Shown in pieces: positions 1 through 64,000 of a stretch of DNA of 64,000 nucleotides. Under the pieces are notes generated by a model that did not search any database, was not told the DNA's origin, and was given only the letters and a program-made list of their open reading frames with translations. Made by a program: the position numbers and the translations under genes. How positions within the stretch are numbered: position 1 is the first letter of the stretch; each line of letters starts with the position of its first letter. This stretch comes from Alicyclobacillus sacchari (GTDB taxonomy: Bacteria; Bacillota; Bacilli; Alicyclobacillales; Alicyclobacillaceae), in assembly GCF_004366795.1 (NCBI RefSeq), contig NZ_SORF01000007.1:1-64000 (forward strand). Direction: 5' to 3'.

Positions 1-94
1 GTGCGTACGGAAGCAGGCATGAATTTCGCCAGGTCGGAGTACATCACCGCCCTTGGCTTTCTCCGGTATCCGTCGAACACAGCTGACCACTCAA

Positions 95-185
95 TATGTC
101 CGGGGAATTTTAAGCGATGGTTTTGAGGAAATCCAAACCGGTGTTTTTGGGGAAATCAACCCGATTTTTTTGAGGAATTAAATCC
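95..185. repeat. Tandem ~24-bp repeats, possible transposon end
   Basis: Four degenerate units with a core like GGGGAAT or GAGGAAAT start near 100, 124, 148 and 171, a regular 23-24 bp period. Several units are followed by a short run ending in CCG. Multiple short repeats of this kind are typical of the terminal regions of some insertion sequences, notably the IS21 family. No IstA or IstB protein can be read in the first 95 bases, although a short open frame on the minus strand runs off the window edge. The assignment as an IS end is inference; the periodicity is seen directly. Confidence 0.4.
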
Positions 186-217
186 GTTGTTGACAATCCC
201 ATGTTCCACGCTGCTGC

Positions 218-320
218 GCTTGATATGGAGCTACGGGCGTGAATCCGCGCTATCGGGGCTAATTAGACCCGGAGCCCTAGCTATTCCCTTGGGCTATCCG
301 CTCGTCACTCCATATCAAGC
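218..320. other. Structured inverted-repeat element upstream of lactate permease
   Basis: A perfect 13-bp inverted repeat, GCTTGATATGGAG at 218-230 and its complement at 308-320, encloses 77 bases. Those bases can form further short hairpins, for example CGGG/CCCG and AGCCC/GGGCT. The result is a closed multi-branch fold sitting 50 bases before the start of the permease reading frame. It could be a structured leader RNA, a small non-autonomous mobile element or a repetitive palindrome. An 11-bp piece of the arm (GCTTGATATGG) recurs at 2078-2088 inside the IS remnant. I do not recognise a known riboswitch class. Confidence 0.4.
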
Positions 321-369
321 CCGGCATACAATCCGAAAACCGTGCTTTGCACAATGCTCAGCAGGCGGG

Positions 370-1900
370 GTGTTGGATAAGGTGACTATCTTATATACGA
401 TTATTGCGGTACTACCAGTGCTTTTCACACTTATTTGTCTGGTAGGATTCAAATTATCGAGCGTTAAGACCGCTGGATTGTCGTATATTCTGTCGGTACT
501 TATTGCGGCTATCCATTGGAAATTTTATACGTCTGCAAAATCGATCATGTTAGCTTCAGTCAAGGGGCTGTTGCTTGCGCTCATCGTGATATACGTCCTG
601 GTGTTTGGATTATTCCTATACAACGTCCTTCGCGAAGGACGAGCTATGGATGTTTTTTTCCAGTCTCTTCGCACGTTATGCACAAACCCCTGTTCAACAA
701 GCATTACTTATTTCTGCCGCGTTAGGACTGTTCCTTGAAGCCACGACAGGCTTTGGCATCGGTATAGTCATTGCAGCGCCATTGTACTTGGCAATGGGAT
801 TTGAACCGTCGAAAGCAGCGATTCTGTCGTTGCTCACACAATCAGCGGTACCTTGGGGGGCTTTGGCAGTTGGAACAGTACTCAATGCTGAACTCTCAAA
901 TGTATCACTCAAGGCTTTGGGAGTAGGAAGTGCTCTCTTCACAATTCCACTTTACTTGATCTATACGATCGCAGTAGTTTGTATTGCTGGCGGCTGGAGA
1001 ACGGTATGGAGGAATGCTCTCACAATTCTCTTTTTGTGGGCATCTCTAAGTGTATCCACATGGGCCGCGAATGCTTATGTCTCCCCGCCATTGGCTGGTG
1101 TGCTGGCCGGTTTCGTGACGGCTTCATTGTTGTTGATCTATTTTCGAATTACATCATTGAGAATAAATCCAACGATTAAGCAAACCGCAGCGGCCAAAGA
1201 AGATAACGCGGACTTACCGCTTTGGAAGTCCGTACTCCCTTATGGTTTCCTGATCGTGTTCAGCTTGGCCGCAAACCTGTGGCCTCCGTTGTACCGATGG
1301 TTGCATACTGTACTCGTATGGAGGGTACCATCACTTCAGTTTCAACTTGAACTACTTTATAGTCCAGGTTTCGCTCTACTTATGGCGTCAATTGTAGGTA
1401 TTGTGATGTATAGGCTTTCTTGGGCTCAAATCCGGGACTGTGCACTCAGGACGTTGAAGCAGGTATACCCTGCTGCTATTTCCACGGTTGGATTTGTGGC
1501 GATGTCAACAGTGATGCAACAGGCTAGGATGACCGACTCCTTTTCTCACAATCTAGCACTATGGGTTGGAAGTGGATTTCTTCTCGTCTCACCGATCATA
1601 GGTGGGCTAGGGGGGCTGATTACCGGTAGCAATTCGGCTTCAAACGCAATGTTTGCACCGCTTCAAAGTATGATGGCGCATGAATTGCATCAGTCTCCTT
1701 TGCTGTATGCAGTAACACAGAATGTGGCAGCTTCTAATTTAACGATGGAGTCTCCGTCACGCATTGCACTCGCAGCTTCCATCACTGACTTAGCCGGGAG
1801 GGAAGGGACATTAACACGCCGAACGGTTCCGCTAGGCATCTTGGCCATTGTGATAATCACCATCTGTGCCGTAGGCATTAACATAATCTATTATCATTGA
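370..1900 (+). pseudogene. lctP: L-lactate permease (LctP family), frameshifted
   Basis: The two parts together resemble LctP/GlcA, the multi-span membrane transporter that takes up L-lactate or glycolate with protons. The N-terminal half is read in one frame from about 370 to 660 (helices with VTILYTIIAVLPVLFTLICL). The remainder continues in the next frame to the stop at 1900, including the family motif LEATTGFGIG and the later GGLITGSNSASNAMF loop. The frames meet at a run of seven T at 653-659; removing one T restores a continuous protein of about 510 residues, close to the family length. It may be a real pseudogene, a phase-variable tract or a sequencing error. The start is unclear among GTG 370, TTG 373 and GTG 382. 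Confidence 0.8.
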
Positions 1901-2060
1901 TCCGTGCTTGCCGCCCGCGTATTGCTGGCGTTAGCAAAGAAATCAACGTACCACCTGTACCGTCACCAACACTTCGGCTGAATCTGGGGTGCTCATCGTG
2001 TAAAAACGCGGAGGAGTTATTCCTGCGCTCTAAGTTTTCGGTATAGTTCGTCGTCTTTCA

Positions 2061-2550
2061 CTCAAGTTTGACAGTACGCTTGATATGGCGTGGATTGTAA
2101 GGGCAAGTTTGTACCACACGCACTTTAGCCCTGCGTGGCTGCGGGGCTCGTTGGAGATCGATTCGTCTTGTGGCATCTTGTGCGGTTTACTCGGCAGACG
2201 TCATGTGTTGTGCTTTCGTCACCGACAAGGTCTTGTTCGGCGTCGGAATCCCCAGGCTTGCGACACGCCGCTTCTTGACCGTCCGACCTTCACGGTAGGA
2301 CTCAACGATGTGGAGATACTGGTAGGTCTTACCATCGGGCTTCTTTGTGGATACAATTTGCGCGAACAAGAGGATCACCGCCACAGGGATTTATATCCAC
2401 AATCATATTAAAAATTCGCTTATGTATCAAAGATTTCACGAAAAAAGTTTGACCTACATTTTCGCAAACAAAACGCCCCCAAACGACGAAAAAACCGCGC
2501 TGTAGCGCGGTTCGGATATCCTCACGAGGCGTTTTACTGTCAAACTTGAG
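2061..2550. mobile_element. IS remnant (IS1634-like), internally deleted
   Basis: Perfect 16-bp terminal inverted repeats, CTCAAGTTTGACAGTA at 2061-2076 and its complement at 2535-2550, bound a 490-bp element. Inside, the minus strand encodes only the N-terminus of a transposase. A hairpin ACCGCGCT/AGCGCGGT at 2494-2511, with an A run before it, would act as a terminator on the minus strand. A full element of this family is about 1.6-2 kb, so most of the transposase gene has been lost. Flanking bases do not form an obvious target duplication. It can no longer move by itself but keeps ends that a related transposase might recognise. Confidence 0.7.
2187..2384 (-). pseudogene. Transposase N-terminal fragment (IS1634/IS4-type)
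   Basis: The 65-residue frame contains KTYQYLHIVESYREGRTVKKRR followed by a short VASLGIP stretch. This is the characteristic N-terminus of IS1634-type DDE transposases, where a YL.IVESYREGGK..QR..A.LG pattern precedes the catalytic domain. The catalytic core is missing, so the protein cannot be functional. It lies between the inverted repeats of the surrounding element and reads inward from its right end, as expected. Confidence 0.65.
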
Positions 2551-2808
2551 CTCAAAGGACGTCGCGTGATGCTGAAGAAATTGTACGCTACGGCGGGGAA
2601 GTGCCAGAAAAGGAAAAATCCCGTCTCATTGATGTTGACAATGGACGGGATACAAAAGACACTCAGATTGTTGCAAAAATCGTGTTTGTACAAAACAGAA
2701 ATCGATCTTGAAAATGGCTGGCGCTGCTGTTAAATGACTGCCCACAGAATTGGGAGCAGCCATCCTTTAAACGCTATTCAATTTAGGCGGATACATTGTA
2801 AACCCAAA
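2551..2808. other. Intergenic stretch with possible coding debris
   Basis: No intact gene is visible. On the plus strand a frame of about 48 codons after the IS end reads like real protein (RDAEEIVRYGGEVPEKEK and onward to a stop near 2708) but has no start. It may be the tail of a gene interrupted by the neighbouring IS remnant. Near 2713-2764 the bases ATGGCTG and CAGCCAT can pair and may form the 3' end of the minus-strand transcript of the binding protein gene that follows. Confidence 0.25.
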
Positions 2809-4578
2809 TTAATTCTTCGACACCCACAGATAATTAAACATCGGGTACCCAGTTGTTGGGATTAAGTAATCCGGCGTCGCATTGTGCACCTGTGGTGTTA
2901 CCACGGTCAAATTCGCAACCTCATTTGTCCACAAAACAGGAACCATTTTCGCGGTATATTCCTCGTAGGCAAAGAAGTTTTTCTTCGTCTCCGCAGCTGA
3001 TGATGAAGGTTCAATTGTCTTCGCAATCAGCTTATCCTCCGTCGGGTCTTCATATCCGTAATCATCCATTGCCCCTGGTTCAAATTGCGATTCGCCAGAG
3101 GGATACGTTCCACCGTAGAAAATACCGGTTTCGGCTGCGGCAACCCAGCCGCCGGGATCGTTGGTGTTGGTCATGGTGCTGATTTCGGTTGCAAACGGCT
3201 CGGGCTTTAAGGTTGCGATAACCCCCATCTTTGCCCAGTCCTGTGCCATTAGCTCGGCCGTCTGTGTATACGATTCACTTCCTGAAGGGTATAACATGTC
3301 GAACTTCAATTGCTGGCCATTTTTTGTCATGACACCGTTTACCAATTTCCACCCGTCAGATTCGAGCAATTTGATGGCTTTGCCCGGATTATACGGGTAA
3401 ATTGGTTTGGAGAGCTTCGGATCGTAAAATACCGTTTTTGGCACATTTGGAATAGGGCCATATTGCGGTGGTGCGTAACCATGATAGATATCATTATCGA
3501 TGGTAGTTTGATCAATCCCCATTTCCAGCGCTTGTCGAACTTTGAGATCCTTCATTGCTGAATAAAGAGGTGATCCTTTCAAAAAGTTGACGTTCACAAA
3601 GTTATAACCGAGCGAGTATCCGGGTTCAATGGTATCGCCCATGGATGTAAGCTCTCTCTCCGAACCGTATTGAGATAGATCTAAGTACCCGAGATTGATA
3701 GAACCAGTCTTTAACGCTGCGAACTCGGCGTCGTTCGAGGCTTCGTACTCGAAGACTAGCTTGCCAAGAAGACTTTTGTGACCGCCGTACAGGGGGTTAG
3801 GCACGAGTGTCCATGAGCGGTTCGAAACCGCACTTTGGAGCTTGAAAGGACCGTCAACGACTGTGAAGAATGTCGGATCTGTTGCGACCTTACCCAAATA
3901 GGTTATTTCCTTGGTAATGTCGTTAGGGTATTTGTTCCAAGCATGTTCAGGGAGTGGCTGCAGTTGACCAATGCCATTGTAGATAAACCATTGCTGGTTA
4001 ACTGGCTTGTTCAATGTCACCTTGACTATATAGTTGCCAACCGCTGTGACACTTTTCACGTCTTTAGGTATGCCGCCACTGCCATTGTTGTAATCGGGCC
4101 ATGGAGCTGGAGCGTTGGGAGCATCCATTGCTTGAATTAGGCTATAATCCCAGACAACGTCTTGTGCAGTCACCGGCTTACCGTCAGACCATTTCCAGTT
4201 CTTCTTCAGATAGATTGTGTAAACCGTGCCCGATGGGTTGTACGTGATTTTGGTTGCGAATCCGTTACGGAAATCGATGGCATCCTGATTATTGATTGTG
4301 AACAGCCCAGGGTATAACTGTTGAGACAACATAGCGTTTGCTACCGTATCATTCGATCCATTTTCAATAGGGAAATACCATGTGATATTGGTCGCCGGCG
4401 GAAGGGCATAGATCAGCACACCACCCTTTTCAGGCGTGGCCGTTGACGCCGAACCAGTTTGGCCTGCTGTTAATTGGTTATTTGCATGGTTGACTGCATT
4501 TGTTCCACAGCCGGCCATCCCAAGGACCAGGGCGGACGTCGTAAGTCCGGCAACCGTAACACGAATGGGCTTGTTCAT
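2809..4578 (-). CDS. ABC transporter substrate-binding lipoprotein, family 5 (peptide/nickel type)
   Basis: This is a periplasmic-type binding lipoprotein of SBP family 5, the family that delivers oligopeptides, nickel or other solutes to an ABC importer (OppA, DppA). The start chosen is ATG 4578 behind GGGGAG. It gives a 589-residue protein with signal MNKPIRVTVAGLTTSALVLG and lipobox LGMAGC at residues 19-24, so it should be anchored outside the membrane through Cys24. Family features include the early WKWSDGKPVTAQDVVWDY motif and the AMKDLKVRQALEMGID stretch. No permease or ATPase gene adjoins it, so it is an orphan binding protein or works with components elsewhere. The ligand cannot be told from sequence. 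Confidence 0.9.
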   Translation of the reverse strand: MNKPIRVTVAGLTTSALVLGMAGCGTNAVNHANNQLTAGQTGSASTATPEKGGVLIYALPPATNITWYFPIENGSNDTVANAMLSQQLYPGLFTINNQDAIDFRNGFATKITYNPSGTVYTIYLKKNWKWSDGKPVTAQDVVWDYSLIQAMDAPNAPAPWPDYNNGSGGIPKDVKSVTAVGNYIVKVTLNKPVNQQWFIYNGIGQLQPLPEHAWNKYPNDITKEITYLGKVATDPTFFTVVDGPFKLQSAVSNRSWTLVPNPLYGGHKSLLGKLVFEYEASNDAEFAALKTGSINLGYLDLSQYGSERELTSMGDTIEPGYSLGYNFVNVNFLKGSPLYSAMKDLKVRQALEMGIDQTTIDNDIYHGYAPPQYGPIPNVPKTVFYDPKLSKPIYPYNPGKAIKLLESDGWKLVNGVMTKNGQQLKFDMLYPSGSESYTQTAELMAQDWAKMGVIATLKPEPFATEISTMTNTNDPGGWVAAAETGIFYGGTYPSGESQFEPGAMDDYGYEDPTEDKLIAKTIEPSSSAAETKKNFFAYEEYTAKMVPVLWTNEVANLTVVTPQVHNATPDYLIPTTGYPMFNYLWVSKN

Positions 4579-4845
4579 AGATGTCTCCCCTTCGAACACT
4601 AGGTGTATTATATATAATCAACCCATTGAATAAATATGCTAGATAACACTACATCAAAAGTTGAACTGTGACAAGGGTTTAATCGTTGGTGACTTTTATC
4701 GTTTTGGAGATAACTAGCCAGTATGAATCAATGGAGTGAAGTTGTTTGGAAATGGGCCAGGGAATGAAAGCACAGCCCCGTATATGGTCATGGGTTGTGT
4801 AATTATGCAGGGGGATATACTGTTAGTTAGCGCTGGAGGGGCCTG

Positions 4846-5094
4846 ATGGAAATTCAAATCGCGTTCACCAGGCTTATAGTCTGTAAACGTTTGACCGTTT
4901 TGGTTTGTATACCACCTGCGTCAGGCCCTGTCTTTGCCGTTGGTTACTCTTTCCGGGAGAAATCATTCAGCTTTGCAGGACTGCAATCTCAAGATCACGT
5001 GAAAAGCGGAAGGTCGAAAACAGTGCCGCCCTGCTGTTTCGACACGATTTTGGCCCAGCAGGACGTCTGTATACGCAGTATCCTAACAAGTTGA
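4846..5094 (+). CDS. Small hypothetical protein, doubtful
   Basis: An 82-codon frame starts with ATG 4846 behind GGAGGGG, with a TATACT box at 4816-4821 and TTGTGT at 4795-4800, though the spacer is only 15 bp. The predicted protein begins MEIQIAFTRLIVCKRLTVLV, has five cysteines and no recognised domain. It ends just before the converging chemoreceptor gene. The good ribosome site argues for expression; the composition and lack of known relatives argue against a real protein. The rest of the interval 4579-4845 holds no gene I can support, only AT-rich sequence with a TATAAT on the minus strand at 4612-4607 that may serve the binding-protein gene. Confidence 0.3.
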   Translation: MEIQIAFTRLIVCKRLTVLVCIPPASGPVFAVGYSFREKSFSFAGLQSQDHVKSGRSKTVPPCCFDTILAQQDVCIRSILTS

Positions 5095-5095
5095 C

Positions 5096-5944
5096 TCAGC
5101 ATCCATCAGTGCTAATGCTTGCGGCCACGGTGAGTTTTTCAACCACATCCAAAATGGATTCGAAAGCCTGTTTCAACTCTTGCAGAGATGCCGAATGTTC
5201 CTGTGTGGTCGCGGCAATCTCCTGAATGGAATCAGAACTGTTTCGTGTGCTTTCGTTGATCTCTTTTAGAAAGAAAACAATTTCCTTCGATCCAGATTGA
5301 CTGTCAGTTGCTAGTTTCCGGATTTCATTTGCGACGACTCCGAATCCACGTCCATATTCTCCAGCCCGGGCTGCTTCGATGGCTGCATTTAAGCCAAGCA
5401 GATGAGAATCTCTTGCCAAGTTCTCAACTACATGGATCACCTTAGATGCCTTTTCGGCAAGTTGTGCAATTCGTTGTGACTCATCGGTTAGCCTTTGTAA
5501 TCGCCCGGAGATGATAGTAGCCATTTGCGCGACTTCATCGGTGGTCGCATTCATTTCCTGTACCGTGGCAGCAAGGTTGTCGGACATGGCACGCAATGTA
5601 TCGATCTTTTCGAGAGATGTCGTGGTGATGATCATCCCTACGGTTTGGCCTTCATCCCGAATCGGATTGTAGGTGACGACAAATGGGAACCCAAATTTCT
5701 CAGGGCCAACTTCAATGCTCTGCGGTTTTCCTGTTTGAAAGGCGATAAGGAACCTGCGATTTTCTTCCTCACTGCTAGCCAGGCTTTTCAAAGGTGTATT
5801 TGGGGGAATATTGGCGCGATCAAAGTCGGCTGGAAGATGAATGAGCACCTGTTCTCGATCCGTCACTAGAATGGAAGTTGGTTCGGAAAAACTGGTCTTC
5901 CATATCTCTGCTACTTGAAGGACTTCTTGAAGTTTCTTATGCAT
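5096..5944 (-). CDS. Soluble methyl-accepting chemotaxis protein
   Basis: A cytoplasmic chemoreceptor of 282 residues. It has no membrane segments: an N-terminal sensor region of about 120 residues, resembling small PAS-like sensor domains ([14 protein letters not shown] and later [14 protein letters not shown]), is followed by one signalling domain. That domain contains the conserved hairpin tip [20 protein letters not shown] and [10 protein letters not shown], which contacts CheA/CheW. Such short soluble receptors (YfmS-like in Bacillus) sense internal signals or energy state. The start ATG 5944 follows AGAAGGG at seven bases. It stands alone, convergent with nothing obvious, divergent from gnd. 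Confidence 0.9.
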
Positions 5945-6111
5945 GTGTACCCTTCTCAAATCAGGATAAAGATCCGTTTTGCGTCACGAGTTTTGTGCAC
6001 GGGAGTAGGCGAGCCTCCCATTGATTCAGGCAATACGAATCAATTGGCATATGAGCAGAAATAAACCATCAATTGTATCGTAGCAAAACCAGATGATTGT
6101 GTCGACACAGT

Positions 6112-6156
6112 AAAACCTTCGGGTTTATTGTTGTTTATTTCAGAATATTATATCAT
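6112..6156 (+). promoter_or_regulatory. Promoter of gnd with upstream UUCG hairpin
   Basis: TTGTTG at 6128-6133 and TATCAT at 6151-6156 are separated by 17 bp and lie 45 bases before the gnd start. Just upstream, AAACC-TTCG-GGTTT at 6113-6126 forms a short hairpin with a stable UUCG loop followed by a T-rich tail, perhaps a weak terminator that insulates the gene. Confidence 0.4.
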
Positions 6157-6201
6157 AGCTTACACCAGTCTTTCATTCTTCCTAAAAGGGGTAACGAGTG
6201 G

Positions 6202-7635
6202 ATGGAGAAGTCGGACATTGGCGTGATCGGATTAGCTGTGATGGGCAAGAACTTGGCACTCAACATTGAAAGTCGGGGATTTTCGGTTTCCGTCTATAAC
6301 CGATCGCGGACGCGAACGGACGAATTGGTAGAAGAGGCAATTGGCAAACGGATTCGGCCTACGTACTCTATCGAGGAATTTATCAATTCCTTGGAGTCGC
6401 CCCGTAAAATTCTTTTGATGGTGCAGGCGGGGGCGCCCACGGATGAGGCGATTTCGCAATTACTGCCGTATCTCGTCGAAGGCGACATCGTCATCGACGG
6501 TGGCAATTCGTTTTTCGAGGACACTCGGAGGCGCAATCAAGCCTTGGAGGCGAAGGGTATCCGCTATATTGGCACGGGGGTTTCTGGCGGTGAGGAAGGC
6601 GCTCTTCGTGGTCCGGCCATCATGCCTGGCGGTCAGCGCGATGCGTACGCGCTTGTGGAGCCGATTTTAACAGCCATTTCCGCGAAGGTAGGCGATGATC
6701 CTTGCTGCGCCTACATTGGGCCCGACGGCGCAGGCCATTATGTCAAGATGGTGCACAACGGGATCGAATATGGAGATATGCAACTTATCTGTGAGGCGTA
6801 CCATCTATTGAAAGACGTGCTTGGCCTTTCTGCGCCCGAACTGCATGCGGTTTTCAGCGAGTGGAACCAGGGTGAGCTCGACAGCTATCTGATTGAGATT
6901 ACGGCTGACATTTTTAACAAGTACGATCCGGATACGGGGAAGCCGATGGTGGACGTCATCCTCGATACAGCAGGGCAAAAGGGTACGGGCAAGTGGACGA
7001 GTCAGAGTGCACTCGATCTCGGTGTACCGCTTTCGATGATTACAGAGAGTGTGTTTGCGCGCTTTCTTTCCGCAATGAAGGATGAACGTGTACAGGCGAG
7101 CCAGATATTGCGAGGCCCTGATGTGCCGGCGGCGGCGCTCGAGAAAGAGGCTTTCATCGAAGATGTTCGTCAGGCTCTGTATGCGAGTAAGATTTGCTCG
7201 TATGCGCAAGGATTCGCTCAGATGCGGCAGGCTTCTGAGGAATATGGATGGAACCTCGAGCTTGGCAACATTGCGATGATTTTCCGTGGGGGATGCATCA
7301 TCCGTGCTCAGTTTTTGCAGAACATCAAGGACGCTTACGATCGCGATGCGAATCTGCCTAATCTCCTGCTTGATCCATACTTTCGCGGCGTGATCGAACG
7401 CTATCAGATGGCATGGCGCAGGGTGGTGGCCACGGCGGTGACATACGGCGTACCGGTTCCGGCGTTTGCGAGTGCCCTGGCGTACTATGATAGCTATCGT
7501 TCTCCGACGTTGCCTGCGAATTTGCTGCAAGCACAGCGCGATTATTTTGGAGCACACACATTTAAGCGGGTCGATCGAGATGGCGTGTTTCATTTTCACT
7601 GGATGCAGGCAGAGACAACGGTTGGTCGCAATTAG
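6202..7635 (+). CDS. gnd: 6-phosphogluconate dehydrogenase, decarboxylating
   Basis: This enzyme oxidises 6-phosphogluconate to ribulose 5-phosphate and CO2, making NADPH or NADH in the oxidative pentose phosphate pathway. The 477-residue length is standard. The N-terminal Rossmann motif is [18 protein letters not shown]; the substrate site motifs [19 protein letters not shown] and [19 protein letters not shown] are intact, as is KGTGKWT. ATG 6202 is preceded by AAAGGGG at ten bases; an upstream in-frame extension lacks a ribosome site. The gene appears monocistronic, with its own promoter and a shared terminator at its end. Confidence 0.97.
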
Positions 7636-7699
7636 TCGGAAGCGACTCGGGCGTACATCACGGATGAATCCGATGAGCTGGCTGTATGAAGCGAAAAGA

Positions 7700-7736
7700 C
7701 CCCGCTCCGGCAACAACGAGAGCGGGGCGGGTTTTA
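7700..7736. terminator. Bidirectional terminator between gnd and nupQ
   Basis: CCCCGCTC at 7700-7707 pairs with GAGCGGGG at 7720-7727. There is an A run before it and TTTT at 7732-7735, so it can stop both gnd on the plus strand and the nup operon on the minus strand. Confidence 0.75.
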
Positions 7737-8654
7737 TGAGCGGCGAGGATCGTAAGGTATGCCATCTGCGGCTGGGGCTACAGCTCGACCGACAAGACCC
7801 GCGAGCGCGAGAATGGTCAGTGCATATGGGATCATCTGCAGTAGGTTTGAAGAGATGCCTTGACCTTGCAGGACGATTCCCAGCGCTGTGGAGAAGCCAA
7901 AGATCAACGCTGCACCAAATGATCCGAGTGGTGTCCACTTGCCGAAAATCATGGCGGCGAGTGCGATGTAACCGCGTCCGTTTGTCATGTTGGCGGTGAA
8001 TCCATTGAGGACGCCGATGGACAGGTACGCGCCACCGAGTGCCGAGAACAGACCACTCAGAATGACACCAAAGTAACGAATGCGCCACACGTTGATACCT
8101 AGTGTATCGGCCGCCAATGGATGTTCACCGACGGATCGCATGCGTAAACCGAGGCGCGTATGAAACAGGAACCAATGCGAGACAATCACCAGAACAATCA
8201 TGATGTAAACGAGAATGCTTTGGTTCTGAAAGATGACACCGATGTACGGAATGTTGTCTAAGCCAGGTATGCTGATATTCGGTAGCTTGGGTGTGCTGAT
8301 GGGCGTACCGTTGAAACCAAACAATGTGTTCAGCAAAAACGTGGTCAAGCCCGCAGCAAAGATATTAATGCCCATTCCTAGCACCGTCTGATCAGCAGAG
8401 ACGCGTATTGCTCCCCAAGCGAGTGCGGCGGCTGTGAGTCCACCGCAGATCAGGGCGGCGAGCAAGCCTAACCAGGCACTCCCTGTCCAGTAGGAGAAGG
8501 CGACGGCAAAGAAGGCGCCAATCAGCATAATACCTTCCATAGCGATGTTGACGACACCGGTGCGTTCGGAGAATGTACCTCCGATGGCTGGCAGGGCGAG
8601 TGGAACCGCCATGGACAAAGTGGCTGCCCAAATTTCCGGATCGGAGAAGATCAC
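7734..8654 (-). CDS. nupQ: Nucleoside ABC transporter permease, NupQ type
   Basis: Second integral membrane subunit of a BMP-type nucleoside importer; family relatives in Bacillus (NupQ) import guanosine. The family hallmark GTFSERTGVVNIAMEGIMLIGAF occurs near the N-terminus, split here as GGTFSERTGVVNI and AMEGIMLIG, followed by eight or more hydrophobic helices. The start GTG 8654 is chosen because AAGGAG lies 11 bases upstream; GTG 8666 directly overlaps that site and a stop codon blocks anything longer. It is the last gene of the operon and ends at a strong terminator. The stop codon lies within the terminator hairpin's T run. Confidence 0.88.
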   Translation of the reverse strand: MIFSDPEIWAATLSMAVPLALPAIGGTFSERTGVVNIAMEGIMLIGAFFAVAFSYWTGSAWLGLLAALICGGLTAAALAWGAIRVSADQTVLGMGINIFAAGLTTFLLNTLFGFNGTPISTPKLPNISIPGLDNIPYIGVIFQNQSILVYIMIVLVIVSHWFLFHTRLGLRMRSVGEHPLAADTLGINVWRIRYFGVILSGLFSALGGAYLSIGVLNGFTANMTNGRGYIALAAMIFGKWTPLGSFGAALIFGFSTALGIVLQGQGISSNLLQMIPYALTILALAGLVGRAVAPAADGIPYDPRRS

Positions 8655-8728
8655 AGGGTATTTCACTCCTTTTCATTCAGTCTCTGCTCACCTGTTCCTG
8701 TCTCGTCTATATCAGTGAGTGATGTTCA

Positions 8729-9799
8729 TCAAGCAGCGGATGTGGATTTTAGTGTACGGCGCCGACGGTACCAACCAATGACCTGCGGGATGATGCGTTC
8801 ACAGGCGACGAAGAAGATGATAAGACCTGTCAGGACGTCGGTCAGCGCGGCCGGAACGTTCGACACCATTTGCATATTTTGTCCACCTGTAGTTAGAGCT
8901 CCAAAGAAAAGTCCCGCAATGATCACGCCAATCGGGTTGTTGCGTGCGAGCAAAGACACCACAATGGCCGTGTAGCCATAATTCGAAGAAAACCCGTCGA
9001 GAAGTCGGTGATCGACACCCAACATTTGTACGGCACCTGCAAGGCCTGCAAACATGCCTGATAGACAGAGGGCTACAACCGTGAACAACTTCACATTGAT
9101 GCCTGCATAACGTGCAGCTCGTTGATTCAGGCCCACCGTGCGCAGTTGGTAGCCCAGAGTGGTCTTATAAAGCAAGAACCATACCACGATGACAGCGATG
9201 ATGGCGATAGCTACGGCCACAAGCGACAACTGTGATTGCATCAAACCTTGCGTAAAATACGGGAACTGTGTGTTCTGTGCGATTTCAGGAGACTGCGGAT
9301 TAAAGCCCTTCTGTTGCATCGGCCCTCCTTCAATGAGATAGCGTGCCAACAAGATGCCGATGTAACTCATCATCATGGTTGTGATGACCTCGTGCGAACC
9401 GACGTATGCCTTGGTGAGGCCAGGAATAATGCCTGCCCATAGCGCCCCTGCGATCATCCCGGCGACGATACAGAGGATCATGTGCAGCCAACCGGGAAGG
9501 CTGTTGAAGTGATAGCCAAACCAGACGGCAGCCGTAGCACCAATCCAATACTGGCCATCGGCACCGATGTTGAATAAGCCAGATTGAAATGAAATTGCGA
9601 TACCCAGGCCAACAATGATCAGTGGAAGACTGGCTGTAATGGTGTTTCCAATGTTGATACCACTTCCAAACGCGCCTGATATGAGGGACCCATACACGGT
9701 CACCGGGTTATATCCAAGGGCAGCGACAAGAATTCCCCCAATGATGATGGCCAACACCGAGGCGCCCATGGGTAAGAGAATGGAACGTAGTGATTTCAA
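8729..9799 (-). CDS. nupP: Nucleoside ABC transporter permease, NupP type
   Basis: First permease subunit of the same importer, about 356 residues with roughly ten hydrophobic segments. The conserved cytoplasmic loop AYVGSHEVITTMMMSYIG and the stretch TTLGYQLRTVGLNQRAARYAG identify the BMP-transporter permease family. It starts with TTG 9799, overlapping the stop of the ATPase gene by four bases (TTGA), with GGAGGTG about nine bases upstream, so the two are translationally coupled. The C-terminal tail is basic (RRRRTLKS). Confidence 0.9.
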   Translation of the reverse strand: MKSLRSILLPMGASVLAIIIGGILVAALGYNPVTVYGSLISGAFGSGINIGNTITASLPLIIVGLGIAISFQSGLFNIGADGQYWIGATAAVWFGYHFNSLPGWLHMILCIVAGMIAGALWAGIIPGLTKAYVGSHEVITTMMMSYIGILLARYLIEGGPMQQKGFNPQSPEIAQNTQFPYFTQGLMQSQLSLVAVAIAIIAVIVVWFLLYKTTLGYQLRTVGLNQRAARYAGINVKLFTVVALCLSGMFAGLAGAVQMLGVDHRLLDGFSSNYGYTAIVVSLLARNNPIGVIIAGLFFGALTTGGQNMQMVSNVPAALTDVLTGLIIFFVACERIIPQVIGWYRRRRTLKSTSAA

Positions 9800-11310
9800 G
9801 ACATTGACACCTCCGAATGCCCGCGCGACCCTGTCATCAGTAGACCGATTTGCTCCCTTGTGGCTTGGGCTCCCGGCACAATATCGACGATGCGTCCGTC
9901 ATGAATGACCGCAATGCGATCCGACAGGCTCAGGATTTCTTCCAATTCGAGCGACACTAACAATACACCTTTGCCTTCATCCCGCAAGCGTACGAGTTGA
10001 CGATGGATACCTTCGATGGCACCGACATCTAAACCGCGCGTTGGTTGGGCCGCAATCAACATGAGCGGATCGCGCGACACTTCGCGAGCAAGGATGACCT
10101 TCTGCTGATTTCCCCCTGACAACTCGGAAGCCTTGCGTGACGCATCCGGTGGGCGTACATCGAATTCCCGAATGAGGCGCTCCGTATAGTTTGTGGCAGC
10201 CGTCCGGTCGATCACGCCGTTCTTTGCAAAGGGGCGTTTGCGAAAGTCACGTAAAATGGTGTTTTCGACGAGATTGAACGACAATACAAGTCCATCCAAT
10301 TGGCGATCCTGTGGTACATATGCGATTCCGCGCTCAGTGCGCTCAGCAGGGGACCAGCGTGTGATGTCGTCACCGTCGAAGATGATTTGCCCTTGCTCGG
10401 GCTTGAGCAAACCCGCTATGGCATCTGCCAATTCAAACTGGCCGTTGCCGTCGATTCCTGCGAGGCCAAGAATTTCTCCGCGTCGCAATTCTAAGTTGAC
10501 ACCCTTGACGCGTTCCATTCTGCCGAAATCGCGTACGTGTAGGTCATGAACTTGCAAAATCGGCTCGCCCGGATGAGCATCGCTCTTTTCGACACGTAGT
10601 ACGACTTCGCGTCCCACCATCAGATTGGCCAGCGTTTGTGGTGTCGCACCCTTTGTTTCCACCGTTTCGACGGTCTTACCGGCGCGCATGACCGTGACCC
10701 TGTCACTAATCTCCAGAACTTCGTCAAGCTTATGGCTGATAAACAATACAGGTACGCCCTCTGCTTTCAAACCACGAATAATGGAGAAAAGTTCGCGCGT
10801 CTCTTGCGGAGTCAGAAGCGCAGTGGGTTCATCGAGAATAATGAGCTTTGCTTTGCGGTAAAAGGCCTTCAAGATCTCGACACGCTGTTGTAGCCCAACA
10901 GAAAGATCAGCAACTTTCGCCGATGGATCAATGGCGAGTCGATACTTTTCAGACAATTCGCGAACGCGCTTTTGCGCTTCTTTACGATCAAACTTGATGC
11001 GTCCTGGTTCATCGCCGAGCACCACATTTTCGGCGACAGTCAACGCGGGTATCAGCATAAAATGTTGGTGAACCATGCCGATCCCAGCATGAATAGCTTC
11101 CCGAGGGCTGCGAAAGTGTACCGCTTTCCCCATAAATCGAATCTCTCCGGATGTTGGCTCCAGGAGTCCGTAGATCATTTTCATGAGCGTCGATTTGCCT
11201 GCGCCGTTTTCTCCGAGAATGGCATGCACTTCTCCGCCGCGCAGTGTCAAGTTCACTCCGTCGTTGGCTTTGACGCCAGGAAACCATTTCTTCAAGTCGA
11301 CAATCTCCAA
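9796..11310 (-). CDS. nupO: Nucleoside ABC transporter ATP-binding protein, NupO type
   Basis: This protein carries two ABC domains and powers nucleoside import. Domain 1 has Walker A GENGAGKST, signature LSVGLQQR and Walker B LIILDEPTALLT. In domain 2 the Walker A is degenerate (GIDGNGQ, no lysine), as is normal for ribose/BMP-type ATPases, while its signature LSGGNQQK and the PTRGLD stretch are kept. The start is uncertain: TTG 11310 has GGAG six bases away and places FPGVKANDGVNL where relatives begin; TTG 11322 and TTG 11358 are alternatives without good sites. It is coupled to the permease gene that follows. Confidence 0.9.
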   Translation of the reverse strand: MEIVDLKKWFPGVKANDGVNLTLRGGEVHAILGENGAGKSTLMKMIYGLLEPTSGEIRFMGKAVHFRSPREAIHAGIGMVHQHFMLIPALTVAENVVLGDEPGRIKFDRKEAQKRVRELSEKYRLAIDPSAKVADLSVGLQQRVEILKAFYRKAKLIILDEPTALLTPQETRELFSIIRGLKAEGVPVLFISHKLDEVLEISDRVTVMRAGKTVETVETKGATPQTLANLMVGREVVLRVEKSDAHPGEPILQVHDLHVRDFGRMERVKGVNLELRRGEILGLAGIDGNGQFELADAIAGLLKPEQGQIIFDGDDITRWSPAERTERGIAYVPQDRQLDGLVLSFNLVENTILRDFRKRPFAKNGVIDRTAATNYTERLIREFDVRPPDASRKASELSGGNQQKVILAREVSRDPLMLIAAQPTRGLDVGAIEGIHRQLVRLRDEGKGVLLVSLELEEILSLSDRIAVIHDGRIVDIVPGAQATREQIGLLMTGSRGHSEVSMS

Positions 11311-11400
11311 AAAGTTCTCCAATCGCGGTGCCGACCTCTCTTTCCTCTGACCCAGCAATAACTGACATAAACCATCAATGCTCAGGATCTATCCGTAACG

Positions 11401-11433
11401 GATGGCGGCGCTTGATGACTAAAGGCCGCCATC
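11401..11433 (-). other. Intercistronic hairpin in the nup operon
   Basis: GATGGCGGC at 11401-11409 pairs with GCCGCCATC at 11425-11433 in the gap between the binding-protein gene and the ATPase gene. There is no T run, so it is more likely to stabilise the 3' end of the upstream message or partly attenuate than to terminate fully. Such hairpins commonly give excess binding protein over transporter. Confidence 0.5.
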
Positions 11434-11465
11434 GCGGTTCAACAAATCATCTTGACAGCGTACGA

Positions 11466-12557
11466 TTACTTTTGAACCGTTGTAGAAACTTTGATCTGGC
11501 CACTGATGATCTGTTGTTTAACCTGATTCACCGTAGTTTGTACCGACTGTGGCAAGCCTTTCATCAGCGGCGCTATACCGACGCCGTTATTTGCCAAATT
11601 GAAGGTGGAGACGCCCCCCTTAAATGTTCCGCTTTGAACAGCCTTGATGGTGTCGAAGACTGCTGTGTCCACTCCTTTGGTGGCACTCGTGATCACACTT
11701 TTGGGTGCCAGATAAGCCTGATTCGTGTCGACACCAATAGCGTATACTTTCGCGCTGTTGGCTGCGTTGATGGCACCTATGCCGCAGCCGCCAGCCACTG
11801 GGAAGATGATGTCTGCTCCCTGCGAGATTTCGTTCTGTGCATATTGGCTGCCGAGAGCTTCATCCGAAAAGCTGTTCGTGTATTGCAAGAGGACTTTCCC
11901 GTTTGGATCCTCTTTCTTAAATCCTTGCTGGAAGCCCGCGATATAGGTATCCACTGGGGGGATGTCCTGACCGCCAATAACCCCTACCACATTTTTCGTG
12001 TTCAAGCCTTTGAGTTCGTGGTTCTTCTGTACGAGTCCAGCCACCACGCCGGCGAGATAACCAGCCTGTTCAGATTGGAAAATGGCGCTAGCCACGTTCG
12101 GGATGCCTGTGATGTTGTCGTCAATGATGAGAAAATCCGTCTTAGGATATTCTTTCGCAACCTGCTTGACTGCATCTTCCATGAGGTACCCGACAGCAAT
12201 GACCAGGTTGTAGCCATTTTGTGCGAAGTGACTCAAGTTCGGCACATAGTCAGATTCCGACTGCGACTGTACCACACTTGTGGAAACACCGTTCAATTGG
12301 TGTTGTGCATTCGTCATGCCGACATAGGCCAAGTGGTTAAAGCCGTTGTCATTCAGACCTCCGGTATCCGTGACGAGACCAATTTTGATGGTCTTTCCAG
12401 CCGTTGTTGTTCCGCTGCTGTTGGATGTCGTTGTGCCATTCGTACCATTGGATCCGGTTGTTGTCGACTGGTTGCTCGCCGCTCCTGTGCCACAGCCCGT
12501 AACAAGTGCGGTCAGTGCCAACATGGATGCTGCCACGGTCAAAAATCTCTGTTTCAT
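11466..12557 (-). CDS. nupN: BMP-family nucleoside-binding lipoprotein, NupN type
   Basis: Extracellular nucleoside receptor of the importer, a basic membrane protein (BMP/PnrA) family lipoprotein. ATG 12557 follows GAGGGGG at eight bases. The signal ends in the lipobox LVTGC with Cys22, followed by a Ser/Thr/Asn/Gly-rich linker of about 30 residues. The binding domain shows IKIGLVTDTGGLNDNGFNHL near its start, the usual DxGG(L/I)ND.(G/S)F motif for ligand binding, and later GVIGGQDIPPVDTYIAGFQQ and AVGGCGIGAINAA-like sequence. First gene of the nupNOPQ operon. Confidence 0.93.
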   Translation of the reverse strand: MKQRFLTVAASMLALTALVTGCGTGAASNQSTTTGSNGTNGTTTSNSSGTTTAGKTIKIGLVTDTGGLNDNGFNHLAYVGMTNAQHQLNGVSTSVVQSQSESDYVPNLSHFAQNGYNLVIAVGYLMEDAVKQVAKEYPKTDFLIIDDNITGIPNVASAIFQSEQAGYLAGVVAGLVQKNHELKGLNTKNVVGVIGGQDIPPVDTYIAGFQQGFKKEDPNGKVLLQYTNSFSDEALGSQYAQNEISQGADIIFPVAGGCGIGAINAANSAKVYAIGVDTNQAYLAPKSVITSATKGVDTAVFDTIKAVQSGTFKGGVSTFNLANNGVGIAPLMKGLPQSVQTTVNQVKQQIISGQIKVSTTVQK

Positions 12558-12699
12558 CACGAAAACCCCCTCTGAATGTCTGCATACTTGAAGAATTTGT
12601 TTCTTACTCGCATTCAATTCGCGCAAATTGCGCCCTTAATTTCGACATTAGAAGACAAAACTCCTACAAATTCAGCGCAGGATCGTGAACTTCACAATT

Positions 12700-12728
12700 T
12701 TGAACCGGTACAGACAAAGGCGTACACT
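12700..12728 (+). promoter_or_regulatory. Sigma-A promoter for the isochorismatase-fold gene
   Basis: TTGAAC at 12700-12705 and TACACT at 12723-12728 are spaced by exactly 17 bp, about 50 bases before ATG 12779, which also has GAAAGG upstream. Confidence 0.55.
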
Positions 12729-12778
12729 ATGAGGCGTCGATGAACAGTTAAACTTATGGTCCGAAAGGTTGTGACAAA

Positions 12779-13345
12779 ATGAATCATCATGCCCAAACTG
12801 CGCTGCTCGTGATGGATGTACAAAACGGTATCGCAGGTCGCTACATGAAAGACGAGTCCACACTACAACCGTTTCAACGAGCTGTAAGTGCTGCGCGCAA
12901 GGCGGGAGTTTCAGTTATTTTCGTCCGTGTTGCGTTTAGTGAAGGGTATCCCGAAGCAGGTCCCCGCAACAAGATGTTTTCCCATCTAGCCCAAGCTGGC
13001 GGCATGACCATTGCTGACGCAAGTACGCAGATTCACGACTCCGTCATGCCTCAGTCCGGCGAGCCCGTGGTTACGAAGTATCGCGTAAGTGCGTTTGCGG
13101 GAAGTAATTTGGAAGTCATCTTGCGCGCAAAAGGCATCACAAATCTGGTGCTGTGCGGGATCGCCACCAGCGGCGTGGTGCTTTCCACTGTACGGGAAGC
13201 GGCGGACAAAGATTATGCGATCACGGTGCTCAAAGACGCATGTCTCGATGGCGACCCCGAAGTGCATCAGGTTCTTGTCGAGAAGGTCTTCCCTCGCCAG
13301 GCGGACGTGATGACGGTCGAGGAGTGGGCGAATACGCTGGCTTGA
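12779..13345 (+). CDS. Isochorismatase-fold hydrolase lacking the catalytic cysteine
   Basis: A 188-residue protein of the cysteine hydrolase/isochorismatase fold. Asp13 (LLVMDVQN) and Lys100 (VVTKYRVSAF) match two members of the usual Asp-Lys-Cys triad. The third motif reads CGIATSGVVLST, so the position normally held by the nucleophilic Cys is Val133; the nearest cysteine is Cys126, seven residues earlier. A sizeable subfamily with GIATSGVV is, to my knowledge, found in many bacteria, so this is a lineage feature rather than a fresh mutation. It may be a non-hydrolytic or altered enzyme. It has its own promoter and is followed 31 bp later by an MBL-fold gene, probably co-transcribed. Confidence 0.88.
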   Translation: MNHHAQTALLVMDVQNGIAGRYMKDESTLQPFQRAVSAARKAGVSVIFVRVAFSEGYPEAGPRNKMFSHLAQAGGMTIADASTQIHDSVMPQSGEPVVTKYRVSAFAGSNLEVILRAKGITNLVLCGIATSGVVLSTVREAADKDYAITVLKDACLDGDPEVHQVLVEKVFPRQADVMTVEEWANTLA

Positions 13346-13376
13346 GACAATATGGTCTCCGGAGGAGGGGCGGCGG

Positions 13377-14009
13377 ATGGAGATTGCGCCACATGTGCAT
13401 CTTCTCGAGTGCACAAAGGGTAGTTATTGCTACCTTGTATTGCGGCAAGAGCCAGTCCTCATCGACACGGGCATGCCGGGGCGAGGGGGCGAGATCGTAT
13501 CGGCATTGGCGAAGCTGGGCATGAGGCCGGATGATCTCGCGCATATTGTCTTGACGCACCAGGACGTTGATCACATCGGTAATGCCAAGTATCTAAAGGA
13601 GATATCCGGCGCAACGCTGTGGGCGCCCGCAGACGACATTCCGTACATCCACGGCGATGAACGGGCTCCTGGCATTCGCCGCCTCATCGGACGCATGATG
13701 AGGGTCGATAGGCCGAGAATTGATGAAGTCTTGGATCCCGGTCGGCATGTCGGCGATCTCGAAATCATTCCCACCCCTGGTCATACGCCCGGGCATGTCT
13801 GCCTGCGCATGGGTGACGTGTTATTGGCGGGCGATCTCGTGACAACTCGCGGGGGAAGGCTTAAAAAATCACCTGGAATGCTCACTTGGGACAAGGCAGC
13901 GCTCAAACGTTCCTTGCACGAAGTGGGCAAGTTGCCGTTTGATTGGGTTTGTCCTGCTCACGGTGAGCCCGTTCGACGGGGATCATTGTGGGAAGCGTTA
14001 CTGGAGTAG
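13377..14009 (+). CDS. MBL-fold metallo-hydrolase
   Basis: A 210-residue metallo-beta-lactamase-fold enzyme, probably a hydrolase with a dinuclear metal site. The metal motif is LTHQDVDHIG: relative to the canonical HxHxDH the second histidine is replaced by aspartate (H-Q-D-V-D-H). Further ligands are the H of TPGHTPGHVC, the D of LLAGDLV and the H of CPAHGEP. The start ATG 13377 follows GGAGGAGGGG. It follows the isochorismatase-fold gene by 31 bp and ends at a strong terminator. The substrate is unknown; similar proteins are glyoxalase-II-like or lactonase-like. Confidence 0.87.
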   Translation: MEIAPHVHLLECTKGSYCYLVLRQEPVLIDTGMPGRGGEIVSALAKLGMRPDDLAHIVLTHQDVDHIGNAKYLKEISGATLWAPADDIPYIHGDERAPGIRRLIGRMMRVDRPRIDEVLDPGRHVGDLEIIPTPGHTPGHVCLRMGDVLLAGDLVTTRGGRLKKSPGMLTWDKAALKRSLHEVGKLPFDWVCPAHGEPVRRGSLWEALLE

Positions 14010-14023
14010 TTGGGGAGAGGAGG

Positions 14024-14057
14024 AACCACGACAAGTTGCGTCGTGGTTTCTTGATTT
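14024..14057 (+). terminator. Rho-independent terminator after the MBL gene
   Basis: AACCACGAC at 14024-14032 pairs with GTCGTGGTT at 14040-14048 around a seven-base loop, followed by TCTTGATTT. It ends the 12779-14009 transcript and faces the converging thioesterase gene. Confidence 0.8.
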
Positions 14058-14478
14058 ACACATGGGTCGGATCGCGATCCTCTTTTGCCACGAGATATTG
14101 TGACAATCGCGCCTTGACTTCATCGGATAACGGCTGGCTTGTTTGCTTTGCAAAGTCGAAGTTCACCACGACGGCCGTACCCTCGCAGAGCAACACACCT
14201 TCTTCACTGCAGATTTCACAGTAAAACTCAAAACTGGAGCGCCCTATACGAGTCAGCCACGTTGTCGCAACAACCCACTGATGTTCTGGATAATAGGTTT
14301 GTGCTCGATAGTCGATGTGCAGCGATGCCAAGACTAACGAAAGTTTCTCATCCGGAAAAATGTCGCGCACAAAAGCGATGCGGGACTCTTCCATGTAAGT
14401 GGCGTAAACCGCGTTGTTGACATGGCCATTCAGATCCGTGTCGCTGAAGCGGACGCGAATACGGGTTTCGTGTTTCAA
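14056..14478 (-). CDS. Acyl-CoA thioesterase, 4HBT hotdog fold
   Basis: A 140-residue hotdog-fold thioesterase of the 4-hydroxybenzoyl-CoA thioesterase/YbgC group, which hydrolyses acyl-CoA or acyl-ACP thioesters. The catalytic motif is VRFSDTDLNGHVNNAVY, with the Asp and the GHVNN segment intact, followed by YMEESRIAF. The start TTG 14478 is chosen because AAGGAGG lies eight bases upstream; the ATG at 14505 lies before that site. It stands alone and converges on the terminator of the neighbouring operon. Confidence 0.88.
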   Translation of the reverse strand: MKHETRIRVRFSDTDLNGHVNNAVYATYMEESRIAFVRDIFPDEKLSLVLASLHIDYRAQTYYPEHQWVVATTWLTRIGRSSFEFYCEICSEEGVLLCEGTAVVVNFDFAKQTSQPLSDEVKARLSQYLVAKEDRDPTHV

Positions 14479-14660
14479 TGGCACTTCCTCCTTATGAGCC
14501 AGCATGTGGAAAACTATCCCTGCTGCATTTCCTTACTAGGAACATTGTAGCGAAGCAGGTGGGCGCTTTCATCCCTACTATGGTTCACACTTCTGTATGA
14601 TATATTCATTACTGGATACATATGAACAGAACAATGGTCTGGATGCGGAGGTGGTAGGAA

Positions 14661-15284
14661 ATGCTTGCAGCCGCCCTGCACGGGCTTCTTCTCTCGATTG
14701 CACTCATTATGCCAATCGGCATGCAAAATGGTTTTTTGCTCAGTCAGGGTGCCATGCACAAACGCTGGCTAGGCGCGGCACCGGCCGTGGTTGCAGCAGC
14801 TCTTTGCGACACGCTGCTCATCGCGTTGGCGGTTCTGGGGGTTTCAGCGGCCGCATTTCATATCATCTGGTTACGCTTGGCATTCGGGATCGTCGGGATT
14901 TGTTTTTTACTGTATATGGGCTGGGCGACGTGGCGGGAGGAGCCAAGGGATACAGATCAAGGTGATCAGGGTGTTTGGAACATAAAGCGTCAAGTGACGT
15001 TTGCCGCCTCGGTTTCATTGCTTAACCCGCATGCTTTGCTCGATACCTTAGCCGTCATTGGCGGCAGTGCAACCGTATACACAGCATGGTCAACGAAACT
15101 GGCGTTTGGTGCGGCATGTGCGGCTGTATCATGGATTTGGTTCTTCGTCTTAATGACCATTGGGCACATGGCTAGCCGAGCCGCTGCGGGCATGGGTACG
15201 AAACGCATCATCAATCGTCTGTCGGCGCTGATGATGTGTGCTTCAGCGGTTTACCTTGGATACATTCTTTCTACCTTTCGGTAG
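14661..15284 (+). CDS. LysE/ArgO-family amino-acid exporter
   Basis: A 207-residue membrane protein with about six helices. It belongs to the LysE/ArgO exporter family, which expels basic amino acids or other small solutes. The start MLAAALHGLLLSIALIMPIG and the MQNGFLLSQG segment match the family N-terminus, and SLLNPHALLDTLAVIGG matches the conserved NP(H/K)A loop. ATG 14661 follows GGAGGTGGTAGG. A hairpin follows the stop. The substrate is inferred only from the family. Confidence 0.88.
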   Translation: MLAAALHGLLLSIALIMPIGMQNGFLLSQGAMHKRWLGAAPAVVAAALCDTLLIALAVLGVSAAAFHIIWLRLAFGIVGICFLLYMGWATWREEPRDTDQGDQGVWNIKRQVTFAASVSLLNPHALLDTLAVIGGSATVYTAWSTKLAFGAACAAVSWIWFFVLMTIGHMASRAAAGMGTKRIINRLSALMMCASAVYLGYILSTFR

Positions 15285-15291
15285 TTGCGAA

Positions 15292-15318
15292 AGGGCTGAC
15301 CACGAAATGGTCAGCCCT
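15292..15318. terminator. Hairpin between converging lysE-type and glycosidase genes
   Basis: AGGGCTGACCA at 15292-15302 pairs perfectly with TGGTCAGCCCT at 15308-15318 around CGAAA. T runs are poor on both sides, but its place between converging stops fits a bidirectional terminator. Confidence 0.6.
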
Positions 15319-15341
15319 GCACGACAAATGGCACTTCATAT

Positions 15342-18300
15342 TCATCCGATATCAACATCTGCCACGCCGCCATTGGTGTAGTAACAGTTTCCTGTCCAGT
15401 CACTGTTGTCAAAAGCCTGGAACACCATCGAATACGTTCCATTCGCTTGGGATGATGGCACATTCCAAGTCACCGAGACCGTTTTTGTGTCATTGGGATT
15501 GAGTGTGACATGTTGAACAGTTTGCTGGAACGCGGCGCCGGATGAATCATCCACTTCAATGTCCAATAACCCGTCTTGGAGGTAATCAGAGGACGAGACG
15601 TTCTTGAACGTCGTTGTGATGGTCACCGTATCGCCAGGGTGAACCGCGACGCTGGTTCCACTTGGGTAGTGTCCGCTGCTATCGGGCGCCGGAACGTTGT
15701 AGACGGTATCGTTCACACGAATCGTTGTGTCGCCTGTGACGATGTCCCCATACTTGGCAGCAGGCTTGGCCCCATTTGTGTTGGTCATGGCGAATGTCGC
15801 GACGTTTGGCTGGTAATAGCAGTTGTTCGATCCGCCCCACGAGTTGTTATTGTCAGCCTGAAATCCAAGTTCGTAGTTGCCTGACGCGAGAGATGACGGC
15901 ACTATCCACGTTTTCGTCAGCGTGATCGTTTGTCCGGGCGCCAGGTTGTTACTTTGCGTAAAGTACTGGAACGCGCCCGGGTCAATCTCCATATCGAGTA
16001 TGGCGTTCTGAAGAAAGTCAAACGATGAGACGTTCTTAAACGTCGTTGTGATGGTCACCGTATCGCCAGGTGAAATCTTGATCGTAGGTCCGTTTTGGTA
16101 CTGGCCATTGTTATCCGGAATGTTGTACGTGCCTTCATCTGCGCCGGAAACGGTCACCTCTGTATTCGTGGCGACGATGTCTCCGTACTTGGTCAGCGGC
16201 GGGGGTGTGACGGCGAATGTCGCAGCACTGCGATCTGCGTCGTAGACCAAGCCGCCGATCGCGCTAAAGGCGTATGCCTCTACCGTAAACGTCTGTTGGT
16301 TGTTCGGTGTAACCCAATTCCATGTCACCTCTTTCGATCCACCGGAGGGTAGTGACACATGGGGCACGATTTGCTGTGCGACGAGATCTCCCGTTGCGTC
16401 ATATACTTCGAGATCGAGCGTCGCATCCGGCACGTAACCGCCATGGTTGGTGAAGGTGGATGTGATCGTCTCGGTTTGCCCGGCTGCGATGCTGCTTGCG
16501 GAGATCGTGGTGTGATCCGATATTTGCTGCTTGGTGACTCCGGGCAAGGCGGGTTTGAGCAGCAGGTCAGTGACCGAGTATGGCGGAAGTTTGACCGTAT
16601 TCGTAAAGGGAAGTTGCGCGGTGTTGGTCACCGATGGACTGCCTTCGCCGTAAATCTCTGATTTCTCGATCAAGGCAGGCGAGTAACCCTCCAAATTGAG
16701 CGAGACGTCGTAAATGTTGCTTGGGTCACGGTTGACGAGCATGAGGGAGAGATCTCCATTGGGCAGCTTAACGGCATGTGTGTCGATCTCGCTTGCCGAT
16801 GATAGAGTTCCCAACATGGTGTCGCCTGGCTTTGCGAAGTCTGCAACCATTTGATAGCCGTAGTACGTGGGCAACGGAGTGTCAGCCGGTGGTTCTACAG
16901 CGCCCTTTGGCGAGGTCTGGCCAGAGGATAGAAGCCCTTCGTCGCCAAACAAATTTTGGCCATACAGTGTCGGGCTGTTATAGCCATCGCCTGCACTGTT
17001 GAGAAGGTCCCACCAGTCGACGTTTTGTACGCCAGCTTGCACGAACCCGGTGAGATCGTCAGCCAAATAGAGCGCATTCACCAGATTGTTCGACTGCTGT
17101 CCAGGTGTTGACGAAGTGTTGTTTGTCTCCGTTACGAAAATCTGGACGTTCTTTGCGTTGGATCCGGCATATTCGTCGATTTCCTTGCGTAGTTCGGTAA
17201 TCATGGCCGGAATTTGGTCCGTATCGGCCAGCAGCCCTGCGTCGGTCTCCTGTCCTGGTGACTCGGGGTACCAGTGCACATCGACAAAATCGATGTCCTT
17301 GCCAATGGCTTTGAGCACGGTGGAATTCCAATCGTCGTTACCATTGACCGTAGCGCCCCACGGCCAGTTGTACGGCATGGTCAGGACCGCGCCAATCTGA
17401 ATTGACGGATCTTGAGCTTTCATTTGCTGGATATACTGTTCTGCGTTGCTTGCGTACGTCTGTGGGCTCAACCCTGGATTGCCTTTCTCGGGCTTGCCTT
17501 GCACAGCGTGATCGTCCGCTTCCCAGCCGTTGCCGTTGTAGTAGCCGTTGCCATATATCTCGTTGCCGATTTCCCAGTACTTGACGTTATAGTGGTTGGT
17601 GACATTGGCGTACTTGACCCATGCCGCCGCTTCAGCGGGTGTGCCTGTGCCGTAGTTGACTGTGATGATGGGCTGAGACCCTGTGTTGTGGGCGAATGTC
17701 ATAAAGTGATCAAACGTGTCGTCCGGATTGACGTAGCCTCCGTCGTTGCGCGTATTGGTCTCCCAGTCGTAATTATCGGATATCGATCCGCCTGGATAGC
17801 GCAGCAAATCGGGCGCCAATGCTTTGGTGAGGGAGATCAATGTCGGGTTTTCAAGGCCGCTGTCCCAGACAGCTGCGTTGATGCCAAATGCGGTGGTGGG
17901 TATGGTGCCGGTACTGGACGCCGCATTGACCGTCACGGTGGCATGCCCAGTCGGTGCGCCAACCTTAAGATAGTTGGTCACTACACGCGTTAAAAAGCCA
18001 CTTTGCGCCGCGCCGCTCGAATCGACTCTACTCTCATACGCAGACCAAATTTGGCCAAGACCATCGGGCGTGATCCCGAATTTCTGAAGAAGGATGAGGA
18101 TATCCGGATTCATGGTGACCGCGCTCTTCCATGCCTCTGCCATCACTTGCGAATCGGTTTGGCCAGCGAGAATGGTCTTCGATTGTCCGCCAATACTTGC
18201 AAGGAAGCTCATATATAAGCGATACACGGTTTGTGGATTGAGTTGTGGCACGGCTGCTTGAATCGCTGTGAGCGATTGTTGCACATTTTCGCCGTCCACC

Positions 18301-18719
18301 GCGGCGGATCCGAACGTAAACAGATGGATGACAGCGTTGAGCGCCTGCACCATCGCTTGTTGAGAGGCCGAAATAGATGACTCACTTGGATAGACGATCG
18401 CTTTCCAGTCGGCACCGGTGAGATTTTGTGTATCGGTAGCGGCATTTTTGACGGCTTGTAGTTCTGTTAGCGTCAGTGCGTCATGGATGGCAGAGATGTT
18501 TGTTGTGAAATGGGTGACCAGCGCGTTTCCTGTGGCTGAGCTTGGTTGGTTGTCGAGGGCCTTCTTGTTGGTGGTATATAAGGATGGGCGCCCTGCTGAT
18601 GAGTGCTTTACAGCATGTACAGAGTCTTTGACTGCCGAGTCAGACGCCAATGCGGTTGGAATCAACATCGTCCCGATGGCCAACCACGCGGCTGCGGCCG
18701 TGGCAATTTGCCTCTTCAA
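15342..18719 (-). CDS. Secreted GH51-like glycosidase (CelB-type endoglucanase/arabinofuranosidase)
   Basis: A secreted 1125-residue glycoside hydrolase. Start TTG 18719 follows GGGGGG; the signal peptide runs LKRQIATAAAAWLAIGTM to ALAS. Residues about 40-270 form an Ala/Gln-rich helical region of unknown role. The GH51-like (beta/alpha)8 domain follows, with the acid/base Glu in WEIGNEIYG near residue 386 and the nucleophile Glu in VTETNN near residue 530. A beta-sandwich domain ends in LPPYSVTDLLLKP. Then come three Ig-like/NEW3-like modules, two of them close repeats (KYGDIV and PGDTVTITTTFKNVSS). A. acidocaldarius CelB is an endoglucanase resembling GH51 arabinofuranosidases and is the nearest known relative by architecture. 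Beta-glucan or arabinoxylan is the likely substrate. Divergent from a LacI gene with shared operators. Confidence 0.87.
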   Translation of the reverse strand: MKRQIATAAAAWLAIGTMLIPTALASDSAVKDSVHAVKHSSAGRPSLYTTNKKALDNQPSSATGNALVTHFTTNISAIHDALTLTELQAVKNAATDTQNLTGADWKAIVYPSESSISASQQAMVQALNAVIHLFTFGSAAVDGENVQQSLTAIQAAVPQLNPQTVYRLYMSFLASIGGQSKTILAGQTDSQVMAEAWKSAVTMNPDILILLQKFGITPDGLGQIWSAYESRVDSSGAAQSGFLTRVVTNYLKVGAPTGHATVTVNAASSTGTIPTTAFGINAAVWDSGLENPTLISLTKALAPDLLRYPGGSISDNYDWETNTRNDGGYVNPDDTFDHFMTFAHNTGSQPIITVNYGTGTPAEAAAWVKYANVTNHYNVKYWEIGNEIYGNGYYNGNGWEADDHAVQGKPEKGNPGLSPQTYASNAEQYIQQMKAQDPSIQIGAVLTMPYNWPWGATVNGNDDWNSTVLKAIGKDIDFVDVHWYPESPGQETDAGLLADTDQIPAMITELRKEIDEYAGSNAKNVQIFVTETNNTSSTPGQQSNNLVNALYLADDLTGFVQAGVQNVDWWDLLNSAGDGYNSPTLYGQNLFGDEGLLSSGQTSPKGAVEPPADTPLPTYYGYQMVADFAKPGDTMLGTLSSASEIDTHAVKLPNGDLSLMLVNRDPSNIYDVSLNLEGYSPALIEKSEIYGEGSPSVTNTAQLPFTNTVKLPPYSVTDLLLKPALPGVTKQQISDHTTISASSIAAGQTETITSTFTNHGGYVPDATLDLEVYDATGDLVAQQIVPHVSLPSGGSKEVTWNWVTPNNQQTFTVEAYAFSAIGGLVYDADRSAATFAVTPPPLTKYGDIVATNTEVTVSGADEGTYNIPDNNGQYQNGPTIKISPGDTVTITTTFKNVSSFDFLQNAILDMEIDPGAFQYFTQSNNLAPGQTITLTKTWIVPSSLASGNYELGFQADNNNSWGGSNNCYYQPNVATFAMTNTNGAKPAAKYGDIVTGDTTIRVNDTVYNVPAPDSSGHYPSGTSVAVHPGDTVTITTTFKNVSSSDYLQDGLLDIEVDDSSGAAFQQTVQHVTLNPNDTKTVSVTWNVPSSQANGTYSMVFQAFDNSDWTGNCYYTNGGVADVDIG
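15595..16070. repeat. Near-identical 44-bp direct repeats in the glycosidase C-terminal modules
   Basis: Positions 15595-15638 and 16027-16070 are the same except for one base. They encode the PGDTVTITTTFKNVSS core of the last two modules. The DNA identity, higher than that of the surrounding module sequence, suggests recent duplication or gene conversion. Confidence 0.75.
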
Positions 18720-18844
18720 ATGTACCCCCCCTGGAATGGGTATGGTTGTAACCACAACGGTTGTTGCATTGTTTTGGAGCCCTAGAACTCGATCACCCCT
18801 TAGAAGAGAGAATTGGCATGTCTGTAAGCGCATTCAATAAATCC

Positions 18845-18900
18845 CTAAATCGATTTAGCAAAATCGATTTACTTTCGTTATAGCGTCATTCGTCTATAAT
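18845..18900. promoter_or_regulatory. Twin LacI-type operators and lacI promoter
   Basis: A perfect 14-bp palindrome CTAAATCGATTTAG at 18845-18858 is followed by AAATCGATTT at 18861-18870; their CG centres are 14 bp apart. Central-CG palindromes are the normal operators of LacI/GalR repressors. A TATAAT at 18895-18900 serves the plus-strand regulator gene, with no strong -35. The sites lie in the divergent control region of the glycosidase and the regulator, so both genes could be repressed together. Confidence 0.7.
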
Positions 18901-19014
18901 GTCAATTAGCAAACCTGTATGGGTTCACCATCGCCATCGTCAAGGGTATAACCATGCAGGCTGAACAACGGGTCAGTCTTGAAGTGAGCATGTATACAAG
19001 GGGGGATTTGACAG

Positions 19015-20028
19015 TTGGCGACGGTGAAGGACATCGCACGTTTGGCGGGAGTGTCTCCGACAACTGTGTCGTGGGCGTTAAACGGCAAGCGCGTCAGCGA
19101 GGAATCGCTGCGGCGCGTTTTGGAGGCAGCGCAAGCACTGAACTATCATCCGAAACTGAGCGCACGTAGCCTGCGCGCAGGCAAAGTGTTTTCGATCGGT
19201 TTTTACATTGTGAACCCAAGCCTGGATCCACGACTCAACGGCTACCTGTTTCCTATGTTGGCGGGCATCTCAAAGGTCTTGGCCAGCGACGGGTATTCTA
19301 TGCAGTTCGATATCATCACTCCGTCTACCATTGACGTGTTAATCAAAAAGGCCTTGGAGCATGCCGTCGATGGCATGCTTGTGCTTCCGCAATTTTCGGG
19401 CGTTACGGAGCAGATCATGCGAGATCTCCCACATGACTTTCCAGTGGTATTTATGCAATCTGATCCGGCCACTAAGCCTCGCCATTGTGTCGCAATCGAT
19501 CAAATGAAAGGTGTAAACTTGGCCATTCGCTATCTTCACGCGCAGGGACATCGTGAGATTGGAATGATCGCGGGGCCGGTAGAACATGTCGACAACGTTT
19601 TGCGGATGCAGTCTGCCTATCAGACGATGCAGGAGCTCGATTTAGCATGGAAGAGCGTGTGGGTGCAGCAAGGGGACTTTGATATCGAGAGCGGTTATGC
19701 GGGCATGAAGCGCATTTTGGACGCGGACAAGAAACCCAGCGCCATATTCTGTTTTAACGACTATATGGCCATTGGCGCATTGCGGGCCGCATCGGAAGTT
19801 GGATTGAACGTGCCGCATGACATTTCCATCCTCGGTTTTGACGATACCGACGTTGCTGAGGCTAGCAGCCCAGCCTTGACGACGATTCAACAGCCTGTGT
19901 TTGAGCAGGGACAGAGGGCGGCCAGTATGTTGATGACAATGATTAAGGGAGAAGAGCTAGCGGCTGCTGTCGAGTGGATCTCGCCTATCGTTGTGGAGCG
20001 CGCATCTGTTGAAAGGGCGGGATCGTAA
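19015..20028 (+). CDS. LacI/GalR-family transcriptional regulator
   Basis: A 337-residue repressor. Residues 1-55 form the DNA-binding domain (ATVKDIARLAGVSPTTVSWAL, with hinge helix LSARSLRAGK); W replaces the more usual R in the VS.(A/R)VLN stretch. The rest is a periplasmic-binding-protein-like sugar sensor (RHCVAIDQMKGVNLAIRYL and later SILGFDDTDVAEASSPALTT). TTG 19015 follows GGGGGG at nine bases. It is divergent from the secreted glycosidase with paired operators between, so it probably responds to an oligosaccharide released by that enzyme and represses itself. glpP begins four bases after its stop, suggesting co-transcription. Confidence 0.93.
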   Translation: MATVKDIARLAGVSPTTVSWALNGKRVSEESLRRVLEAAQALNYHPKLSARSLRAGKVFSIGFYIVNPSLDPRLNGYLFPMLAGISKVLASDGYSMQFDIITPSTIDVLIKKALEHAVDGMLVLPQFSGVTEQIMRDLPHDFPVVFMQSDPATKPRHCVAIDQMKGVNLAIRYLHAQGHREIGMIAGPVEHVDNVLRMQSAYQTMQELDLAWKSVWVQQGDFDIESGYAGMKRILDADKKPSAIFCFNDYMAIGALRAASEVGLNVPHDISILGFDDTDVAEASSPALTTIQQPVFEQGQRAASMLMTMIKGEELAAAVEWISPIVVERASVERAGS

Positions 20029-20031
20029 GCG

Positions 20032-20580
20032 ATGCATTTTGACGGGCAAGCGGTATTGCCGGCTGTGCGCAGCTTAAAAGATTACGAGTCGTTGATGGAC
20101 GGCCATTCCACGTACGTCGTGTTGCTCGAAAGCAATCTGTCTGCCTTGCCCAGTCTGGTGCGCATGGCAAATAAGCATCAGAAAAAGGTGATTCTGCATG
20201 CAGATTTAATTCAAGGGCTAAAACACGACGAGGCTGCGACACAGTTTTTGTGCCAAATGATCCGCCCTTTTGGCCTCATCTCCACGCATGCCTCTGTGAT
20301 TGCAACCGCGAAGAGACAAGGTGTGCTTGCGGTGCAACGCGTTTTTCTTATCGACTCGCACAGCCTGCGTACGAGTTATCGCATCCTGGATCAGGCAAAT
20401 CCAGATTACCTCGAGGTGTTGCCTGGCTTGCTGCCGCATCTGATTGCCGAGATCCGCGAGAGGACGAAGATTCCGATTCTGGCCGGCGGATTCATTCGTA
20501 CCAGGGACGAAGTGGAAGCAGCCTTGGCGGCAGGTGCCACTGCCGTAACATCGTCAGTCAAAGAACTGTGGGAGTCCTAA
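20032..20580 (+). CDS. glpP: Glycerol-3-phosphate responsive antiterminator
   Basis: An RNA-binding antiterminator of 182 residues. In Bacillus subtilis GlpP, when bound to glycerol 3-phosphate, lets transcription pass terminators in the glpFK and glpD leaders and stabilises glpD mRNA. The protein is a small TIM-barrel: VVLLESNLSALPSLV, KKVILHADLIQGL, FGLISTHASVI, VFLIDSHSL, DYLEVLPGLLP and KIPILAGGFI follow in family order. It begins four bases after the LacI gene and lacks a strong ribosome site, so it may be translationally coupled to it. It is cut off from glpF by an IS remnant but its target leaders are still recognisable downstream. Confidence 0.93.
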   Translation: MHFDGQAVLPAVRSLKDYESLMDGHSTYVVLLESNLSALPSLVRMANKHQKKVILHADLIQGLKHDEAATQFLCQMIRPFGLISTHASVIATAKRQGVLAVQRVFLIDSHSLRTSYRILDQANPDYLEVLPGLLPHLIAEIRERTKIPILAGGFIRTRDEVEAALAAGATAVTSSVKELWES

Positions 20581-20657
20581 TGCGCTCGCGTAGGCTGGAC
20601 AGTTGTGAGGACCAATGGATAGATATCCATGCATGATATGGATGGGAAATAAAGTAT

Positions 20658-21504
20658 GAGCCTTTTGCAGATTTCTAAGTCCTTGTAGGGCAAGGGATTT
20701 CGGGGTATAAAAAACGACTTCACCCCAAGCTTTGAGGGGATTTCAGGTTTAGAAACCAAAATCCCTACAGGACGGAAATCCACCTGTATTTTCTTCAAAA
20801 ATTCCTGTTTTCCTTCGAAGAGTGGCTAGAAATTGAACCTAGTGAACGGCAGTCGCGAATTCAGGAGACGGCAACGCCAACTGGGTGCCAAGTACGACAC
20901 GTTTGGGAACAAGCTGACGTGGTTTGGGTACAAGGTTCATCTTGCAGTGGATGCCAAAAGCGAACTTCCGATTGCCTTGGACGTAACACCTGCCAACGTA
21001 TACGACGGCGAAATGGCTATACCGCTCATGAAGGAGATCCACGAGCGTAACTGGCGATTCCAATTCGTCATGATGGACGCTGGTTATGACCAGGCAAAGA
21101 ACGGTGAAGCTGCTCGTCAGTACGGTGCGCAGGCCATCATCGCATTGAACAAACGAGGCGAAAAGGAACCCCCTATCGGCATCGCATCCGACGGAACGCT
21201 CCGCTGCTCGATGGGTTACGACGCAGAAAGAGCGTCTCACGATGAACGACGCGCACGTACGAGGCATCCAGAAGGTCACGATCCACGTCTACATCAACGC
21301 CGTTGTTCTACTGGCGGCGGCTTTGGCGGTCAGCGCGGCCAGGCGAGAGAAGGAGAGCGCCTAAGCCACCCAGCAGTTTGCTTGCAATGGATTACACGCA
21401 TCGTGGCGATCATGTCCTGCTTTCAAAAATTGTAATACCAATCCGTCGGTGCGGTATCAGTTCGTTTTTTGATTTGATCAAATCGGCCATTCTGCAAAAG
21501 GCTC
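20658..21504. mobile_element. Degenerate insertion sequence between glpP and glpF
   Basis: GAGCCTTTTGCAGA at 20658-20671 and its perfect complement at 21491-21504 are 14-bp terminal inverted repeats of an 847-bp element. The flanks AAGTAT (20652-20657) and AAATAT (21505-21510) match at five of six bases and may be a decayed target duplication. The interior is a deleted DDE transposase gene. The right end lies only 20 bases before the cre/promoter of glpF, so the insertion separated glpP from glpF without destroying the promoter. Confidence 0.75.
20780..21364 (+). pseudogene. DDE transposase pseudogene (IS4/IS5-type)
   Basis: Broken transposase pieces lie in order but in different frames. An N-terminal scrap FEEWLEIEPSER is near 20816-20851. 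The central DDE region (GAKYDTFGNKLTWFGYKVHL, with VTPANVYDGEMAIPLMK and FVMMDAGYDQ) runs from about 20880 to 21220. A C-terminal scrap KVTIHVYINAVVLLAAALAV ends at the TAA at 21364. Frameshifts and internal deletions separate them, so no functional protein can be made. Confidence 0.75.
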
Positions 21505-21524
21505 AAATATAAAAGCTTTCGATA

Positions 21525-21561
21525 TGAAAGCCTTTACAACACGAATGAAAACGGGTATGAT
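21525..21561 (+). promoter_or_regulatory. glpF promoter with overlapping cre-like site
   Basis: TTTACA at 21533-21538 and TATGAT at 21556-21561 are separated by 17 bp. TGAAAGCCTTTACA at 21525-21538 matches the CcpA cre consensus TGWAANCGNTNWCA at all fixed positions except the central G, and covers the -35. Glucose repression of glycerol uptake by CcpA is therefore likely, as known for Bacillus glp genes. Confidence 0.65.
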
Positions 21562-21566
21562 GGTCT

Positions 21567-21651
21567 CAAGTTCATATCATGCCTCTGAGATTATGGAGAC
21601 GGCAGCAATGAGAGAGTGGTATTAACTACCGCCTGACGTTGTCTGCCGTCT
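21567..21651 (+). promoter_or_regulatory. glpF leader: GlpP-type antitermination site
   Basis: CAAGTTCATAT at 21567-21577 and TGAGAT at 21586-21591 are followed by a hairpin AGACGGCAG (21597-21605)/CTGCCGTCT (21643-21651) with a weak T-rich tail. The same two sequence blocks precede the terminator ahead of glpD. Transcription leader with an inverted repeat is the known GlpP target arrangement in Bacillus; that this is the binding site is inference from the shared motif and the presence of glpP. Confidence 0.6.
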
Positions 21652-21772
21652 ATTTGTGTCTCAGGGACGCCTCGGCGCTTGGCTGGATTTGTGCAGAGTG
21701 CACAGGTTAGCCCGTTGGTTCATCGATCCGGACGTTGGATCAACACACAAGCCGAGTCATAGAGGGGGGTAC

Positions 21773-22606
21773 ATGGTGAGAGAAACTGTATGGGGCGAGT
21801 ATTTGGCCGAAGTGATTGGCACTGCATTCCTGCTGATGGTCGGCGACAGTGTTGCTGCAATGGCTATTGTCTATAACGCGTTTTCTGGGGACTACTGGGG
21901 CATTTGTATTTTGTGGGGCTTGGGTGTCACGATGGCTTGCTATTTGGTTGGGGCCATCTCAGGGGCACATCTCAATCCGGCCGTTACCGTCGCGTTTGCT
22001 GTGTATGGAGGATTTTCATGGAAGAAGGTGCCGGGATTCATTGTATCTCAAGTGATCGGCGGCTTTCTCGGTGGTGCGCTGACCTACGTCTTGTTCAGCC
22101 CTGCCATCAACGCCTACAACGCGGCGCATCACGCCGTTCGCAATGCAACGTCCGGCCTTACGACATCTGGCATCTTCTTCACGCATCCGAATGTTGGAAT
22201 TACGACAGGGCACGCATTCGTAGACGAAGTGATTTTAACCGGTGCGCTGGTGATTGGCATTCTGGCGCTCAGTGATGCGTACAACTCGAACGGACAATTA
22301 GGCAAGATCCAGCCTTTGATCGTCGGGCTGCTGGTAGCTATGGTTGGTGGTTTCGGCGGCGAGTTGGAGGCTTGGGCACTCAATCCGGCACGTGATCTCG
22401 GTCCGCGCATTTTTGCTTGGTTTGCCGGATGGGGGCAGAACGCTTTCCCAGGGCCCAATGGCTACTGGTGGGTACCAATTGTGGCGCCGATTCTCGGCGG
22501 GATTGTTGCTGGAGCGATTTATAACTTCCTTTTGCGCCCGTTCATGCCGGGCAATCCGAAGCGTGCAAAAGTCGCTGGACCCGTGCAGACGACTGTTCAG
22601 GCGTGA
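21773..22606 (+). CDS. glpF: Glycerol uptake facilitator (aquaglyceroporin)
   Basis: A membrane channel of the MIP family that lets glycerol diffuse into the cell, where GlpK traps it. The two half-helix pore motifs are SGAHLNPAVT and WALNPARDLGPR; the Asp after the second NPAR is typical of glycerol channels rather than water-only aquaporins. It has six membrane helices and about 277 residues. ATG 21773 lies three bases after GAGGGGGG; GTG 21776, six bases after it, is an equally possible start. A long leader (about 200 bases) precedes it and glpK follows 41 bases later. Confidence 0.94.
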   Translation: MVRETVWGEYLAEVIGTAFLLMVGDSVAAMAIVYNAFSGDYWGICILWGLGVTMACYLVGAISGAHLNPAVTVAFAVYGGFSWKKVPGFIVSQVIGGFLGGALTYVLFSPAINAYNAAHHAVRNATSGLTTSGIFFTHPNVGITTGHAFVDEVILTGALVIGILALSDAYNSNGQLGKIQPLIVGLLVAMVGGFGGELEAWALNPARDLGPRIFAWFAGWGQNAFPGPNGYWWVPIVAPILGGIVAGAIYNFLLRPFMPGNPKRAKVAGPVQTTVQA

Positions 22607-22629
22607 TCGAAGAGAAATTCTGGGAATGA

Positions 22630-24192
<1,563 letters not shown>

Positions 24193-24212
24193 CAATGATC
24201 GCCGATTCGGCG

Positions 24213-24248
24213 TATGATATCCACAGATAGACAATCGGACCGATTGTC
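24213..24248 (+). promoter_or_regulatory. glpD promoter region with 19-bp palindrome
   Basis: A TATGAT box at 24213-24218 without a convincing -35 is followed by GACAATCGG-A-CCGATTGTC at 24230-24248, a perfect palindrome around one base. The palindrome sits at the expected transcription start, just before the GlpP motif, and could be an operator or an additional RNA hairpin. Confidence 0.45.
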
Positions 24249-24254
24249 ACTTGC

Positions 24255-24338
24255 CAAGTTCATATGAGACTGGTTGAGATCATGAGAGAACCACAAGTCA
24301 GGTGCACAAGAGTGCGCTTGGTTTGTGGTTTTTCTTTT
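24255..24338 (+). promoter_or_regulatory. glpD leader: GlpP-type antitermination site and terminator
   Basis: CAAGTTCATAT at 24255-24265 and TGAGAT at 24275-24280 repeat the glpF leader motif. They are followed by AACCACAA (24289-24296) pairing with TTGTGGTT (24323-24330) and the run TTTCTTTT to 24338, a classic terminator ending one base before the glpD ribosome site. Without antitermination the gene should be off. Confidence 0.75.
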
Positions 24339-24353
24339 GGGGAGGAAGCGGCA

Positions 24354-26066
24354 GTGAGAGAGAGTGCATTTTCGTTTCGGAATCGGCAGGACATCAAACG
24401 CTCGTTGGCAAGCGAGAAGCTCGATGTGCTAATCATCGGCGGTGGCATTACAGGAGCAGGCATTCTTCTCGATGCCAGGGCTCGCGGGCTCAACGCCGCG
24501 GTCGTCGAAATGCAAGATTTCGCCGCTGGGACTTCGAATCGTTCAACAAAACTGGTGCACGGCGGTTTGCGTTATCTGAAGCAGTTTGAAGTCGGTTTGG
24601 TCGCCGAAGTCGGCAAGGAACGCGCCATCGTGTATGAGAATGGCCCACACATCACGACGCCGGTTTGGATGCTGCTTCCGATTATCGAGGGTGGCACGTA
24701 CGGTCGCTTGGCCACAAGTTTTGGTATTTACGTTTACGACAAGCTCGCTGGTGTGAAGCGTTCGGAACGGCGGAAGATGTTGAGCGTGGACGAGGCGCTT
24801 GCCAAGGAACCTTTGCTGCGGCGCGAAGGATTGAAAGGGGCAGGCTATTATGTCGAATACCGAACGGACGATGCCCGACTGACGCTCGAAATCCTGAAAG
24901 CGGCGGTCGATCGCGGAGCAAAGGCGCTTAACTACGCAAAGGTCACGAAGCTCCTATATCACGAAGGCCGCGTCGTCGGCGCGTCCATAGAGGACGTGCT
25001 CACGGGTGATACGCTTGACGTCTACGCGGAGAAGGTGGTCAATGCGACTGGACCGTGGGTCGACGAGCTGCGGGATATGGACGGTTCGAAGCAAGGCAAG
25101 ACGTTGCATCATACCAAGGGCGTTCATATCGTCGTGGATGGCGGGCGTTTTCCGCTTCGCAATTCGGTTTACTTCGACGTCCCGGACGGTCGCATGATTT
25201 TTGCGATCCCGCGTGAAGGTAAGACGTATATCGGAACGACCGATACCAACTACCATGGCGACTTGAAGAACCCGCGCGTGACACAGGAGGACAGGGATTA
25301 TCTGACTGCCTGCGTCAACGCGATGTTTCCATCTGTACGCTTGACGGACGCGGACATCGAAAGCAGCTGGGCAGGCGTGCGACCGTTAATTCACGAGGAG
25401 GGCAAGGATCCATCTGAAATCTCGCGCAAAGATGAGGTGTTTGTATCGGGCAGCGGCCTCATTACGATTGCCGGCGGCAAGCTCACGGGTTACCGGAAGA
25501 TGGCCGAAAAAGTTGTAACCATGATTGCGACCGACTTGGCCGCGCGCCGTGGTTGTACGTTCGCGCCCTGTGCCACGGATCACATCCCCTATTCGGGAGG
25601 TGACTTTGGCGGATCGGGCCAGATGCCAGCCTTTGTAGATAATCGCGTGCAACAAGGCACGGCCTTGGGGTTGACGGAGAGCGAGGCGCGTAGACTCGCC
25701 AGGCGCTACGGCACGAATGTCGACGCTGTGTACGCCTTGATTGCGGATGGGCGGGATAAGGCGGCGGCATCGGGCCTGTCGCTTGAGGTGTATGGGGCTT
25801 TGCAATATGCCCTGGTGTATGAAATGGCGATGACACCGTCCGACTTCTTTGTTCGCCGCACCGGGGCGCTTTACTTCGATATAGACTGGGTGCGCCGTTG
25901 GCAAGAACCTGTCGTCCGGTATATGGCTCAGGAGCTCGGTTGGACAGAGCGCGAAGTGGAACGTCATGCGGCCGATCTTGCACGCCAAATATGTGAAGCG
26001 ACGACCGTCGAAGGGGAACCCGGTTCCTCGTCGGCTGCAGACCGAGGAGCATATGTGGGAGCCTGA
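24354..26066 (+). CDS. glpD: Aerobic glycerol-3-phosphate dehydrogenase
   Basis: Membrane-associated FAD enzyme that oxidises glycerol 3-phosphate to dihydroxyacetone phosphate and passes electrons to quinone. Start GTG 24354 is chosen because GGGGAGG at 24339-24345 precedes it and the region upstream is the leader terminator. The FAD-binding motif is LDVLIIGGGITGAGILLDA, followed by the GlpD-specific SNRSTKLVHGGLRYLKQFE. Later motifs include IGTTDTNYHG, WAGVRPL and GGKLTGYRKMAE, and a C-terminal DAO_C helical domain. About 570 residues, normal length. Controlled by its own leader, it ends at a terminator. Confidence 0.95.
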   Translation: MRESAFSFRNRQDIKRSLASEKLDVLIIGGGITGAGILLDARARGLNAAVVEMQDFAAGTSNRSTKLVHGGLRYLKQFEVGLVAEVGKERAIVYENGPHITTPVWMLLPIIEGGTYGRLATSFGIYVYDKLAGVKRSERRKMLSVDEALAKEPLLRREGLKGAGYYVEYRTDDARLTLEILKAAVDRGAKALNYAKVTKLLYHEGRVVGASIEDVLTGDTLDVYAEKVVNATGPWVDELRDMDGSKQGKTLHHTKGVHIVVDGGRFPLRNSVYFDVPDGRMIFAIPREGKTYIGTTDTNYHGDLKNPRVTQEDRDYLTACVNAMFPSVRLTDADIESSWAGVRPLIHEEGKDPSEISRKDEVFVSGSGLITIAGGKLTGYRKMAEKVVTMIATDLAARRGCTFAPCATDHIPYSGGDFGGSGQMPAFVDNRVQQGTALGLTESEARRLARRYGTNVDAVYALIADGRDKAAASGLSLEVYGALQYALVYEMAMTPSDFFVRRTGALYFDIDWVRRWQEPVVRYMAQELGWTEREVERHAADLARQICEATTVEGEPGSSSAADRGAYVGA

Positions 26067-26152
26067 CACAAAGGGCCTGTTCGGGTGTAACATACCTATA
26101 GCGTCATTCGATTTGCAGGGGCCAGGCGCCTTTGGTTGCTTGGCTGGCGGCG

Positions 26153-26179
26153 GGGGACGGCGATTTTGCTGTCCCCATT
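26153..26179 (+). terminator. Terminator after glpD
   Basis: GGGGACGGC at 26153-26161 pairs with GCTGTCCCC at 26168-26176 (one G-T pair) around GATTTT, followed by ATTT. It lies just before the transporter gene that follows. Confidence 0.55.
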
Positions 26180-26203
26180 TCGCAAGAAAGGTTGTTTGCC
26201 CGA

Positions 26204-27232
26204 ATGCAGGCTCAACAGAAGACACACATCCGGATTTTCCGCCCAATGTTGTTGGGAATTCTCGCTTCCCTCTTTTTTGCGGTGACGTTCGTGTTCAACG
26301 AAGCGATGAGTCTGCGTGGGGGACCTTGGTTCTGGAGCGCCGCATTGCGGTACTTTTTCATGCTTCCATGTCTCATCGCGGTTGTGTCTTTGCGCGGTGG
26401 CTTGTCTGAATTATTGGAATCGATCCGTCATCATGGCCGGCAGTGGCTTGTTTGGGGAACGATTGGCTTCGGCCTGTTTTATGCGCCGCTCTGTTTTAGT
26501 TCTGCGTATGGACCGGCTTGGCTTGTGGCGGGATCGTGGCAAATCACCATTGTTTGCGGTGTGCTGCTCACTCCTTGGCTCTCGCCAAGGGGATCATCGG
26601 GGGTGCGTACGCGCTTGCCGCGCAGAGAGTTGGTCACGTCTACTGTCATTCTGTTGGGTGTCGCCCTCATGGAATCCGCACAGTCGACGCATGTGCGCCC
26701 GGGTGCATGGTTTGCCGCTTTTCTGCCCGTCGTTTTGGCCGCGATCGCGTATCCACTTGGCAACCGCAAGACCATGATGATGTTTTCGTCGTCGCTCGAT
26801 ACGTATCAGCGCTTGCTTGGTATGACGATTGGCAGCCTTCCGTTTTGGATCGCTCTATGCGCGATAGGTGTGCCGTTCGCTGGATGGCCGTCTCCCAGTC
26901 AGGTGCTTGGGTCACTGGTCGTGGCCTTGTCGTCCGGCGTGATCGCAACGGCATTATTCTTTGCTGCGACCGATATGGCCAGGAACTCTCCGAAGTGGCT
27001 GGCTGTCGTGGAGGCGACGCAGGCGGGGGAAGTGTTGTTCACACTCTTCGGCCAGATGCTGGTGTTGCCTGGTGCGGCGCCGACTCCCGCCGGATATGTT
27101 GGTATCGCGATCGTCGTCGCGGGATTGTGTGTACACAGTTTGCAGATGGGGCAATTCAAGCAGCGTGTGTCGCCGGAAGCAGCCGCGCGATCGGTTTCGT
27201 TGCGTGTCGACGGCGAGCCGTGGGACCAGTAG
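26204..27232 (+). CDS. Multidrug resistance efflux transporter family protein (DMT superfamily)
   Basis: A ten-helix membrane protein of about 342 residues, related to the drug/metabolite transporter superfamily and specifically to the multidrug resistance efflux family (EmrE-like duplicated). The start is ATG 26204 with AGAAAGG 11 bases upstream; an in-frame extension exists but overlaps the terminator. The N-terminal helix LLGILASLFFAVTFVFNEAM and the loop RGGPWFWSAALRYFFMLP match the family. Substrate unknown. It sits alone between the glp genes and the peptidase. Confidence 0.82.
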   Translation: MQAQQKTHIRIFRPMLLGILASLFFAVTFVFNEAMSLRGGPWFWSAALRYFFMLPCLIAVVSLRGGLSELLESIRHHGRQWLVWGTIGFGLFYAPLCFSSAYGPAWLVAGSWQITIVCGVLLTPWLSPRGSSGVRTRLPRRELVTSTVILLGVALMESAQSTHVRPGAWFAAFLPVVLAAIAYPLGNRKTMMMFSSSLDTYQRLLGMTIGSLPFWIALCAIGVPFAGWPSPSQVLGSLVVALSSGVIATALFFAATDMARNSPKWLAVVEATQAGEVLFTLFGQMLVLPGAAPTPAGYVGIAIVVAGLCVHSLQMGQFKQRVSPEAAARSVSLRVDGEPWDQ

Positions 27233-27372
27233 TGTTGGCACATTCGACAGAAGACTCCGGGATTCATCAAAAGTTGTGAGGATTCGAAAGAGGAAAGACA
27301 AGACACGATGCAGAAACAAGAGTACAAATCATGATGAAAGCGATTTTTACAACCAGAGTGGGGGAGTAGGTC

Positions 27373-29256
27373 GTGGGTTTTTGGAAACATATCGCGGTTG
27401 GGTTACCTGCAGCCATCGGACTGTTGGCGTGGCAAGTTCCGGGGGTTGATGCGGCATCTGTACAGGCAGACACTGTGCAGAATCCTAATACACAGAACGC
27501 GCAGGATTTAGGCCCTGCCAGTGCTGGTGAGACCATCACTGCGTCGCTCATCCTGAAGGTCCAAAACGAACAAGGATTGGAGAACTACATTCAACAAACG
27601 GAGACACCGGGAAATCCGAATTACCATAAATTTCTGACGACGAGTCAGTTTGCTGCAGAATATGCACCATCACAACAAGTCATTCAACAGATTGTGGGGG
27701 ATATCCACCAACTGGGACTTCAGGTGGATCAGGTCGATGCGGATGGGCTCGATATACAGGTAAGCGGTACGGTCGCCCAATTTGACAACGCCCTTAATAC
27801 GACCATCGATAACTTCCGTGCAGATGGCCACGAATTCAGAGCACCGAAGCATGTCCCGCACATTCCGAACGTGTTGCTGAACAGTGTTTTGGCGGTCGTC
27901 GGTTTGGATACAGAGCAGGCGGCACAGTCGTTGACCGTAAAATCCCCGAATGTGAACGGTGCTTCAAGTCCTCAGGTTGTGTTGCCGAAGAGCGGAAGTA
28001 CAGCGACCAATACGCCGGGGAGCTACACGGTGGGCGATACTGCAAACATGTACGATATCAATCCTCTCTATCAAAAAGGGATCACGGGCAAGGGAGAAAC
28101 TGTAGGTATCGTTACACTGTCCGACTTCAATCCGTCAGATGCGTACGCGTACTGGAGTGGCATCGGGCTGAAGACACCGGCGAATCGAATTCGCGAAGTA
28201 CAGGTCGACGGTGGTGGCCAAATCGATGCTGGTTCGGATGAAACGACGCTCGATGTCGAGCAGGCTGGTGGGATCGCACCAGACGCCAATATCGTCGTGT
28301 ACGATGCGCCAAACACGGACGCTGGTTTCATCGATGCGTTTTATCAAGCCGTGTCCGACAACGTGGCCGATTCGCTGTCCGTGAGTTGGGGGCAGCCCGA
28401 GATTGACTACTTGGCAGCCATGAACAATGGTGTCGACTATACGGATGAACTCGCCGCTTTCAACCAGGCGTTTATGGAAGCTGCGGCCCAAGGCATTTCC
28501 ATGTTCGCCGCGGCAGGCGATTCCGGTGCTTACGATACTGCACGTGACTTTCCACCGTCGGACGGTTTCACGACGCCGCTAACGGTCGATTTCCCAGCTT
28601 CTGATCCGTATATCACGGCGGCAGGCGGGACAACGGTTCCGTTTTCGGCAAACTTCCAACTGGGTGCAGTGAACATCCAGAAGGAACGGCCTTGGGCATG
28701 GGATTATCTGCAGAACCTTGGTTATACGGGTTTGTTCCCAATTGGCACGGGTGGCGGCGTGAGTGTCATCTGGCCGCGCCCATGGTATCAAATGGGGATC
28801 TCAGGCATGCAAAATAGCGCGTCTGGGCAGGCGTTTACAGACTCGCAAGGGCTGTTGTTTGGAACGCCTTTCACGTATCAATTACCGGCCAACTTTGCCG
28901 GTCGTAACGTGTCCGACTTGTCGATGGATGCGGATCCTGAAACAGGGTACTTAGTCTATGATAGTGCGGATGGGGGCTGGGTTGCGGGGTATGGCGGAAC
29001 GAGTTTCGTCGCACCGCAGTTGAACGGCATTGCCGCGTTGATTGACCAATTCACTGGATCGCGTGTGGGGTTCATCAACCCAGTGTTGTACGGATTGCAA
29101 AAGACGTTGGGATATGGCTCCGATAAACCGTTTAATGACTTGAGCGACGGCAGCACGAACTGGTACTACCAAGCCGTTCCTGGGTATGATCCAGCATCGG
29201 GCATCGGGACGCCGAATGTGGCAAACTTGGCTGCCGCATTGAAATGGCTGCACTGA
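27373..29256 (+). CDS. Secreted acid serine-carboxyl peptidase, S53 (sedolisin/kumamolisin type)
   Basis: A secreted endopeptidase active at low pH, made as a proenzyme. GTG 27373 follows GGGGGAG. Residues 1-28 are a signal peptide; residues about 45-190 are the pro-kumamolisin activation domain (GNPNYHKFLTTSQFAAEYAP). The catalytic set of the family is complete: Glu290 and Asp294 (ETTLDVEQ), oxyanion Asp383 (AAAGDSGAYD) and Ser544 (GGTSFVAPQ). The calcium site lies in FNDLSDGSTNWYY and DPASGIGTPN near the C-terminus. Spacing between Asp383 and Ser544 is about 45 residues longer than in mature kumamolisin, so it has an insertion. Fits an acidophile feeding on external protein. Confidence 0.94.
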   Translation: MGFWKHIAVGLPAAIGLLAWQVPGVDAASVQADTVQNPNTQNAQDLGPASAGETITASLILKVQNEQGLENYIQQTETPGNPNYHKFLTTSQFAAEYAPSQQVIQQIVGDIHQLGLQVDQVDADGLDIQVSGTVAQFDNALNTTIDNFRADGHEFRAPKHVPHIPNVLLNSVLAVVGLDTEQAAQSLTVKSPNVNGASSPQVVLPKSGSTATNTPGSYTVGDTANMYDINPLYQKGITGKGETVGIVTLSDFNPSDAYAYWSGIGLKTPANRIREVQVDGGGQIDAGSDETTLDVEQAGGIAPDANIVVYDAPNTDAGFIDAFYQAVSDNVADSLSVSWGQPEIDYLAAMNNGVDYTDELAAFNQAFMEAAAQGISMFAAAGDSGAYDTARDFPPSDGFTTPLTVDFPASDPYITAAGGTTVPFSANFQLGAVNIQKERPWAWDYLQNLGYTGLFPIGTGGGVSVIWPRPWYQMGISGMQNSASGQAFTDSQGLLFGTPFTYQLPANFAGRNVSDLSMDADPETGYLVYDSADGGWVAGYGGTSFVAPQLNGIAALIDQFTGSRVGFINPVLYGLQKTLGYGSDKPFNDLSDGSTNWYYQAVPGYDPASGIGTPNVANLAAALKWLH

Positions 29257-29306
29257 GGTGCGGTTTGCCGGCATGAACCTCCCGCATCGTTGAACAGTGC
29301 GCTTGT

Positions 29307-29346
29307 GGGCTGTCCTACACCGTTATTTTGGTGGCGGGGACAGCCC
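29307..29346. terminator. Terminator-like hairpin after the S53 peptidase
   Basis: GGGCTGTCC at 29307-29315 pairs with GGACAGCCC at 29338-29346, with an inner CACC/GGTG. There is no T run after it, so its strength is uncertain. Confidence 0.45.
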
Positions 29347-29461
29347 GATGTGCTGTTCACTGTAGAGGCTCAAAGTAGCTTTTATGTAATGATGTCATGA
29401 AGAAGGTGCAAACCGTTCAGGGGTCTGTGAAACGAGTTGATCATCAACGCTTTCGTGTTCA

Positions 29462-29490
29462 TTGACTTGTATACAAGTATACGGTATGAT
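29462..29490 (+). promoter_or_regulatory. Xylan operon promoter with GntR-type operator
   Basis: TTGACT at 29462-29467 and TATGAT at 29485-29490 are spaced 17 bp. A perfect 14-bp palindrome ACTTGTATACAAGT at 29465-29478 overlaps the -35 and fills the spacer. TTGTATACAA is typical of FadR-subfamily GntR operators, and the first gene downstream is such a regulator, so autorepression is likely. Confidence 0.75.
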
Positions 29491-29522
29491 TGCGCTTGTA
29501 GGAAGGCACAGGGGGTGTGGGC

Positions 29523-30245
29523 GTGATTGCCGGAATCTCGTATGGCGAAGCAAAAAAGACGCTTGGCGAACAAGCTTATGAATCTATCCGCGAAGAAATT
29601 TTATCTCTCCGCCTTTACCCTGGTCAAACGGTTTACGAGTCGGACTTTACTCGCATGCTTAACATGAGCAGGACACCAGTTCGCGAGGCTGTTCGCGCAC
29701 TGGCGATGGAGCGTCTGATTGAGGTTCTTCCGCAGCGCGGTATGAAGATTGCCCTGATTTCGGAGCGCCAGGTCGAGGAGACACGCTTTATTCGAGAGAG
29801 TCTCGAAGTCAGTGCGGTCGCTTGTGTGGCCAATCAAGCCAGGTCTTCCGAAGTGAAGGCGTACCTCGAAGAGAATTTGGGACGCTCACTTGAGGAACAG
29901 CGACGTTTCGTGCGGCAAGCAGACGCCGTTTCGTTCTTGCACGCGGACGATCAATTTCATCAAGCGTTTTTACGGGTCTTGGGCAATGTGACATTGACGT
30001 CCATTGTGACGCAAATGAGGGGGCATCTCAATCGCGTACGGATGTTGTCCCTGTATGAACCGAAAGCGATGGCTCAATTGGTGCAGGAACACGAACAGAT
30101 TGTGCAGGCCGTGCTCGCAGCAGATTCAGACTGGGCAGCGCACGCCATGCGGGCACATCTTGGTCGCCTGATGGACGATTTGCCAATTGTGAAGTCACGC
30201 CATCCGGATTACTTCGAGCCCTCATCTACTGCGAGCACACGTTAA
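29523..30245 (+). CDS. GntR-family regulator, FadR subfamily
   Basis: A 240-residue repressor with an N-terminal winged helix (GEQAYESIREEILSLRLYPG, SRTPVREAVRALAMERLIEV, PQRGMKIA) and a C-terminal helical FCD domain. The FCD metal/ligand site is suggested by DDQFHQAFL, EHEQIVQAV and RAHL. Such proteins (UxuR, GntR-like) sense sugar acids such as glucuronate or its breakdown products. GTG 29523 has AGGGGG seven bases upstream; GTG 29517 is possible. First gene of the glucuronoxylan operon, with a matching palindrome in the promoter. Confidence 0.9.
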   Translation: MIAGISYGEAKKTLGEQAYESIREEILSLRLYPGQTVYESDFTRMLNMSRTPVREAVRALAMERLIEVLPQRGMKIALISERQVEETRFIRESLEVSAVACVANQARSSEVKAYLEENLGRSLEEQRRFVRQADAVSFLHADDQFHQAFLRVLGNVTLTSIVTQMRGHLNRVRMLSLYEPKAMAQLVQEHEQIVQAVLAADSDWAAHAMRAHLGRLMDDLPIVKSRHPDYFEPSSTASTR

Positions 30246-30293
30246 ATCCAAGCCGTGCAAGGGCCAGACGATCAAGACCAGGGGGATGAAGCG

Positions 30294-31514
30294 ATGCGCA
30301 TTACCGATATTGTCGCCACCACGGTGACTGTTCCGCTGGAAGCTCCATTGCGGCACAGCAACGGTGCACATTGGGGGCGGTTTGTACGAACCATCGTTCA
30401 GGTTCACACGGATGAAGGAATTGTCGGTCTTGGTGAGATGGGGGGTGGCGGCGAGAGCGCCGAACAGGCCTTTGCGGCACTGAAGACGTACTTAATCGGT
30501 CATGATCCATACCGGCTCGAGGAACTTCGGTTCAAAATTGCCAATCCGACAGCCAGTTTGTATAACAACCGAACCCAATTGCTTGCCGCGATTGAATTCG
30601 CATGTCTCGATATCATGGGCAAGCACCTGGGGCGGCCGGTTTACGATTTATTAGGCGGGAAGTTACGAGATGAAGTCGAGTTTGCAAGCTATCTTTTCTT
30701 TCGACTTCCGAATGAGAACACAGGTGAAGGTGAGATTCGCAGCGTGCAGCAGTTGGTCGAATATGCGGCGCAGTTGCGGGATATGTATGGATTTCGCGTA
30801 CACAAGCTAAAGGGCGGGGTCTTTCACCCAGATTATGAGTTAGAATGTTATCTAGCGCTCGCAAACGCTTTCCCGGAGGATCGTCTACGTTATGATCCAA
30901 ACGCCGCGCTGAGCGTGGAAGATGCCATTCGCTTCGGAAGAGCGATTGAACACGTGAACAACGATTATTACGAAGACCCGACATTTGGGCTCAACGGTAA
31001 CCGCCGTGTTCGCGAGTTTGTTCGCATTCCAATTGCCACCAACACGTTCGTGATCAATTTCGAGCAGCTATCAGCCAATATTTTACAACCAGCTATCGAT
31101 GTAATTTTGCTCGACACGACGTTTTGGGGTGGCATTCGCCCGTGTGTCAAGGCTGCTGCCGTCTGCGAGACATTTCAGCTTCCGATTGCGGTTCACTCGT
31201 CTGGCGAACTGGGCATTCAATTGGCGACCATGCTTCATCTGGGTGCTGTCTTGCCCAATCTGACCTACGCCGCCGATGCCCATTATCATCATCTGCTTGA
31301 CGATGTGATTCAGGGCGGCAAGCTTCGCTATGAAAACGGCTGCATTCGCGTGCCGGATGGCCCCGGCCTTGGCGTTGAGCTCGATCACGAAAAATTGGGC
31401 GAATATGCGGAGCTGTACAAACGGCTTGGCGGATATCCGTACGATCGCGATCCAGCGCGCAAGGACTGGTTTCCGCTCATTCCAAATACACGTTGGGCGA
31501 ATCACCGGGCGTGA
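30294..31514 (+). CDS. Enolase-superfamily sugar-acid dehydratase (glucarate dehydratase-like)
   Basis: A mandelate racemase/muconate lactonizing-type enzyme of 406 residues in the glucarate dehydratase group. It has the capping domain at the N-terminus and a barrel with the base KLKGGV, metal ligand Asp in [11 protein letters not shown], an ITNTF-like segment ([10 protein letters not shown]) and the HSSGELGIQ motif with the catalytic His. Family members remove water from aldaric or related acids to give 2-keto-3-deoxy sugars. In this operon it may process glucuronate-derived acids released by the downstream alpha-glucuronidase. ATG 30294 follows GGGGGATG. Confidence 0.87.
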
Positions 31515-31539
31515 TCGAAAAGGATGGGGATGAAGAGAC

Positions 31540-32307
31540 ATGCGATTGCAAGATAAGGTGGCATTGGTCACTGGCGGCGGGCGCGGGATTGGTGCCGCGA
31601 TCGCGCGGAGAATGGCTTCAGAAGGTGCGAAGGTGTGCCTTGTCAGCCGGACACAGGCGGAATTGCAAGCGCAGGCGGCGTGGATTCGCGAACACACGGA
31701 GGCGGACGTCTTGGTGGCCGTCGGGGATGTGGGCAATCCGGAGGACGTCGAACGCACCGTGAGAGAGGCAGTGGCGCATTTCGGACACATCGATATTCTC
31801 GTCAACTGTGCGGGAATTTCCATCGCCCATGCTTCGGTGGATCTGCCGTTTGAACGCTGGAAACAGTGCCTGAACGTCAATCTCGACGGCACATTCCTGT
31901 ACTGTCAGGCGGTTGGTAAACGGATGATTGAGCGCGGGCAGGGTGGCAAGATCATCAACATCACCTCGCTCGTCGCCCATGCGGCCATCCCAGAGCGTGC
32001 GGCGTATGCAGCGAGCAAGGGTGGCGTCAAACAACTTACGCAAAACTTGGCTTTGGAGTGGGCGAAGTACAATATTCAGGTCAACACCATTAGCCCGGGA
32101 TTCATCATGACCGAAATCGTGCGCGACTATATCGCCCGTGGCGTCCATAAGCCGGAGAAAATGGTGGCGCGGATTCCGGCGGGACGCATGGGAGAAGTCG
32201 ATGACATTGCTGGTCCGGCCGTTTTTCTTGCGTCGTCTGACAGCAATTACATGACGGGCACGACGCTCCTTGTCGATGGCGGATTTTTGGCTAACGGATA
32301 TGTGTAA
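31540..32307 (+). CDS. SDR-family oxidoreductase, probable sugar-acid dehydrogenase
   Basis: A classical short-chain dehydrogenase of 255 residues. The cofactor motif is TGGGRGIGAAIA, with NCAGIS and the catalytic Ser and Tyr-Lys (SLVAHAAIPERAAYAASKGG). The C-terminus GTTLLVDGGF is typical. Closest in feel to gluconate 5-dehydrogenase/2-keto-3-deoxygluconate dehydrogenases. It follows the dehydratase by 25 bases, so the two may act in sequence on uronate products. ATG 31540 follows GATGGGGATG. Exact substrate is not visible. Confidence 0.88.
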   Translation: MRLQDKVALVTGGGRGIGAAIARRMASEGAKVCLVSRTQAELQAQAAWIREHTEADVLVAVGDVGNPEDVERTVREAVAHFGHIDILVNCAGISIAHASVDLPFERWKQCLNVNLDGTFLYCQAVGKRMIERGQGGKIINITSLVAHAAIPERAAYAASKGGVKQLTQNLALEWAKYNIQVNTISPGFIMTEIVRDYIARGVHKPEKMVARIPAGRMGEVDDIAGPAVFLASSDSNYMTGTTLLVDGGFLANGYV

Positions 32308-32351
32308 CGAGCGCAGATAGCGACGAGAGAGTATGGAGTGAATGGATCAAG

Positions 32352-34448
32352 ATGCCGAAGAATATGTTTTTTAATGCACATCACAGCCCAATTGGGGCGT
32401 TTTCCAGCTTTACGCTCGGCTTTCCGGGCGCAAATGCGGGATTTGATTTGGAGCTCGGGCGGCCGCCCCAGACCAGTGTCTACATTGGCCTCGAGACGCG
32501 TACGGGCGGGCAGTTTGAGGCGTTGCCGTTCTTTGAAATCGGTGCAGACGAAAGTCTCCGTTATGACGTCGAGAAGGAAGTCGATGCGAATGCCAATCGC
32601 CACTTGCGTCCATTTGTGCGATCCGCTGTGGCGCGCGACTTCCAACTTGGCAGCGACACCTGGCAGGCAGGTGATCTGACGTTTACGTTGTACAACCAGG
32701 TCGTTGGCGTTCCCGATCCGGAGCAAGGTGATACGGATGCGCTGAAACTCGCATTGCTTCCAGCCGTGATCGCAGAATTGACCGTCGATAACCGGGCTGG
32801 TGCCAAGACGCGCCGCGCCTTTTTCGGCTATGAAGGTGGGGACCCGTATGCGGCCATGCGCCACATCTCAGGCCCTGGGTTTGTCGGTGTCGGACAGGGG
32901 CGGATCACGGCCATTGCCACGGCTCATCCGGATGTTCGACCTGCAACTCATTTCAGTATGGAAGACATCTTAACGACCCCGCTCGAGGAAAACTGGACAT
33001 TCGGACTCGGCCGCACGGGTGCGCTCATCATGGACGTGCCAGCGGGTGAAGTGCGGACATATCCGTTCGTCATTTGTTTCTACCGTGGCGGAATCGTGAC
33101 CACGGGCATGGACGGATCGTATTGGTACACGCGGTACTATCGAAATATCGAAGAAGTAGCAGAGACGGCGATAGCCTCATTTGGTGAGGTGAAGTCCCGC
33201 GCGGACCGGGCGAATCAGCGCTTGGCTGAGGCAAGGCTGAATGACGACCAAAAGTTTATGATGGCACACGCCATTCGCAGCTACTATGGATCGACCGAAT
33301 TGCTGGACGTCGGCGGCAAGCCGGTATGGATTGTCAACGAAGGCGAGTATCGCATGATGAACACGTTCGATCTCACCGTCGATCAGCTGTTTTTCGAGCT
33401 GAAGATGAATCCGTGGACGGTGCGTAACGAGCTTGACCTATTTGTGGAGCGCTATAGCTACGAGGACCGAGTTCGTTTCCCAGGCGAGGAAGAGCTGCAT
33501 CCGGGAGGCATCAGTTTTACACACGACATGGGTGTTGCAAACGCATTCTCGCGGCCGCACTACTCGTCATATGAGGAATACGGATTGACAGGATGCTTTT
33601 CGCACATGACGCACGAGCAGTTGGTCAACTGGGTCTTGTGCGCCGCTGTGTACGTCGAACAAACGGGGGATGAAGCGTGGTTCACACACCGGTTGCCCAT
33701 TTTGGAACAGTGCTTGACGAGTTTGCTTCATCGCGATCACCCAGATCCGACGCAGCGCAATGGCGTGATGGGCCTCGACAGCGATCGCACAATGGGCGGC
33801 AGTGAAATCACGACCTACGACAGTCTGGACGTGTCTCTCGGGCAGGCCCGGAATAATCTCTACTTGGCAAGTAAGACATGGGCGGCGTACCTTGCCTTGG
33901 CGCGATTGTTTGCGCGGGCAGGCCGGGCCGATTTGGCGGACACCGCGCAAGCGCAGGCTCGACGTACGGCGCAGACCATCGTGCGCCATCAGACGAAAGA
34001 TGGGTACATCCCGGCTGTGATGGGCGAAGGTAATGATTCACGCATCATCCCTGCCATCGAGGGGCTTGTCTTTCCGCTCTACATGGGGTGTCCCGAGGTC
34101 CTCGCTGAAAGCGGTCCATATGCCGAATTGATGCAAGCCTTGCGCCGCCATTTGGAGACCGTTCTGGTGGAAGGCGTTTGTTTATTCCCAGACGGCGGTT
34201 GGAAGATTTCATCGACGAGCGACAACTCGTGGCTCAGCAAGATTTATCTCTGCCAGTTTATTGCGCGCAAGGTCTTCGGGCTGCCTTGGCAAGAGGCCGG
34301 CCGACGGGCCGACGCGGCACACGTCGAGTGGTTGACTCACCCGACATGGTCTGTGTGGAGTTGGAGTGACCAAATTGTCCGCGGAGAATTTCACGGCAGC
34401 AAGTACTATCCGCGCGGCGTGACGAGTATCCTCTGGCTCGACGAGTGA
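32352..34448 (+). CDS. xynB: Beta-xylosidase, glycoside hydrolase family 52
   Basis: An intracellular beta-xylosidase that splits xylobiose and short xylo-oligosaccharides with retention. The start [17 protein letters not shown] and the end [14 protein letters not shown] match the Geobacillus GH52 enzyme closely, and the 698-residue length is right. The nucleophile Glu330 lies in [10 protein letters not shown] (Glu335 in the Geobacillus enzyme) and the general acid Asp490 in [11 protein letters not shown] (Asp495). No signal peptide. In an operon between an SDR and the GH67 alpha-glucuronidase, the same pairing seen in Geobacillus xylan clusters. Confidence 0.96.
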
Positions 34449-34498
34449 TTGGCGGGTTGCAGGCAACAACCCTTGGCGTCGAAAGGAGGAATTTCTCT

Positions 34499-36577
34499 GT
34501 GAAGACAGTGCAAGATCATCGTGCGTCAACGATGCCAGTCAATCTGGACTATGCTGCATGGCTGCAGGCGACGCCTGTTGCATTGGATGCCAAGGCGTAT
34601 CCGTTTACGCAAGCCATTGTTTGGCGAACGGGTCGTCGTGTCCTCGACACCGCGGCGGCCGAGTTGTGTCAAGGCATCGCGGAAGCGTTCGCGGTCGAGC
34701 CCAAGGTGGGGGAGGCCGCACGGCTGGCCCCTTGCCGCCTCTATCTGGGCCTCCCAACTGATCTTCCAGGCTTTGTTGCCAACCAAGTCTCTGCATATGT
34801 TCAACAAGTTTGCGGTGATGGGTACGTCATCGTGCCCATCGAGGGCGGTTCTCTCGCTGTCGTTGGTCACGTGGATATTGGTTGTTTGTACGGCGTCTTT
34901 CACCTGTTGCGGGCGATCCGCATGGCACAACCGCTAACAGAGCCGATCGTGCAGTCGCCGCACAACGAGCTGCGCATGATCAATCACTGGGACAATGCCG
35001 ATGGCACCATTGAACGCGGGTATGCAGGCAAATCTCTGTTTTATCGCTCGAACACGGTGCAATTCGATCCGGTGCGGGTGCGTGACTACGCGCGATTGCT
35101 CGCCTCTGTCGGCATCAACGCGATCGCGGTGAACAACGTCAACGTCCATCGCGTGGAAACCCAGTTTGTCACCGACGCGTACCTTCCGTCGCTGGCGCGG
35201 TTGGCGGATCTGTTCCGCGATTACGGCGTCCGCATCTTCCTGAGTGTCAACTTTGCAAGTCCCGTCGAGCTGGGCGACCTTGCGACGGCCGATCCACTCG
35301 ACCCAGAGGTGCAAGCTTGGTGGAACTCGACGGCGGATCGGATTTATCGACATATCCCGGACTTCGGCGGTTTTTTGGTGAAAGCCGACTCTGAGTTTCG
35401 CCCGGGTCCTTTTACGTATGGCCGCGATCACGCAGATGGCGCGAACATGTTGGCGCGATCGTTGAAACCCTACGGAGGACTCGTGATTTGGCGGTGCTTT
35501 GTGTACAACTGCCTGCAGGATTGGCGGGACAGGAAGACGGATCGGGCACGGGCGGCATTTGATCATTTTGTGCCGCTTGATGGCCGGTTTGACGACAACG
35601 TTCTCTTGCAGATCAAGAACGGCCCTATGGACTTTCAGGTGCGCGAGCCTGTTTCGCCGTTGTTTGGTGGGTTGGCAAGGACGAATCAAATGCTCGAACT
35701 GCAAATCACGCAAGAGTACACTGGGCAGCAGAAACATGTGTGCTACCTCGTCCCGCAATGGAAGGAAATTTTGGACTTTGATACACACGCATGCGGACAG
35801 GGATCGACCGTGGCCCGCTGCGTGTCAGGAGCCCTGTTTGGCTGTGCGCACGGTGGCATCGCGGGTGTCGTCAACGTTGGCGACGATTTGAACTGGACGG
35901 GTCACTCCTTCGCGCAAGCGAACCTGTATGGCTTCGGACGGCTTTGTTGGGATCCGTCGCTGTCTGTGGAAACTATTACAGACGAGTGGGTGCGCTTGAC
36001 GTATGGCGATGATCAAGATGTCGTCAGCGCGCTGGCGTACATCCTGCTTGCATCGTGGCGAACTTACGAAGACTATACGGCTCCGCTTGGCGTCGGTTGG
36101 ATGGTCAACCCCGGCCATCACTATGGTCCCAATGTCGACGGGTACGAGTATTCCAAGTGGGGAACGTACCACTTCTCTGATTGCCACGGCATTGGCGTCG
36201 ATCGCACGATCGCGACGGGCACAGGTTACACAGGGCAATATCATGAGCCGAATCGCAGCATGTATGAGAACCTGGAAACCTGCCCGGACGAGTTGCTGTT
36301 GTTCTTCCACCACGTACCCTATACGCATCGACTGCGCTCGGGGAAGACGGTGATTCAACACATCTACGATACGCACTTTGGCGGGGTCGAAGCCGTGGAA
36401 CAGATGCGCAGGATGTGGGCGGAACTTGCGGACAAGGTCGATCCGGAGCGCCACCATGCCGTGCGTACTCGCTTGGATGTTCAGCTGCAAGACGCGATCG
36501 AGTGGCGGGACGTGATCAATACGTATTTCTATCGCAAATCTGGCATTCCTGACAGGCAAGGGAGAACCATCTTCTAA
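34499..36577 (+). CDS. aguA: Alpha-glucuronidase, glycoside hydrolase family 67
   Basis: Removes 4-O-methylglucuronic acid from the end of aldouronic oligosaccharides after xylan has been cut, with inversion. The protein of 692 residues has an N-terminal GH67N domain, the central barrel and a C-terminal helical domain. Motifs include [15 protein letters not shown]-like [26 protein letters not shown] (acid Glu) and [15 protein letters not shown] (the catalytic Asp and Glu). GTG 34499 is preceded by AAAGGAGG at nine bases; the longer frame overlaps xynB. No signal peptide, so it acts on imported oligosaccharides. Confidence 0.96.
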
Positions 36578-36624
36578 CAGAAGGAACACCTGTCCGATCT
36601 CGCGAATGAATTCAACCATGAACT

Positions 36625-37902
36625 GTGAGCGGGGTAGGAGGGGTTCATCTGTTTACGTTTGTGCACTGTGCAGATCTGCACTTGGACAGTCCTTTGCATG
36701 GGTTGACAGGGCGCGAAGACGCGCCGATTGACCTGTTGCGGTCAGCGACGCGGCGTGCCCTGGAAAATCTGGTCGATTTTTGTGTTCGGGAGTCGGTGCA
36801 ATTTGTCGTGATCGCCGGCGACGTTTACGATGGCGATTGGAAGGACTACCATACAGGCCTGTTTTTCCGCAAGTGCATGGCTCGTTTGGGCGAAGCGAAT
36901 ATCCCCGTCTACTTCATTCGTGGCAACCACGATGCGGCAAGCCTGATTACGCGGGAACTGCGTTTGCCGGATAACGTGTTCGAGTTTTCCGTATCGGAGC
37001 CGGAGACGAAATTCCTTGAGGACATCGGTGTGGCCATCCACGGGCAGGGTTTTGCCATGCGCGATGTGCGGGAAAACCTCGCGCGTTCATATCCGGCGCC
37101 GGTCCCAGGCTATTTCAATATCGGGCTCTTGCACACAGCTGTGCAAGGGCAAGCCGGCCACGATCCGTACGCCCCTTGTCACATCGACGATCTCCGCCGC
37201 AAGGGCTATGACTATTGGGCTTTGGGGCACGTTCACATGCGCCAAATCCTCCATGAATATCCCCATATCGTGTATCCCGGTAACCTGCAAGGACGACATA
37301 TTCGCGAAACAGGTGCGAAAGGCTGTACCGTCGTACGCGTCGACGGCGGGCGCGTCACCGAGATGTGGCAGCAACCTCTGGACGTTTTGCGCTGGGAAGT
37401 CTGCGACGTCGCGATCGACGGCGTGACGGATCTGGAAGAAGTGGCGGATCGGGCGGCAACTTCGCTGGCGGCATTGGCGAACGCGCATCCAGGTTATCCT
37501 CTGGCGGTGCGTGTCGTGCTCCAGGGGGAAACAGAGATACACGGTATGTTGCTCGGGGACGAAGACCGCGTCTACGCCGAAATGATTGGCGTTGGACAGG
37601 ATATCGGATCGAACATTTGGATTGAGCAAGTTCGCATCGAGACGAAGCCGGTTGTGTCAAGGCAACACCTTGACCATGCGACATCGGACTGGCTCGTCAG
37701 CGCATTACAGGCTGCGCGTGGCGATATGGCACTGCTGGATGACTTTGTGAGGGACATGCAGCACACGCAGAATCGCCATAGTTATGTCGATCACGGCTCA
37801 GATATACCATACATTCGCTCTCGGGACGACGTCCTGCGCTTGTTGGAGGAGGCTGAAGCCATGCTGTTCGCACAGTTGGCGAAGGGCGGTGATCGGCGAT
37901 GA
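36625..37902 (+). CDS. yhaO: DNA double-strand nuclease subunit, YhaO/SbcD-like
   Basis: A metallophosphoesterase of about 425 residues, related to SbcD/Mre11 and most like YhaO of Bacillus. The metal-binding motifs are FVHCADLHLDSP, VIAGDVYDGD, YFIRGNHDA, LLHTAVQG and WALGHVHMRQ, all intact. It should form a complex with the YhaN/SbcC-like ATPase encoded next; the genes overlap by four bases (ATGA). The start is not settled: GTG 36625 opens the frame, but GGAGGGG at 36637-36643 lies inside it, which would favour CTG 36649 or GTG 36661. It follows aguA by 47 bases with no terminator. Confidence 0.9.
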   Translation: MSGVGGVHLFTFVHCADLHLDSPLHGLTGREDAPIDLLRSATRRALENLVDFCVRESVQFVVIAGDVYDGDWKDYHTGLFFRKCMARLGEANIPVYFIRGNHDAASLITRELRLPDNVFEFSVSEPETKFLEDIGVAIHGQGFAMRDVRENLARSYPAPVPGYFNIGLLHTAVQGQAGHDPYAPCHIDDLRRKGYDYWALGHVHMRQILHEYPHIVYPGNLQGRHIRETGAKGCTVVRVDGGRVTEMWQQPLDVLRWEVCDVAIDGVTDLEEVADRAATSLAALANAHPGYPLAVRVVLQGETEIHGMLLGDEDRVYAEMIGVGQDIGSNIWIEQVRIETKPVVSRQHLDHATSDWLVSALQAARGDMALLDDFVRDMQHTQNRHSYVDHGSDIPYIRSRDDVLRLLEEAEAMLFAQLAKGGDRR

Positions 37903-40900
37903 AAATGCTGGGGCTTCAGGTTCAGCACGTGCAACATTTTCGCGATCTCGCTCTCGATTTTCGCGGCGATGTCAACCTCCATGTGTTGTATGGGCCAAAC
38001 GAAGCGGGGAAAACCACGTTGCTACACATCGTCCTCGATTGGTTGTTTGGTGGCACGCCATCGCTCACATACACCAAATGGTCGAGGCTTTCGGGCCTAT
38101 TGTTGGATGCCCATGGCCGCGAGATCAACTTTGCGCGATCGATTCATCGCAACAAGCTCGTTGCCGTCGGTGGCGATGCAGCACTTGAGCAGGCTCTGCA
38201 CGCGTGTTTACAAGGGCACGACCGCAGCCGCTACGAGCTGCTTTATGGATTGAACCACGAAGGCCTGCGGCAGGGTGGCGAAGGATTGTTGGCGTCCCAT
38301 GGCGACGCAGCCATTTCACTGTTTGCGGCGGGTGGCGGGATCGCCACGTTGCAGCGGCACATCGACGCGTTGGGCAAGCGGGCAGGAGAGCTGGTCGCGC
38401 AAAGGAACAATGCCACCACGAAGAAGTTTACGGGCGCGATAAATGTCTACCATCAGCTCGTGCGTGAAATCGACCAAAACAGCTTGCGTGGACAAGACTT
38501 TACGCGTTTGCAGCAAGAGATCGACAGATGCCGACGGGAGCGTGCGGACATACAGGAGCAGGAACGTGTCATCGAACGCGAGCGCACACGGCTTGAGCGG
38601 TTGAAGCGCGTTCGCGAGCCTTTGCAGGAGTTGGCTGCTCTGCAAGGAGAATTGCGGTCATTGGCGGACGTGTCACCGCTAACTGAGGAGGACGAACGCG
38701 CACTCGAGAAGATTCTCGAGCTTCGTGTTACATCCGCGCAGGCCCTCCATGTGCTGCGAACCCAGATGGAACAACTGCAGGAGCAGCGTCAGGAGATTGT
38801 CATCGACGAGGAAGCGCTGCGCAATGAAGATGCCGTGCACGCACTGCTTGAAGGGGTGGGGCGGTATGAAGACCTGCTAGAGTGCGATATTCCGCGTTTG
38901 GAGGCCGAATATGCTGAATCCGTTCGCCGATGCGACGCGATCATGGCGAAGATGCCCACGCGCCTTGACGAGGGTGTGGCAACGGATCTCCTTCGCGGAA
39001 CTTTTTTGCACGAAGAACTATATAAAGTTGCTGAGGCGTGGCAAAAGGCGATGGAGGACAGCCAGCGCGTCCGCTGCGATTGGCAAGTGTCCACGCAGGA
39101 GGTCGAGCGGCGTCAGGAAGCGTGCTTCGCCTTCGGTGATGTACCGGACTTCGCTCGCTGGCAAACATGGCTGGAAGACGCCTTACAAGCTGGTCACAAT
39201 CGGATCGACGCAGATATTCAAGAGTTGAACGAAACCATCAGCCTGGAGCGCAGAAGGCTGGAACAACTGCTCAGTCGGCAACGGCTCGTTGAGCCAGATA
39301 TCGAGAGGGTCGCCAAGTTGCCGATTCCGCTCGAGGAGACCATAAGCCAATACGAGAAAGATTTTTCGAGAGTAGGCGAGGAATTGTGGGAATGCCGTCG
39401 CGAGTTGGAAAAGGAACGGCGGCGTGTGACCGATTTGGAAGACGAACTGGAGCGTATCGACCAGTCCGCGTTTGTACCGACTGCCAAGGACTTGCAGGCA
39501 GCTCGTGCTCAACGCGATGCGGGCTGGGCGCTCATCAAGGCGGTTGTCAGCGGCGGTGTTTCGTCACAAGCAGACGTGGCCCGCTATGTCTCCGAGATGG
39601 GCGCGACGTCGTTGCCGCTGGCGTTTGAACGGGCACTCGCCACGGCCGACCAGCTTGTGGATGCGATGTTGCGGGACGCCGCACGATTTGCGGACCGCGC
39701 AGCCAAGACGTTGGAGAAGGATCAGACACTTCGGCGGATCGAGCTGGAACAAAGGCATGAGCAGGATGTGTTGGCGCAGAGGGATCAGCTAACCAGCAAT
39801 TGGACGGCTGTTTGGTCGGCTTGTGGGTTGGTGCCGGGCTCGCCGAGGGAAATGAAACAGTGGTTGATGGAGTTTCAACAACCCGTGCGCGAGCGGCATG
39901 CGGGTATGCGGGAGGACATGGCGAAACTTGAACAGTACGAGGAGCTTCGCAAGCAGTTGCGATCCCGCTTACAACTTGCGTCAGCCGATTTATATGTGGA
40001 AATTCAGCCGGAATGGACCGTTGCCGAGTGGATGCAAGCACTTCTGCACAAATGCCACGAATTCGCGGAGTTAGCACAGCAGAAACAGGCCGCAAACCAA
40101 GCGTTGGCCGAGGAGCGGAATCGGCAGCAGAACAAGTTGCAGGAACTTGCGTCGGCCGAGGAAAAGGCTGCGCAATATGCTGGGCGTTGGCACGCTTTCC
40201 GTGGAGAGTTCCCGTTTCTGCCCGAAACGCCGGATGTGCCGTTTGTTCGTTTGCTCTTTGAATGGCAAACCCAGGCCACACAGGTCGAGCGGCTTGGGCG
40301 CGAGTTGCAGGACGCGAAGGCCTCACGGGATCGCTTTGCAACACAGGTGCGTCGGATTGCCGTGGATATGAGTGAACCGTGGGCACCCGACACGTCTTGT
40401 GGCGCTCTGGTTCGCCGGTTGCAGGCTCGCGTCAAACAGGCGTTAGAGACGGCAAATCGGTTAGAGAGCGTGGAGCGGGATCTCGAGCGACTGCATGAAC
40501 AACTGCGCGAAAAGGAGTCAACTTTGGCGTTTTGTCTGCAGGAGATGGAACGTTACAGTCGGATCACAGGCGGTGTGACACCTGAAGAGTGCAGACGGGT
40601 CATGGCTGAGTCAAGGCGGTATCGGCAGCTGGAGGAGAAGGTGAGGTCTCTTGAGAGGAGTGCCATCGCCGCGGGGGATGGGCTGCCGCTGGAAAGATTA
40701 CAGGCGGAACTGGCAGAATACCCAGACCCGGGCGAACTCGAGCGATCGCTTCAAGCCCATGCCGACACATTGCACGATCTTCGGGAGCAACTGGATCGTA
40801 CCAATGATTCGCTGCGCGAGTGCGAAATGCAATTTGAAGAGATGAATCGGGAGCGTGCGGATGCGGCAGCGAAACGTCAAGAGGCCGAGGCTAAGTTGGC

Positions 40901-41426
40901 CGAAGCGGATCGTTATTGGCGCGAATACTTGCGAGTGGAGTTGGCACGGCGCCTGTTGCAAAGAGCCATCGAGTGGTTTCACGAGCAACATCCGTCCACT
41001 GTGCTTGATCGGGCTTCGGCGCTGTTTCGGCGTCTGACGTGCGATCACTACAAGAAGGTCGATATTGTGTATGAGGAAGGCGGATCGCGGTTGGTCGTTC
41101 TAGATCCGTCCGGTCATGCCAGAACCGTTGAACAACTGAGCGACGGCACACGAGACCAGCTCTATCTGGCACTGCGCCTCGGTTTTATCGAGGACCACGT
41201 TCAGTTTGCACCCGGACTGCCACTCGTCATGGATGATATCCTCGTGCATTTCGACGACGAGCGAACATTGGCGACGCTCGCTGTGTTGAGCGAACTGTCT
41301 GCACATACACAGGTGTTGTACTTCACGCATCATCAGTTCGTGGTGGATGCCGCGAAGCAGATGCTCGGCGATCGCGTCGCGGTTCACCATTTGATGGACA
41401 TTGGCGCACCCGAGGAGGTTCGCTGA
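37899..41426 (+). CDS. yhaN: Large coiled-coil ATPase, YhaN/SbcC-like
   Basis: A 1175-residue SMC/Rad50-like ATPase, partner of the YhaO-like nuclease in DNA end processing. The N-terminal half-site has VLYGPNEAGKTTLLHIVLDW (Walker A) near residue 35. Long heptad-rich coiled coils occupy roughly residues 170-1000. The C-terminal half-site has VEQLSDGTRDQLYLALRL (signature) and PLVMDDILVHFDDER (Walker B). No zinc-hook CxxC is obvious in the middle, as expected for YhaN rather than SbcC. Translation is coupled to the preceding gene by a four-base overlap. Its place at the end of a xylan operon is unusual. Confidence 0.92.
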   Translation: MKMLGLQVQHVQHFRDLALDFRGDVNLHVLYGPNEAGKTTLLHIVLDWLFGGTPSLTYTKWSRLSGLLLDAHGREINFARSIHRNKLVAVGGDAALEQALHACLQGHDRSRYELLYGLNHEGLRQGGEGLLASHGDAAISLFAAGGGIATLQRHIDALGKRAGELVAQRNNATTKKFTGAINVYHQLVREIDQNSLRGQDFTRLQQEIDRCRRERADIQEQERVIERERTRLERLKRVREPLQELAALQGELRSLADVSPLTEEDERALEKILELRVTSAQALHVLRTQMEQLQEQRQEIVIDEEALRNEDAVHALLEGVGRYEDLLECDIPRLEAEYAESVRRCDAIMAKMPTRLDEGVATDLLRGTFLHEELYKVAEAWQKAMEDSQRVRCDWQVSTQEVERRQEACFAFGDVPDFARWQTWLEDALQAGHNRIDADIQELNETISLERRRLEQLLSRQRLVEPDIERVAKLPIPLEETISQYEKDFSRVGEELWECRRELEKERRRVTDLEDELERIDQSAFVPTAKDLQAARAQRDAGWALIKAVVSGGVSSQADVARYVSEMGATSLPLAFERALATADQLVDAMLRDAARFADRAAKTLEKDQTLRRIELEQRHEQDVLAQRDQLTSNWTAVWSACGLVPGSPREMKQWLMEFQQPVRERHAGMREDMAKLEQYEELRKQLRSRLQLASADLYVEIQPEWTVAEWMQALLHKCHEFAELAQQKQAANQALAEERNRQQNKLQELASAEEKAAQYAGRWHAFRGEFPFLPETPDVPFVRLLFEWQTQATQVERLGRELQDAKASRDRFATQVRRIAVDMSEPWAPDTSCGALVRRLQARVKQALETANRLESVERDLERLHEQLREKESTLAFCLQEMERYSRITGGVTPEECRRVMAESRRYRQLEEKVRSLERSAIAAGDGLPLERLQAELAEYPDPGELERSLQAHADTLHDLREQLDRTNDSLRECEMQFEEMNRERADAAAKRQEAEAKLAEADRYWREYLRVELARRLLQRAIEWFHEQHPSTVLDRASALFRRLTCDHYKKVDIVYEEGGSRLVVLDPSGHARTVEQLSDGTRDQLYLALRLGFIEDHVQFAPGLPLVMDDILVHFDDERTLATLAVLSELSAHTQVLYFTHHQFVVDAAKQMLGDRVAVHHLMDIGAPEEVR

Positions 41427-41521
41427 GCGGGCAGCGCCGAGACGGCATCTTGGTGGGAAGTTGCTCGCTCGTGCGATCGATGGCTATTCGCGGTATGATC
41501 ATTCCCGCTGGAGGCGTTCAT

Positions 41522-42172
41522 ATGGTCGTACGACGTTACCTGGGAGATATCGCGATAGCCGCCGCGATTGCATATGCCCTGTACATGCTATTTAGCAGTT
41601 TCATCGCTGACCCGCAGGATGTATCGTTCCTTTCCCATAAGGTCGGAATTGCGCGCCATCTCAATCATCCTGTTTGGATTGCGGTGCTGCATATTCACAT
41701 CGCGGCCGCTGTCGTTGCCATTGTTAGCGGCATGCTCAATTGGACACTGACAGGGGCCAAACACAGGTGCGGTGTGCATCGCATGGTCGGTTACCTTTAT
41801 GTCCTGTCTGTTCTTGGCGTAGACGGTACATCGGGTTACTTGGCCCCTTTTGCCACAGGTGGTGAAATCTCGACTGTGGCGTTTAATACGTTGAATGTCT
41901 ATTGGCTAATCGTTACGGTGCTGGCTTATGTGCGGATACGGCGGGGGGATGTCGCAGGACATCGCGCATTCATGCTGCGTAGTTATGTGTTTTGTGATAC
42001 GAACGTCCTGAATCGCGGGTTCACCTACCTGGGGGCGCATGTGGTGCATTTGCCCTATACGACTGCCTACGCCATCGCGGTATGCGTGAGCATTGTCGTC
42101 AATGTTTTGGTTGTGGAGTGGTGGCTATTCATACAAAGAAGGGCGAATCGGCGTTTAGCTTCAAGGATGTAA
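41522..42172 (+). CDS. DUF2306-like membrane protein
   Basis: A 216-residue protein with about six hydrophobic helices. The start is ATG 41522, seven bases after GGAGG. Helices 2-3 carry histidines (VAVLHIHIAAAV-like AVLHIHIAAA, KHRCGVHRMVGYLYV, GDVAGHRAFMLRSYVF), the pattern of the DUF2306 family of predicted membrane proteins, whose function is unknown; conserved histidines suggest haem or metal binding. It follows yhaN by 95 bases and ends at a strong terminator. Confidence 0.75.
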   Translation: MVVRRYLGDIAIAAAIAYALYMLFSSFIADPQDVSFLSHKVGIARHLNHPVWIAVLHIHIAAAVVAIVSGMLNWTLTGAKHRCGVHRMVGYLYVLSVLGVDGTSGYLAPFATGGEISTVAFNTLNVYWLIVTVLAYVRIRRGDVAGHRAFMLRSYVFCDTNVLNRGFTYLGAHVVHLPYTTAYAIAVCVSIVVNVLVVEWWLFIQRRANRRLASRM

Positions 42173-42249
42173 GGGTACGTGTGATACGACGGTCAATTGC
42201 CCTGATGATCGAATTATTTGAGGAAGAAAAAATGGCCGGCACGATGAAG

Positions 42250-42288
42250 ACGGGCGGCAGACGGTGGTTCCGTTTGCTCGCCCGTTTT
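42250..42288. terminator. Bidirectional terminator, long stem
   Basis: ACGGGCG (42250-42256) and CGCCCGT (42279-42285) close a hairpin whose inner arms GCAGACGG and CCGTTTGC also pair, followed by TTTT. It separates the DUF2306 gene from the converging symporter gene. Confidence 0.75.
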
Positions 42289-42303
42289 CGTGTAAGGGTT
42301 GAA

Positions 42304-43815
42304 TCAAAGTGAGGCTTCCACGTGGTAGTCGCTTTGGCTTGTGTGATCCGAGCCATTGCTCAGGTTTGCCGCGCGGAACGCCAGCGTCAAAACAATGACG
42401 ACGATAACATTCAACACAAGTGCCCAAATACCCGCATAACCTGCGACGGTGCCACCAAAGATGTGAAGTGCGTAGGTGGTGGACTTATACCCTGTCGTTC
42501 CCCACATGTAGATACCATAGACAATCCCGACCAACCAGCCAATCAGCAGTGCGCGCCGATGGAACCAGCGCGTGTACAGCCCGAGTACAAGAGCAGGCAC
42601 GGTTTGCAAGATCAAGATGCCGCCGACTTGTTGCATACTAATGGCGTATTGTTGAGGGAAGCCCAGGATGAAGACCAGCGCACCGACTTTGACCAGAAGC
42701 GATACAATCTTGGCTACGCGCGCTTCATGTTCTGGTGATGCACCTTTTACAAAGTATGTTTTGTAAATATTGCGCGTGAATAAATTTGACGCCGCGATCG
42801 ACATGATAGCTGCCGGTACGAGTGCCCCAATCGCGATCGCCGCAAATGCGAAGCCGGTGAACCAGCTTGGGAATTCCTTGAGAAAAAGCAGCGGAACCGC
42901 TTGGCTTGTCGATTTGGCGTGAACACCAGCCGCCAGCGCCATAAAGCCCAGCAATGCCACAATGCCGAGTGCGAACGAATAGGCCGGCAGCAACGCCATA
43001 TTGCGCTTGACCACACGGCGGCTGGAAGCACTGAAGACGCCAGTGAGCGCGTGTGGGTAGAGGAACAGAGCGAGCGCGGAACCAAATGCCAAGGTACCAT
43101 ATGCCGCATACTGTTTCGGTGACAAGATGTACGAACCTGACGGATGATGTGTCGGCAATATCGTCGCAGCTGCGTGAAAGATGTGCCCGAAGCCGCCGAG
43201 TTTCATGGGAATGACGATGACCGATACAATGACGGTGATGTAAATCATCAAGTCTTTGACCACCGCGATCATCGCAGGGGCCCTCAATCCACTGGTGTAG
43301 GTATACAAGGCCAGGATGATAAATGCAATGATGAGCGGCCAGTCGCCACCGATACCAATGGCGCTGATGACCGCCTGCATACCTGTCAACTGCAGTGCGA
43401 TGTATGGCATGGTTGCAACAATGCCAGTGATAGCAATGGCCAGAGATAAGAGTTTGTCGTCGAAACGTCCCTCAATAAAATCAGAAGCGGTGACATAGCC
43501 GTGCTGTTTGGCTACAGACCAAAAGCGCGGCAAGATGAGGAGAAACATAGGATAGACCACGATGGTGTAAGGTACGGCATAAAAACCGAGTGCGCCTGCC
43601 CCATACATGAGCGCAGGAACGGCGATGAACGTGTAGGCGGTGTAGAGATCCCCACCGACCAAAAACCATGTGATCAGTGTTCCGAAGCGTCGTCCTGCCA
43701 AGCCCCATTCTTCCAGATGGTTCAGGTCAGCTCGCCGCCATCTTGCGGCTATGAAGCCAAGGACAGTAACAAGTATAAAGAAGATAATGAAAACTGTAAA
43801 CGCGGTCCAATTCAT
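42304..43815 (-). CDS. Sodium:solute symporter (SSS family), monocarboxylate/pantothenate type
   Basis: A 503-residue transporter with about 13 membrane helices of the sodium:solute symporter family. Family features are EEWGLAGRRFGTLITWFLVGGD near the N-terminus (split as EEWGLAGRRFG and TLITWFLVGGD), the GYVTASDFIEGRF loop and FGSALALFLYPHALTGVFSA. The start ATG 43815 follows a GGGGGAGGGGG stretch. It is preceded by a small DUF3311 membrane protein, an arrangement known for PanF-YhdT and monocarboxylate carriers such as MctP. Substrate could be a short-chain carboxylate, but this is inference. Confidence 0.88.
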   Translation of the reverse strand: MNWTAFTVFIIFFILVTVLGFIAARWRRADLNHLEEWGLAGRRFGTLITWFLVGGDLYTAYTFIAVPALMYGAGALGFYAVPYTIVVYPMFLLILPRFWSVAKQHGYVTASDFIEGRFDDKLLSLAIAITGIVATMPYIALQLTGMQAVISAIGIGGDWPLIIAFIILALYTYTSGLRAPAMIAVVKDLMIYITVIVSVIVIPMKLGGFGHIFHAAATILPTHHPSGSYILSPKQYAAYGTLAFGSALALFLYPHALTGVFSASSRRVVKRNMALLPAYSFALGIVALLGFMALAAGVHAKSTSQAVPLLFLKEFPSWFTGFAFAAIAIGALVPAAIMSIAASNLFTRNIYKTYFVKGASPEHEARVAKIVSLLVKVGALVFILGFPQQYAISMQQVGGILILQTVPALVLGLYTRWFHRRALLIGWLVGIVYGIYMWGTTGYKSTTYALHIFGGTVAGYAGIWALVLNVIVVIVLTLAFRAANLSNGSDHTSQSDYHVEASL

Positions 43816-43847
43816 CGTTGGTTCGCCCCCTCCCCTTATCAAACTTA

Positions 43848-44060
43848 TCAGTCATCTTGAAGTATGAAGTATAGAAATCCAGTGATGATGGCACTAATGA
43901 TGACCCACATCATTTGGTACCAATAAAAAAGGGGAATCCCCCACAGTGTGGGTGATGCAGACGCATAGAATTGCGGAAACAGTGTGCCGATGAGCGGGAT
44001 GAAGACCAGCAAATACCACCAGCGGCGGCGATGCGAAGCGGTGTGATTCGGTTTGTTCAT
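43848..44060 (-). CDS. DUF3311 small membrane subunit
   Basis: A 70-residue protein with two membrane helices (RRRWWYLLVFIPLIGTLFP and FYWYQMMWVIISAIITGFLY) of the DUF3311 family. ATG 44060 follows AAGGAGGTG at eight bases. The stop is 32 bases before the symporter start, so the two are co-transcribed; such small proteins are usual partners of SSS transporters. Confidence 0.85.
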   Translation of the reverse strand: MNKPNHTASHRRRWWYLLVFIPLIGTLFPQFYASASPTLWGIPLFYWYQMMWVIISAIITGFLYFILQDD

Positions 44061-44288
44061 ACAGAACACCTCCTTGAACAACTGGATTTGGACATGGAAG
44101 AAACTTCACACAATACATTAGTGGCAACGCTTACACCGCAGTAAGAATATTTATATCTAAAAGTCACGGCTCTGTCAAAGATGCGCACATGATATACTAT
44201 ATATTGATTTTATAACTATTATATGGATTGGTTTTCCGCTGTGTTTTCATCCAGGAATCTTACAAAAGCTATCACGGTAGAAAGCGAT

Positions 44289-45974
44289 TTAGAATTGTGC
44301 GATCGGAAGTTGAATCGTCACACGCGTCCCATGCGTCCCGTCACTGTCAAATTGGATATGGCCACGGTGTTCCTGGATAATATTGTATACCACCATTAGT
44401 CCGAGTCCAGTCCCTTTTTCTTTGGTTGTGTAAAAAGGTTGGCCGAGTGTAGCGAGAAGATGTTTAGGTATACCAGGCCCGTCATCGGTCACTTCGATGA
44501 TGACATGTTCAGGTTGAACATCATATGAGAGACGAATGGTCCCTCCGCCGTCTTCCATAGCTTCAATGCTGTTTTTGAAAAGGTTTAAAAAGACCTGTTT
44601 GAGCTGCCCAGGGCTGCAGTGTAGAGTGACATCCGGTATCGGACTAGAATCAAAGTAGACATTGACTTTGTGGGCCTGTCCCTCAAGCAGCGTGATCGTA
44701 TCACGGATAATGGTATCCAGCGTATAGTTGCAAAATTGCGCCGGTTCTGGCTTTGCGAGAACGAGTAAAGAGCTTGCAATATCGGATATGCGAACAAGCT
44801 CTGACCAGACGATGCGATAGGATTCGGGTGACACCTGATCAAAGTGTTCCCGAAGCAGTTGCAGAAAACCCATGACGGATGTCAATGGATTGCGAATCTC
44901 ATGGGCAATACCGGCCGCCAGCTGTCCCGCCACAGCTAGTTTTTCGGTTTGCAACAGGTAGTCTTGCTGGCGCAGGCGCTCTGATATATCTCGTGAGACA
45001 ACGATAAAGCACTCGATCTCGTTGTCTGGTGTAGAAACAGGAGAGATTTTTGTTTCTGTCGGGACGACTCTGTCGCCGAATTGAAGGCGTATCTGGTGCA
45101 GCGACGAGCGCAGTCGGTTGTCCTCCAATGCTGCACGTACGGAATCAGGATTCTGAATAAACGTATACAGTGACTGTCCGACAATCTCGTCGAGAGGTTT
45201 GTTAAAAAGGCGAGCATGCGATGGTGACGCAAAGGTGATTGTCGCACTTGGATTGACAAGTAGGATGAGATCGTCTGTGTGATTGGCAATTAATTGGTAT
45301 TTCTTTGTGGCTTCCGAAGAGGATTTGACGGCTCTGGAGTACTGCTGCCACATGAGAATAAAACAGATCAGCAACAACCCGACAGGGAGTATGGCGTCCA
45401 TGATCTGATCGTAACGTCCAATCAATACAAACAGAATCGAACTCATGGAGACGGAAAGATAATTAAAGCTGCGGACGGTCGACCAAGCGGATGCAAGCTG
45501 GTCGAACGACCAGTGCACGCCGAGGAATAATAAGATGTTTACTGCTTCAAAGGTGCCGAAGATTAGGGCGGACTGAAACAAGCTCGGGGTCCCCTTCGTA
45601 ACTTGAAAGACAGCCACGCTCGTATAGAGCGATACCTGAAACATACCGAGCGTCGTGATATAGCGAAACCAACGGATCTTGCGCACATTCCAGTGATACG
45701 CGCGAAGAAATGTAAAAAGGCACCCCATTCCCATGACGAGATCCGCTGCCATGACGCCGTACTTTGTACCCGCCCATATATAGCATAAAATCGAGGTGCT
45801 CCATTGTGCCCCTCCAGGAAGGTATAGGGGATAGTAGTCCAGTACGCATGCCAACAGTGTAACAAACCAAATGCTGGGGATCATATGGAGAACATTGGTA
45901 TACAATGCCCACACGGGCACCGTCACGCCGATAAGAAACAGTACAGCACGATAGCTACTGCGAATCTGACCCAT
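44289..45974 (-). CDS. Orphan membrane sensor histidine kinase (PAS, HisKA, HATPase)
   Basis: A 561-residue kinase. Residues 1-215 hold seven or eight hydrophobic helices. A PAS domain follows (NHTDDLILLVNPSATITFAS to ISPVSTP), then the HisKA dimer with phosphorylated His in GQLAAGIAHEIRNPLTSVMG, and the ATPase with FLNLFKNSIEAM, DDGPGIP and GTGLGLMVVYN. No response regulator is nearby. Architecture recalls sporulation phosphorelay kinases such as KinB, but the input is unknown. Its start overlaps the end of the DUF5317 gene by 20 bases, so both are coupled. ATG 45974 is used; the ribosome site is weak. Confidence 0.92.
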   Translation of the reverse strand: MGQIRSSYRAVLFLIGVTVPVWALYTNVLHMIPSIWFVTLLACVLDYYPLYLPGGAQWSTSILCYIWAGTKYGVMAADLVMGMGCLFTFLRAYHWNVRKIRWFRYITTLGMFQVSLYTSVAVFQVTKGTPSLFQSALIFGTFEAVNILLFLGVHWSFDQLASAWSTVRSFNYLSVSMSSILFVLIGRYDQIMDAILPVGLLLICFILMWQQYSRAVKSSSEATKKYQLIANHTDDLILLVNPSATITFASPSHARLFNKPLDEIVGQSLYTFIQNPDSVRAALEDNRLRSSLHQIRLQFGDRVVPTETKISPVSTPDNEIECFIVVSRDISERLRQQDYLLQTEKLAVAGQLAAGIAHEIRNPLTSVMGFLQLLREHFDQVSPESYRIVWSELVRISDIASSLLVLAKPEPAQFCNYTLDTIIRDTITLLEGQAHKVNVYFDSSPIPDVTLHCSPGQLKQVFLNLFKNSIEAMEDGGGTIRLSYDVQPEHVIIEVTDDGPGIPKHLLATLGQPFYTTKEKGTGLGLMVVYNIIQEHRGHIQFDSDGTHGTRVTIQLPIAQF

Positions 45975-46473
45975 GTTGATAACTCGCTCTCTTCTGTGAT
46001 TCTGCCAGCGCGAATCTACCTAATCCTATGCCGACAAGAATATCCCCTGGGCTCATGACAAAGGGAGGAACGGGTATCCAATCACCCAACCACCACCATC
46101 CATCCATCGCCGTAAAGGAATGGCGCAGTCCAGTATTTTTTGCAATCGATAGGTGCAAGAGGTGGACTGTGGAAAGTAATACTGGCATGGCACCGCCTGT
46201 CACGACAATTGCAATTAGGTTGAGGGCGGTTCCGTACAATACGAAAGGCAGTCCCGATACTTTACGATTGAGATATAGCCATAGTACAACAAGCCCCATA
46301 GATACGGGCAGCAGGCCATATGACAATGTCTGGTGCACGTTGTCAGCTATGACCTGACCAACAAGGCCAAGGAATAAAAGCGATATCAAGCGAAATCGGA
46401 TTTCGAGCAAGGATGACAAAGATCGACGGAAAATAAGCATTAGTAAGAACGGAACGGCAAGGCAATATGGCAT
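45955..46473 (-). CDS. DUF5317-like membrane protein
   Basis: A 172-residue protein with four or five hydrophobic helices, similar in character to DUF5317 proteins of Gram-positive bacteria (VLYGTALNLIAIVVTGGAMPV and GDWIPVPPFVMSPGDILVG are typical). ATG 46473 has AAGGTGA nine bases upstream; GTG 46482 is possible. It overlaps the sensor kinase start, suggesting it may assist or modulate the kinase, though nothing proves it. Confidence 0.7.
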   Translation of the reverse strand: MPYCLAVPFLLMLIFRRSLSSLLEIRFRLISLLFLGLVGQVIADNVHQTLSYGLLPVSMGLVVLWLYLNRKVSGLPFVLYGTALNLIAIVVTGGAMPVLLSTVHLLHLSIAKNTGLRHSFTAMDGWWWLGDWIPVPPFVMSPGDILVGIGLGRFALAESQKRASYQHGSDSQ

Positions 46474-46540
46474 AAATCTCACTCACCTTATTGTATAATC
46501 CTATATTAGCATGTTGGGGCTAGCGCACCGCAAGCAAAGA

Positions 46541-46570
46541 AAAAAGAATCGGCTGTTACCGATTCTTTTT
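46541..46570. terminator. Bidirectional terminator after the micropeptide gene
   Basis: AAAAAGAATCGG at 46541-46552 and CCGATTCTTTTT at 46559-46570 form a perfect stem with A and T runs on both sides. It begins 30 bases after the micropeptide stop on the minus strand. Confidence 0.88.
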
Positions 46571-46600
46571 CAGAAATCGTGATCACTTTATTCTAATAAA

Positions 46601-46696
46601 TTATATCCAGGGCCAAGGTGCGATGGTTGCGGCGGCCAACGCGACGAGCACTGCAGCCGTCGCAATGACCTCTTTCTTCATAGCGAGCTTTTTCAT
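46601..46696 (-). CDS. 31-residue membrane micropeptide
   Basis: Too short for ordinary gene calls, but well supported by its signals. ATG 46696 lies seven bases after GGAGGTG, and a strong terminator follows 30 bases after the TAA. The peptide begins MKKLAMKKEV, continues with an Ala/Val/Leu-rich helix of about 16 residues and ends APWPWI. A basic N-terminus, one membrane-spanning helix and a Trp-Pro-Trp end suggest insertion in the membrane with the tail at the interface. It could be a regulator of a membrane protein, a type I toxin-like peptide or a secreted signal precursor. It belongs to no family I recognise. Confidence 0.6.
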   Translation of the reverse strand: MKKLAMKKEVIATAAVLVALAAATIAPWPWI

Positions 46697-46893
46697 CGAA
46701 TTTCACCTCCATGGATGTAAAATCCGACACCGACAACATGACAATAGCATGTCCAAAGGGCGAATGCTGTCGAAATGGGTCGATTTATGAAAAATACTAT
46801 ATATTTTTCAACCCATGATCTGTCGACGATTGACGGGTTAACGAATATGGGGGAATCATTCGTCGATATTTGCCGGGAAATATTCACGGAGAA

Positions 46894-46922
46894 GGTGGTT
46901 ACCTATTTCTCAGGTAACCACC
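46894..46922 (-). terminator. Hairpin at the 3' end of the FUSC gene
   Basis: GGTGGTTACCT at 46894-46904 pairs perfectly with AGGTAACCACC at 46912-46922. The stem overlaps the last codons and the stop of the minus-strand gene; the tail is CTTCTCC, so termination may be partial. Confidence 0.5.
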
Positions 46923-48030
46923 ACAGCAAGCGAATGACCAATCCAATACCACACCCGACTAGTGTATCGATGAACCTTGCGTGAATAAGCGCAGGAACGC
47001 TCATGCCGACTCGTGCAATCTCTGTAATGGTCAACGCGAGTGGCGTAATGAATATGACGGCCAGGCCATAATTGCGTGGAATGAGCAATTCAGTCACCGT
47101 TTGCAGGGCAAACACAATACACGCTAGCACGATATACGAGGGGTGTATCGACAAGATGGCGCCTGCGATGAAAACCCCTAACGTTGTACCCAACGCTCTC
47201 TGCATAGCGCGGTGGATAGTCCCCATGACCGTCGTGCCGATCAAGGTGGCCGCGCAACCAATAGGTACCCAGTACGGACGTGTGTTTCCGAGTGCATATG
47301 CAAAGAGTACTGCACAACATATACCGACTGCCATTCGGATTCCTGCCATCATATACGGTGAACGCACGTGAATGGCCAGCCGCAGTCGCGCGGCTGCGAT
47401 CTGGACCGGTGCTCTGCGCATCAAATGTTTTGCAGGTTCGGTTTGGTGGTGTGGTTGGCGCAAAGATAAACCCCAGGCGATGGCCATCGAAATGATCCAT
47501 GCGATCGTGCCGCCAATCAATGCGATACCCATACGCTCTGGTGCCAATGTTGGCTCAACCGGCATACCGGTGCCTATGGCACAGGCCATGATGAAAAAGA
47601 ACGGTCCCGGTGGCGCAACTTGCAGTGATCCGCAGAGAAAGGTAGCGCATCCCCCAACGAAGGCGAAAACGATAGCAATGGTTCCAGGCGATCCCGCGCT
47701 AACCGTCCCGAGTCCAAGCGATATCGACAGTCCCAGCGCGACGATGGCCAGTTTGAGTGCCAATCGCCGCAAGGGGATGGCAGCGGTATAGATACCCGTG
47801 AAGCCGCCGATGGTTGCAAGCAATCCCCATAGTGGTCGGTGGGCTAAAGTTGCTGTTAACAGCGGGACAAAAAGGCACAGACCTGCGCCAATGGCCCGAC
47901 GCCAAGGCCATGGCGCTTTTCTCACCAGAAACGCATGATGCAATTTGGGTGAATCGTGCGTCAATGCCTCAGTTGTGGTCGGTTGATCTAAGCGCACTGG
48001 TAGTTTGGGATATCTCTTTGGTTTGTTCAT
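46903..48030 (-). CDS. FUSC-family membrane protein, predicted aromatic acid/drug exporter
   Basis: A 375-residue membrane protein with two sets of about five to six helices separated by a hydrophilic stretch, as in the FUSC/aromatic acid exporter family. The second half includes MMAGIRMAVGICCAVLFAYAL, YWVPIGCAATLIG and the typical HRAMQRALGTTLGV segment, which matches the conserved R..(Q/R)R..GT..G signature. ATG 48030 follows GAGGTATATCAAA. It is divergent from the gene at 48186. The substrate is not known. Confidence 0.83.
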   Translation of the reverse strand: MNKPKRYPKLPVRLDQPTTTEALTHDSPKLHHAFLVRKAPWPWRRAIGAGLCLFVPLLTATLAHRPLWGLLATIGGFTGIYTAAIPLRRLALKLAIVALGLSISLGLGTVSAGSPGTIAIVFAFVGGCATFLCGSLQVAPPGPFFFIMACAIGTGMPVEPTLAPERMGIALIGGTIAWIISMAIAWGLSLRQPHHQTEPAKHLMRRAPVQIAAARLRLAIHVRSPYMMAGIRMAVGICCAVLFAYALGNTRPYWVPIGCAATLIGTTVMGTIHRAMQRALGTTLGVFIAGAILSIHPSYIVLACIVFALQTVTELLIPRNYGLAVIFITPLALTITEIARVGMSVPALIHARFIDTLVGCGIGLVIRLLWWLPEK

Positions 48031-48145
48031 TTTGATATACCTCGCGGTCGAAGGGTGTATCGTTTAGGGAAAGGTAGCTTTTGATTTACGCTACATCATT
48101 GTGACCCTTCTCGTAGCACAGTGCAAATTTGTAAGCGTTGCGATT

Positions 48146-48154
48146 TGTTATAAT
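48146..48154 (+). promoter_or_regulatory. Extended -10 promoter
   Basis: TGTTATAAT at 48146-48154 is an extended -10 box with no good -35, placed 32 bases before ATG 48186. Confidence 0.45.
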
Positions 48155-48185
48155 ATAGATAGAGTGGTGCTGGAGGGAATTTTGC

Positions 48186-48944
48186 ATGAGTCGTATGAGC
48201 GAAGTGATGCGCCAGGTCCGTGACTTTTACCGTGGGCGTGGCGACGTTCGGTGTTTTCCAGAACGGTGGGTAGTCTCTTACCTAAACACATTGTACTTTG
48301 CAAAGCGGAGCGATGAACTGGATTGGGCCTGGGGCGATCTGGAGGCTTTGATGATGTATCTCGAACGCACTGGTATCGATGATTTGGCGGAGCTTCCATG
48401 GTGGGAATATTCATTGGCTTTGGAATGGATAGAGAGTCATATCATCGACGGAGAGCGATTCCATTTGACCTTAGACAATGCACGACGCATGATGTCTCGG
48501 TGGTCCGATTTTTACGAATATCTTGGTAAAATCGATGTGGAGATTGACGCGTCGGTTTTGAATGAAGCGTATCGCAAGGTTTGTGGGGGAAAGGATCTGC
48601 AGCTGATTGAGCGGATTCCGTATACCGGTGACGAACTGTGGATGGAGTTGGCCTCGCCAGGAACCGACGAGGCAACGCCTTTCCAAATCTGCGATTATTG
48701 GATGATCATTATGTACGACAGGCTAGGCCGATCCTGGGACGCTCTGGATGAGACTCTGCAATCAGTTCCTTCGGTGCGCGAAAAACGGCGACGTTTCCTG
48801 GCTTTGCGGCACAAGCTGCGGTTGGCTGGCTGTGAAGACAGCCCTGAACGACTGGTCATCGGTCAGTTTGATGAGCGGGATATCGAAGACGCTGAGCGGT
48901 GGGTCTACCGCCGACGCGTGAAAGCACCAGCCAGACAGGCCTAG
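48186..48944 (+). CDS. Hypothetical protein, unrecognised
   Basis: A 252-residue cytoplasmic protein rich in Trp, Tyr, Arg and acidic residues, with no signal or membrane helix. I do not recognise a domain. The region up to residue 120 looks like a helical bundle (ERWVVSYLNTLYFAKRSDEL, RRMMSRWSDFYEYLGKIDVE); this second piece resembles the way tyrosine recombinases or SEC-C-associated helical proteins look, but without catalytic residues. ATG 48186 follows GGAGGG. It has its own promoter, and its stop overlaps the converging glycosyltransferase gene by four bases. Confidence 0.75.
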   Translation: MSRMSEVMRQVRDFYRGRGDVRCFPERWVVSYLNTLYFAKRSDELDWAWGDLEALMMYLERTGIDDLAELPWWEYSLALEWIESHIIDGERFHLTLDNARRMMSRWSDFYEYLGKIDVEIDASVLNEAYRKVCGGKDLQLIERIPYTGDELWMELASPGTDEATPFQICDYWMIIMYDRLGRSWDALDETLQSVPSVREKRRRFLALRHKLRLAGCEDSPERLVIGQFDERDIEDAERWVYRRRVKAPARQA

Positions 48945-50131
48945 GGAATTTCATACGGTCGTCCCTTCCACGCGCCAGCCCGTCGTTGCCAGAATCGGAT
49001 CGCAGAATCGGCGGTCATCAGCGTATACAGGAAGCCAGCGGCGGGTAATGCGATGGCCCGCCACGGTGAAAGCTGATACCAGCGAAGAATCGGCACAAAC
49101 GTACACGACATGATGCACCATGCGGCAAGGCCAAGGATACCCGTCCAAATCCAACCAGTATATCCCGAAAGGGCGAGACAGACGCCTGCAATACCTGTAA
49201 CAATAGGCGCTAGATAGAGCAATATCATGCCAATCACGGTGCCGATCAAAAGCCACACGGAGTAGTTCAACTGGACGAACGCGGTACGTGCCACCATATC
49301 CCAAATTTCTGCCAACGTTGCATAACGACGGACACTCATCACGTCATCGCCAAGTCCCAGCCACAGTCTGCCACCGCGGGACTGAATGAGTTTTGCCAAT
49401 GAGCAGTCGTCGATCACGGCGCCCGCTATGGGCGTCAGCCCTTCCTCAGATTGCACGAGTTCGCGTCGCACTAGAATACAGCCACCTGCCGCCGCCGCCG
49501 TCTTTCGCTTGTCGTTTGCGACCCAACGAAACGGGTACAACTTCGCGAAGAAGTAGACGAAGGCCGGGATCAGAAGGGTCTCCCATTTGGACTTCACGTG
49601 CAGGCGCACCATCAAGGAAACAGCATCTCTTCTCCGCTTCCTTGCATGTCTTACGAGAGATGACAGTGACGACGCAGGGTGCCGGATGTCAGCGTCAGTA
49701 AACAGTATGTATTCAGCATCCGCAGGGACATGGCGCAGTCCGTTCTGCATCGCCCAAACCTTCCCGGCCCAACCGTTTGGTAGAGGATGTGCCTTGACAA
49801 TCTGCAATCGATCCGCACGTCGAAATGTCTGTGCAATTGCGCGGGCGACATCGCTAGTTTCGTCTTCGCTGTGATCGTCCACCAAGATAATTTGAAACTC
49901 ACCCGGGTAATCCTGAAGCAAAAGTGACGGCAGCGTTTCGGGTAAAACTGCTGCCTCGTTGCGGGCCGGTACCACCGCACACACTTTCGGCCATTTGCTG
50001 GGTCCACACAAATCATCGGCGACCGTGGCCGTGAGTCTATCATCCATTCGCCAATACAAGCCCCTGCACAGCAGCAGGAACAGCCATGCTATGAACGTGA
50101 TAGATGAAATTATTTCTGCAAACCATGGCAT
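48941..50131 (-). CDS. hpnB: Hopene-associated glycosyltransferase HpnB
   Basis: A membrane-bound GT2 glycosyltransferase of about 396 residues, of the HpnB type found in hopanoid gene clusters. An N-terminal helix (FAEIISSITFIAWLFLLLC) anchors it. The catalytic domain has VVPARNEAAVLPETLPSLL, ILVDDHSEDET, LFTDADIRHP (DxD), and GAVIDDCSLAKLIQSRGG with acid Asp. Three or four C-terminal helices follow. It would modify a hopanoid head group or a related lipid; its exact acceptor is not established. ATG 50131 is chosen over the longer frame. No squalene-hopene cyclase is in the window. Confidence 0.86.
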   Translation of the reverse strand: MPWFAEIISSITFIAWLFLLLCRGLYWRMDDRLTATVADDLCGPSKWPKVCAVVPARNEAAVLPETLPSLLLQDYPGEFQIILVDDHSEDETSDVARAIAQTFRRADRLQIVKAHPLPNGWAGKVWAMQNGLRHVPADAEYILFTDADIRHPASSLSSLVRHARKRRRDAVSLMVRLHVKSKWETLLIPAFVYFFAKLYPFRWVANDKRKTAAAAGGCILVRRELVQSEEGLTPIAGAVIDDCSLAKLIQSRGGRLWLGLGDDVMSVRRYATLAEIWDMVARTAFVQLNYSVWLLIGTVIGMILLYLAPIVTGIAGVCLALSGYTGWIWTGILGLAAWCIMSCTFVPILRWYQLSPWRAIALPAAGFLYTLMTADSAIRFWQRRAGAWKGRPYEIP

Positions 50132-50221
50132 GTCGCTCACCGTCCTATGCGATGTATGCAGTTTATAGTCTAGCAAAATGGAAGGTTACAGGAATTACTG
50201 CAATCATAGTCTCATTCTATC

Positions 50222-50590
50222 GTTATTCAGGATATGAAGAAGGCGGACCCGACTATCCAAGTTGGCGCCGTGCTAGCGGCACACGGCAATGGTCTGGATG
50301 ACTCCACCATAAAGGGTGGGGCTACTTCGTATCCGGACGGTAAAGATCCCGTCAATCAGTCGCCGCAACCGTGGAATCCGACTGTGTGAAAGATCGCCGG
50401 ATCGAAAATGAATGATGTCGGTGTTCACGGGTATCCGCAGAATCCAGGTACTTGGTCCGAAAACGGTGCTGTGAAGGTAGACTGGTGGGACTTACACAAT
50501 CGTCTGGTGGCGGGCGCGGGTCAGCTTGTATCGGAGACATCGGTTGATACACCCATGCGCACTGATTATGGGTTACGGTTTGTTTCAAAC
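50222..50590 (+). pseudogene. Remnant of a GH51-like glycosidase gene
   Basis: A decayed fragment related to the secreted glycosidase at 15342. In one frame, interrupted by TGA at 50387-50389, it reads QDMKKADPTIQVGAVL, then WNPTV, then MNDVGVHGYPQNPG and VDWWDLHNRLV. These match, in the same order, QQMKAQDPSIQIGAVL, WNSTV, FVDVHWYPESPG and VDWWDLLN of the intact protein. The second motif has lost the conserved Trp and the region between the last two has been deleted, including the nucleophile segment. Neither ends nor signal peptide survive. Confidence 0.7.
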
Positions 50591-50599
50591 GCTGATGAT

Positions 50600-50645
50600 A
50601 AAAAGCCGCCCAATCGGCGTCCATAGGACGGTACGGGCGGTTTTT
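50600..50645. terminator. Bidirectional terminator after the APC permease
   Basis: CCGCCC at 50606-50611 pairs with GGGCGG at 50635-50640, with AAAAA before and TTTTT after. On the minus strand it ends the permease gene at 50659. Confidence 0.65.
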
Positions 50646-50658
50646 CGTACGTCTCGGG

Positions 50659-51945
50659 TCAAGTTTCAGCCTCACGCCACGTGCGTACGGCCCAGATTGC
50701 TACACCCAAGAGCAACCAGAGGACGCCCAGTTTGAGCACGAGCCACGGCGACTCTTCGCAAACAAGCGCCACAATCATAACGAGTAAGCCTAAGATGGCG
50801 ATTACGCCATCCAAAAACCGCTTCGTCCCTTTCTCTCCTAGGAGATAGAACCGATAAAACAAAGATGCGTGAATCATGATGAAAGCCGTAAACGCCCCAA
50901 ACGAGACAAACGCGTTCAGTGTTTGTAAGGGCAAGAAAGTGGCTACAACAAAAGAAAGAAGCGATATGACGGGCATCGTAACTTTTTGCAGGGGGAGAGG
51001 ACTTGCCGACAACTTTGGCTGGGTGTGTTGACCTAGCACGCCCAAAACGCGCGAAGCCGCAACTTGCCCTGCGCTTGCGTTCACAATACCGGATCCCAGT
51101 AGAGACACCGTGATGAGCAACCAGCCGCTGAACGGGCCGCCGATAGAACGAGCCAGATCGAAAAAGCCTGTCGCCGGGTCCAGTGTGGCGTAGTTGGGAT
51201 GGATGGCACCGGCAAGTGCGCATTGTAGCAGGAACACAAGGCCCATGCCTGCTGCGACCCAGGTCGTCGCCTGTCCCACGGATCGTGTCGGACGATCCGC
51301 TTCACCATCGAGTGTACTTATACCGTCGAAGCCAAGAAAGCCAATCACGCCGACGGATACAAGTGACAGCAACCGATTCGGGCCAACGGGTACAGGTGTG
51401 CTGGGCGGCGCACTCGCATGTGGTAAAGCGTGCAGTGCAGCGACGACAAAAGTGAAGAGAGCGATCAGTTCGCAGACGAGTACCAGTGCATAGATGCGGA
51501 TTTGTCGTCGGATAGGCAACATGCCAAGCGTCAGATTGATGACGCTGAGCAGCGCATACCATGTCCAGTTGGGGACTTGCGGCAAGTACTCGCCGATCAG
51601 GCTGGAGCAATTGGCATACAGTGTCGCCGGCACGAACAGGTAGTCCGCCAGGATAATCCAAGCGGCGATCCATCCGATATCGCTTTGCAGAGCATGACCG
51701 ACGTAACTGTAGATGGAGCCTCCGGGGAATGCGCGGGCAAGGCGCCGATAGGCGTATGCCGTAAGACAAGCGCCGAACCATCCAAGGAGGATGACAAGCC
51801 AACTGTGCCCGCCGCTTTGCTGTGCGATGTACACGTACATGGACATCGGCGCGATAGGTACCATCAACACAGCTCCAAAAACGATCAAATCCAGGGTGGA
51901 AAGCGGTTTCGTCTGTGGGAGAGGAGAGAATGGCCTTTCTGGCAT
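50659..51945 (-). CDS. APC-superfamily amino acid permease
   Basis: A 428-residue transporter with twelve predicted helices, of the amino acid-polyamine-organocation superfamily. It begins with the consensus LSTLDLIVFGAVLMVPIAPM; the next segment ARAFPGGSIYSYVGHALQSD and the helix VGVIGFLGFDGISTLDGEAD match the APC motifs for helix 3 and helix 6 (FxGFDxIxxLxEE-like). ATG 51945 follows GAAAGG. Isolated gene, ending at a terminator; the substrate is unknown. Confidence 0.87.
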   Translation of the reverse strand: MPERPFSPLPQTKPLSTLDLIVFGAVLMVPIAPMSMYVYIAQQSGGHSWLVILLGWFGACLTAYAYRRLARAFPGGSIYSYVGHALQSDIGWIAAWIILADYLFVPATLYANCSSLIGEYLPQVPNWTWYALLSVINLTLGMLPIRRQIRIYALVLVCELIALFTFVVAALHALPHASAPPSTPVPVGPNRLLSLVSVGVIGFLGFDGISTLDGEADRPTRSVGQATTWVAAGMGLVFLLQCALAGAIHPNYATLDPATGFFDLARSIGGPFSGWLLITVSLLGSGIVNASAGQVAASRVLGVLGQHTQPKLSASPLPLQKVTMPVISLLSFVVATFLPLQTLNAFVSFGAFTAFIMIHASLFYRFYLLGEKGTKRFLDGVIAILGLLVMIVALVCEESPWLVLKLGVLWLLLGVAIWAVRTWREAET

Positions 51946-52109
51946 GGCGGGTCGACCTTTCTATGACGAAATGTTCGTGCGCATCCTGATAAGCGTAGTC
52001 TAGCGCGACTCGTGCAAAATCACAATGACGATGAAATTCCAATGATACATGTACTTGTTCGCCGGAAGTGTGTATACTGGATGGAAACTTCAAACGGGGA
52101 TGTGTTCGT

Positions 52110-52898
52110 GTGCACAAAGTGCAATTTCATCTTGATCGGTTATTGTTCGAACGCAATTGGAAGATTCCCGATCTGATGAAGCGTTCCGGCGTCAATAAAA
52201 ACACGCTCTATGCCATCAAGAAAAACGAGATCTCTCGGGTCGATCTCAAAGTTTTGCAAAGCATTTGTGATGCCTTGCAATGCGCGCTGTCCGACTTGAT
52301 GAGCTACGAGCCAAAGGGGGAGCACGAGACGAAAGGGCTATTGTTTATTCTGTCGGGGCCGTCTGGGGCCGGTAAAAACACGCTCATCAATTCGTTGCGC
52401 GATCGTTACGATCTCGGTTTGACCTTTATCCCGTCGTTTGCAACGCGTCCAATGCGGCCGGGCGAACGCAATGGAAATCCGTATTACTTTGTATCGACGG
52501 AAGAATTTATGGCGATGGCGGATCGCGGTGAGTTTCTCGAGTACGAATCCATCCACGGCAATTATTACGGTACGCATCTACTGACGTACGAGCGCGCGCT
52601 GGATGAAGGTAACATCGTGATTAAGGACATCGACGTCAATGGCGCCCTGAACATGAAGAAGGCGTTTGGCGATCGCGTCGTATTAATTTACGTGCGTCCG
52701 ACTTCGTTGAACGATCTCGAGGGTCGGTTATATGGCCGCGGCGATGCAGAAGCCGACATTCGTATTCGGATGGATCGCTTGAAGTACGAAGAATCGCTCA
52801 GTGATCAATTCGACTACCTTATTTTCAACGACGATATCCCCACGGCGACGGCAGAGCTTGCTCAAATTATCCGGACGTGTACGCGCAAGCGTGCATAG
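52110..52898 (+). CDS. HTH (Cro/C1)-guanylate kinase fusion protein
   Basis: A 262-residue protein with two domains. Residues 1-65 are a Cro/C1-type helix-turn-helix (HLDRLLFERNWKIPDLMKRS, GVNKNTLYAIKKNE, LKVLQSICDALQCALSDLM). Residues about 75-262 are guanylate kinase: P-loop LSGPSGAGKNTL (Asn where Ser or Gly is usual), GMP-binding FATRPMRPGERNGNPYYFVS, EYESIHGNYYGTH, IKDIDVNGAL and the lid RGRGD-like LYGRGDAEADI. All main GMP residues appear present, so it may phosphorylate GMP or bind guanine nucleotides to control DNA binding. GTG 52110 follows GGGGA; TATACT at 52073-52078 may be its -10. Normal Gmk is about 200 residues without the HTH. Confidence 0.85.
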   Translation: MHKVQFHLDRLLFERNWKIPDLMKRSGVNKNTLYAIKKNEISRVDLKVLQSICDALQCALSDLMSYEPKGEHETKGLLFILSGPSGAGKNTLINSLRDRYDLGLTFIPSFATRPMRPGERNGNPYYFVSTEEFMAMADRGEFLEYESIHGNYYGTHLLTYERALDEGNIVIKDIDVNGALNMKKAFGDRVVLIYVRPTSLNDLEGRLYGRGDAEADIRIRMDRLKYEESLSDQFDYLIFNDDIPTATAELAQIIRTCTRKRA

Positions 52899-53003
52899 GG
52901 GGTTTTCTTGCGATCGCGCAACCGTCAGAGAGGAACTTGCTCGAACCATGTCGAAAGGGTTCCCGATGGGAAGTGATGACGGACCTGCCCTGGGAGGAAG
53001 GTT

Positions 53004-54749
53004 ATGACGCAACAGCGCACCGGCGATGCACGAACCAGCGCTGCGGTTCGGGTTCGGCAAGATGGTACGTTTTACACGCATGCAGGGCTTGGGCATATTC
53101 TGAATTCACATAGCGTGATGCGACATCTGCCAGAAGCGGTATACGTGTGCCTTGAAGATGGATCGGGGCGTTTGCTGTCGATTGCCGCTGTAAACGACGT
53201 GCTGTGTCGGGAACTGGGCTATGAGCCACAAGAGTTGGTTGGACAAAGCGGTTTGTGTATTGTTCATCCAGATGCGCACCACGTTTTGCGCGAGGTGTGT
53301 CATCAGGGCGAGGCCGAGTTGCCTGTAGAAGTACCACACGTACATAGGGATGGAAGTGTTGTTTCCTTTGAAACAGCAGTGAGCCACTTCGCCGAGGACG
53401 ATAAGCAATTCTGGGTGTTCACCTGCAGACCGTATGGCGAACGCATCGGTGCTGTGCGGAAATTGGCGGATCGCCCTTTTTTCGACAGGGGGACAGGCTT
53501 TCCTAACGAGCACTGGCTGCACGCAAAGCTTATGTCGCTGCAAAGTCAAACAGGCACACAGGTCTCGGTGGTCGCAGTAGGATTGAACAAGTTCATAGGT
53601 CTCCGGGATAGTTACGGGGACGAGGTGATGAACGAGGTTTTCCACCAACTTTTGATGCGCGTGCAGAGGGCACTGCCTAAGTCATACGTGGCGCGTGTGG
53701 CGACGGACGAGTTTGTTGTGGCCTTGCGCACAGCAGGGATCGACCAAACGGTGCTCAGCTTTCTTACCTTTTTAGTGGAGCAACCAATACAGGTACGAGA
53801 TTTCAACTTTCGGCTGCAGGCTAGATTTGGTGTCGCTGTCCATGGAGAATCGGAAGACGGGACAAAGATGGCTTTTGTCGAACTCTTGCACCAGTCGTTG
53901 CTTGCCCTGCACACAGCAGGGGAAGCATCGCTCAACAGTACATGGTACACACCGAGCTTGAAACGTGGCATGGAAGAGAAACATTCGCTGTACTTTCGCC
54001 TTATGGAGGCACTTGACAAAGGGCAGATTGGCGTGGTTTATCAGCCGAAGTTTGATCGTTTGGGGAATGTCGTGGGTGCGGAAGCCTTGGCTCGTTGGAA
54101 TGATCCAGAATATCCATGTTCCCCAGGAACATTCATTCCTATCGCAGAAGAGTTAGGGCTCATTCACAAGCTCGGTTTGCGTGTGTTGGGGACAGTGTGT
54201 CGCGACTTGGTCCAGAACGATATACTTGCCGCGGCGAATATCCCGATCTCCGTCAATTGCTCCGTGCGCCAACTGGATCATCCCGACTTTTTGCGAAATA
54301 TCCACACTGTCTTGGGAAACTATGGGATAGCGCCACAGCGCATCGTATTCGAAGTGACGGAAAGCGTTTTCGCCGATTCCGGGCGACGCCTCTCCGTATT
54401 GCAGTCTCTTCAGGATAACGGGCATCTCTTGGCCATTGACGATTTTGGCACAGGATACTCGTCATTTCGCTATTTTCGGGATCTCGCGCCGGATATCCTG
54501 AAAATTGACCAGTCGTTCGTGCGTTACATAGGATTGGATCCCAAATGCGAAATTATCGTTTCCAGCATCATCGACCTCGCTCATCATCTGGGTGCCGTGG
54601 TTGTCGCTGAAGGCGTTGAGACGGATTTGCATGGTACGTGGCTTCGCGATCGCGGATGCGACGTCTTCCAAGGTTATCTGTTCAGTCGACCCTTGCATCT
54701 CCGGGACTTTCTACAGGTGTTTACGTTGGGTTCCGCATCCAGGAAATAA
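53004..54749 (+). CDS. PAS-GGDEF(degenerate)-EAL protein, probable c-di-GMP phosphodiesterase
   Basis: A 581-residue signalling protein with a PAS domain (residues about 35-150), a GGDEF-like domain (about 170-320) and an EAL domain (about 330-575). The GGDEF signature is ATDEF, so cyclase activity is unlikely. The EAL domain keeps its catalytic residues: AEALARW, SVNCSVRQL, VFEVTES, AIDDFGTGYSS, LKIDQSFV and VAEGVET. It should hydrolyse c-di-GMP, with the degenerate GGDEF as a possible GTP sensor. No membrane helix. ATG 53004 follows GGGAGGAAGG. It precedes a sensor kinase gene by 65 bases in the same direction. Confidence 0.92.
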   Translation: MTQQRTGDARTSAAVRVRQDGTFYTHAGLGHILNSHSVMRHLPEAVYVCLEDGSGRLLSIAAVNDVLCRELGYEPQELVGQSGLCIVHPDAHHVLREVCHQGEAELPVEVPHVHRDGSVVSFETAVSHFAEDDKQFWVFTCRPYGERIGAVRKLADRPFFDRGTGFPNEHWLHAKLMSLQSQTGTQVSVVAVGLNKFIGLRDSYGDEVMNEVFHQLLMRVQRALPKSYVARVATDEFVVALRTAGIDQTVLSFLTFLVEQPIQVRDFNFRLQARFGVAVHGESEDGTKMAFVELLHQSLLALHTAGEASLNSTWYTPSLKRGMEEKHSLYFRLMEALDKGQIGVVYQPKFDRLGNVVGAEALARWNDPEYPCSPGTFIPIAEELGLIHKLGLRVLGTVCRDLVQNDILAAANIPISVNCSVRQLDHPDFLRNIHTVLGNYGIAPQRIVFEVTESVFADSGRRLSVLQSLQDNGHLLAIDDFGTGYSSFRYFRDLAPDILKIDQSFVRYIGLDPKCEIIVSSIIDLAHHLGAVVVAEGVETDLHGTWLRDRGCDVFQGYLFSRPLHLRDFLQVFTLGSASRK

Positions 54750-54814
54750 GACTCCACAGATTCCAGATGGGCCTGCTATGCTATGGGCAGGCATTGGAGG
54801 GGGTGGAGGCTAAC

Positions 54815-56764
54815 GTGGATCGCAGGACCCGCGTCCGTTTCTCGTTGCGGTATAAGATCATGGCCATCCTGTTTGGGGCGATGTTGCTCATCGCACTGCT
54901 GAGCGACACGCTGTTTTACAGCACGACTCGAACGCAATTGCTCAATAACGCTGTGAAGCAGACCGAGTTGCTCGCTCATCAAATTGACCTGGAGATTGCC
55001 TCATCACAGACTGGCGAAGCGTACATCGACAATTTGCTTGGCAATGAGCTCAGGATTGCCTCCATCGCCATTGAGGAACAACTTCCGCGACATGTTGCGG
55101 AAGTCACCAATCGCCAGTTACAGAGGATCGCAGCACAGTTGGGCGTTAGCGGCATCACCTTGTTTCAGCCGACTGCCGGCGACATCGTCGGTGTGCGTTC
55201 TACAGATCCCCGGGAAATCGGCCTTTCCACGAAAGGAATGGGCAAATGGTACATTGCCTTTCGCGATCTCCTGGCTGGGCATCCGCAGGCCTCCAGCTAT
55301 GGCACCGCAGCGAAGGACTACTGGTCAGGCCCGTTCTCCAACGCCACGTCCGACCCGTCCAAAGTAGATAAATGGGGTTACTACTATGATGGGACTACCG
55401 ACTACATCATTGATCCTTTCTACGTCTCGACATCGATACCCGGTTACGAACAGGAAGTAGGCGTCAATACGGCAATCCGGCACATTCAGGCAGCGGATTC
55501 GGATGTGCTAGCCATCGCGGTGTTGAATCGCACGTTCGGCCAGACCCCAATTCGGTATTCATACCATGGTACGTCGTGGGTGGACGTCGCCAACGAGCCA
55601 GTGATGTACGGCGATTACAAATACCGTAACATGGCGGTGGACGTGAAGTCGAAAAATACAGCGCTCCGCTCCAATCGAACGGTGAGTGTGATCGATAGCG
55701 CGTCCGGACACAGCGTATTAAAGACGTTTATCCCGGAGAGTGTACGAGGCACTCGCTATGTTGTCGAAGTGGTGACTGATTATCGCGTCATCAGCAGTAC
55801 CTTGACGCTCCTCATCCACAATCTGGTGGTCGTTTCCGCCATATTGCTGTTTGCCACCGCTTTATTGAGTTACTTAGGGTCGGATCTGATTGCGAAGCCA
55901 CTGCGTCGTATCACAAAGGCCGTGGACGAGATTGCGGATCGCAATTTCGAGGCTCAGGTGCAGGTGCACCGTTCGGACGAGATTGGCGTATTGGCCGATC
56001 ACGTCAATGAAATGTCGCGTAAGTTGGTTGGTTATCTGCGCGAGCTTTCCCTTCGCGAGCGCGGCAAGGGGATGGATTATCTCGTGATGGCAACGCACGC
56101 GTTGGTGCACGAGCTCGGTACCCCCCTGGCGGCGATCCGCCAGATGTCGGAACTGTTGCCGCGCGTCCAACCGGGGCTCAACAGCAAGGCGATTGAGATC
56201 GTCGAGCGTATGCATGCGGCCTCTGACTATGCGAATCGCGTTTCCCGCGAGTTCACGAGCTTCCTTAAACATGGCCGATTGTCTGTCAAACGGGCCGACA
56301 TCCTTGCCATCGTGAGCGATGCAGCGGGGATGTGTCGACCGATGATGGAGGCCAAAGGCATCAACTTGACGCTGGACAATCGGACAGCGATGGGCCGCGT
56401 CGAGTTGGAGGTCGACGCCGACAAACTGTTCGCCGCCATCGTCAATTTGTTGAAAAACGCGATGGATGCGATACCTGAAACTGCACCCGTGCGCCAAGTT
56501 CGCCTTGAAACAGGTGTGCAAGGGGAACAGTTGCTCCTGGATGTCGTGGATACGGGAGTGGGCATTCCAAGGGAGCGCTGGGATTCTATTTTCATGCCCT
56601 ATAGTTCGACGAAGAAAAACGGGCTTGGGCTCGGTCTGACGTTCAGTGGTTTGGTCGCGATTGCACATGGCGGAACAATTGAAGTCGTCGACAGCGGACC
56701 TGGCGGCACCCGCATGCGAATGCGCCTGCCGCTCATCGACGGCGTCGTTCAAGACGAGGCATAA
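54815..56764 (+). CDS. Membrane sensor histidine kinase with large extracellular sensor
   Basis: A 649-residue kinase. A first helix (KIMAILFGAMLLIALLSDTL) is followed by about 290 extracellular residues resembling a double-Cache sensor (KGMGKWYIAFRDLLAG, WSGPFSNATSDPSKVD), a second helix (LLIHNLVVVSAILLFATALL), a HAMP domain, and a kinase core. The phospho-acceptor region is THALVHELGTPLAAIRQMSE; the ATPase has VNLLKNAMDAIPE, VDTGVGIP and GLGLGLTFSGLVA. GTG 54815 has GGAGG five bases upstream. No partner response regulator lies nearby, so it too is an orphan. Its end overlaps the converging CvpA-transglutaminase gene by 16 bases. Confidence 0.9.
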   Translation: MDRRTRVRFSLRYKIMAILFGAMLLIALLSDTLFYSTTRTQLLNNAVKQTELLAHQIDLEIASSQTGEAYIDNLLGNELRIASIAIEEQLPRHVAEVTNRQLQRIAAQLGVSGITLFQPTAGDIVGVRSTDPREIGLSTKGMGKWYIAFRDLLAGHPQASSYGTAAKDYWSGPFSNATSDPSKVDKWGYYYDGTTDYIIDPFYVSTSIPGYEQEVGVNTAIRHIQAADSDVLAIAVLNRTFGQTPIRYSYHGTSWVDVANEPVMYGDYKYRNMAVDVKSKNTALRSNRTVSVIDSASGHSVLKTFIPESVRGTRYVVEVVTDYRVISSTLTLLIHNLVVVSAILLFATALLSYLGSDLIAKPLRRITKAVDEIADRNFEAQVQVHRSDEIGVLADHVNEMSRKLVGYLRELSLRERGKGMDYLVMATHALVHELGTPLAAIRQMSELLPRVQPGLNSKAIEIVERMHAASDYANRVSREFTSFLKHGRLSVKRADILAIVSDAAGMCRPMMEAKGINLTLDNRTAMGRVELEVDADKLFAAIVNLLKNAMDAIPETAPVRQVRLETGVQGEQLLLDVVDTGVGIPRERWDSIFMPYSSTKKNGLGLGLTFSGLVAIAHGGTIEVVDSGPGGTRMRMRLPLIDGVVQDEA

Positions 56765-57876
56765 AACGTGATGGACGTCTCTGCGTGGTGGGTTTGGTCG
56801 AACTGTGCAGGTGGAACGTCGAACCAAACATCCTGCTCCGAGCCCCACGTGGTGTCGATGAGCATCCAGCGATGCTCGTTCGGTAGGTAAACTTCGTTCC
56901 AAGCGTGGCTCCCTTCATTCCCTGCGATACCGCCCAAGCCTTCGTCAATCCGCACGGTGAGACCACAGGTATGGGCCATATCGGCGTACAACAGGGCAAA
57001 ATCGGCACAGACGCCTTTGCCGGTTTTCAGGGTCTGCAAAGGAGATTGAGCATCCCATTTACCGTGCTCCACATAGTCGTCGTATTTGGCCCAGTTGTAA
57101 GAGATATGGTGGATTTCCCATTCGTACAATGCCCGGGCTTTTTGCTCTGGTGTCGTGTCTCCTTTGGTGATCTGTCGTGCCTTCTCGGCAACTGCTTTTG
57201 GAACAATCAGGATACCGGTCTCCGTGGCGGCGCCTGGCGTCGGGATCGCAAACAGCGAGATGTTGTCGGCGATGGGATGTAACGCACCCTGTGCAAGAAC
57301 AGGCAATTCACGTGTGGCAAACGGCTGTAGCCATGGTTTGTAGACGTCGCGTTCAAGTATCGTGTAAGGAGTGGAGGCGTTTGTCGCCTGTGCGAGAGCG
57401 GGTAGCGACAAGTATTGCGTTGCAAGGAAAATGCAGGCGCCTAGTGCCATCGCGCGAATGGACCCTGCGATGGCACCGATGCCTCCGCCGCCGATACGTC
57501 CGAACATGTCTGGTGTGCGTTGCGATCTTGCAAATATCATGCTCCCTATTGGACGCACGATGGCCATGATGAAATTGGAAAGGACGAGGTACAGCGCGGC
57601 AAAACAGATCAAGTTGCCCATGCGCGGTGCTTGTTGCCATGCTATGGCTAGGTGTGTAAGCCATGTGGGAAAGTGGGCGGTGCGGGCAGGATGGATCATC
57701 CACTGTTGAACGTAGCCGCTAAGACGCCAGGCGAGCCAACCGGAAAAGCAAGCGATCGCGATATTCATGATCTGGGCGATTGTCGTTCGTAGTTCGCGGG
57801 TGAAGCCCCGCGCGAAACCGAGCACAGCAGAGATGATGACACATCCGACGAGAACGATTGTCAACCAATCATACAT
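56749..57876 (-). CDS. CvpA-transglutaminase fusion membrane protein
   Basis: A 375-residue protein. Residues 1-165 are a CvpA-like membrane domain of four helices (WLTIVLVGCVIISAVLGFARG at the start, GRIGGGGIGAIAGSIRAMAL near the end). After a linker of about 70 residues comes a transglutaminase-like cysteine domain (about 235-355) with the triad Cys in GKGVCADFALLYADM, His in GSHAWNEVYL and Asp in WMLIDTTWG. The TGase domain probably sits outside the cell and may cut or cross-link peptide or wall material, with CvpA as its anchor. ATG 57876 follows AGGAGG-like sequence. Stand-alone gene. Confidence 0.85.
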   Translation of the reverse strand: MYDWLTIVLVGCVIISAVLGFARGFTRELRTTIAQIMNIAIACFSGWLAWRLSGYVQQWMIHPARTAHFPTWLTHLAIAWQQAPRMGNLICFAALYLVLSNFIMAIVRPIGSMIFARSQRTPDMFGRIGGGGIGAIAGSIRAMALGACIFLATQYLSLPALAQATNASTPYTILERDVYKPWLQPFATRELPVLAQGALHPIADNISLFAIPTPGAATETGILIVPKAVAEKARQITKGDTTPEQKARALYEWEIHHISYNWAKYDDYVEHGKWDAQSPLQTLKTGKGVCADFALLYADMAHTCGLTVRIDEGLGGIAGNEGSHAWNEVYLPNEHRWMLIDTTWGSEQDVWFDVPPAQFDQTHHAETSITFYASS

Positions 57877-58036
57877 GGCCGCAGTCCTCCTTTCCGGGTT
57901 TTGTGTGGATAGTCGTCATTGTAGCGCGGATGAATGCAGTACGCATGGTTGTTCATTTTCCAGTCTATCCGCCAGGGATGGATTGCAGTAGTATTAGATG
58001 GTGATTTGTAAGTGCCCGCAAGACGGGAGGGCCGCT

Positions 58037-58975
58037 ATGGATTGGACAATAGATCGCATGCCAAGCATGCAGGGGACAACCGCGATTGTGACAGGTGCGA
58101 ACAGTGGTATTGGGTGGGAAGCGGCCAAGGCCTTAGCCGCACGCCACGCGAGGGTCATTCTTGCTGTGCGCAACTTGGATCGCGGGGAAATGGCCAAAAA
58201 TCGCATCCTTTCGGAGATTCCGCACGCGAACGTCGCCGTGAAGCGGCTCGATCTCGCGGATTTACGCTCGGTACAGGCATTTGCCGAAGACGTGACGGCG
58301 CAAGAGGTAAAGGTAAACCTGCTCATCAACAACGCGGGTGTCATGGCGCCTTCCTATCAAACCACGCGGCAAGGCCTGGAGTTGCAGTTTGGTACCAACC
58401 ATATTGGTCATTTCGCTCTCACATTACGGCTCTTGCCCACGTTGTGCAGCGGCCGTGGTGCACGTGTGGTTACGGTCAGCAGCATGGCGCATACGATGGC
58501 CAAAGCTCTGGACATTTCATATCTTCGTGGGCATGGTAGATATCGGCGGTTTACCAGTTACGCGCAGAGCAAGTTGGCCAATTTGTTGTTCACCTATGAG
58601 TTGCAACGGCGCGTGCAAAGACGAGGATTGGCAATACAAAGTATGGCAGCGCATCCCGGCTTCGCCGCGACGTCGCTGTTGGACAATGGCATGTTTGCAC
58701 GTTCCAGATGGGTTCGTCCATTTGCACGCTTTGCGAATCGTTTTGCTCAACCGAGTGATATGGGCGCCTTGCCAACACTGTACGCGGCGACGTATCCCGA
58801 CTTGGTCGGTGGTGAATACATCGGCCCCTTGGGTGGTATGCGCGGCTATCCAGGCGTTGTTCGCTCGAGCGAGGCTTCTTATGATGTCGATGCCGCCCAA
58901 TGTCTCTGGGATGTGTCCCTCGAGCTCTCGAATATCGACGTGGACGATTGGATTGCACTGGCGGATGACATGTAG
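58037..58975 (+). CDS. SDR-family oxidoreductase, retinol dehydrogenase-like
   Basis: A 312-residue short-chain dehydrogenase of the group that resembles retinol dehydrogenases/WW-domain oxidoreductase. The cofactor motif is VTGANSGIGWEAAKALA, NNAGVM follows, and the catalytic YAQSKLANLL is intact. ATG 58037 is chosen because GGGAGG lies seven bases upstream; the frame extends further without a ribosome site. The substrate cannot be told, but lipophilic alcohols or ketones are common in the group. It precedes tdk by 26 bases in the same direction. Confidence 0.88.
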   Translation: MDWTIDRMPSMQGTTAIVTGANSGIGWEAAKALAARHARVILAVRNLDRGEMAKNRILSEIPHANVAVKRLDLADLRSVQAFAEDVTAQEVKVNLLINNAGVMAPSYQTTRQGLELQFGTNHIGHFALTLRLLPTLCSGRGARVVTVSSMAHTMAKALDISYLRGHGRYRRFTSYAQSKLANLLFTYELQRRVQRRGLAIQSMAAHPGFAATSLLDNGMFARSRWVRPFARFANRFAQPSDMGALPTLYAATYPDLVGGEYIGPLGGMRGYPGVVRSSEASYDVDAAQCLWDVSLELSNIDVDDWIALADDM

Positions 58976-59001
58976 CTTGAAACAGAAGGGGATCTTGCAA
59001 C

Positions 59002-59598
59002 TTGGCAAAACTGTATTACCGATTTGGGCAGATGAATGCCAGCAAATCAATTCAATTGTTGACCGTTGCCCACAGTTACGAGGAACAGGGGAAGCGAGTC
59101 ACATTGTTCACGCCTGCTTTGGATGATCGCTATGGGCGAGGCGTGATTGCTTCGCGTGTCGGCATTGCGAAGCAGGCCATCGTCGTTGACGATGACACGA
59201 ATCTGTACGAAGTTGTACAGTGCGATCCCCCCGATTGTGTTCTCGTGGATGAAGTACAATTTTTGCGTGCCTACCACGTTCGCCAACTAGCACGCATCGC
59301 GGACGATCTCGATATTCCCGTGATTGCGTACGGCCTCTTGAAAGACTATCGCAATCAGCTATTTGAAGGTAGCGAGGCGGCCATTTTATGGGCGGATCGC
59401 ATCGAGGAAATCAAGACCATATGTGCGAATCCTGGATGTGACCGCAAGGCGACGATGATTTTAAAGTTTAAAGACGGCAAACCGGTGTACGCTGGGGAAC
59501 AAATCGAAGTCGGGGGCAATGATTTGTACAAGTCTGTATGCCGCAAACATTATTTCCATCCAGACATCGATGGGCTGATGCGGGCCCCTGACTTATAA
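59002..59598 (+). CDS. tdk: Thymidine kinase
   Basis: Phosphorylates thymidine to dTMP in the salvage pathway. The 198-residue protein is of type II (cellular/bacterial TK1) form: P-loop GQMNASKSIQLL, where Ser replaces the usual Gly before Lys, lasso/base motifs CVLVDEVQFLRAYHV and YGLLKDYRNQLF, zinc ligands in ICANPGCDRK and VCRKHY, and the IEVGGNDLY loop. It most resembles the enterobacterial TK in length and order. TTG 59002 is preceded by AAGGGGATC. It converges on the DUF4406 gene and the two are separated by 25 bases. Confidence 0.94.
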   Translation: MAKLYYRFGQMNASKSIQLLTVAHSYEEQGKRVTLFTPALDDRYGRGVIASRVGIAKQAIVVDDDTNLYEVVQCDPPDCVLVDEVQFLRAYHVRQLARIADDLDIPVIAYGLLKDYRNQLFEGSEAAILWADRIEEIKTICANPGCDRKATMILKFKDGKPVYAGEQIEVGGNDLYKSVCRKHYFHPDIDGLMRAPDL

Positions 59599-59623
59599 TC
59601 CGCATGACTGGCGTCTCCCTTTT

Positions 59624-59977
59624 CTAGACATCCAGCGCCAGTTGGCGCACGCCAACATCCTCAATGGTATGTGCACAAAGGCGTACAAACGTCGATATTG
59701 AATAGACTGGCATCTCGAGTTGGCTCGCCACATACACTTCAAGCCGTGCACCGCGCGAATGTTCCCAACCAGGCAACGTAACGACACAGTCGGCATCCAT
59801 GAGCAGACGAATGTCTTTGCGCATTGCGCTCGTCCATGCTTCGTCGACACCACACAATTCGGCAGGATTCATAACCTCGTGCCCGTACTTGCGCAGTTTC
59901 GTGGCGGCCTCGAAAAACGCTGGACGGTTCAAGTCAGGCAACCCTGTCATGGGTCCAGATAGATACACTCGTTTCAT
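59624..59977 (-). CDS. DUF4406 protein, nucleoside 2-deoxyribosyltransferase-like
   Basis: A 117-residue protein of the DUF4406 family, with the nucleoside 2-deoxyribosyltransferase fold: KRVYLSGPMTGLPDLNRPAF at the N-terminus, GHEVMNPAE, MRKDIRLLMDADCVVTLPGWE and SRGARLEVYVASQL with the conserved catalytic-type Glu. Relatives are common in phages and near nucleotide metabolism genes. ATG 59977 follows GGAGG at nine bases. Its promoter is a strong sigma-A promoter with a LexA box in the spacer, so it is likely SOS-induced. It lies next to tdk, converging. The enzymatic role is inferred from the fold. Confidence 0.85.
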   Translation of the reverse strand: MKRVYLSGPMTGLPDLNRPAFFEAATKLRKYGHEVMNPAELCGVDEAWTSAMRKDIRLLMDADCVVTLPGWEHSRGARLEVYVASQLEMPVYSISTFVRLCAHTIEDVGVRQLALDV

Positions 59978-60010
59978 TCCCAATGACCTCCGTTTCGCTG
60001 GATGCAAATC

Positions 60011-60039
60011 ACTATACAGAACATATGTTCGTGTGTCAA
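60011..60039 (-). promoter_or_regulatory. SOS (LexA) box inside a sigma-A promoter
   Basis: On the minus strand TTGACA (60039-60034) and TATAGT (60016-60011) are spaced exactly 17 bp. The spacer contains GAACATATGTTC at 60019-60030, a perfect palindrome that fits the core of the Gram-positive LexA/DinR box GAACNNNNGTTC, including purine-pyrimidine choices. A start near 60004 would give a 27-base leader to ATG 59977. Confidence 0.82.
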
Positions 60040-60054
60040 ACTGCCGACTCCCTC

Positions 60055-60082
60055 TTGACCTTAAAGCTGTAACCGCTATAAT
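60055..60082 (+). promoter_or_regulatory. Promoter of the FAD oxidoreductase gene
   Basis: TTGACC at 60055-60060 and TATAAT at 60077-60082 are spaced 16 bp, about 105 bases before ATG 60188. The SOS box lies 25 bases upstream, so LexA might weakly affect this promoter too. Confidence 0.65.
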
Positions 60083-60187
60083 GACGAAGGTTGTTCATCC
60101 GAACGATGCACAACGTTTGAACATTAATGTTCGGGATGCTATGGTTCATCACTGCGGATGGTCAGTCTCCGAACAGGAGGGGTTTGG

Positions 60188-61612
60188 ATGGCGGATAACT
60201 ATGATGTGATTATCGTCGGTGCTGGGCCTGCGGGTATTTACGCCGCGTATGAACTGGCGGAGAAAGCTCCGCAAGCACGGGTGCTGATGATCGATAAAGG
60301 CGTCGAAGCGAAGTACAGGCATTGTCCAATTATGGAGGGGCGCATCGACAAATGCCCACCAGCGAACAAAATCAAGACATATGCAAGTTGTTGGCCGGCG
60401 TGTGGAGTCATCAACGGTGCGGGGGGCGCGGGTAGCTTCAGCGACGGGAAGTTTAACATTACGGCCGAATTTGGCGGGTATCTCACAGAATATCTGCCGT
60501 CGTCCGAAGTTCTGTCGCTGATCGAATACGTGGATGCCATCAATTTGAAGCACGGTGCGCCAGATGTCATCACAGATCCGTCGACGCCGGCCGTTGCCGC
60601 CATCGAGCGGCGTGCGATGGCGGCGGGGCTTAAATTGCTGCGGGCGCGAGTGCGCCATATTGGTACAGACATGAATCTCGAGTTGATGAACGCCATTTTT
60701 CATCACCTCGCACAGCGCATAGATCTTCGCTTCCGGACGTTTGTGGACGATTTGCTTGTCGAAGAGGAGCGAATTGCGGGGGTCGTCCTCCGTGGCGGCG
60801 AAGAAGTCCGTGCCAGATTCGTCCTGCTCGCGCCAGGACGCGATGGGGCGACCTGGTTGTCCGATTTGTTCCGGCGACACAAATTGCGTATGACAAACAA
60901 TCAGGTGGACATCGGTGTTCGTGTCGAGACGAGCAACGTTGTGATGCAAGAGATTAACGATCATCTCTATGAAGGGAAATTCCTTTACCAATCGCCGGCG
61001 ACGGGGCTAATGGTGCGCACGTTCTGCAGCAACCCGTCTGGTCACGTCGTCGTCGAAAATCACACCGGTGTGATGGCTGCAAACGGTCACGCGTACCATG
61101 ATCCGGCGCTCGGGTCCCGCAATACGAACTTTGCACTCCTGGTCAGCCATCGCTTTACAGAACCGTTTGACCGACCGAATGAATTTGCGAAAAGCATCTG
61201 TCATCAAGCGAACGAACTATCCAACGGTTCCATTATCGTTCAGAAGTATGGCGATATTCGCAAAGGGCGCCGCAGTACAGAACAGCGCATTCGGGAAGGT
61301 TTCGTCGAACCAACTCTGAAGGAAGCGGTACCGGGCGATCTCGGCCTTGTTCTGCCGTACAAGACGATGCTGGCATTGCAAGAGATGATTGAGGCTCTCG
61401 ATCAGGTGACGCCGGGTATTGCGAGCGATCACACCTTGTTCTACGGGGTGGAGGCGAAGTTTTACGCCGCGCGGGCGGATGTTGGCAAGGACCTGCAGAC
61501 GCGCATCGATGGACTGTACTGCGCCGGAGATGGGCCGGGTATTTCAAGGGGCATTTCGCAGGCGGCGAGCAGCGGTGTGCACGTCGCGAGGCAGTTGCTC
61601 GGGCGGCTGTGA
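60188..61612 (+). CDS. FAD-dependent oxidoreductase, unknown substrate
   Basis: A 474-residue flavoprotein. The N-terminal FAD motif is YDVIIVGAGPAGIYAAYELA; the cysteine-containing ASCWPACGVINGAGGAGSFSDG segment is followed by substrate domain and the C-terminal YCAGDGPGISRGISQAASSG motif. It resembles the family of NAD(P)/FAD-dependent oxidoreductases related to YhiN/FixC-like dehydrogenases with the GxGAGxxSDGKF motif. ATG 60188 is preceded by GGAGGGG. It has its own promoter and a hairpin overlapping its stop codon. Specific function is not visible. Confidence 0.85.
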   Translation: MADNYDVIIVGAGPAGIYAAYELAEKAPQARVLMIDKGVEAKYRHCPIMEGRIDKCPPANKIKTYASCWPACGVINGAGGAGSFSDGKFNITAEFGGYLTEYLPSSEVLSLIEYVDAINLKHGAPDVITDPSTPAVAAIERRAMAAGLKLLRARVRHIGTDMNLELMNAIFHHLAQRIDLRFRTFVDDLLVEEERIAGVVLRGGEEVRARFVLLAPGRDGATWLSDLFRRHKLRMTNNQVDIGVRVETSNVVMQEINDHLYEGKFLYQSPATGLMVRTFCSNPSGHVVVENHTGVMAANGHAYHDPALGSRNTNFALLVSHRFTEPFDRPNEFAKSICHQANELSNGSIIVQKYGDIRKGRRSTEQRIREGFVEPTLKEAVPGDLGLVLPYKTMLALQEMIEALDQVTPGIASDHTLFYGVEAKFYAARADVGKDLQTRIDGLYCAGDGPGISRGISQAASSGVHVARQLLGRL

Positions 61613-61623
61613 CCCAGCCGCCC
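61601..61623 (+). terminator. Terminator overlapping the stop of the FAD oxidoreductase gene
   Basis: GGGCGGCTG at 61601-61609 pairs perfectly with CAGCCGCCC at 61615-61623 around TGACC, which contains the TGA stop. The tail TGATCTT is only weakly T-rich. Confidence 0.55.
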
Positions 61624-61784
61624 TGATCTTGGTGCGCGAATCATCGTGAGACGTGCCCCGAATGGCCGCTGCCGTTAAAGTAGCATATCGCTCCTTGGCG
61701 ACGGCTTGTGCATCGAGTCATCCCCTGCTGTCTGTGCTTCATGGCTTCTCGTTTTACGATGGTACGAGATTCGAGTTCATTGTC

Positions 61785-62537
61785 TCAGATGGGTGACGAT
61801 GCGGCGTGTTGATAGGTCAAGTCGTCAAGAATGACACCGGAGACGCCTGCTTGCACGCAGTGTGATAAATCTTCTTTGCTGCGCACAGTCCAAGCGAACA
61901 CGGCATAGCCTTGCCCTTTGGCTTGTGCGACAAAATGAGGATCGAGGTGTTCGACGTCAGGGTGCAGACTGGAAAGGCGCAAGGTCTCGGCGAGATCGAA
62001 GGGGGGCCAGGGGCGGCCAACGAAGAGGGCGCCTAAGGCAATAGTCGGATCGAGCGCACGTACATCGGCGAGCGCGGCGTGATCGAACGATGACAGAAGG
62101 ACGCGTCCTGCTGCGCCGTGACGGTAGATGCAGCCCAATACGCGGCGGACGAGGGCTTGGGCGCGAGCGGTCGAATCGGTTTTCAGTTCGATGTTTAAGC
62201 ATGTGTTGGGGAGGGCCGCGAGCACTTCGTCCAGCGTCGGGACGAGCGTCCCTTGAAAGCGTAGGTCAAACCATGCGCCGGCGTCGTATTGGCGGATTTG
62301 TGCGAGCGTCATGTCGCTGACAGCACCTTTGCCGTTGGTCGTCCGGTTCAGGGTTGGATCGTGGAGAATGACGAGCGAGCCGTCGCCGGCCAAGCGCACG
62401 TCGAGCTCGATCATATCGGCCCCCATCTCCACAGCTCGTATGAAGGCAGGTAAGGTATTTTCGGGACACTCCGACTTTGCCCCGCGATGTGCGATCCACA
62501 GCATGTCGTCCGCTTGAAGCAATGCCTCTATGTTCAT
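61785..62537 (-). CDS. ugpQ: Glycerophosphodiester phosphodiesterase
   Basis: Cleaves glycerophosphodiesters to glycerol 3-phosphate and an alcohol. The 250-residue cytoplasmic protein has WIAHRGAKSECPENTLPAF (catalytic His-Arg), MIELDVRLAGDGSLVILHDP (metal Glu/Asp and second His), LNIELKTDS and a final FAWTVRSKEDL, in the normal order for the family. There is no signal peptide. ATG 62537 follows ATGGAGG. It is 31 bases downstream of a binding-lipoprotein gene, the pattern of ugp operons, and its product would feed glpD encoded elsewhere in the window. Confidence 0.93.
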   Translation of the reverse strand: MNIEALLQADDMLWIAHRGAKSECPENTLPAFIRAVEMGADMIELDVRLAGDGSLVILHDPTLNRTTNGKGAVSDMTLAQIRQYDAGAWFDLRFQGTLVPTLDEVLAALPNTCLNIELKTDSTARAQALVRRVLGCIYRHGAAGRVLLSSFDHAALADVRALDPTIALGALFVGRPWPPFDLAETLRLSSLHPDVEHLDPHFVAQAKGQGYAVFAWTVRSKEDLSHCVQAGVSGVILDDLTYQHAASSPI

Positions 62538-62568
62538 CGTCCATCCTCCATAGGCTGACAACGTTTCG

Positions 62569-63918
62569 TCAGCGCAAGTTTTGGTCCACTTGTTCCGCCG
62601 TTTGCTCCATGGTTTGAGCGACAGGTTTCCCCTCGTCAAAGATGCCTTCCAGTGCTTGCTGTACTTGTTCCAGCACCGCGAGGTACGCTGGCGATGCAGG
62701 CGAGGGTTGCTCGTATTTCAATTCATCGATCGCCGTTCTGTATTGCGGGTGATTGGCGATGAACGACTCATACGTTTGGTTCGACAAGTCAGCTTTCTGC
62801 ACAGGCAGGTACCCTGTTTCCATCGACCACTTGACGGACTGTGCCGGAGCCGTCCACCATTGGATAAACGTCCAGGCGGCTTGTAGTTGGGCCGGGGAAA
62901 CGCCCTTGAGAATGGCGAGATCGCCACCTCCGGGAGGCACAGCGAGGGTCTTTCCACGTGGCAGCAACGCCGTTCCCCATGTGAATTTCGATCCGACGCC
63001 CGACGCAACCTTGCCAGCACTTCCAATCGAATCAATATCCATAGCTACTTCGCCATTGATAAAATCCTGCGTCATGAGATCCCATGTATTTGGGCCGGTC
63101 TCGACCTTGGCATCCCCATCCTTGACCAACTGGGCTTGTGCATTCAGGATGGTCAACGCATTGGGTTTGGCAAATGTCGCTTTCGTCAAGTTCGTCGAGA
63201 GCACGGATCCGCCGCTTGACCCGACCGCATATTCCCAGGACCACCAGTCGACCAGTGGTGAAAAACCGTATATCTTGTGATTGCCTGTGCCCTTCGTCAG
63301 CGCTTTGGCGTCTGATATTAGTTGCGACCAGTTCGTCGGTGGGTGGGCGATGCCTGCTTGCCGAAACAGCGTCTCGTTGTAATACAGCACGGGTACGCTG
63401 CGATTAAATGGCACGCCAAAATATCGGCCTTGGTACTGTGTTGAGACGAGAATGCCGTCAAGGAAGTTGCTGGGCTTGTCGATAGGACTCGTCTGCAATC
63501 GCGAAGTGAGATCCAGCAGCTGACCGCTCGCAGCAAACAAAGGCATGGCATGAACTTCGATTTGTGCGATGGCAGGCGGGTCGCCCGCTTTGATGGCCGC
63601 GAGAAGTTTTTGCTGTTCCTCACCACCTCCTGAATAACTACCTTCATACGTGGCGACGACTCGAATGTTTGGATGTGTGCGGTTGAATTCGGCAACCATT
63701 TGTTGAATGTCGTTGCTCAGATTGTTGCTGACGCCGTACCAGAAGGCGATGGTGATGGGGGTCTGACTCGCCGCTCCCGTGGCAGATTGGTCCGATTTAT
63801 GCGCTGCGGATCGCGTAATCGTTGAAGGCGTTGAGTTCGTTGCACCACAACCCGTGGCCAGGATTCCCGCTGTGCATGTCACTCCCAAATAGACGAGGGG
63901 ACGTCGTAAGTTGTTCAT
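62569..63918 (-). CDS. ABC transporter substrate-binding lipoprotein, family 1 (UgpB-like)
   Basis: A 449-residue extracellular binding lipoprotein of the family 1 (carbohydrate/glycerol 3-phosphate) type. ATG 63918 follows AAGGAG. The signal ends with LATGC at Cys24 (one earlier Cys15 lies within the helix). Family features include ITIAFWYGVSNNLSNDIQQM, VVATYEGSYSGGGEEQQKL, PPTNWSQLISDAKALTKG and GKTLAVPPGGGDLAIL. The YEGSYSGG part resembles the ligand-binding region of UgpB. Together with the phosphodiesterase and the permease at the window edge it forms a glycerol 3-phosphate or glycerophosphodiester importer operon, read on the minus strand. Confidence 0.9.
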   Translation of the reverse strand: MNNLRRPLVYLGVTCTAGILATGCGATNSTPSTITRSAAHKSDQSATGAASQTPITIAFWYGVSNNLSNDIQQMVAEFNRTHPNIRVVATYEGSYSGGGEEQQKLLAAIKAGDPPAIAQIEVHAMPLFAASGQLLDLTSRLQTSPIDKPSNFLDGILVSTQYQGRYFGVPFNRSVPVLYYNETLFRQAGIAHPPTNWSQLISDAKALTKGTGNHKIYGFSPLVDWWSWEYAVGSSGGSVLSTNLTKATFAKPNALTILNAQAQLVKDGDAKVETGPNTWDLMTQDFINGEVAMDIDSIGSAGKVASGVGSKFTWGTALLPRGKTLAVPPGGGDLAILKGVSPAQLQAAWTFIQWWTAPAQSVKWSMETGYLPVQKADLSNQTYESFIANHPQYRTAIDELKYEQPSPASPAYLAVLEQVQQALEGIFDEGKPVAQTMEQTAEQVDQNLR

Positions 63919-63970
63919 TTACCAATACACTCCTTATTCTATGTGTTCATATGCGGGCGTGTCGTTTTCT

Positions 63971-64000
63971 TCAGCCCTTCAGGGAAACGCCTGCCACGCC
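63971..64000 (-). CDS. Sugar ABC transporter permease, C-terminal end (partial)
   Basis: Only the last nine codons are in the window: GVAGVSLKG then TGA at 63973-63971. A final GLTAGAVKG-like end is typical of the MalG/UgpE-type permease of carbohydrate importers, which makes this the likely upstream partner of the binding protein. The rest lies beyond the edge. Confidence 0.6.
   Translation of the reverse strand, partial: GVAGVSLKG

Follow-up and report, generated by a model that had tools for sequence, protein, structure and literature searches.

Organization of the DUF4406 locus

We analysed a stretch of 64,000 nucleotides from Alicyclobacillus sacchari (the window), in which a DUF4406 gene lies between a convergent thymidine kinase gene and a divergent gene for a FAD-dependent oxidoreductase (Table 1). 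Reading of the sequence confirms two features of the initial annotation, namely tdk as the adjoining gene and the promoter TTGACA-N17-TATAGT, which encloses the palindrome GAACATATGTTC on the minus strand at 60011–60039. From 60039 to 60011 this strand reads TTGACACACGAACATATGTTCTGTATAGT. The promoter is sigma-A-like, matches 11 of the 12 consensus bases and has a spacer of 17 nt; a GGAGGT lies upstream of the ATG. The box had been placed 27 bases from a leader start, a count that we could match to no defined point; the distance from the box to the ATG is 41 bases. A search of 59500–60400 against Rfam returned nothing at the gathering score.

Table 1. Features of the DUF4406 locus, in positions of the window
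Feature	Position	Strand	Remarks
tdk, thymidine kinase	59002–59598	+	Convergent neighbour; Pfam TK, E 9.2e-39; same order in the genus
DUF4406 gene, 117 aa	59624–59977	-	ATG at 59977, stop included; Pfam PF14359, E 9.7e-28; predicted NDT-like fold
QLALDV hexapeptide codons	59627–59644	-	C-terminal tail of DUF4406, resembling a clamp-binding motif
-10 hexamer TATAGT	60011–60016	-	Promoter of the DUF4406 gene
Predicted LexA/SOS box GAACATATGTTC (CGAACATATGTTCT with one flanking base per side)	60019–60030	-	Within the promoter spacer
-35 hexamer TTGACA	60034–60039	-	TTGAC[A/T] and 17-nt spacer in 15/15 genus orthologues
FAD-dependent oxidoreductase	60188–61612	+	Divergent neighbour; start is the second in-frame ATG of ORF 60158–61612

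In 13 of 15 loci of 3.3 kb, tdk and the FAD-oxidoreductase gene flank the DUF4406 gene, and genomes G004 and G001 show the same gene order once wider stretches are read. The FAD gene has a promoter-like site of its own, TTGACC-N16-TATAAT (60055–60082). In G001 it is about 1.5 kb away from the DUF4406 gene and the box remains with the latter; the box thus follows DUF4406, and we rejected it as an operator of the divergent FAD gene. The leader of the FAD gene contains a perfect palindrome, GAACATTAATGTTC (60119–60132), with a spacing of 6 rather than 4. Since none of 14 relatives has this sequence within 350 bp upstream of DUF4406 and it is confined to the window strain, it was treated as incidental and not as a second operator.

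Conservation of the promoter and the box

Of the 61 genomes searched, 25 contain DUF4406 relatives, among them all 15 of the genus, where the best match of each genome was taken as the orthologue. The closest named kin, judged by the DUF4406 protein, are Alicyclobacillus tengchongensis (86%) and A. hesperidum (85%). Every one of the 15 orthologues has, directly upstream, a TTGAC[A/T] promoter that matches 10 or 11 of the 12 consensus bases and whose 17-nt spacer contains GAAC-N4-GTTC, and the bases outside the promoter and the box have diverged.

The non-orthologous DUF4406 loci comprise 72 cases (the best 80 of 131 minus eight genus orthologues, L129–L136, which belong to genomes already in the count and were not counted twice); four of the 72 are named Alicyclobacillus. 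None has a GAAC-type box within 200 bp upstream. In a separate set of 15 non-orthologous copies from the genus, family and order, exact boxes were seen with two: that of L042 overlaps the coding frame, the matched part being without its N-terminus, and that of L045 is far from the gene. A tree of 102 DUF4406 rows had too few columns, and the orthologues need two label changes; it neither supports nor contradicts a single origin.

The exact 12-mer GAACATATGTTC occurs at three places in the 2.95-Mb genome, compared with one for a reversed-pattern control. For the loose form GAACNNNNGTTC there is no genome-wide enrichment (55 occurrences versus 62 in the control), and we therefore rejected its counting as a test for LexA sites; 50 of the 55 places were surveyed. 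As the motif alone proves nothing, the argument is carried by position and conservation. The chance of one such site in a 150-bp stretch is about 0.003, and what raises the box above chance is its location between the promoter hexamers, together with its retention there in all 15 orthologues despite diverged flanks.

Identity of the box in this host

The initial annotation had read the box as a LexA site that places the gene under direct SOS control. Upstream of both lexA and recA, the promoters on which that reading had been made to depend, CGAAC-N4-GTTTG is present in 15 of 15 genus genomes (the window genome included), and uvrB has two such boxes upstream in this genome, GAACGCACGTTC and CGAACGTATGTTTG. 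The DUF4406 box agrees at 13 of 14 positions with the B. subtilis LexA consensus CGAACATATGTTCG, as given in PMC8270828. The arrangement resembles the LexA (DinR) SOS regulon of Bacillales, with a box of the CGAAC-N4-GTTCG type within the promoter and with lexA, recA and uvrB boxed here. Both LexA and RecA were found in all genus genomes; the window genome has a single RecA, one LexA above the family cut-off and two weaker LexA-like matches (C18 and C20). The boxes of lexA, recA and uvrB, the match to the consensus and the in-place conservation support the SOS reading, and LexA control of the DUF4406 gene, as predicted from these sequences, is well supported. Binding of LexA to this box and induction of the gene by DNA damage are very likely.

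Judged from titles and the beginnings of abstracts, and with the published list of B. subtilis SOS genes outside the scope of the search, a DUF4406 gene was not found in the literature as a member of the SOS regulon. It is likewise absent, by title or abstract beginning, from the matches listed for LexA and SOS in Alicyclobacillus, and SOS regulon, LexA and deoxyribosyltransferase together gave no literature match.

Two other sites were observed in the genome. A 407-aa ORF that weakly matches Y-family polymerases (IMS, E 1.6e-5), and that is probably an SOS polymerase or an ImuB-like protein, begins 14 bases after GAACGTATGTTC (L079, G000:C4:49626-49637). Another ORF, for an IS1595-type transposase, begins 5 bases after GAACAAGTGTTC (L085, G000:C17:19589-19600); LexA control of this insertion sequence is possible.

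Fold and candidate active-site residues of the DUF4406 protein

In Pfam, DUF4406 is a phage-associated family of unknown function. The window protein passes the gathering cut-off of this family (PF14359; 96.9 versus 22 bits) and misses that of Nucleoside deoxyribosyltransferase (NDT; PF05014; 21.7 versus 28.8 bits). It has no NCBIfam match, and it matches PHROG 355, nucleoside 2-deoxyribosyltransferase; a PADLOC search gave no match at E 0.001. We obtained a structure model with a mean pLDDT of 85, whose matches in the PDB are NDT, DNPH1 and MilB; the NDT-like fold assigned by the initial annotation is thus borne out at the level of the model. Three residues, Tyr5, Asp55 and Glu80, are candidates for a catalytic triad. 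They are invariant in the 15 orthologues, and their equivalence to those of DNPH1 is based on order and spacing. The predicted fold and the Y/D/E residues fit both the nucleoside deoxyribosyltransferases and DNPH1. On the strength of this fold and these residues, the action on nucleotide pools that had been proposed for the protein is plausible.

In the column of the catalytic Asp, 12 of the 15 non-orthologous copies (L033–L047) have Ala, an indication that many of them lack activity or have another mode of action.

DNPH1 (RCL), a human nucleotide-pool sanitiser, has in common with the DUF4406 protein, as modelled, the NDT-like fold, the small size and the order of the candidate Y/D/E residues, but the two share only about 20% identity in structural alignments. 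We know of no SOS-type control and no clamp tail in DNPH1. A second comparison is with phage NDT-like proteins such as DmtZ, described in PMC12884076 as belonging to a phage NDT family that acts on dNMP and as hydrolysing the normal nucleotide dAMP. In contrast to these, the gene analysed here is a fixed chromosomal copy with an SOS box and a C-terminal tail.

A C-terminal tail that resembles clamp-binding motifs

A feature absent from the initial annotation, and more unusual than those it described, is a short C-terminal tail. The C-terminal region of all 15 orthologues contains QL[SAL]L[DEGN][LIV]; it forms the exact end in 14 of them and lies eight residues before the end in L027. The linker that precedes it varies among orthologues in both sequence and length. 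Fifteen further DUF4406 copies (those with loci, out of 25 non-orthologous rows) come from the genus, the family and the order, and none of them has the tail; the two regex matches to it among the 72 non-orthologous loci (L180 and L205) are not C-terminal.

The beta-clamp-binding motif is given in PMC11139829 as Q-phi-x-[L/M]-x-[F/L], with Ile tolerated, and the clamp-binding hexapeptides of Pol IV and Hda are given as QLVLGL (PMC5731819) and QLSLPL (PMC12309361), respectively. Gln at position 1, an aliphatic residue at position 2 and Leu or Met at position 4 are present in each of the 15 tails. The sixth residue is Leu in 11, Ile in three and Val in the window copy; Val is outside the definition of the motif, and we therefore term the window tail motif-like and do not count it as a member. 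With the hexapeptides of Pol IV and Hda it shares the pattern QLxLx(hydrophobic) and a location in a poorly ordered stretch at the terminus, whereas it differs in its sixth residue and in its carrier, an NDT-fold protein rather than a polymerase or Hda. Residues 110–117 have a pLDDT under 50 in the model, as would be expected of a disordered docking peptide. From the sequence we infer with moderate confidence that the tail likely mediates binding to DnaN. The hexapeptide QLSLNL was not found among the literature matches listed on the clamp-binding motif, no paper was found that pairs a QLxLxL hexapeptide with the sliding clamp, and deoxyribosyltransferase in combination with sliding clamp returned phage genome papers only.

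A radical-SAM gene with both box and tail

One of the exact 12-mers lies at the start of a gene for a 325-aa radical-SAM protein (L001, G000:C1:425900-426883), for which the Rv2578c and PA0069 families give matches below the cut-off. Upstream of this gene, all 15 genus genomes have GAACATA[TC]GTTC (the exact 12-mer in 13), and in all 15 the gene product ends in Q[LM]xLP[IL], the C-terminus in the window strain being QLTLPI. In the window strain the box contains the first ATG of the ORF, and translation may therefore begin at a later codon. Around the box we recognised no promoter that matches the DUF4406 promoter in clarity. Neither a box within 260 bp nor the tail was found in 15 distant radical-SAM paralogues, one per genome. 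The third exact 12-mer lies near a contig end, 5 bases before a 188-aa ORF that has no Pfam or NCBIfam match (L003, G000:C37:4277-4288).

Two genome-wide searches with C-terminal patterns gave seven and three matches, ten in all, among which only the DUF4406 and radical-SAM genes are credible. These patterns allow Phe at positions 2 and 4, and they miss ends in Phe or in Leu encoded by TTA or TTG as well as all pentapeptides. One match, L243, was judged to be no gene, since it is a 153-codon frame in which 69 codons pass before a start codon is reached. Reversed controls gave 22 and 32 matches against the seven and three, so the patterns are not enriched and the argument lies solely in the identity of the two credible genes. 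The probability that both tailed genes would fall by chance among the three genes with the 12-mer is about 7e-7, a post hoc figure that assumes 2900 genes.

Proposed function and alternative explanations

The reading that explains these observations best, and which we consider probable, is that the gene encodes a deoxynucleotide N-hydrolase which the SOS response induces and which is tethered to the clamp, where we infer both the clamp binding and the activity. The box, the promoter geometry, their conservation, the boxes of lexA, recA and uvrB and the tail are read directly from sequence, and the fold is taken from the model. According to this proposal, the chromosomal DUF4406 gene, which is fixed in the genus, would be a member of the LexA (SOS) regulon. 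With LexA on the spacer box, RNA polymerase would be blocked; DNA damage, acting through RecA, would remove LexA and allow the strong promoter to fire. The product would be an N-glycosidase of the NDT fold in which the Y/D/E residues are intact. In all likelihood it would act as a 2'-deoxynucleoside 5'-phosphate N-hydrolase, as DNPH1 and DmtZ do, and remove deoxynucleotides that are damaged or unwanted. The QLxLx[LIV] tail, a disordered stretch at its C-terminus, would dock on the DnaN sliding clamp and so bring the enzyme to sites of replication and repair. For deoxynucleotide N-hydrolysis at the fork itself, our confidence is low to moderate.

It is also conceivable, though unlikely, that the gene is SOS-controlled and the hexapeptide is no clamp motif but packs on the protein or serves oligomerisation. 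The enzyme would then act on the free nucleotide or nucleoside pool, as DNPH1 or a salvage NDT does. The presence of tdk near DUF4406 throughout the genus, the NDT fold and the final Val of the window copy, which falls outside the published motif, all agree with this explanation. It accounts less well for the similar tail of the radical-SAM protein, which belongs to a different family and has the box in common with DUF4406, for the lack of that tail in the box-less distant paralogues and for the very low confidence with which the tail is modelled, as for a disordered end.

Rather unlikely, in our view, is an SOS-controlled, clamp-bound brake, which would slow DNA synthesis during repair by occupying the clamp or by hydrolysing normal dNMPs, and would not be a sanitiser. 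A pure clamp blocker would have no need of the Y/D/E residues that are kept in 15 of 15 orthologues, and a hydrolase of normal nucleotides would presumably need no tethering. In favour of a brake are the strong promoter with its box and the tail in all 15 orthologues, and the phage NDT-family protein DmtZ is described as hydrolysing normal dAMP (PMC12884076).

We regard it as very improbable that the box is bound not by LexA but by another repressor, for example a phage-type LexA-like protein. Two further LexA-like proteins do exist in the genome, but both (C18 and C20) score below the family cut-off, nine of the 15 genus genomes have a single LexA match while all 15 have the box, and the box is common to lexA, recA and uvrB. 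A chance palindrome, to which the loose motif being no commoner than its control would point, is contradicted by the 15/15 conservation within the promoter spacer between diverged flanks and can be dismissed.

A wider interpretation may be put forward, which we hold only tentatively. A phage-type deoxynucleotide N-hydrolase would have been domesticated as part of the SOS response and attached to the clamp, where it would clean or limit deoxynucleotides at the damaged fork, and the SOS regulon of the genus would give unrelated enzymes (DUF4406, radical-SAM) clamp-docking tails. Since SplB-like radical-SAM proteins were previously tied to SOS (PMC3765255), the radical-SAM half of this interpretation is less new; the second gene with box and tail is likewise a radical-SAM gene, and the text of that paper contains neither 'sliding clamp' nor 'deoxyribosyltransferase'. 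SOS box, clamp motif and NDT fold are each of a known kind, and their combination was not found in the literature searched.

Should the proposal prove true, the SOS functions of bacteria would include the sanitation or limitation of nucleotides, in physical connection with the replisome. We did not find such a link in the literature searched. The DUF4406 family would gain a testable role and a genetic handle. The pairing of a LexA box with a clamp tail would suggest, in addition, a simple rule by which genomes may be searched for other replisome-tethered damage-response proteins.
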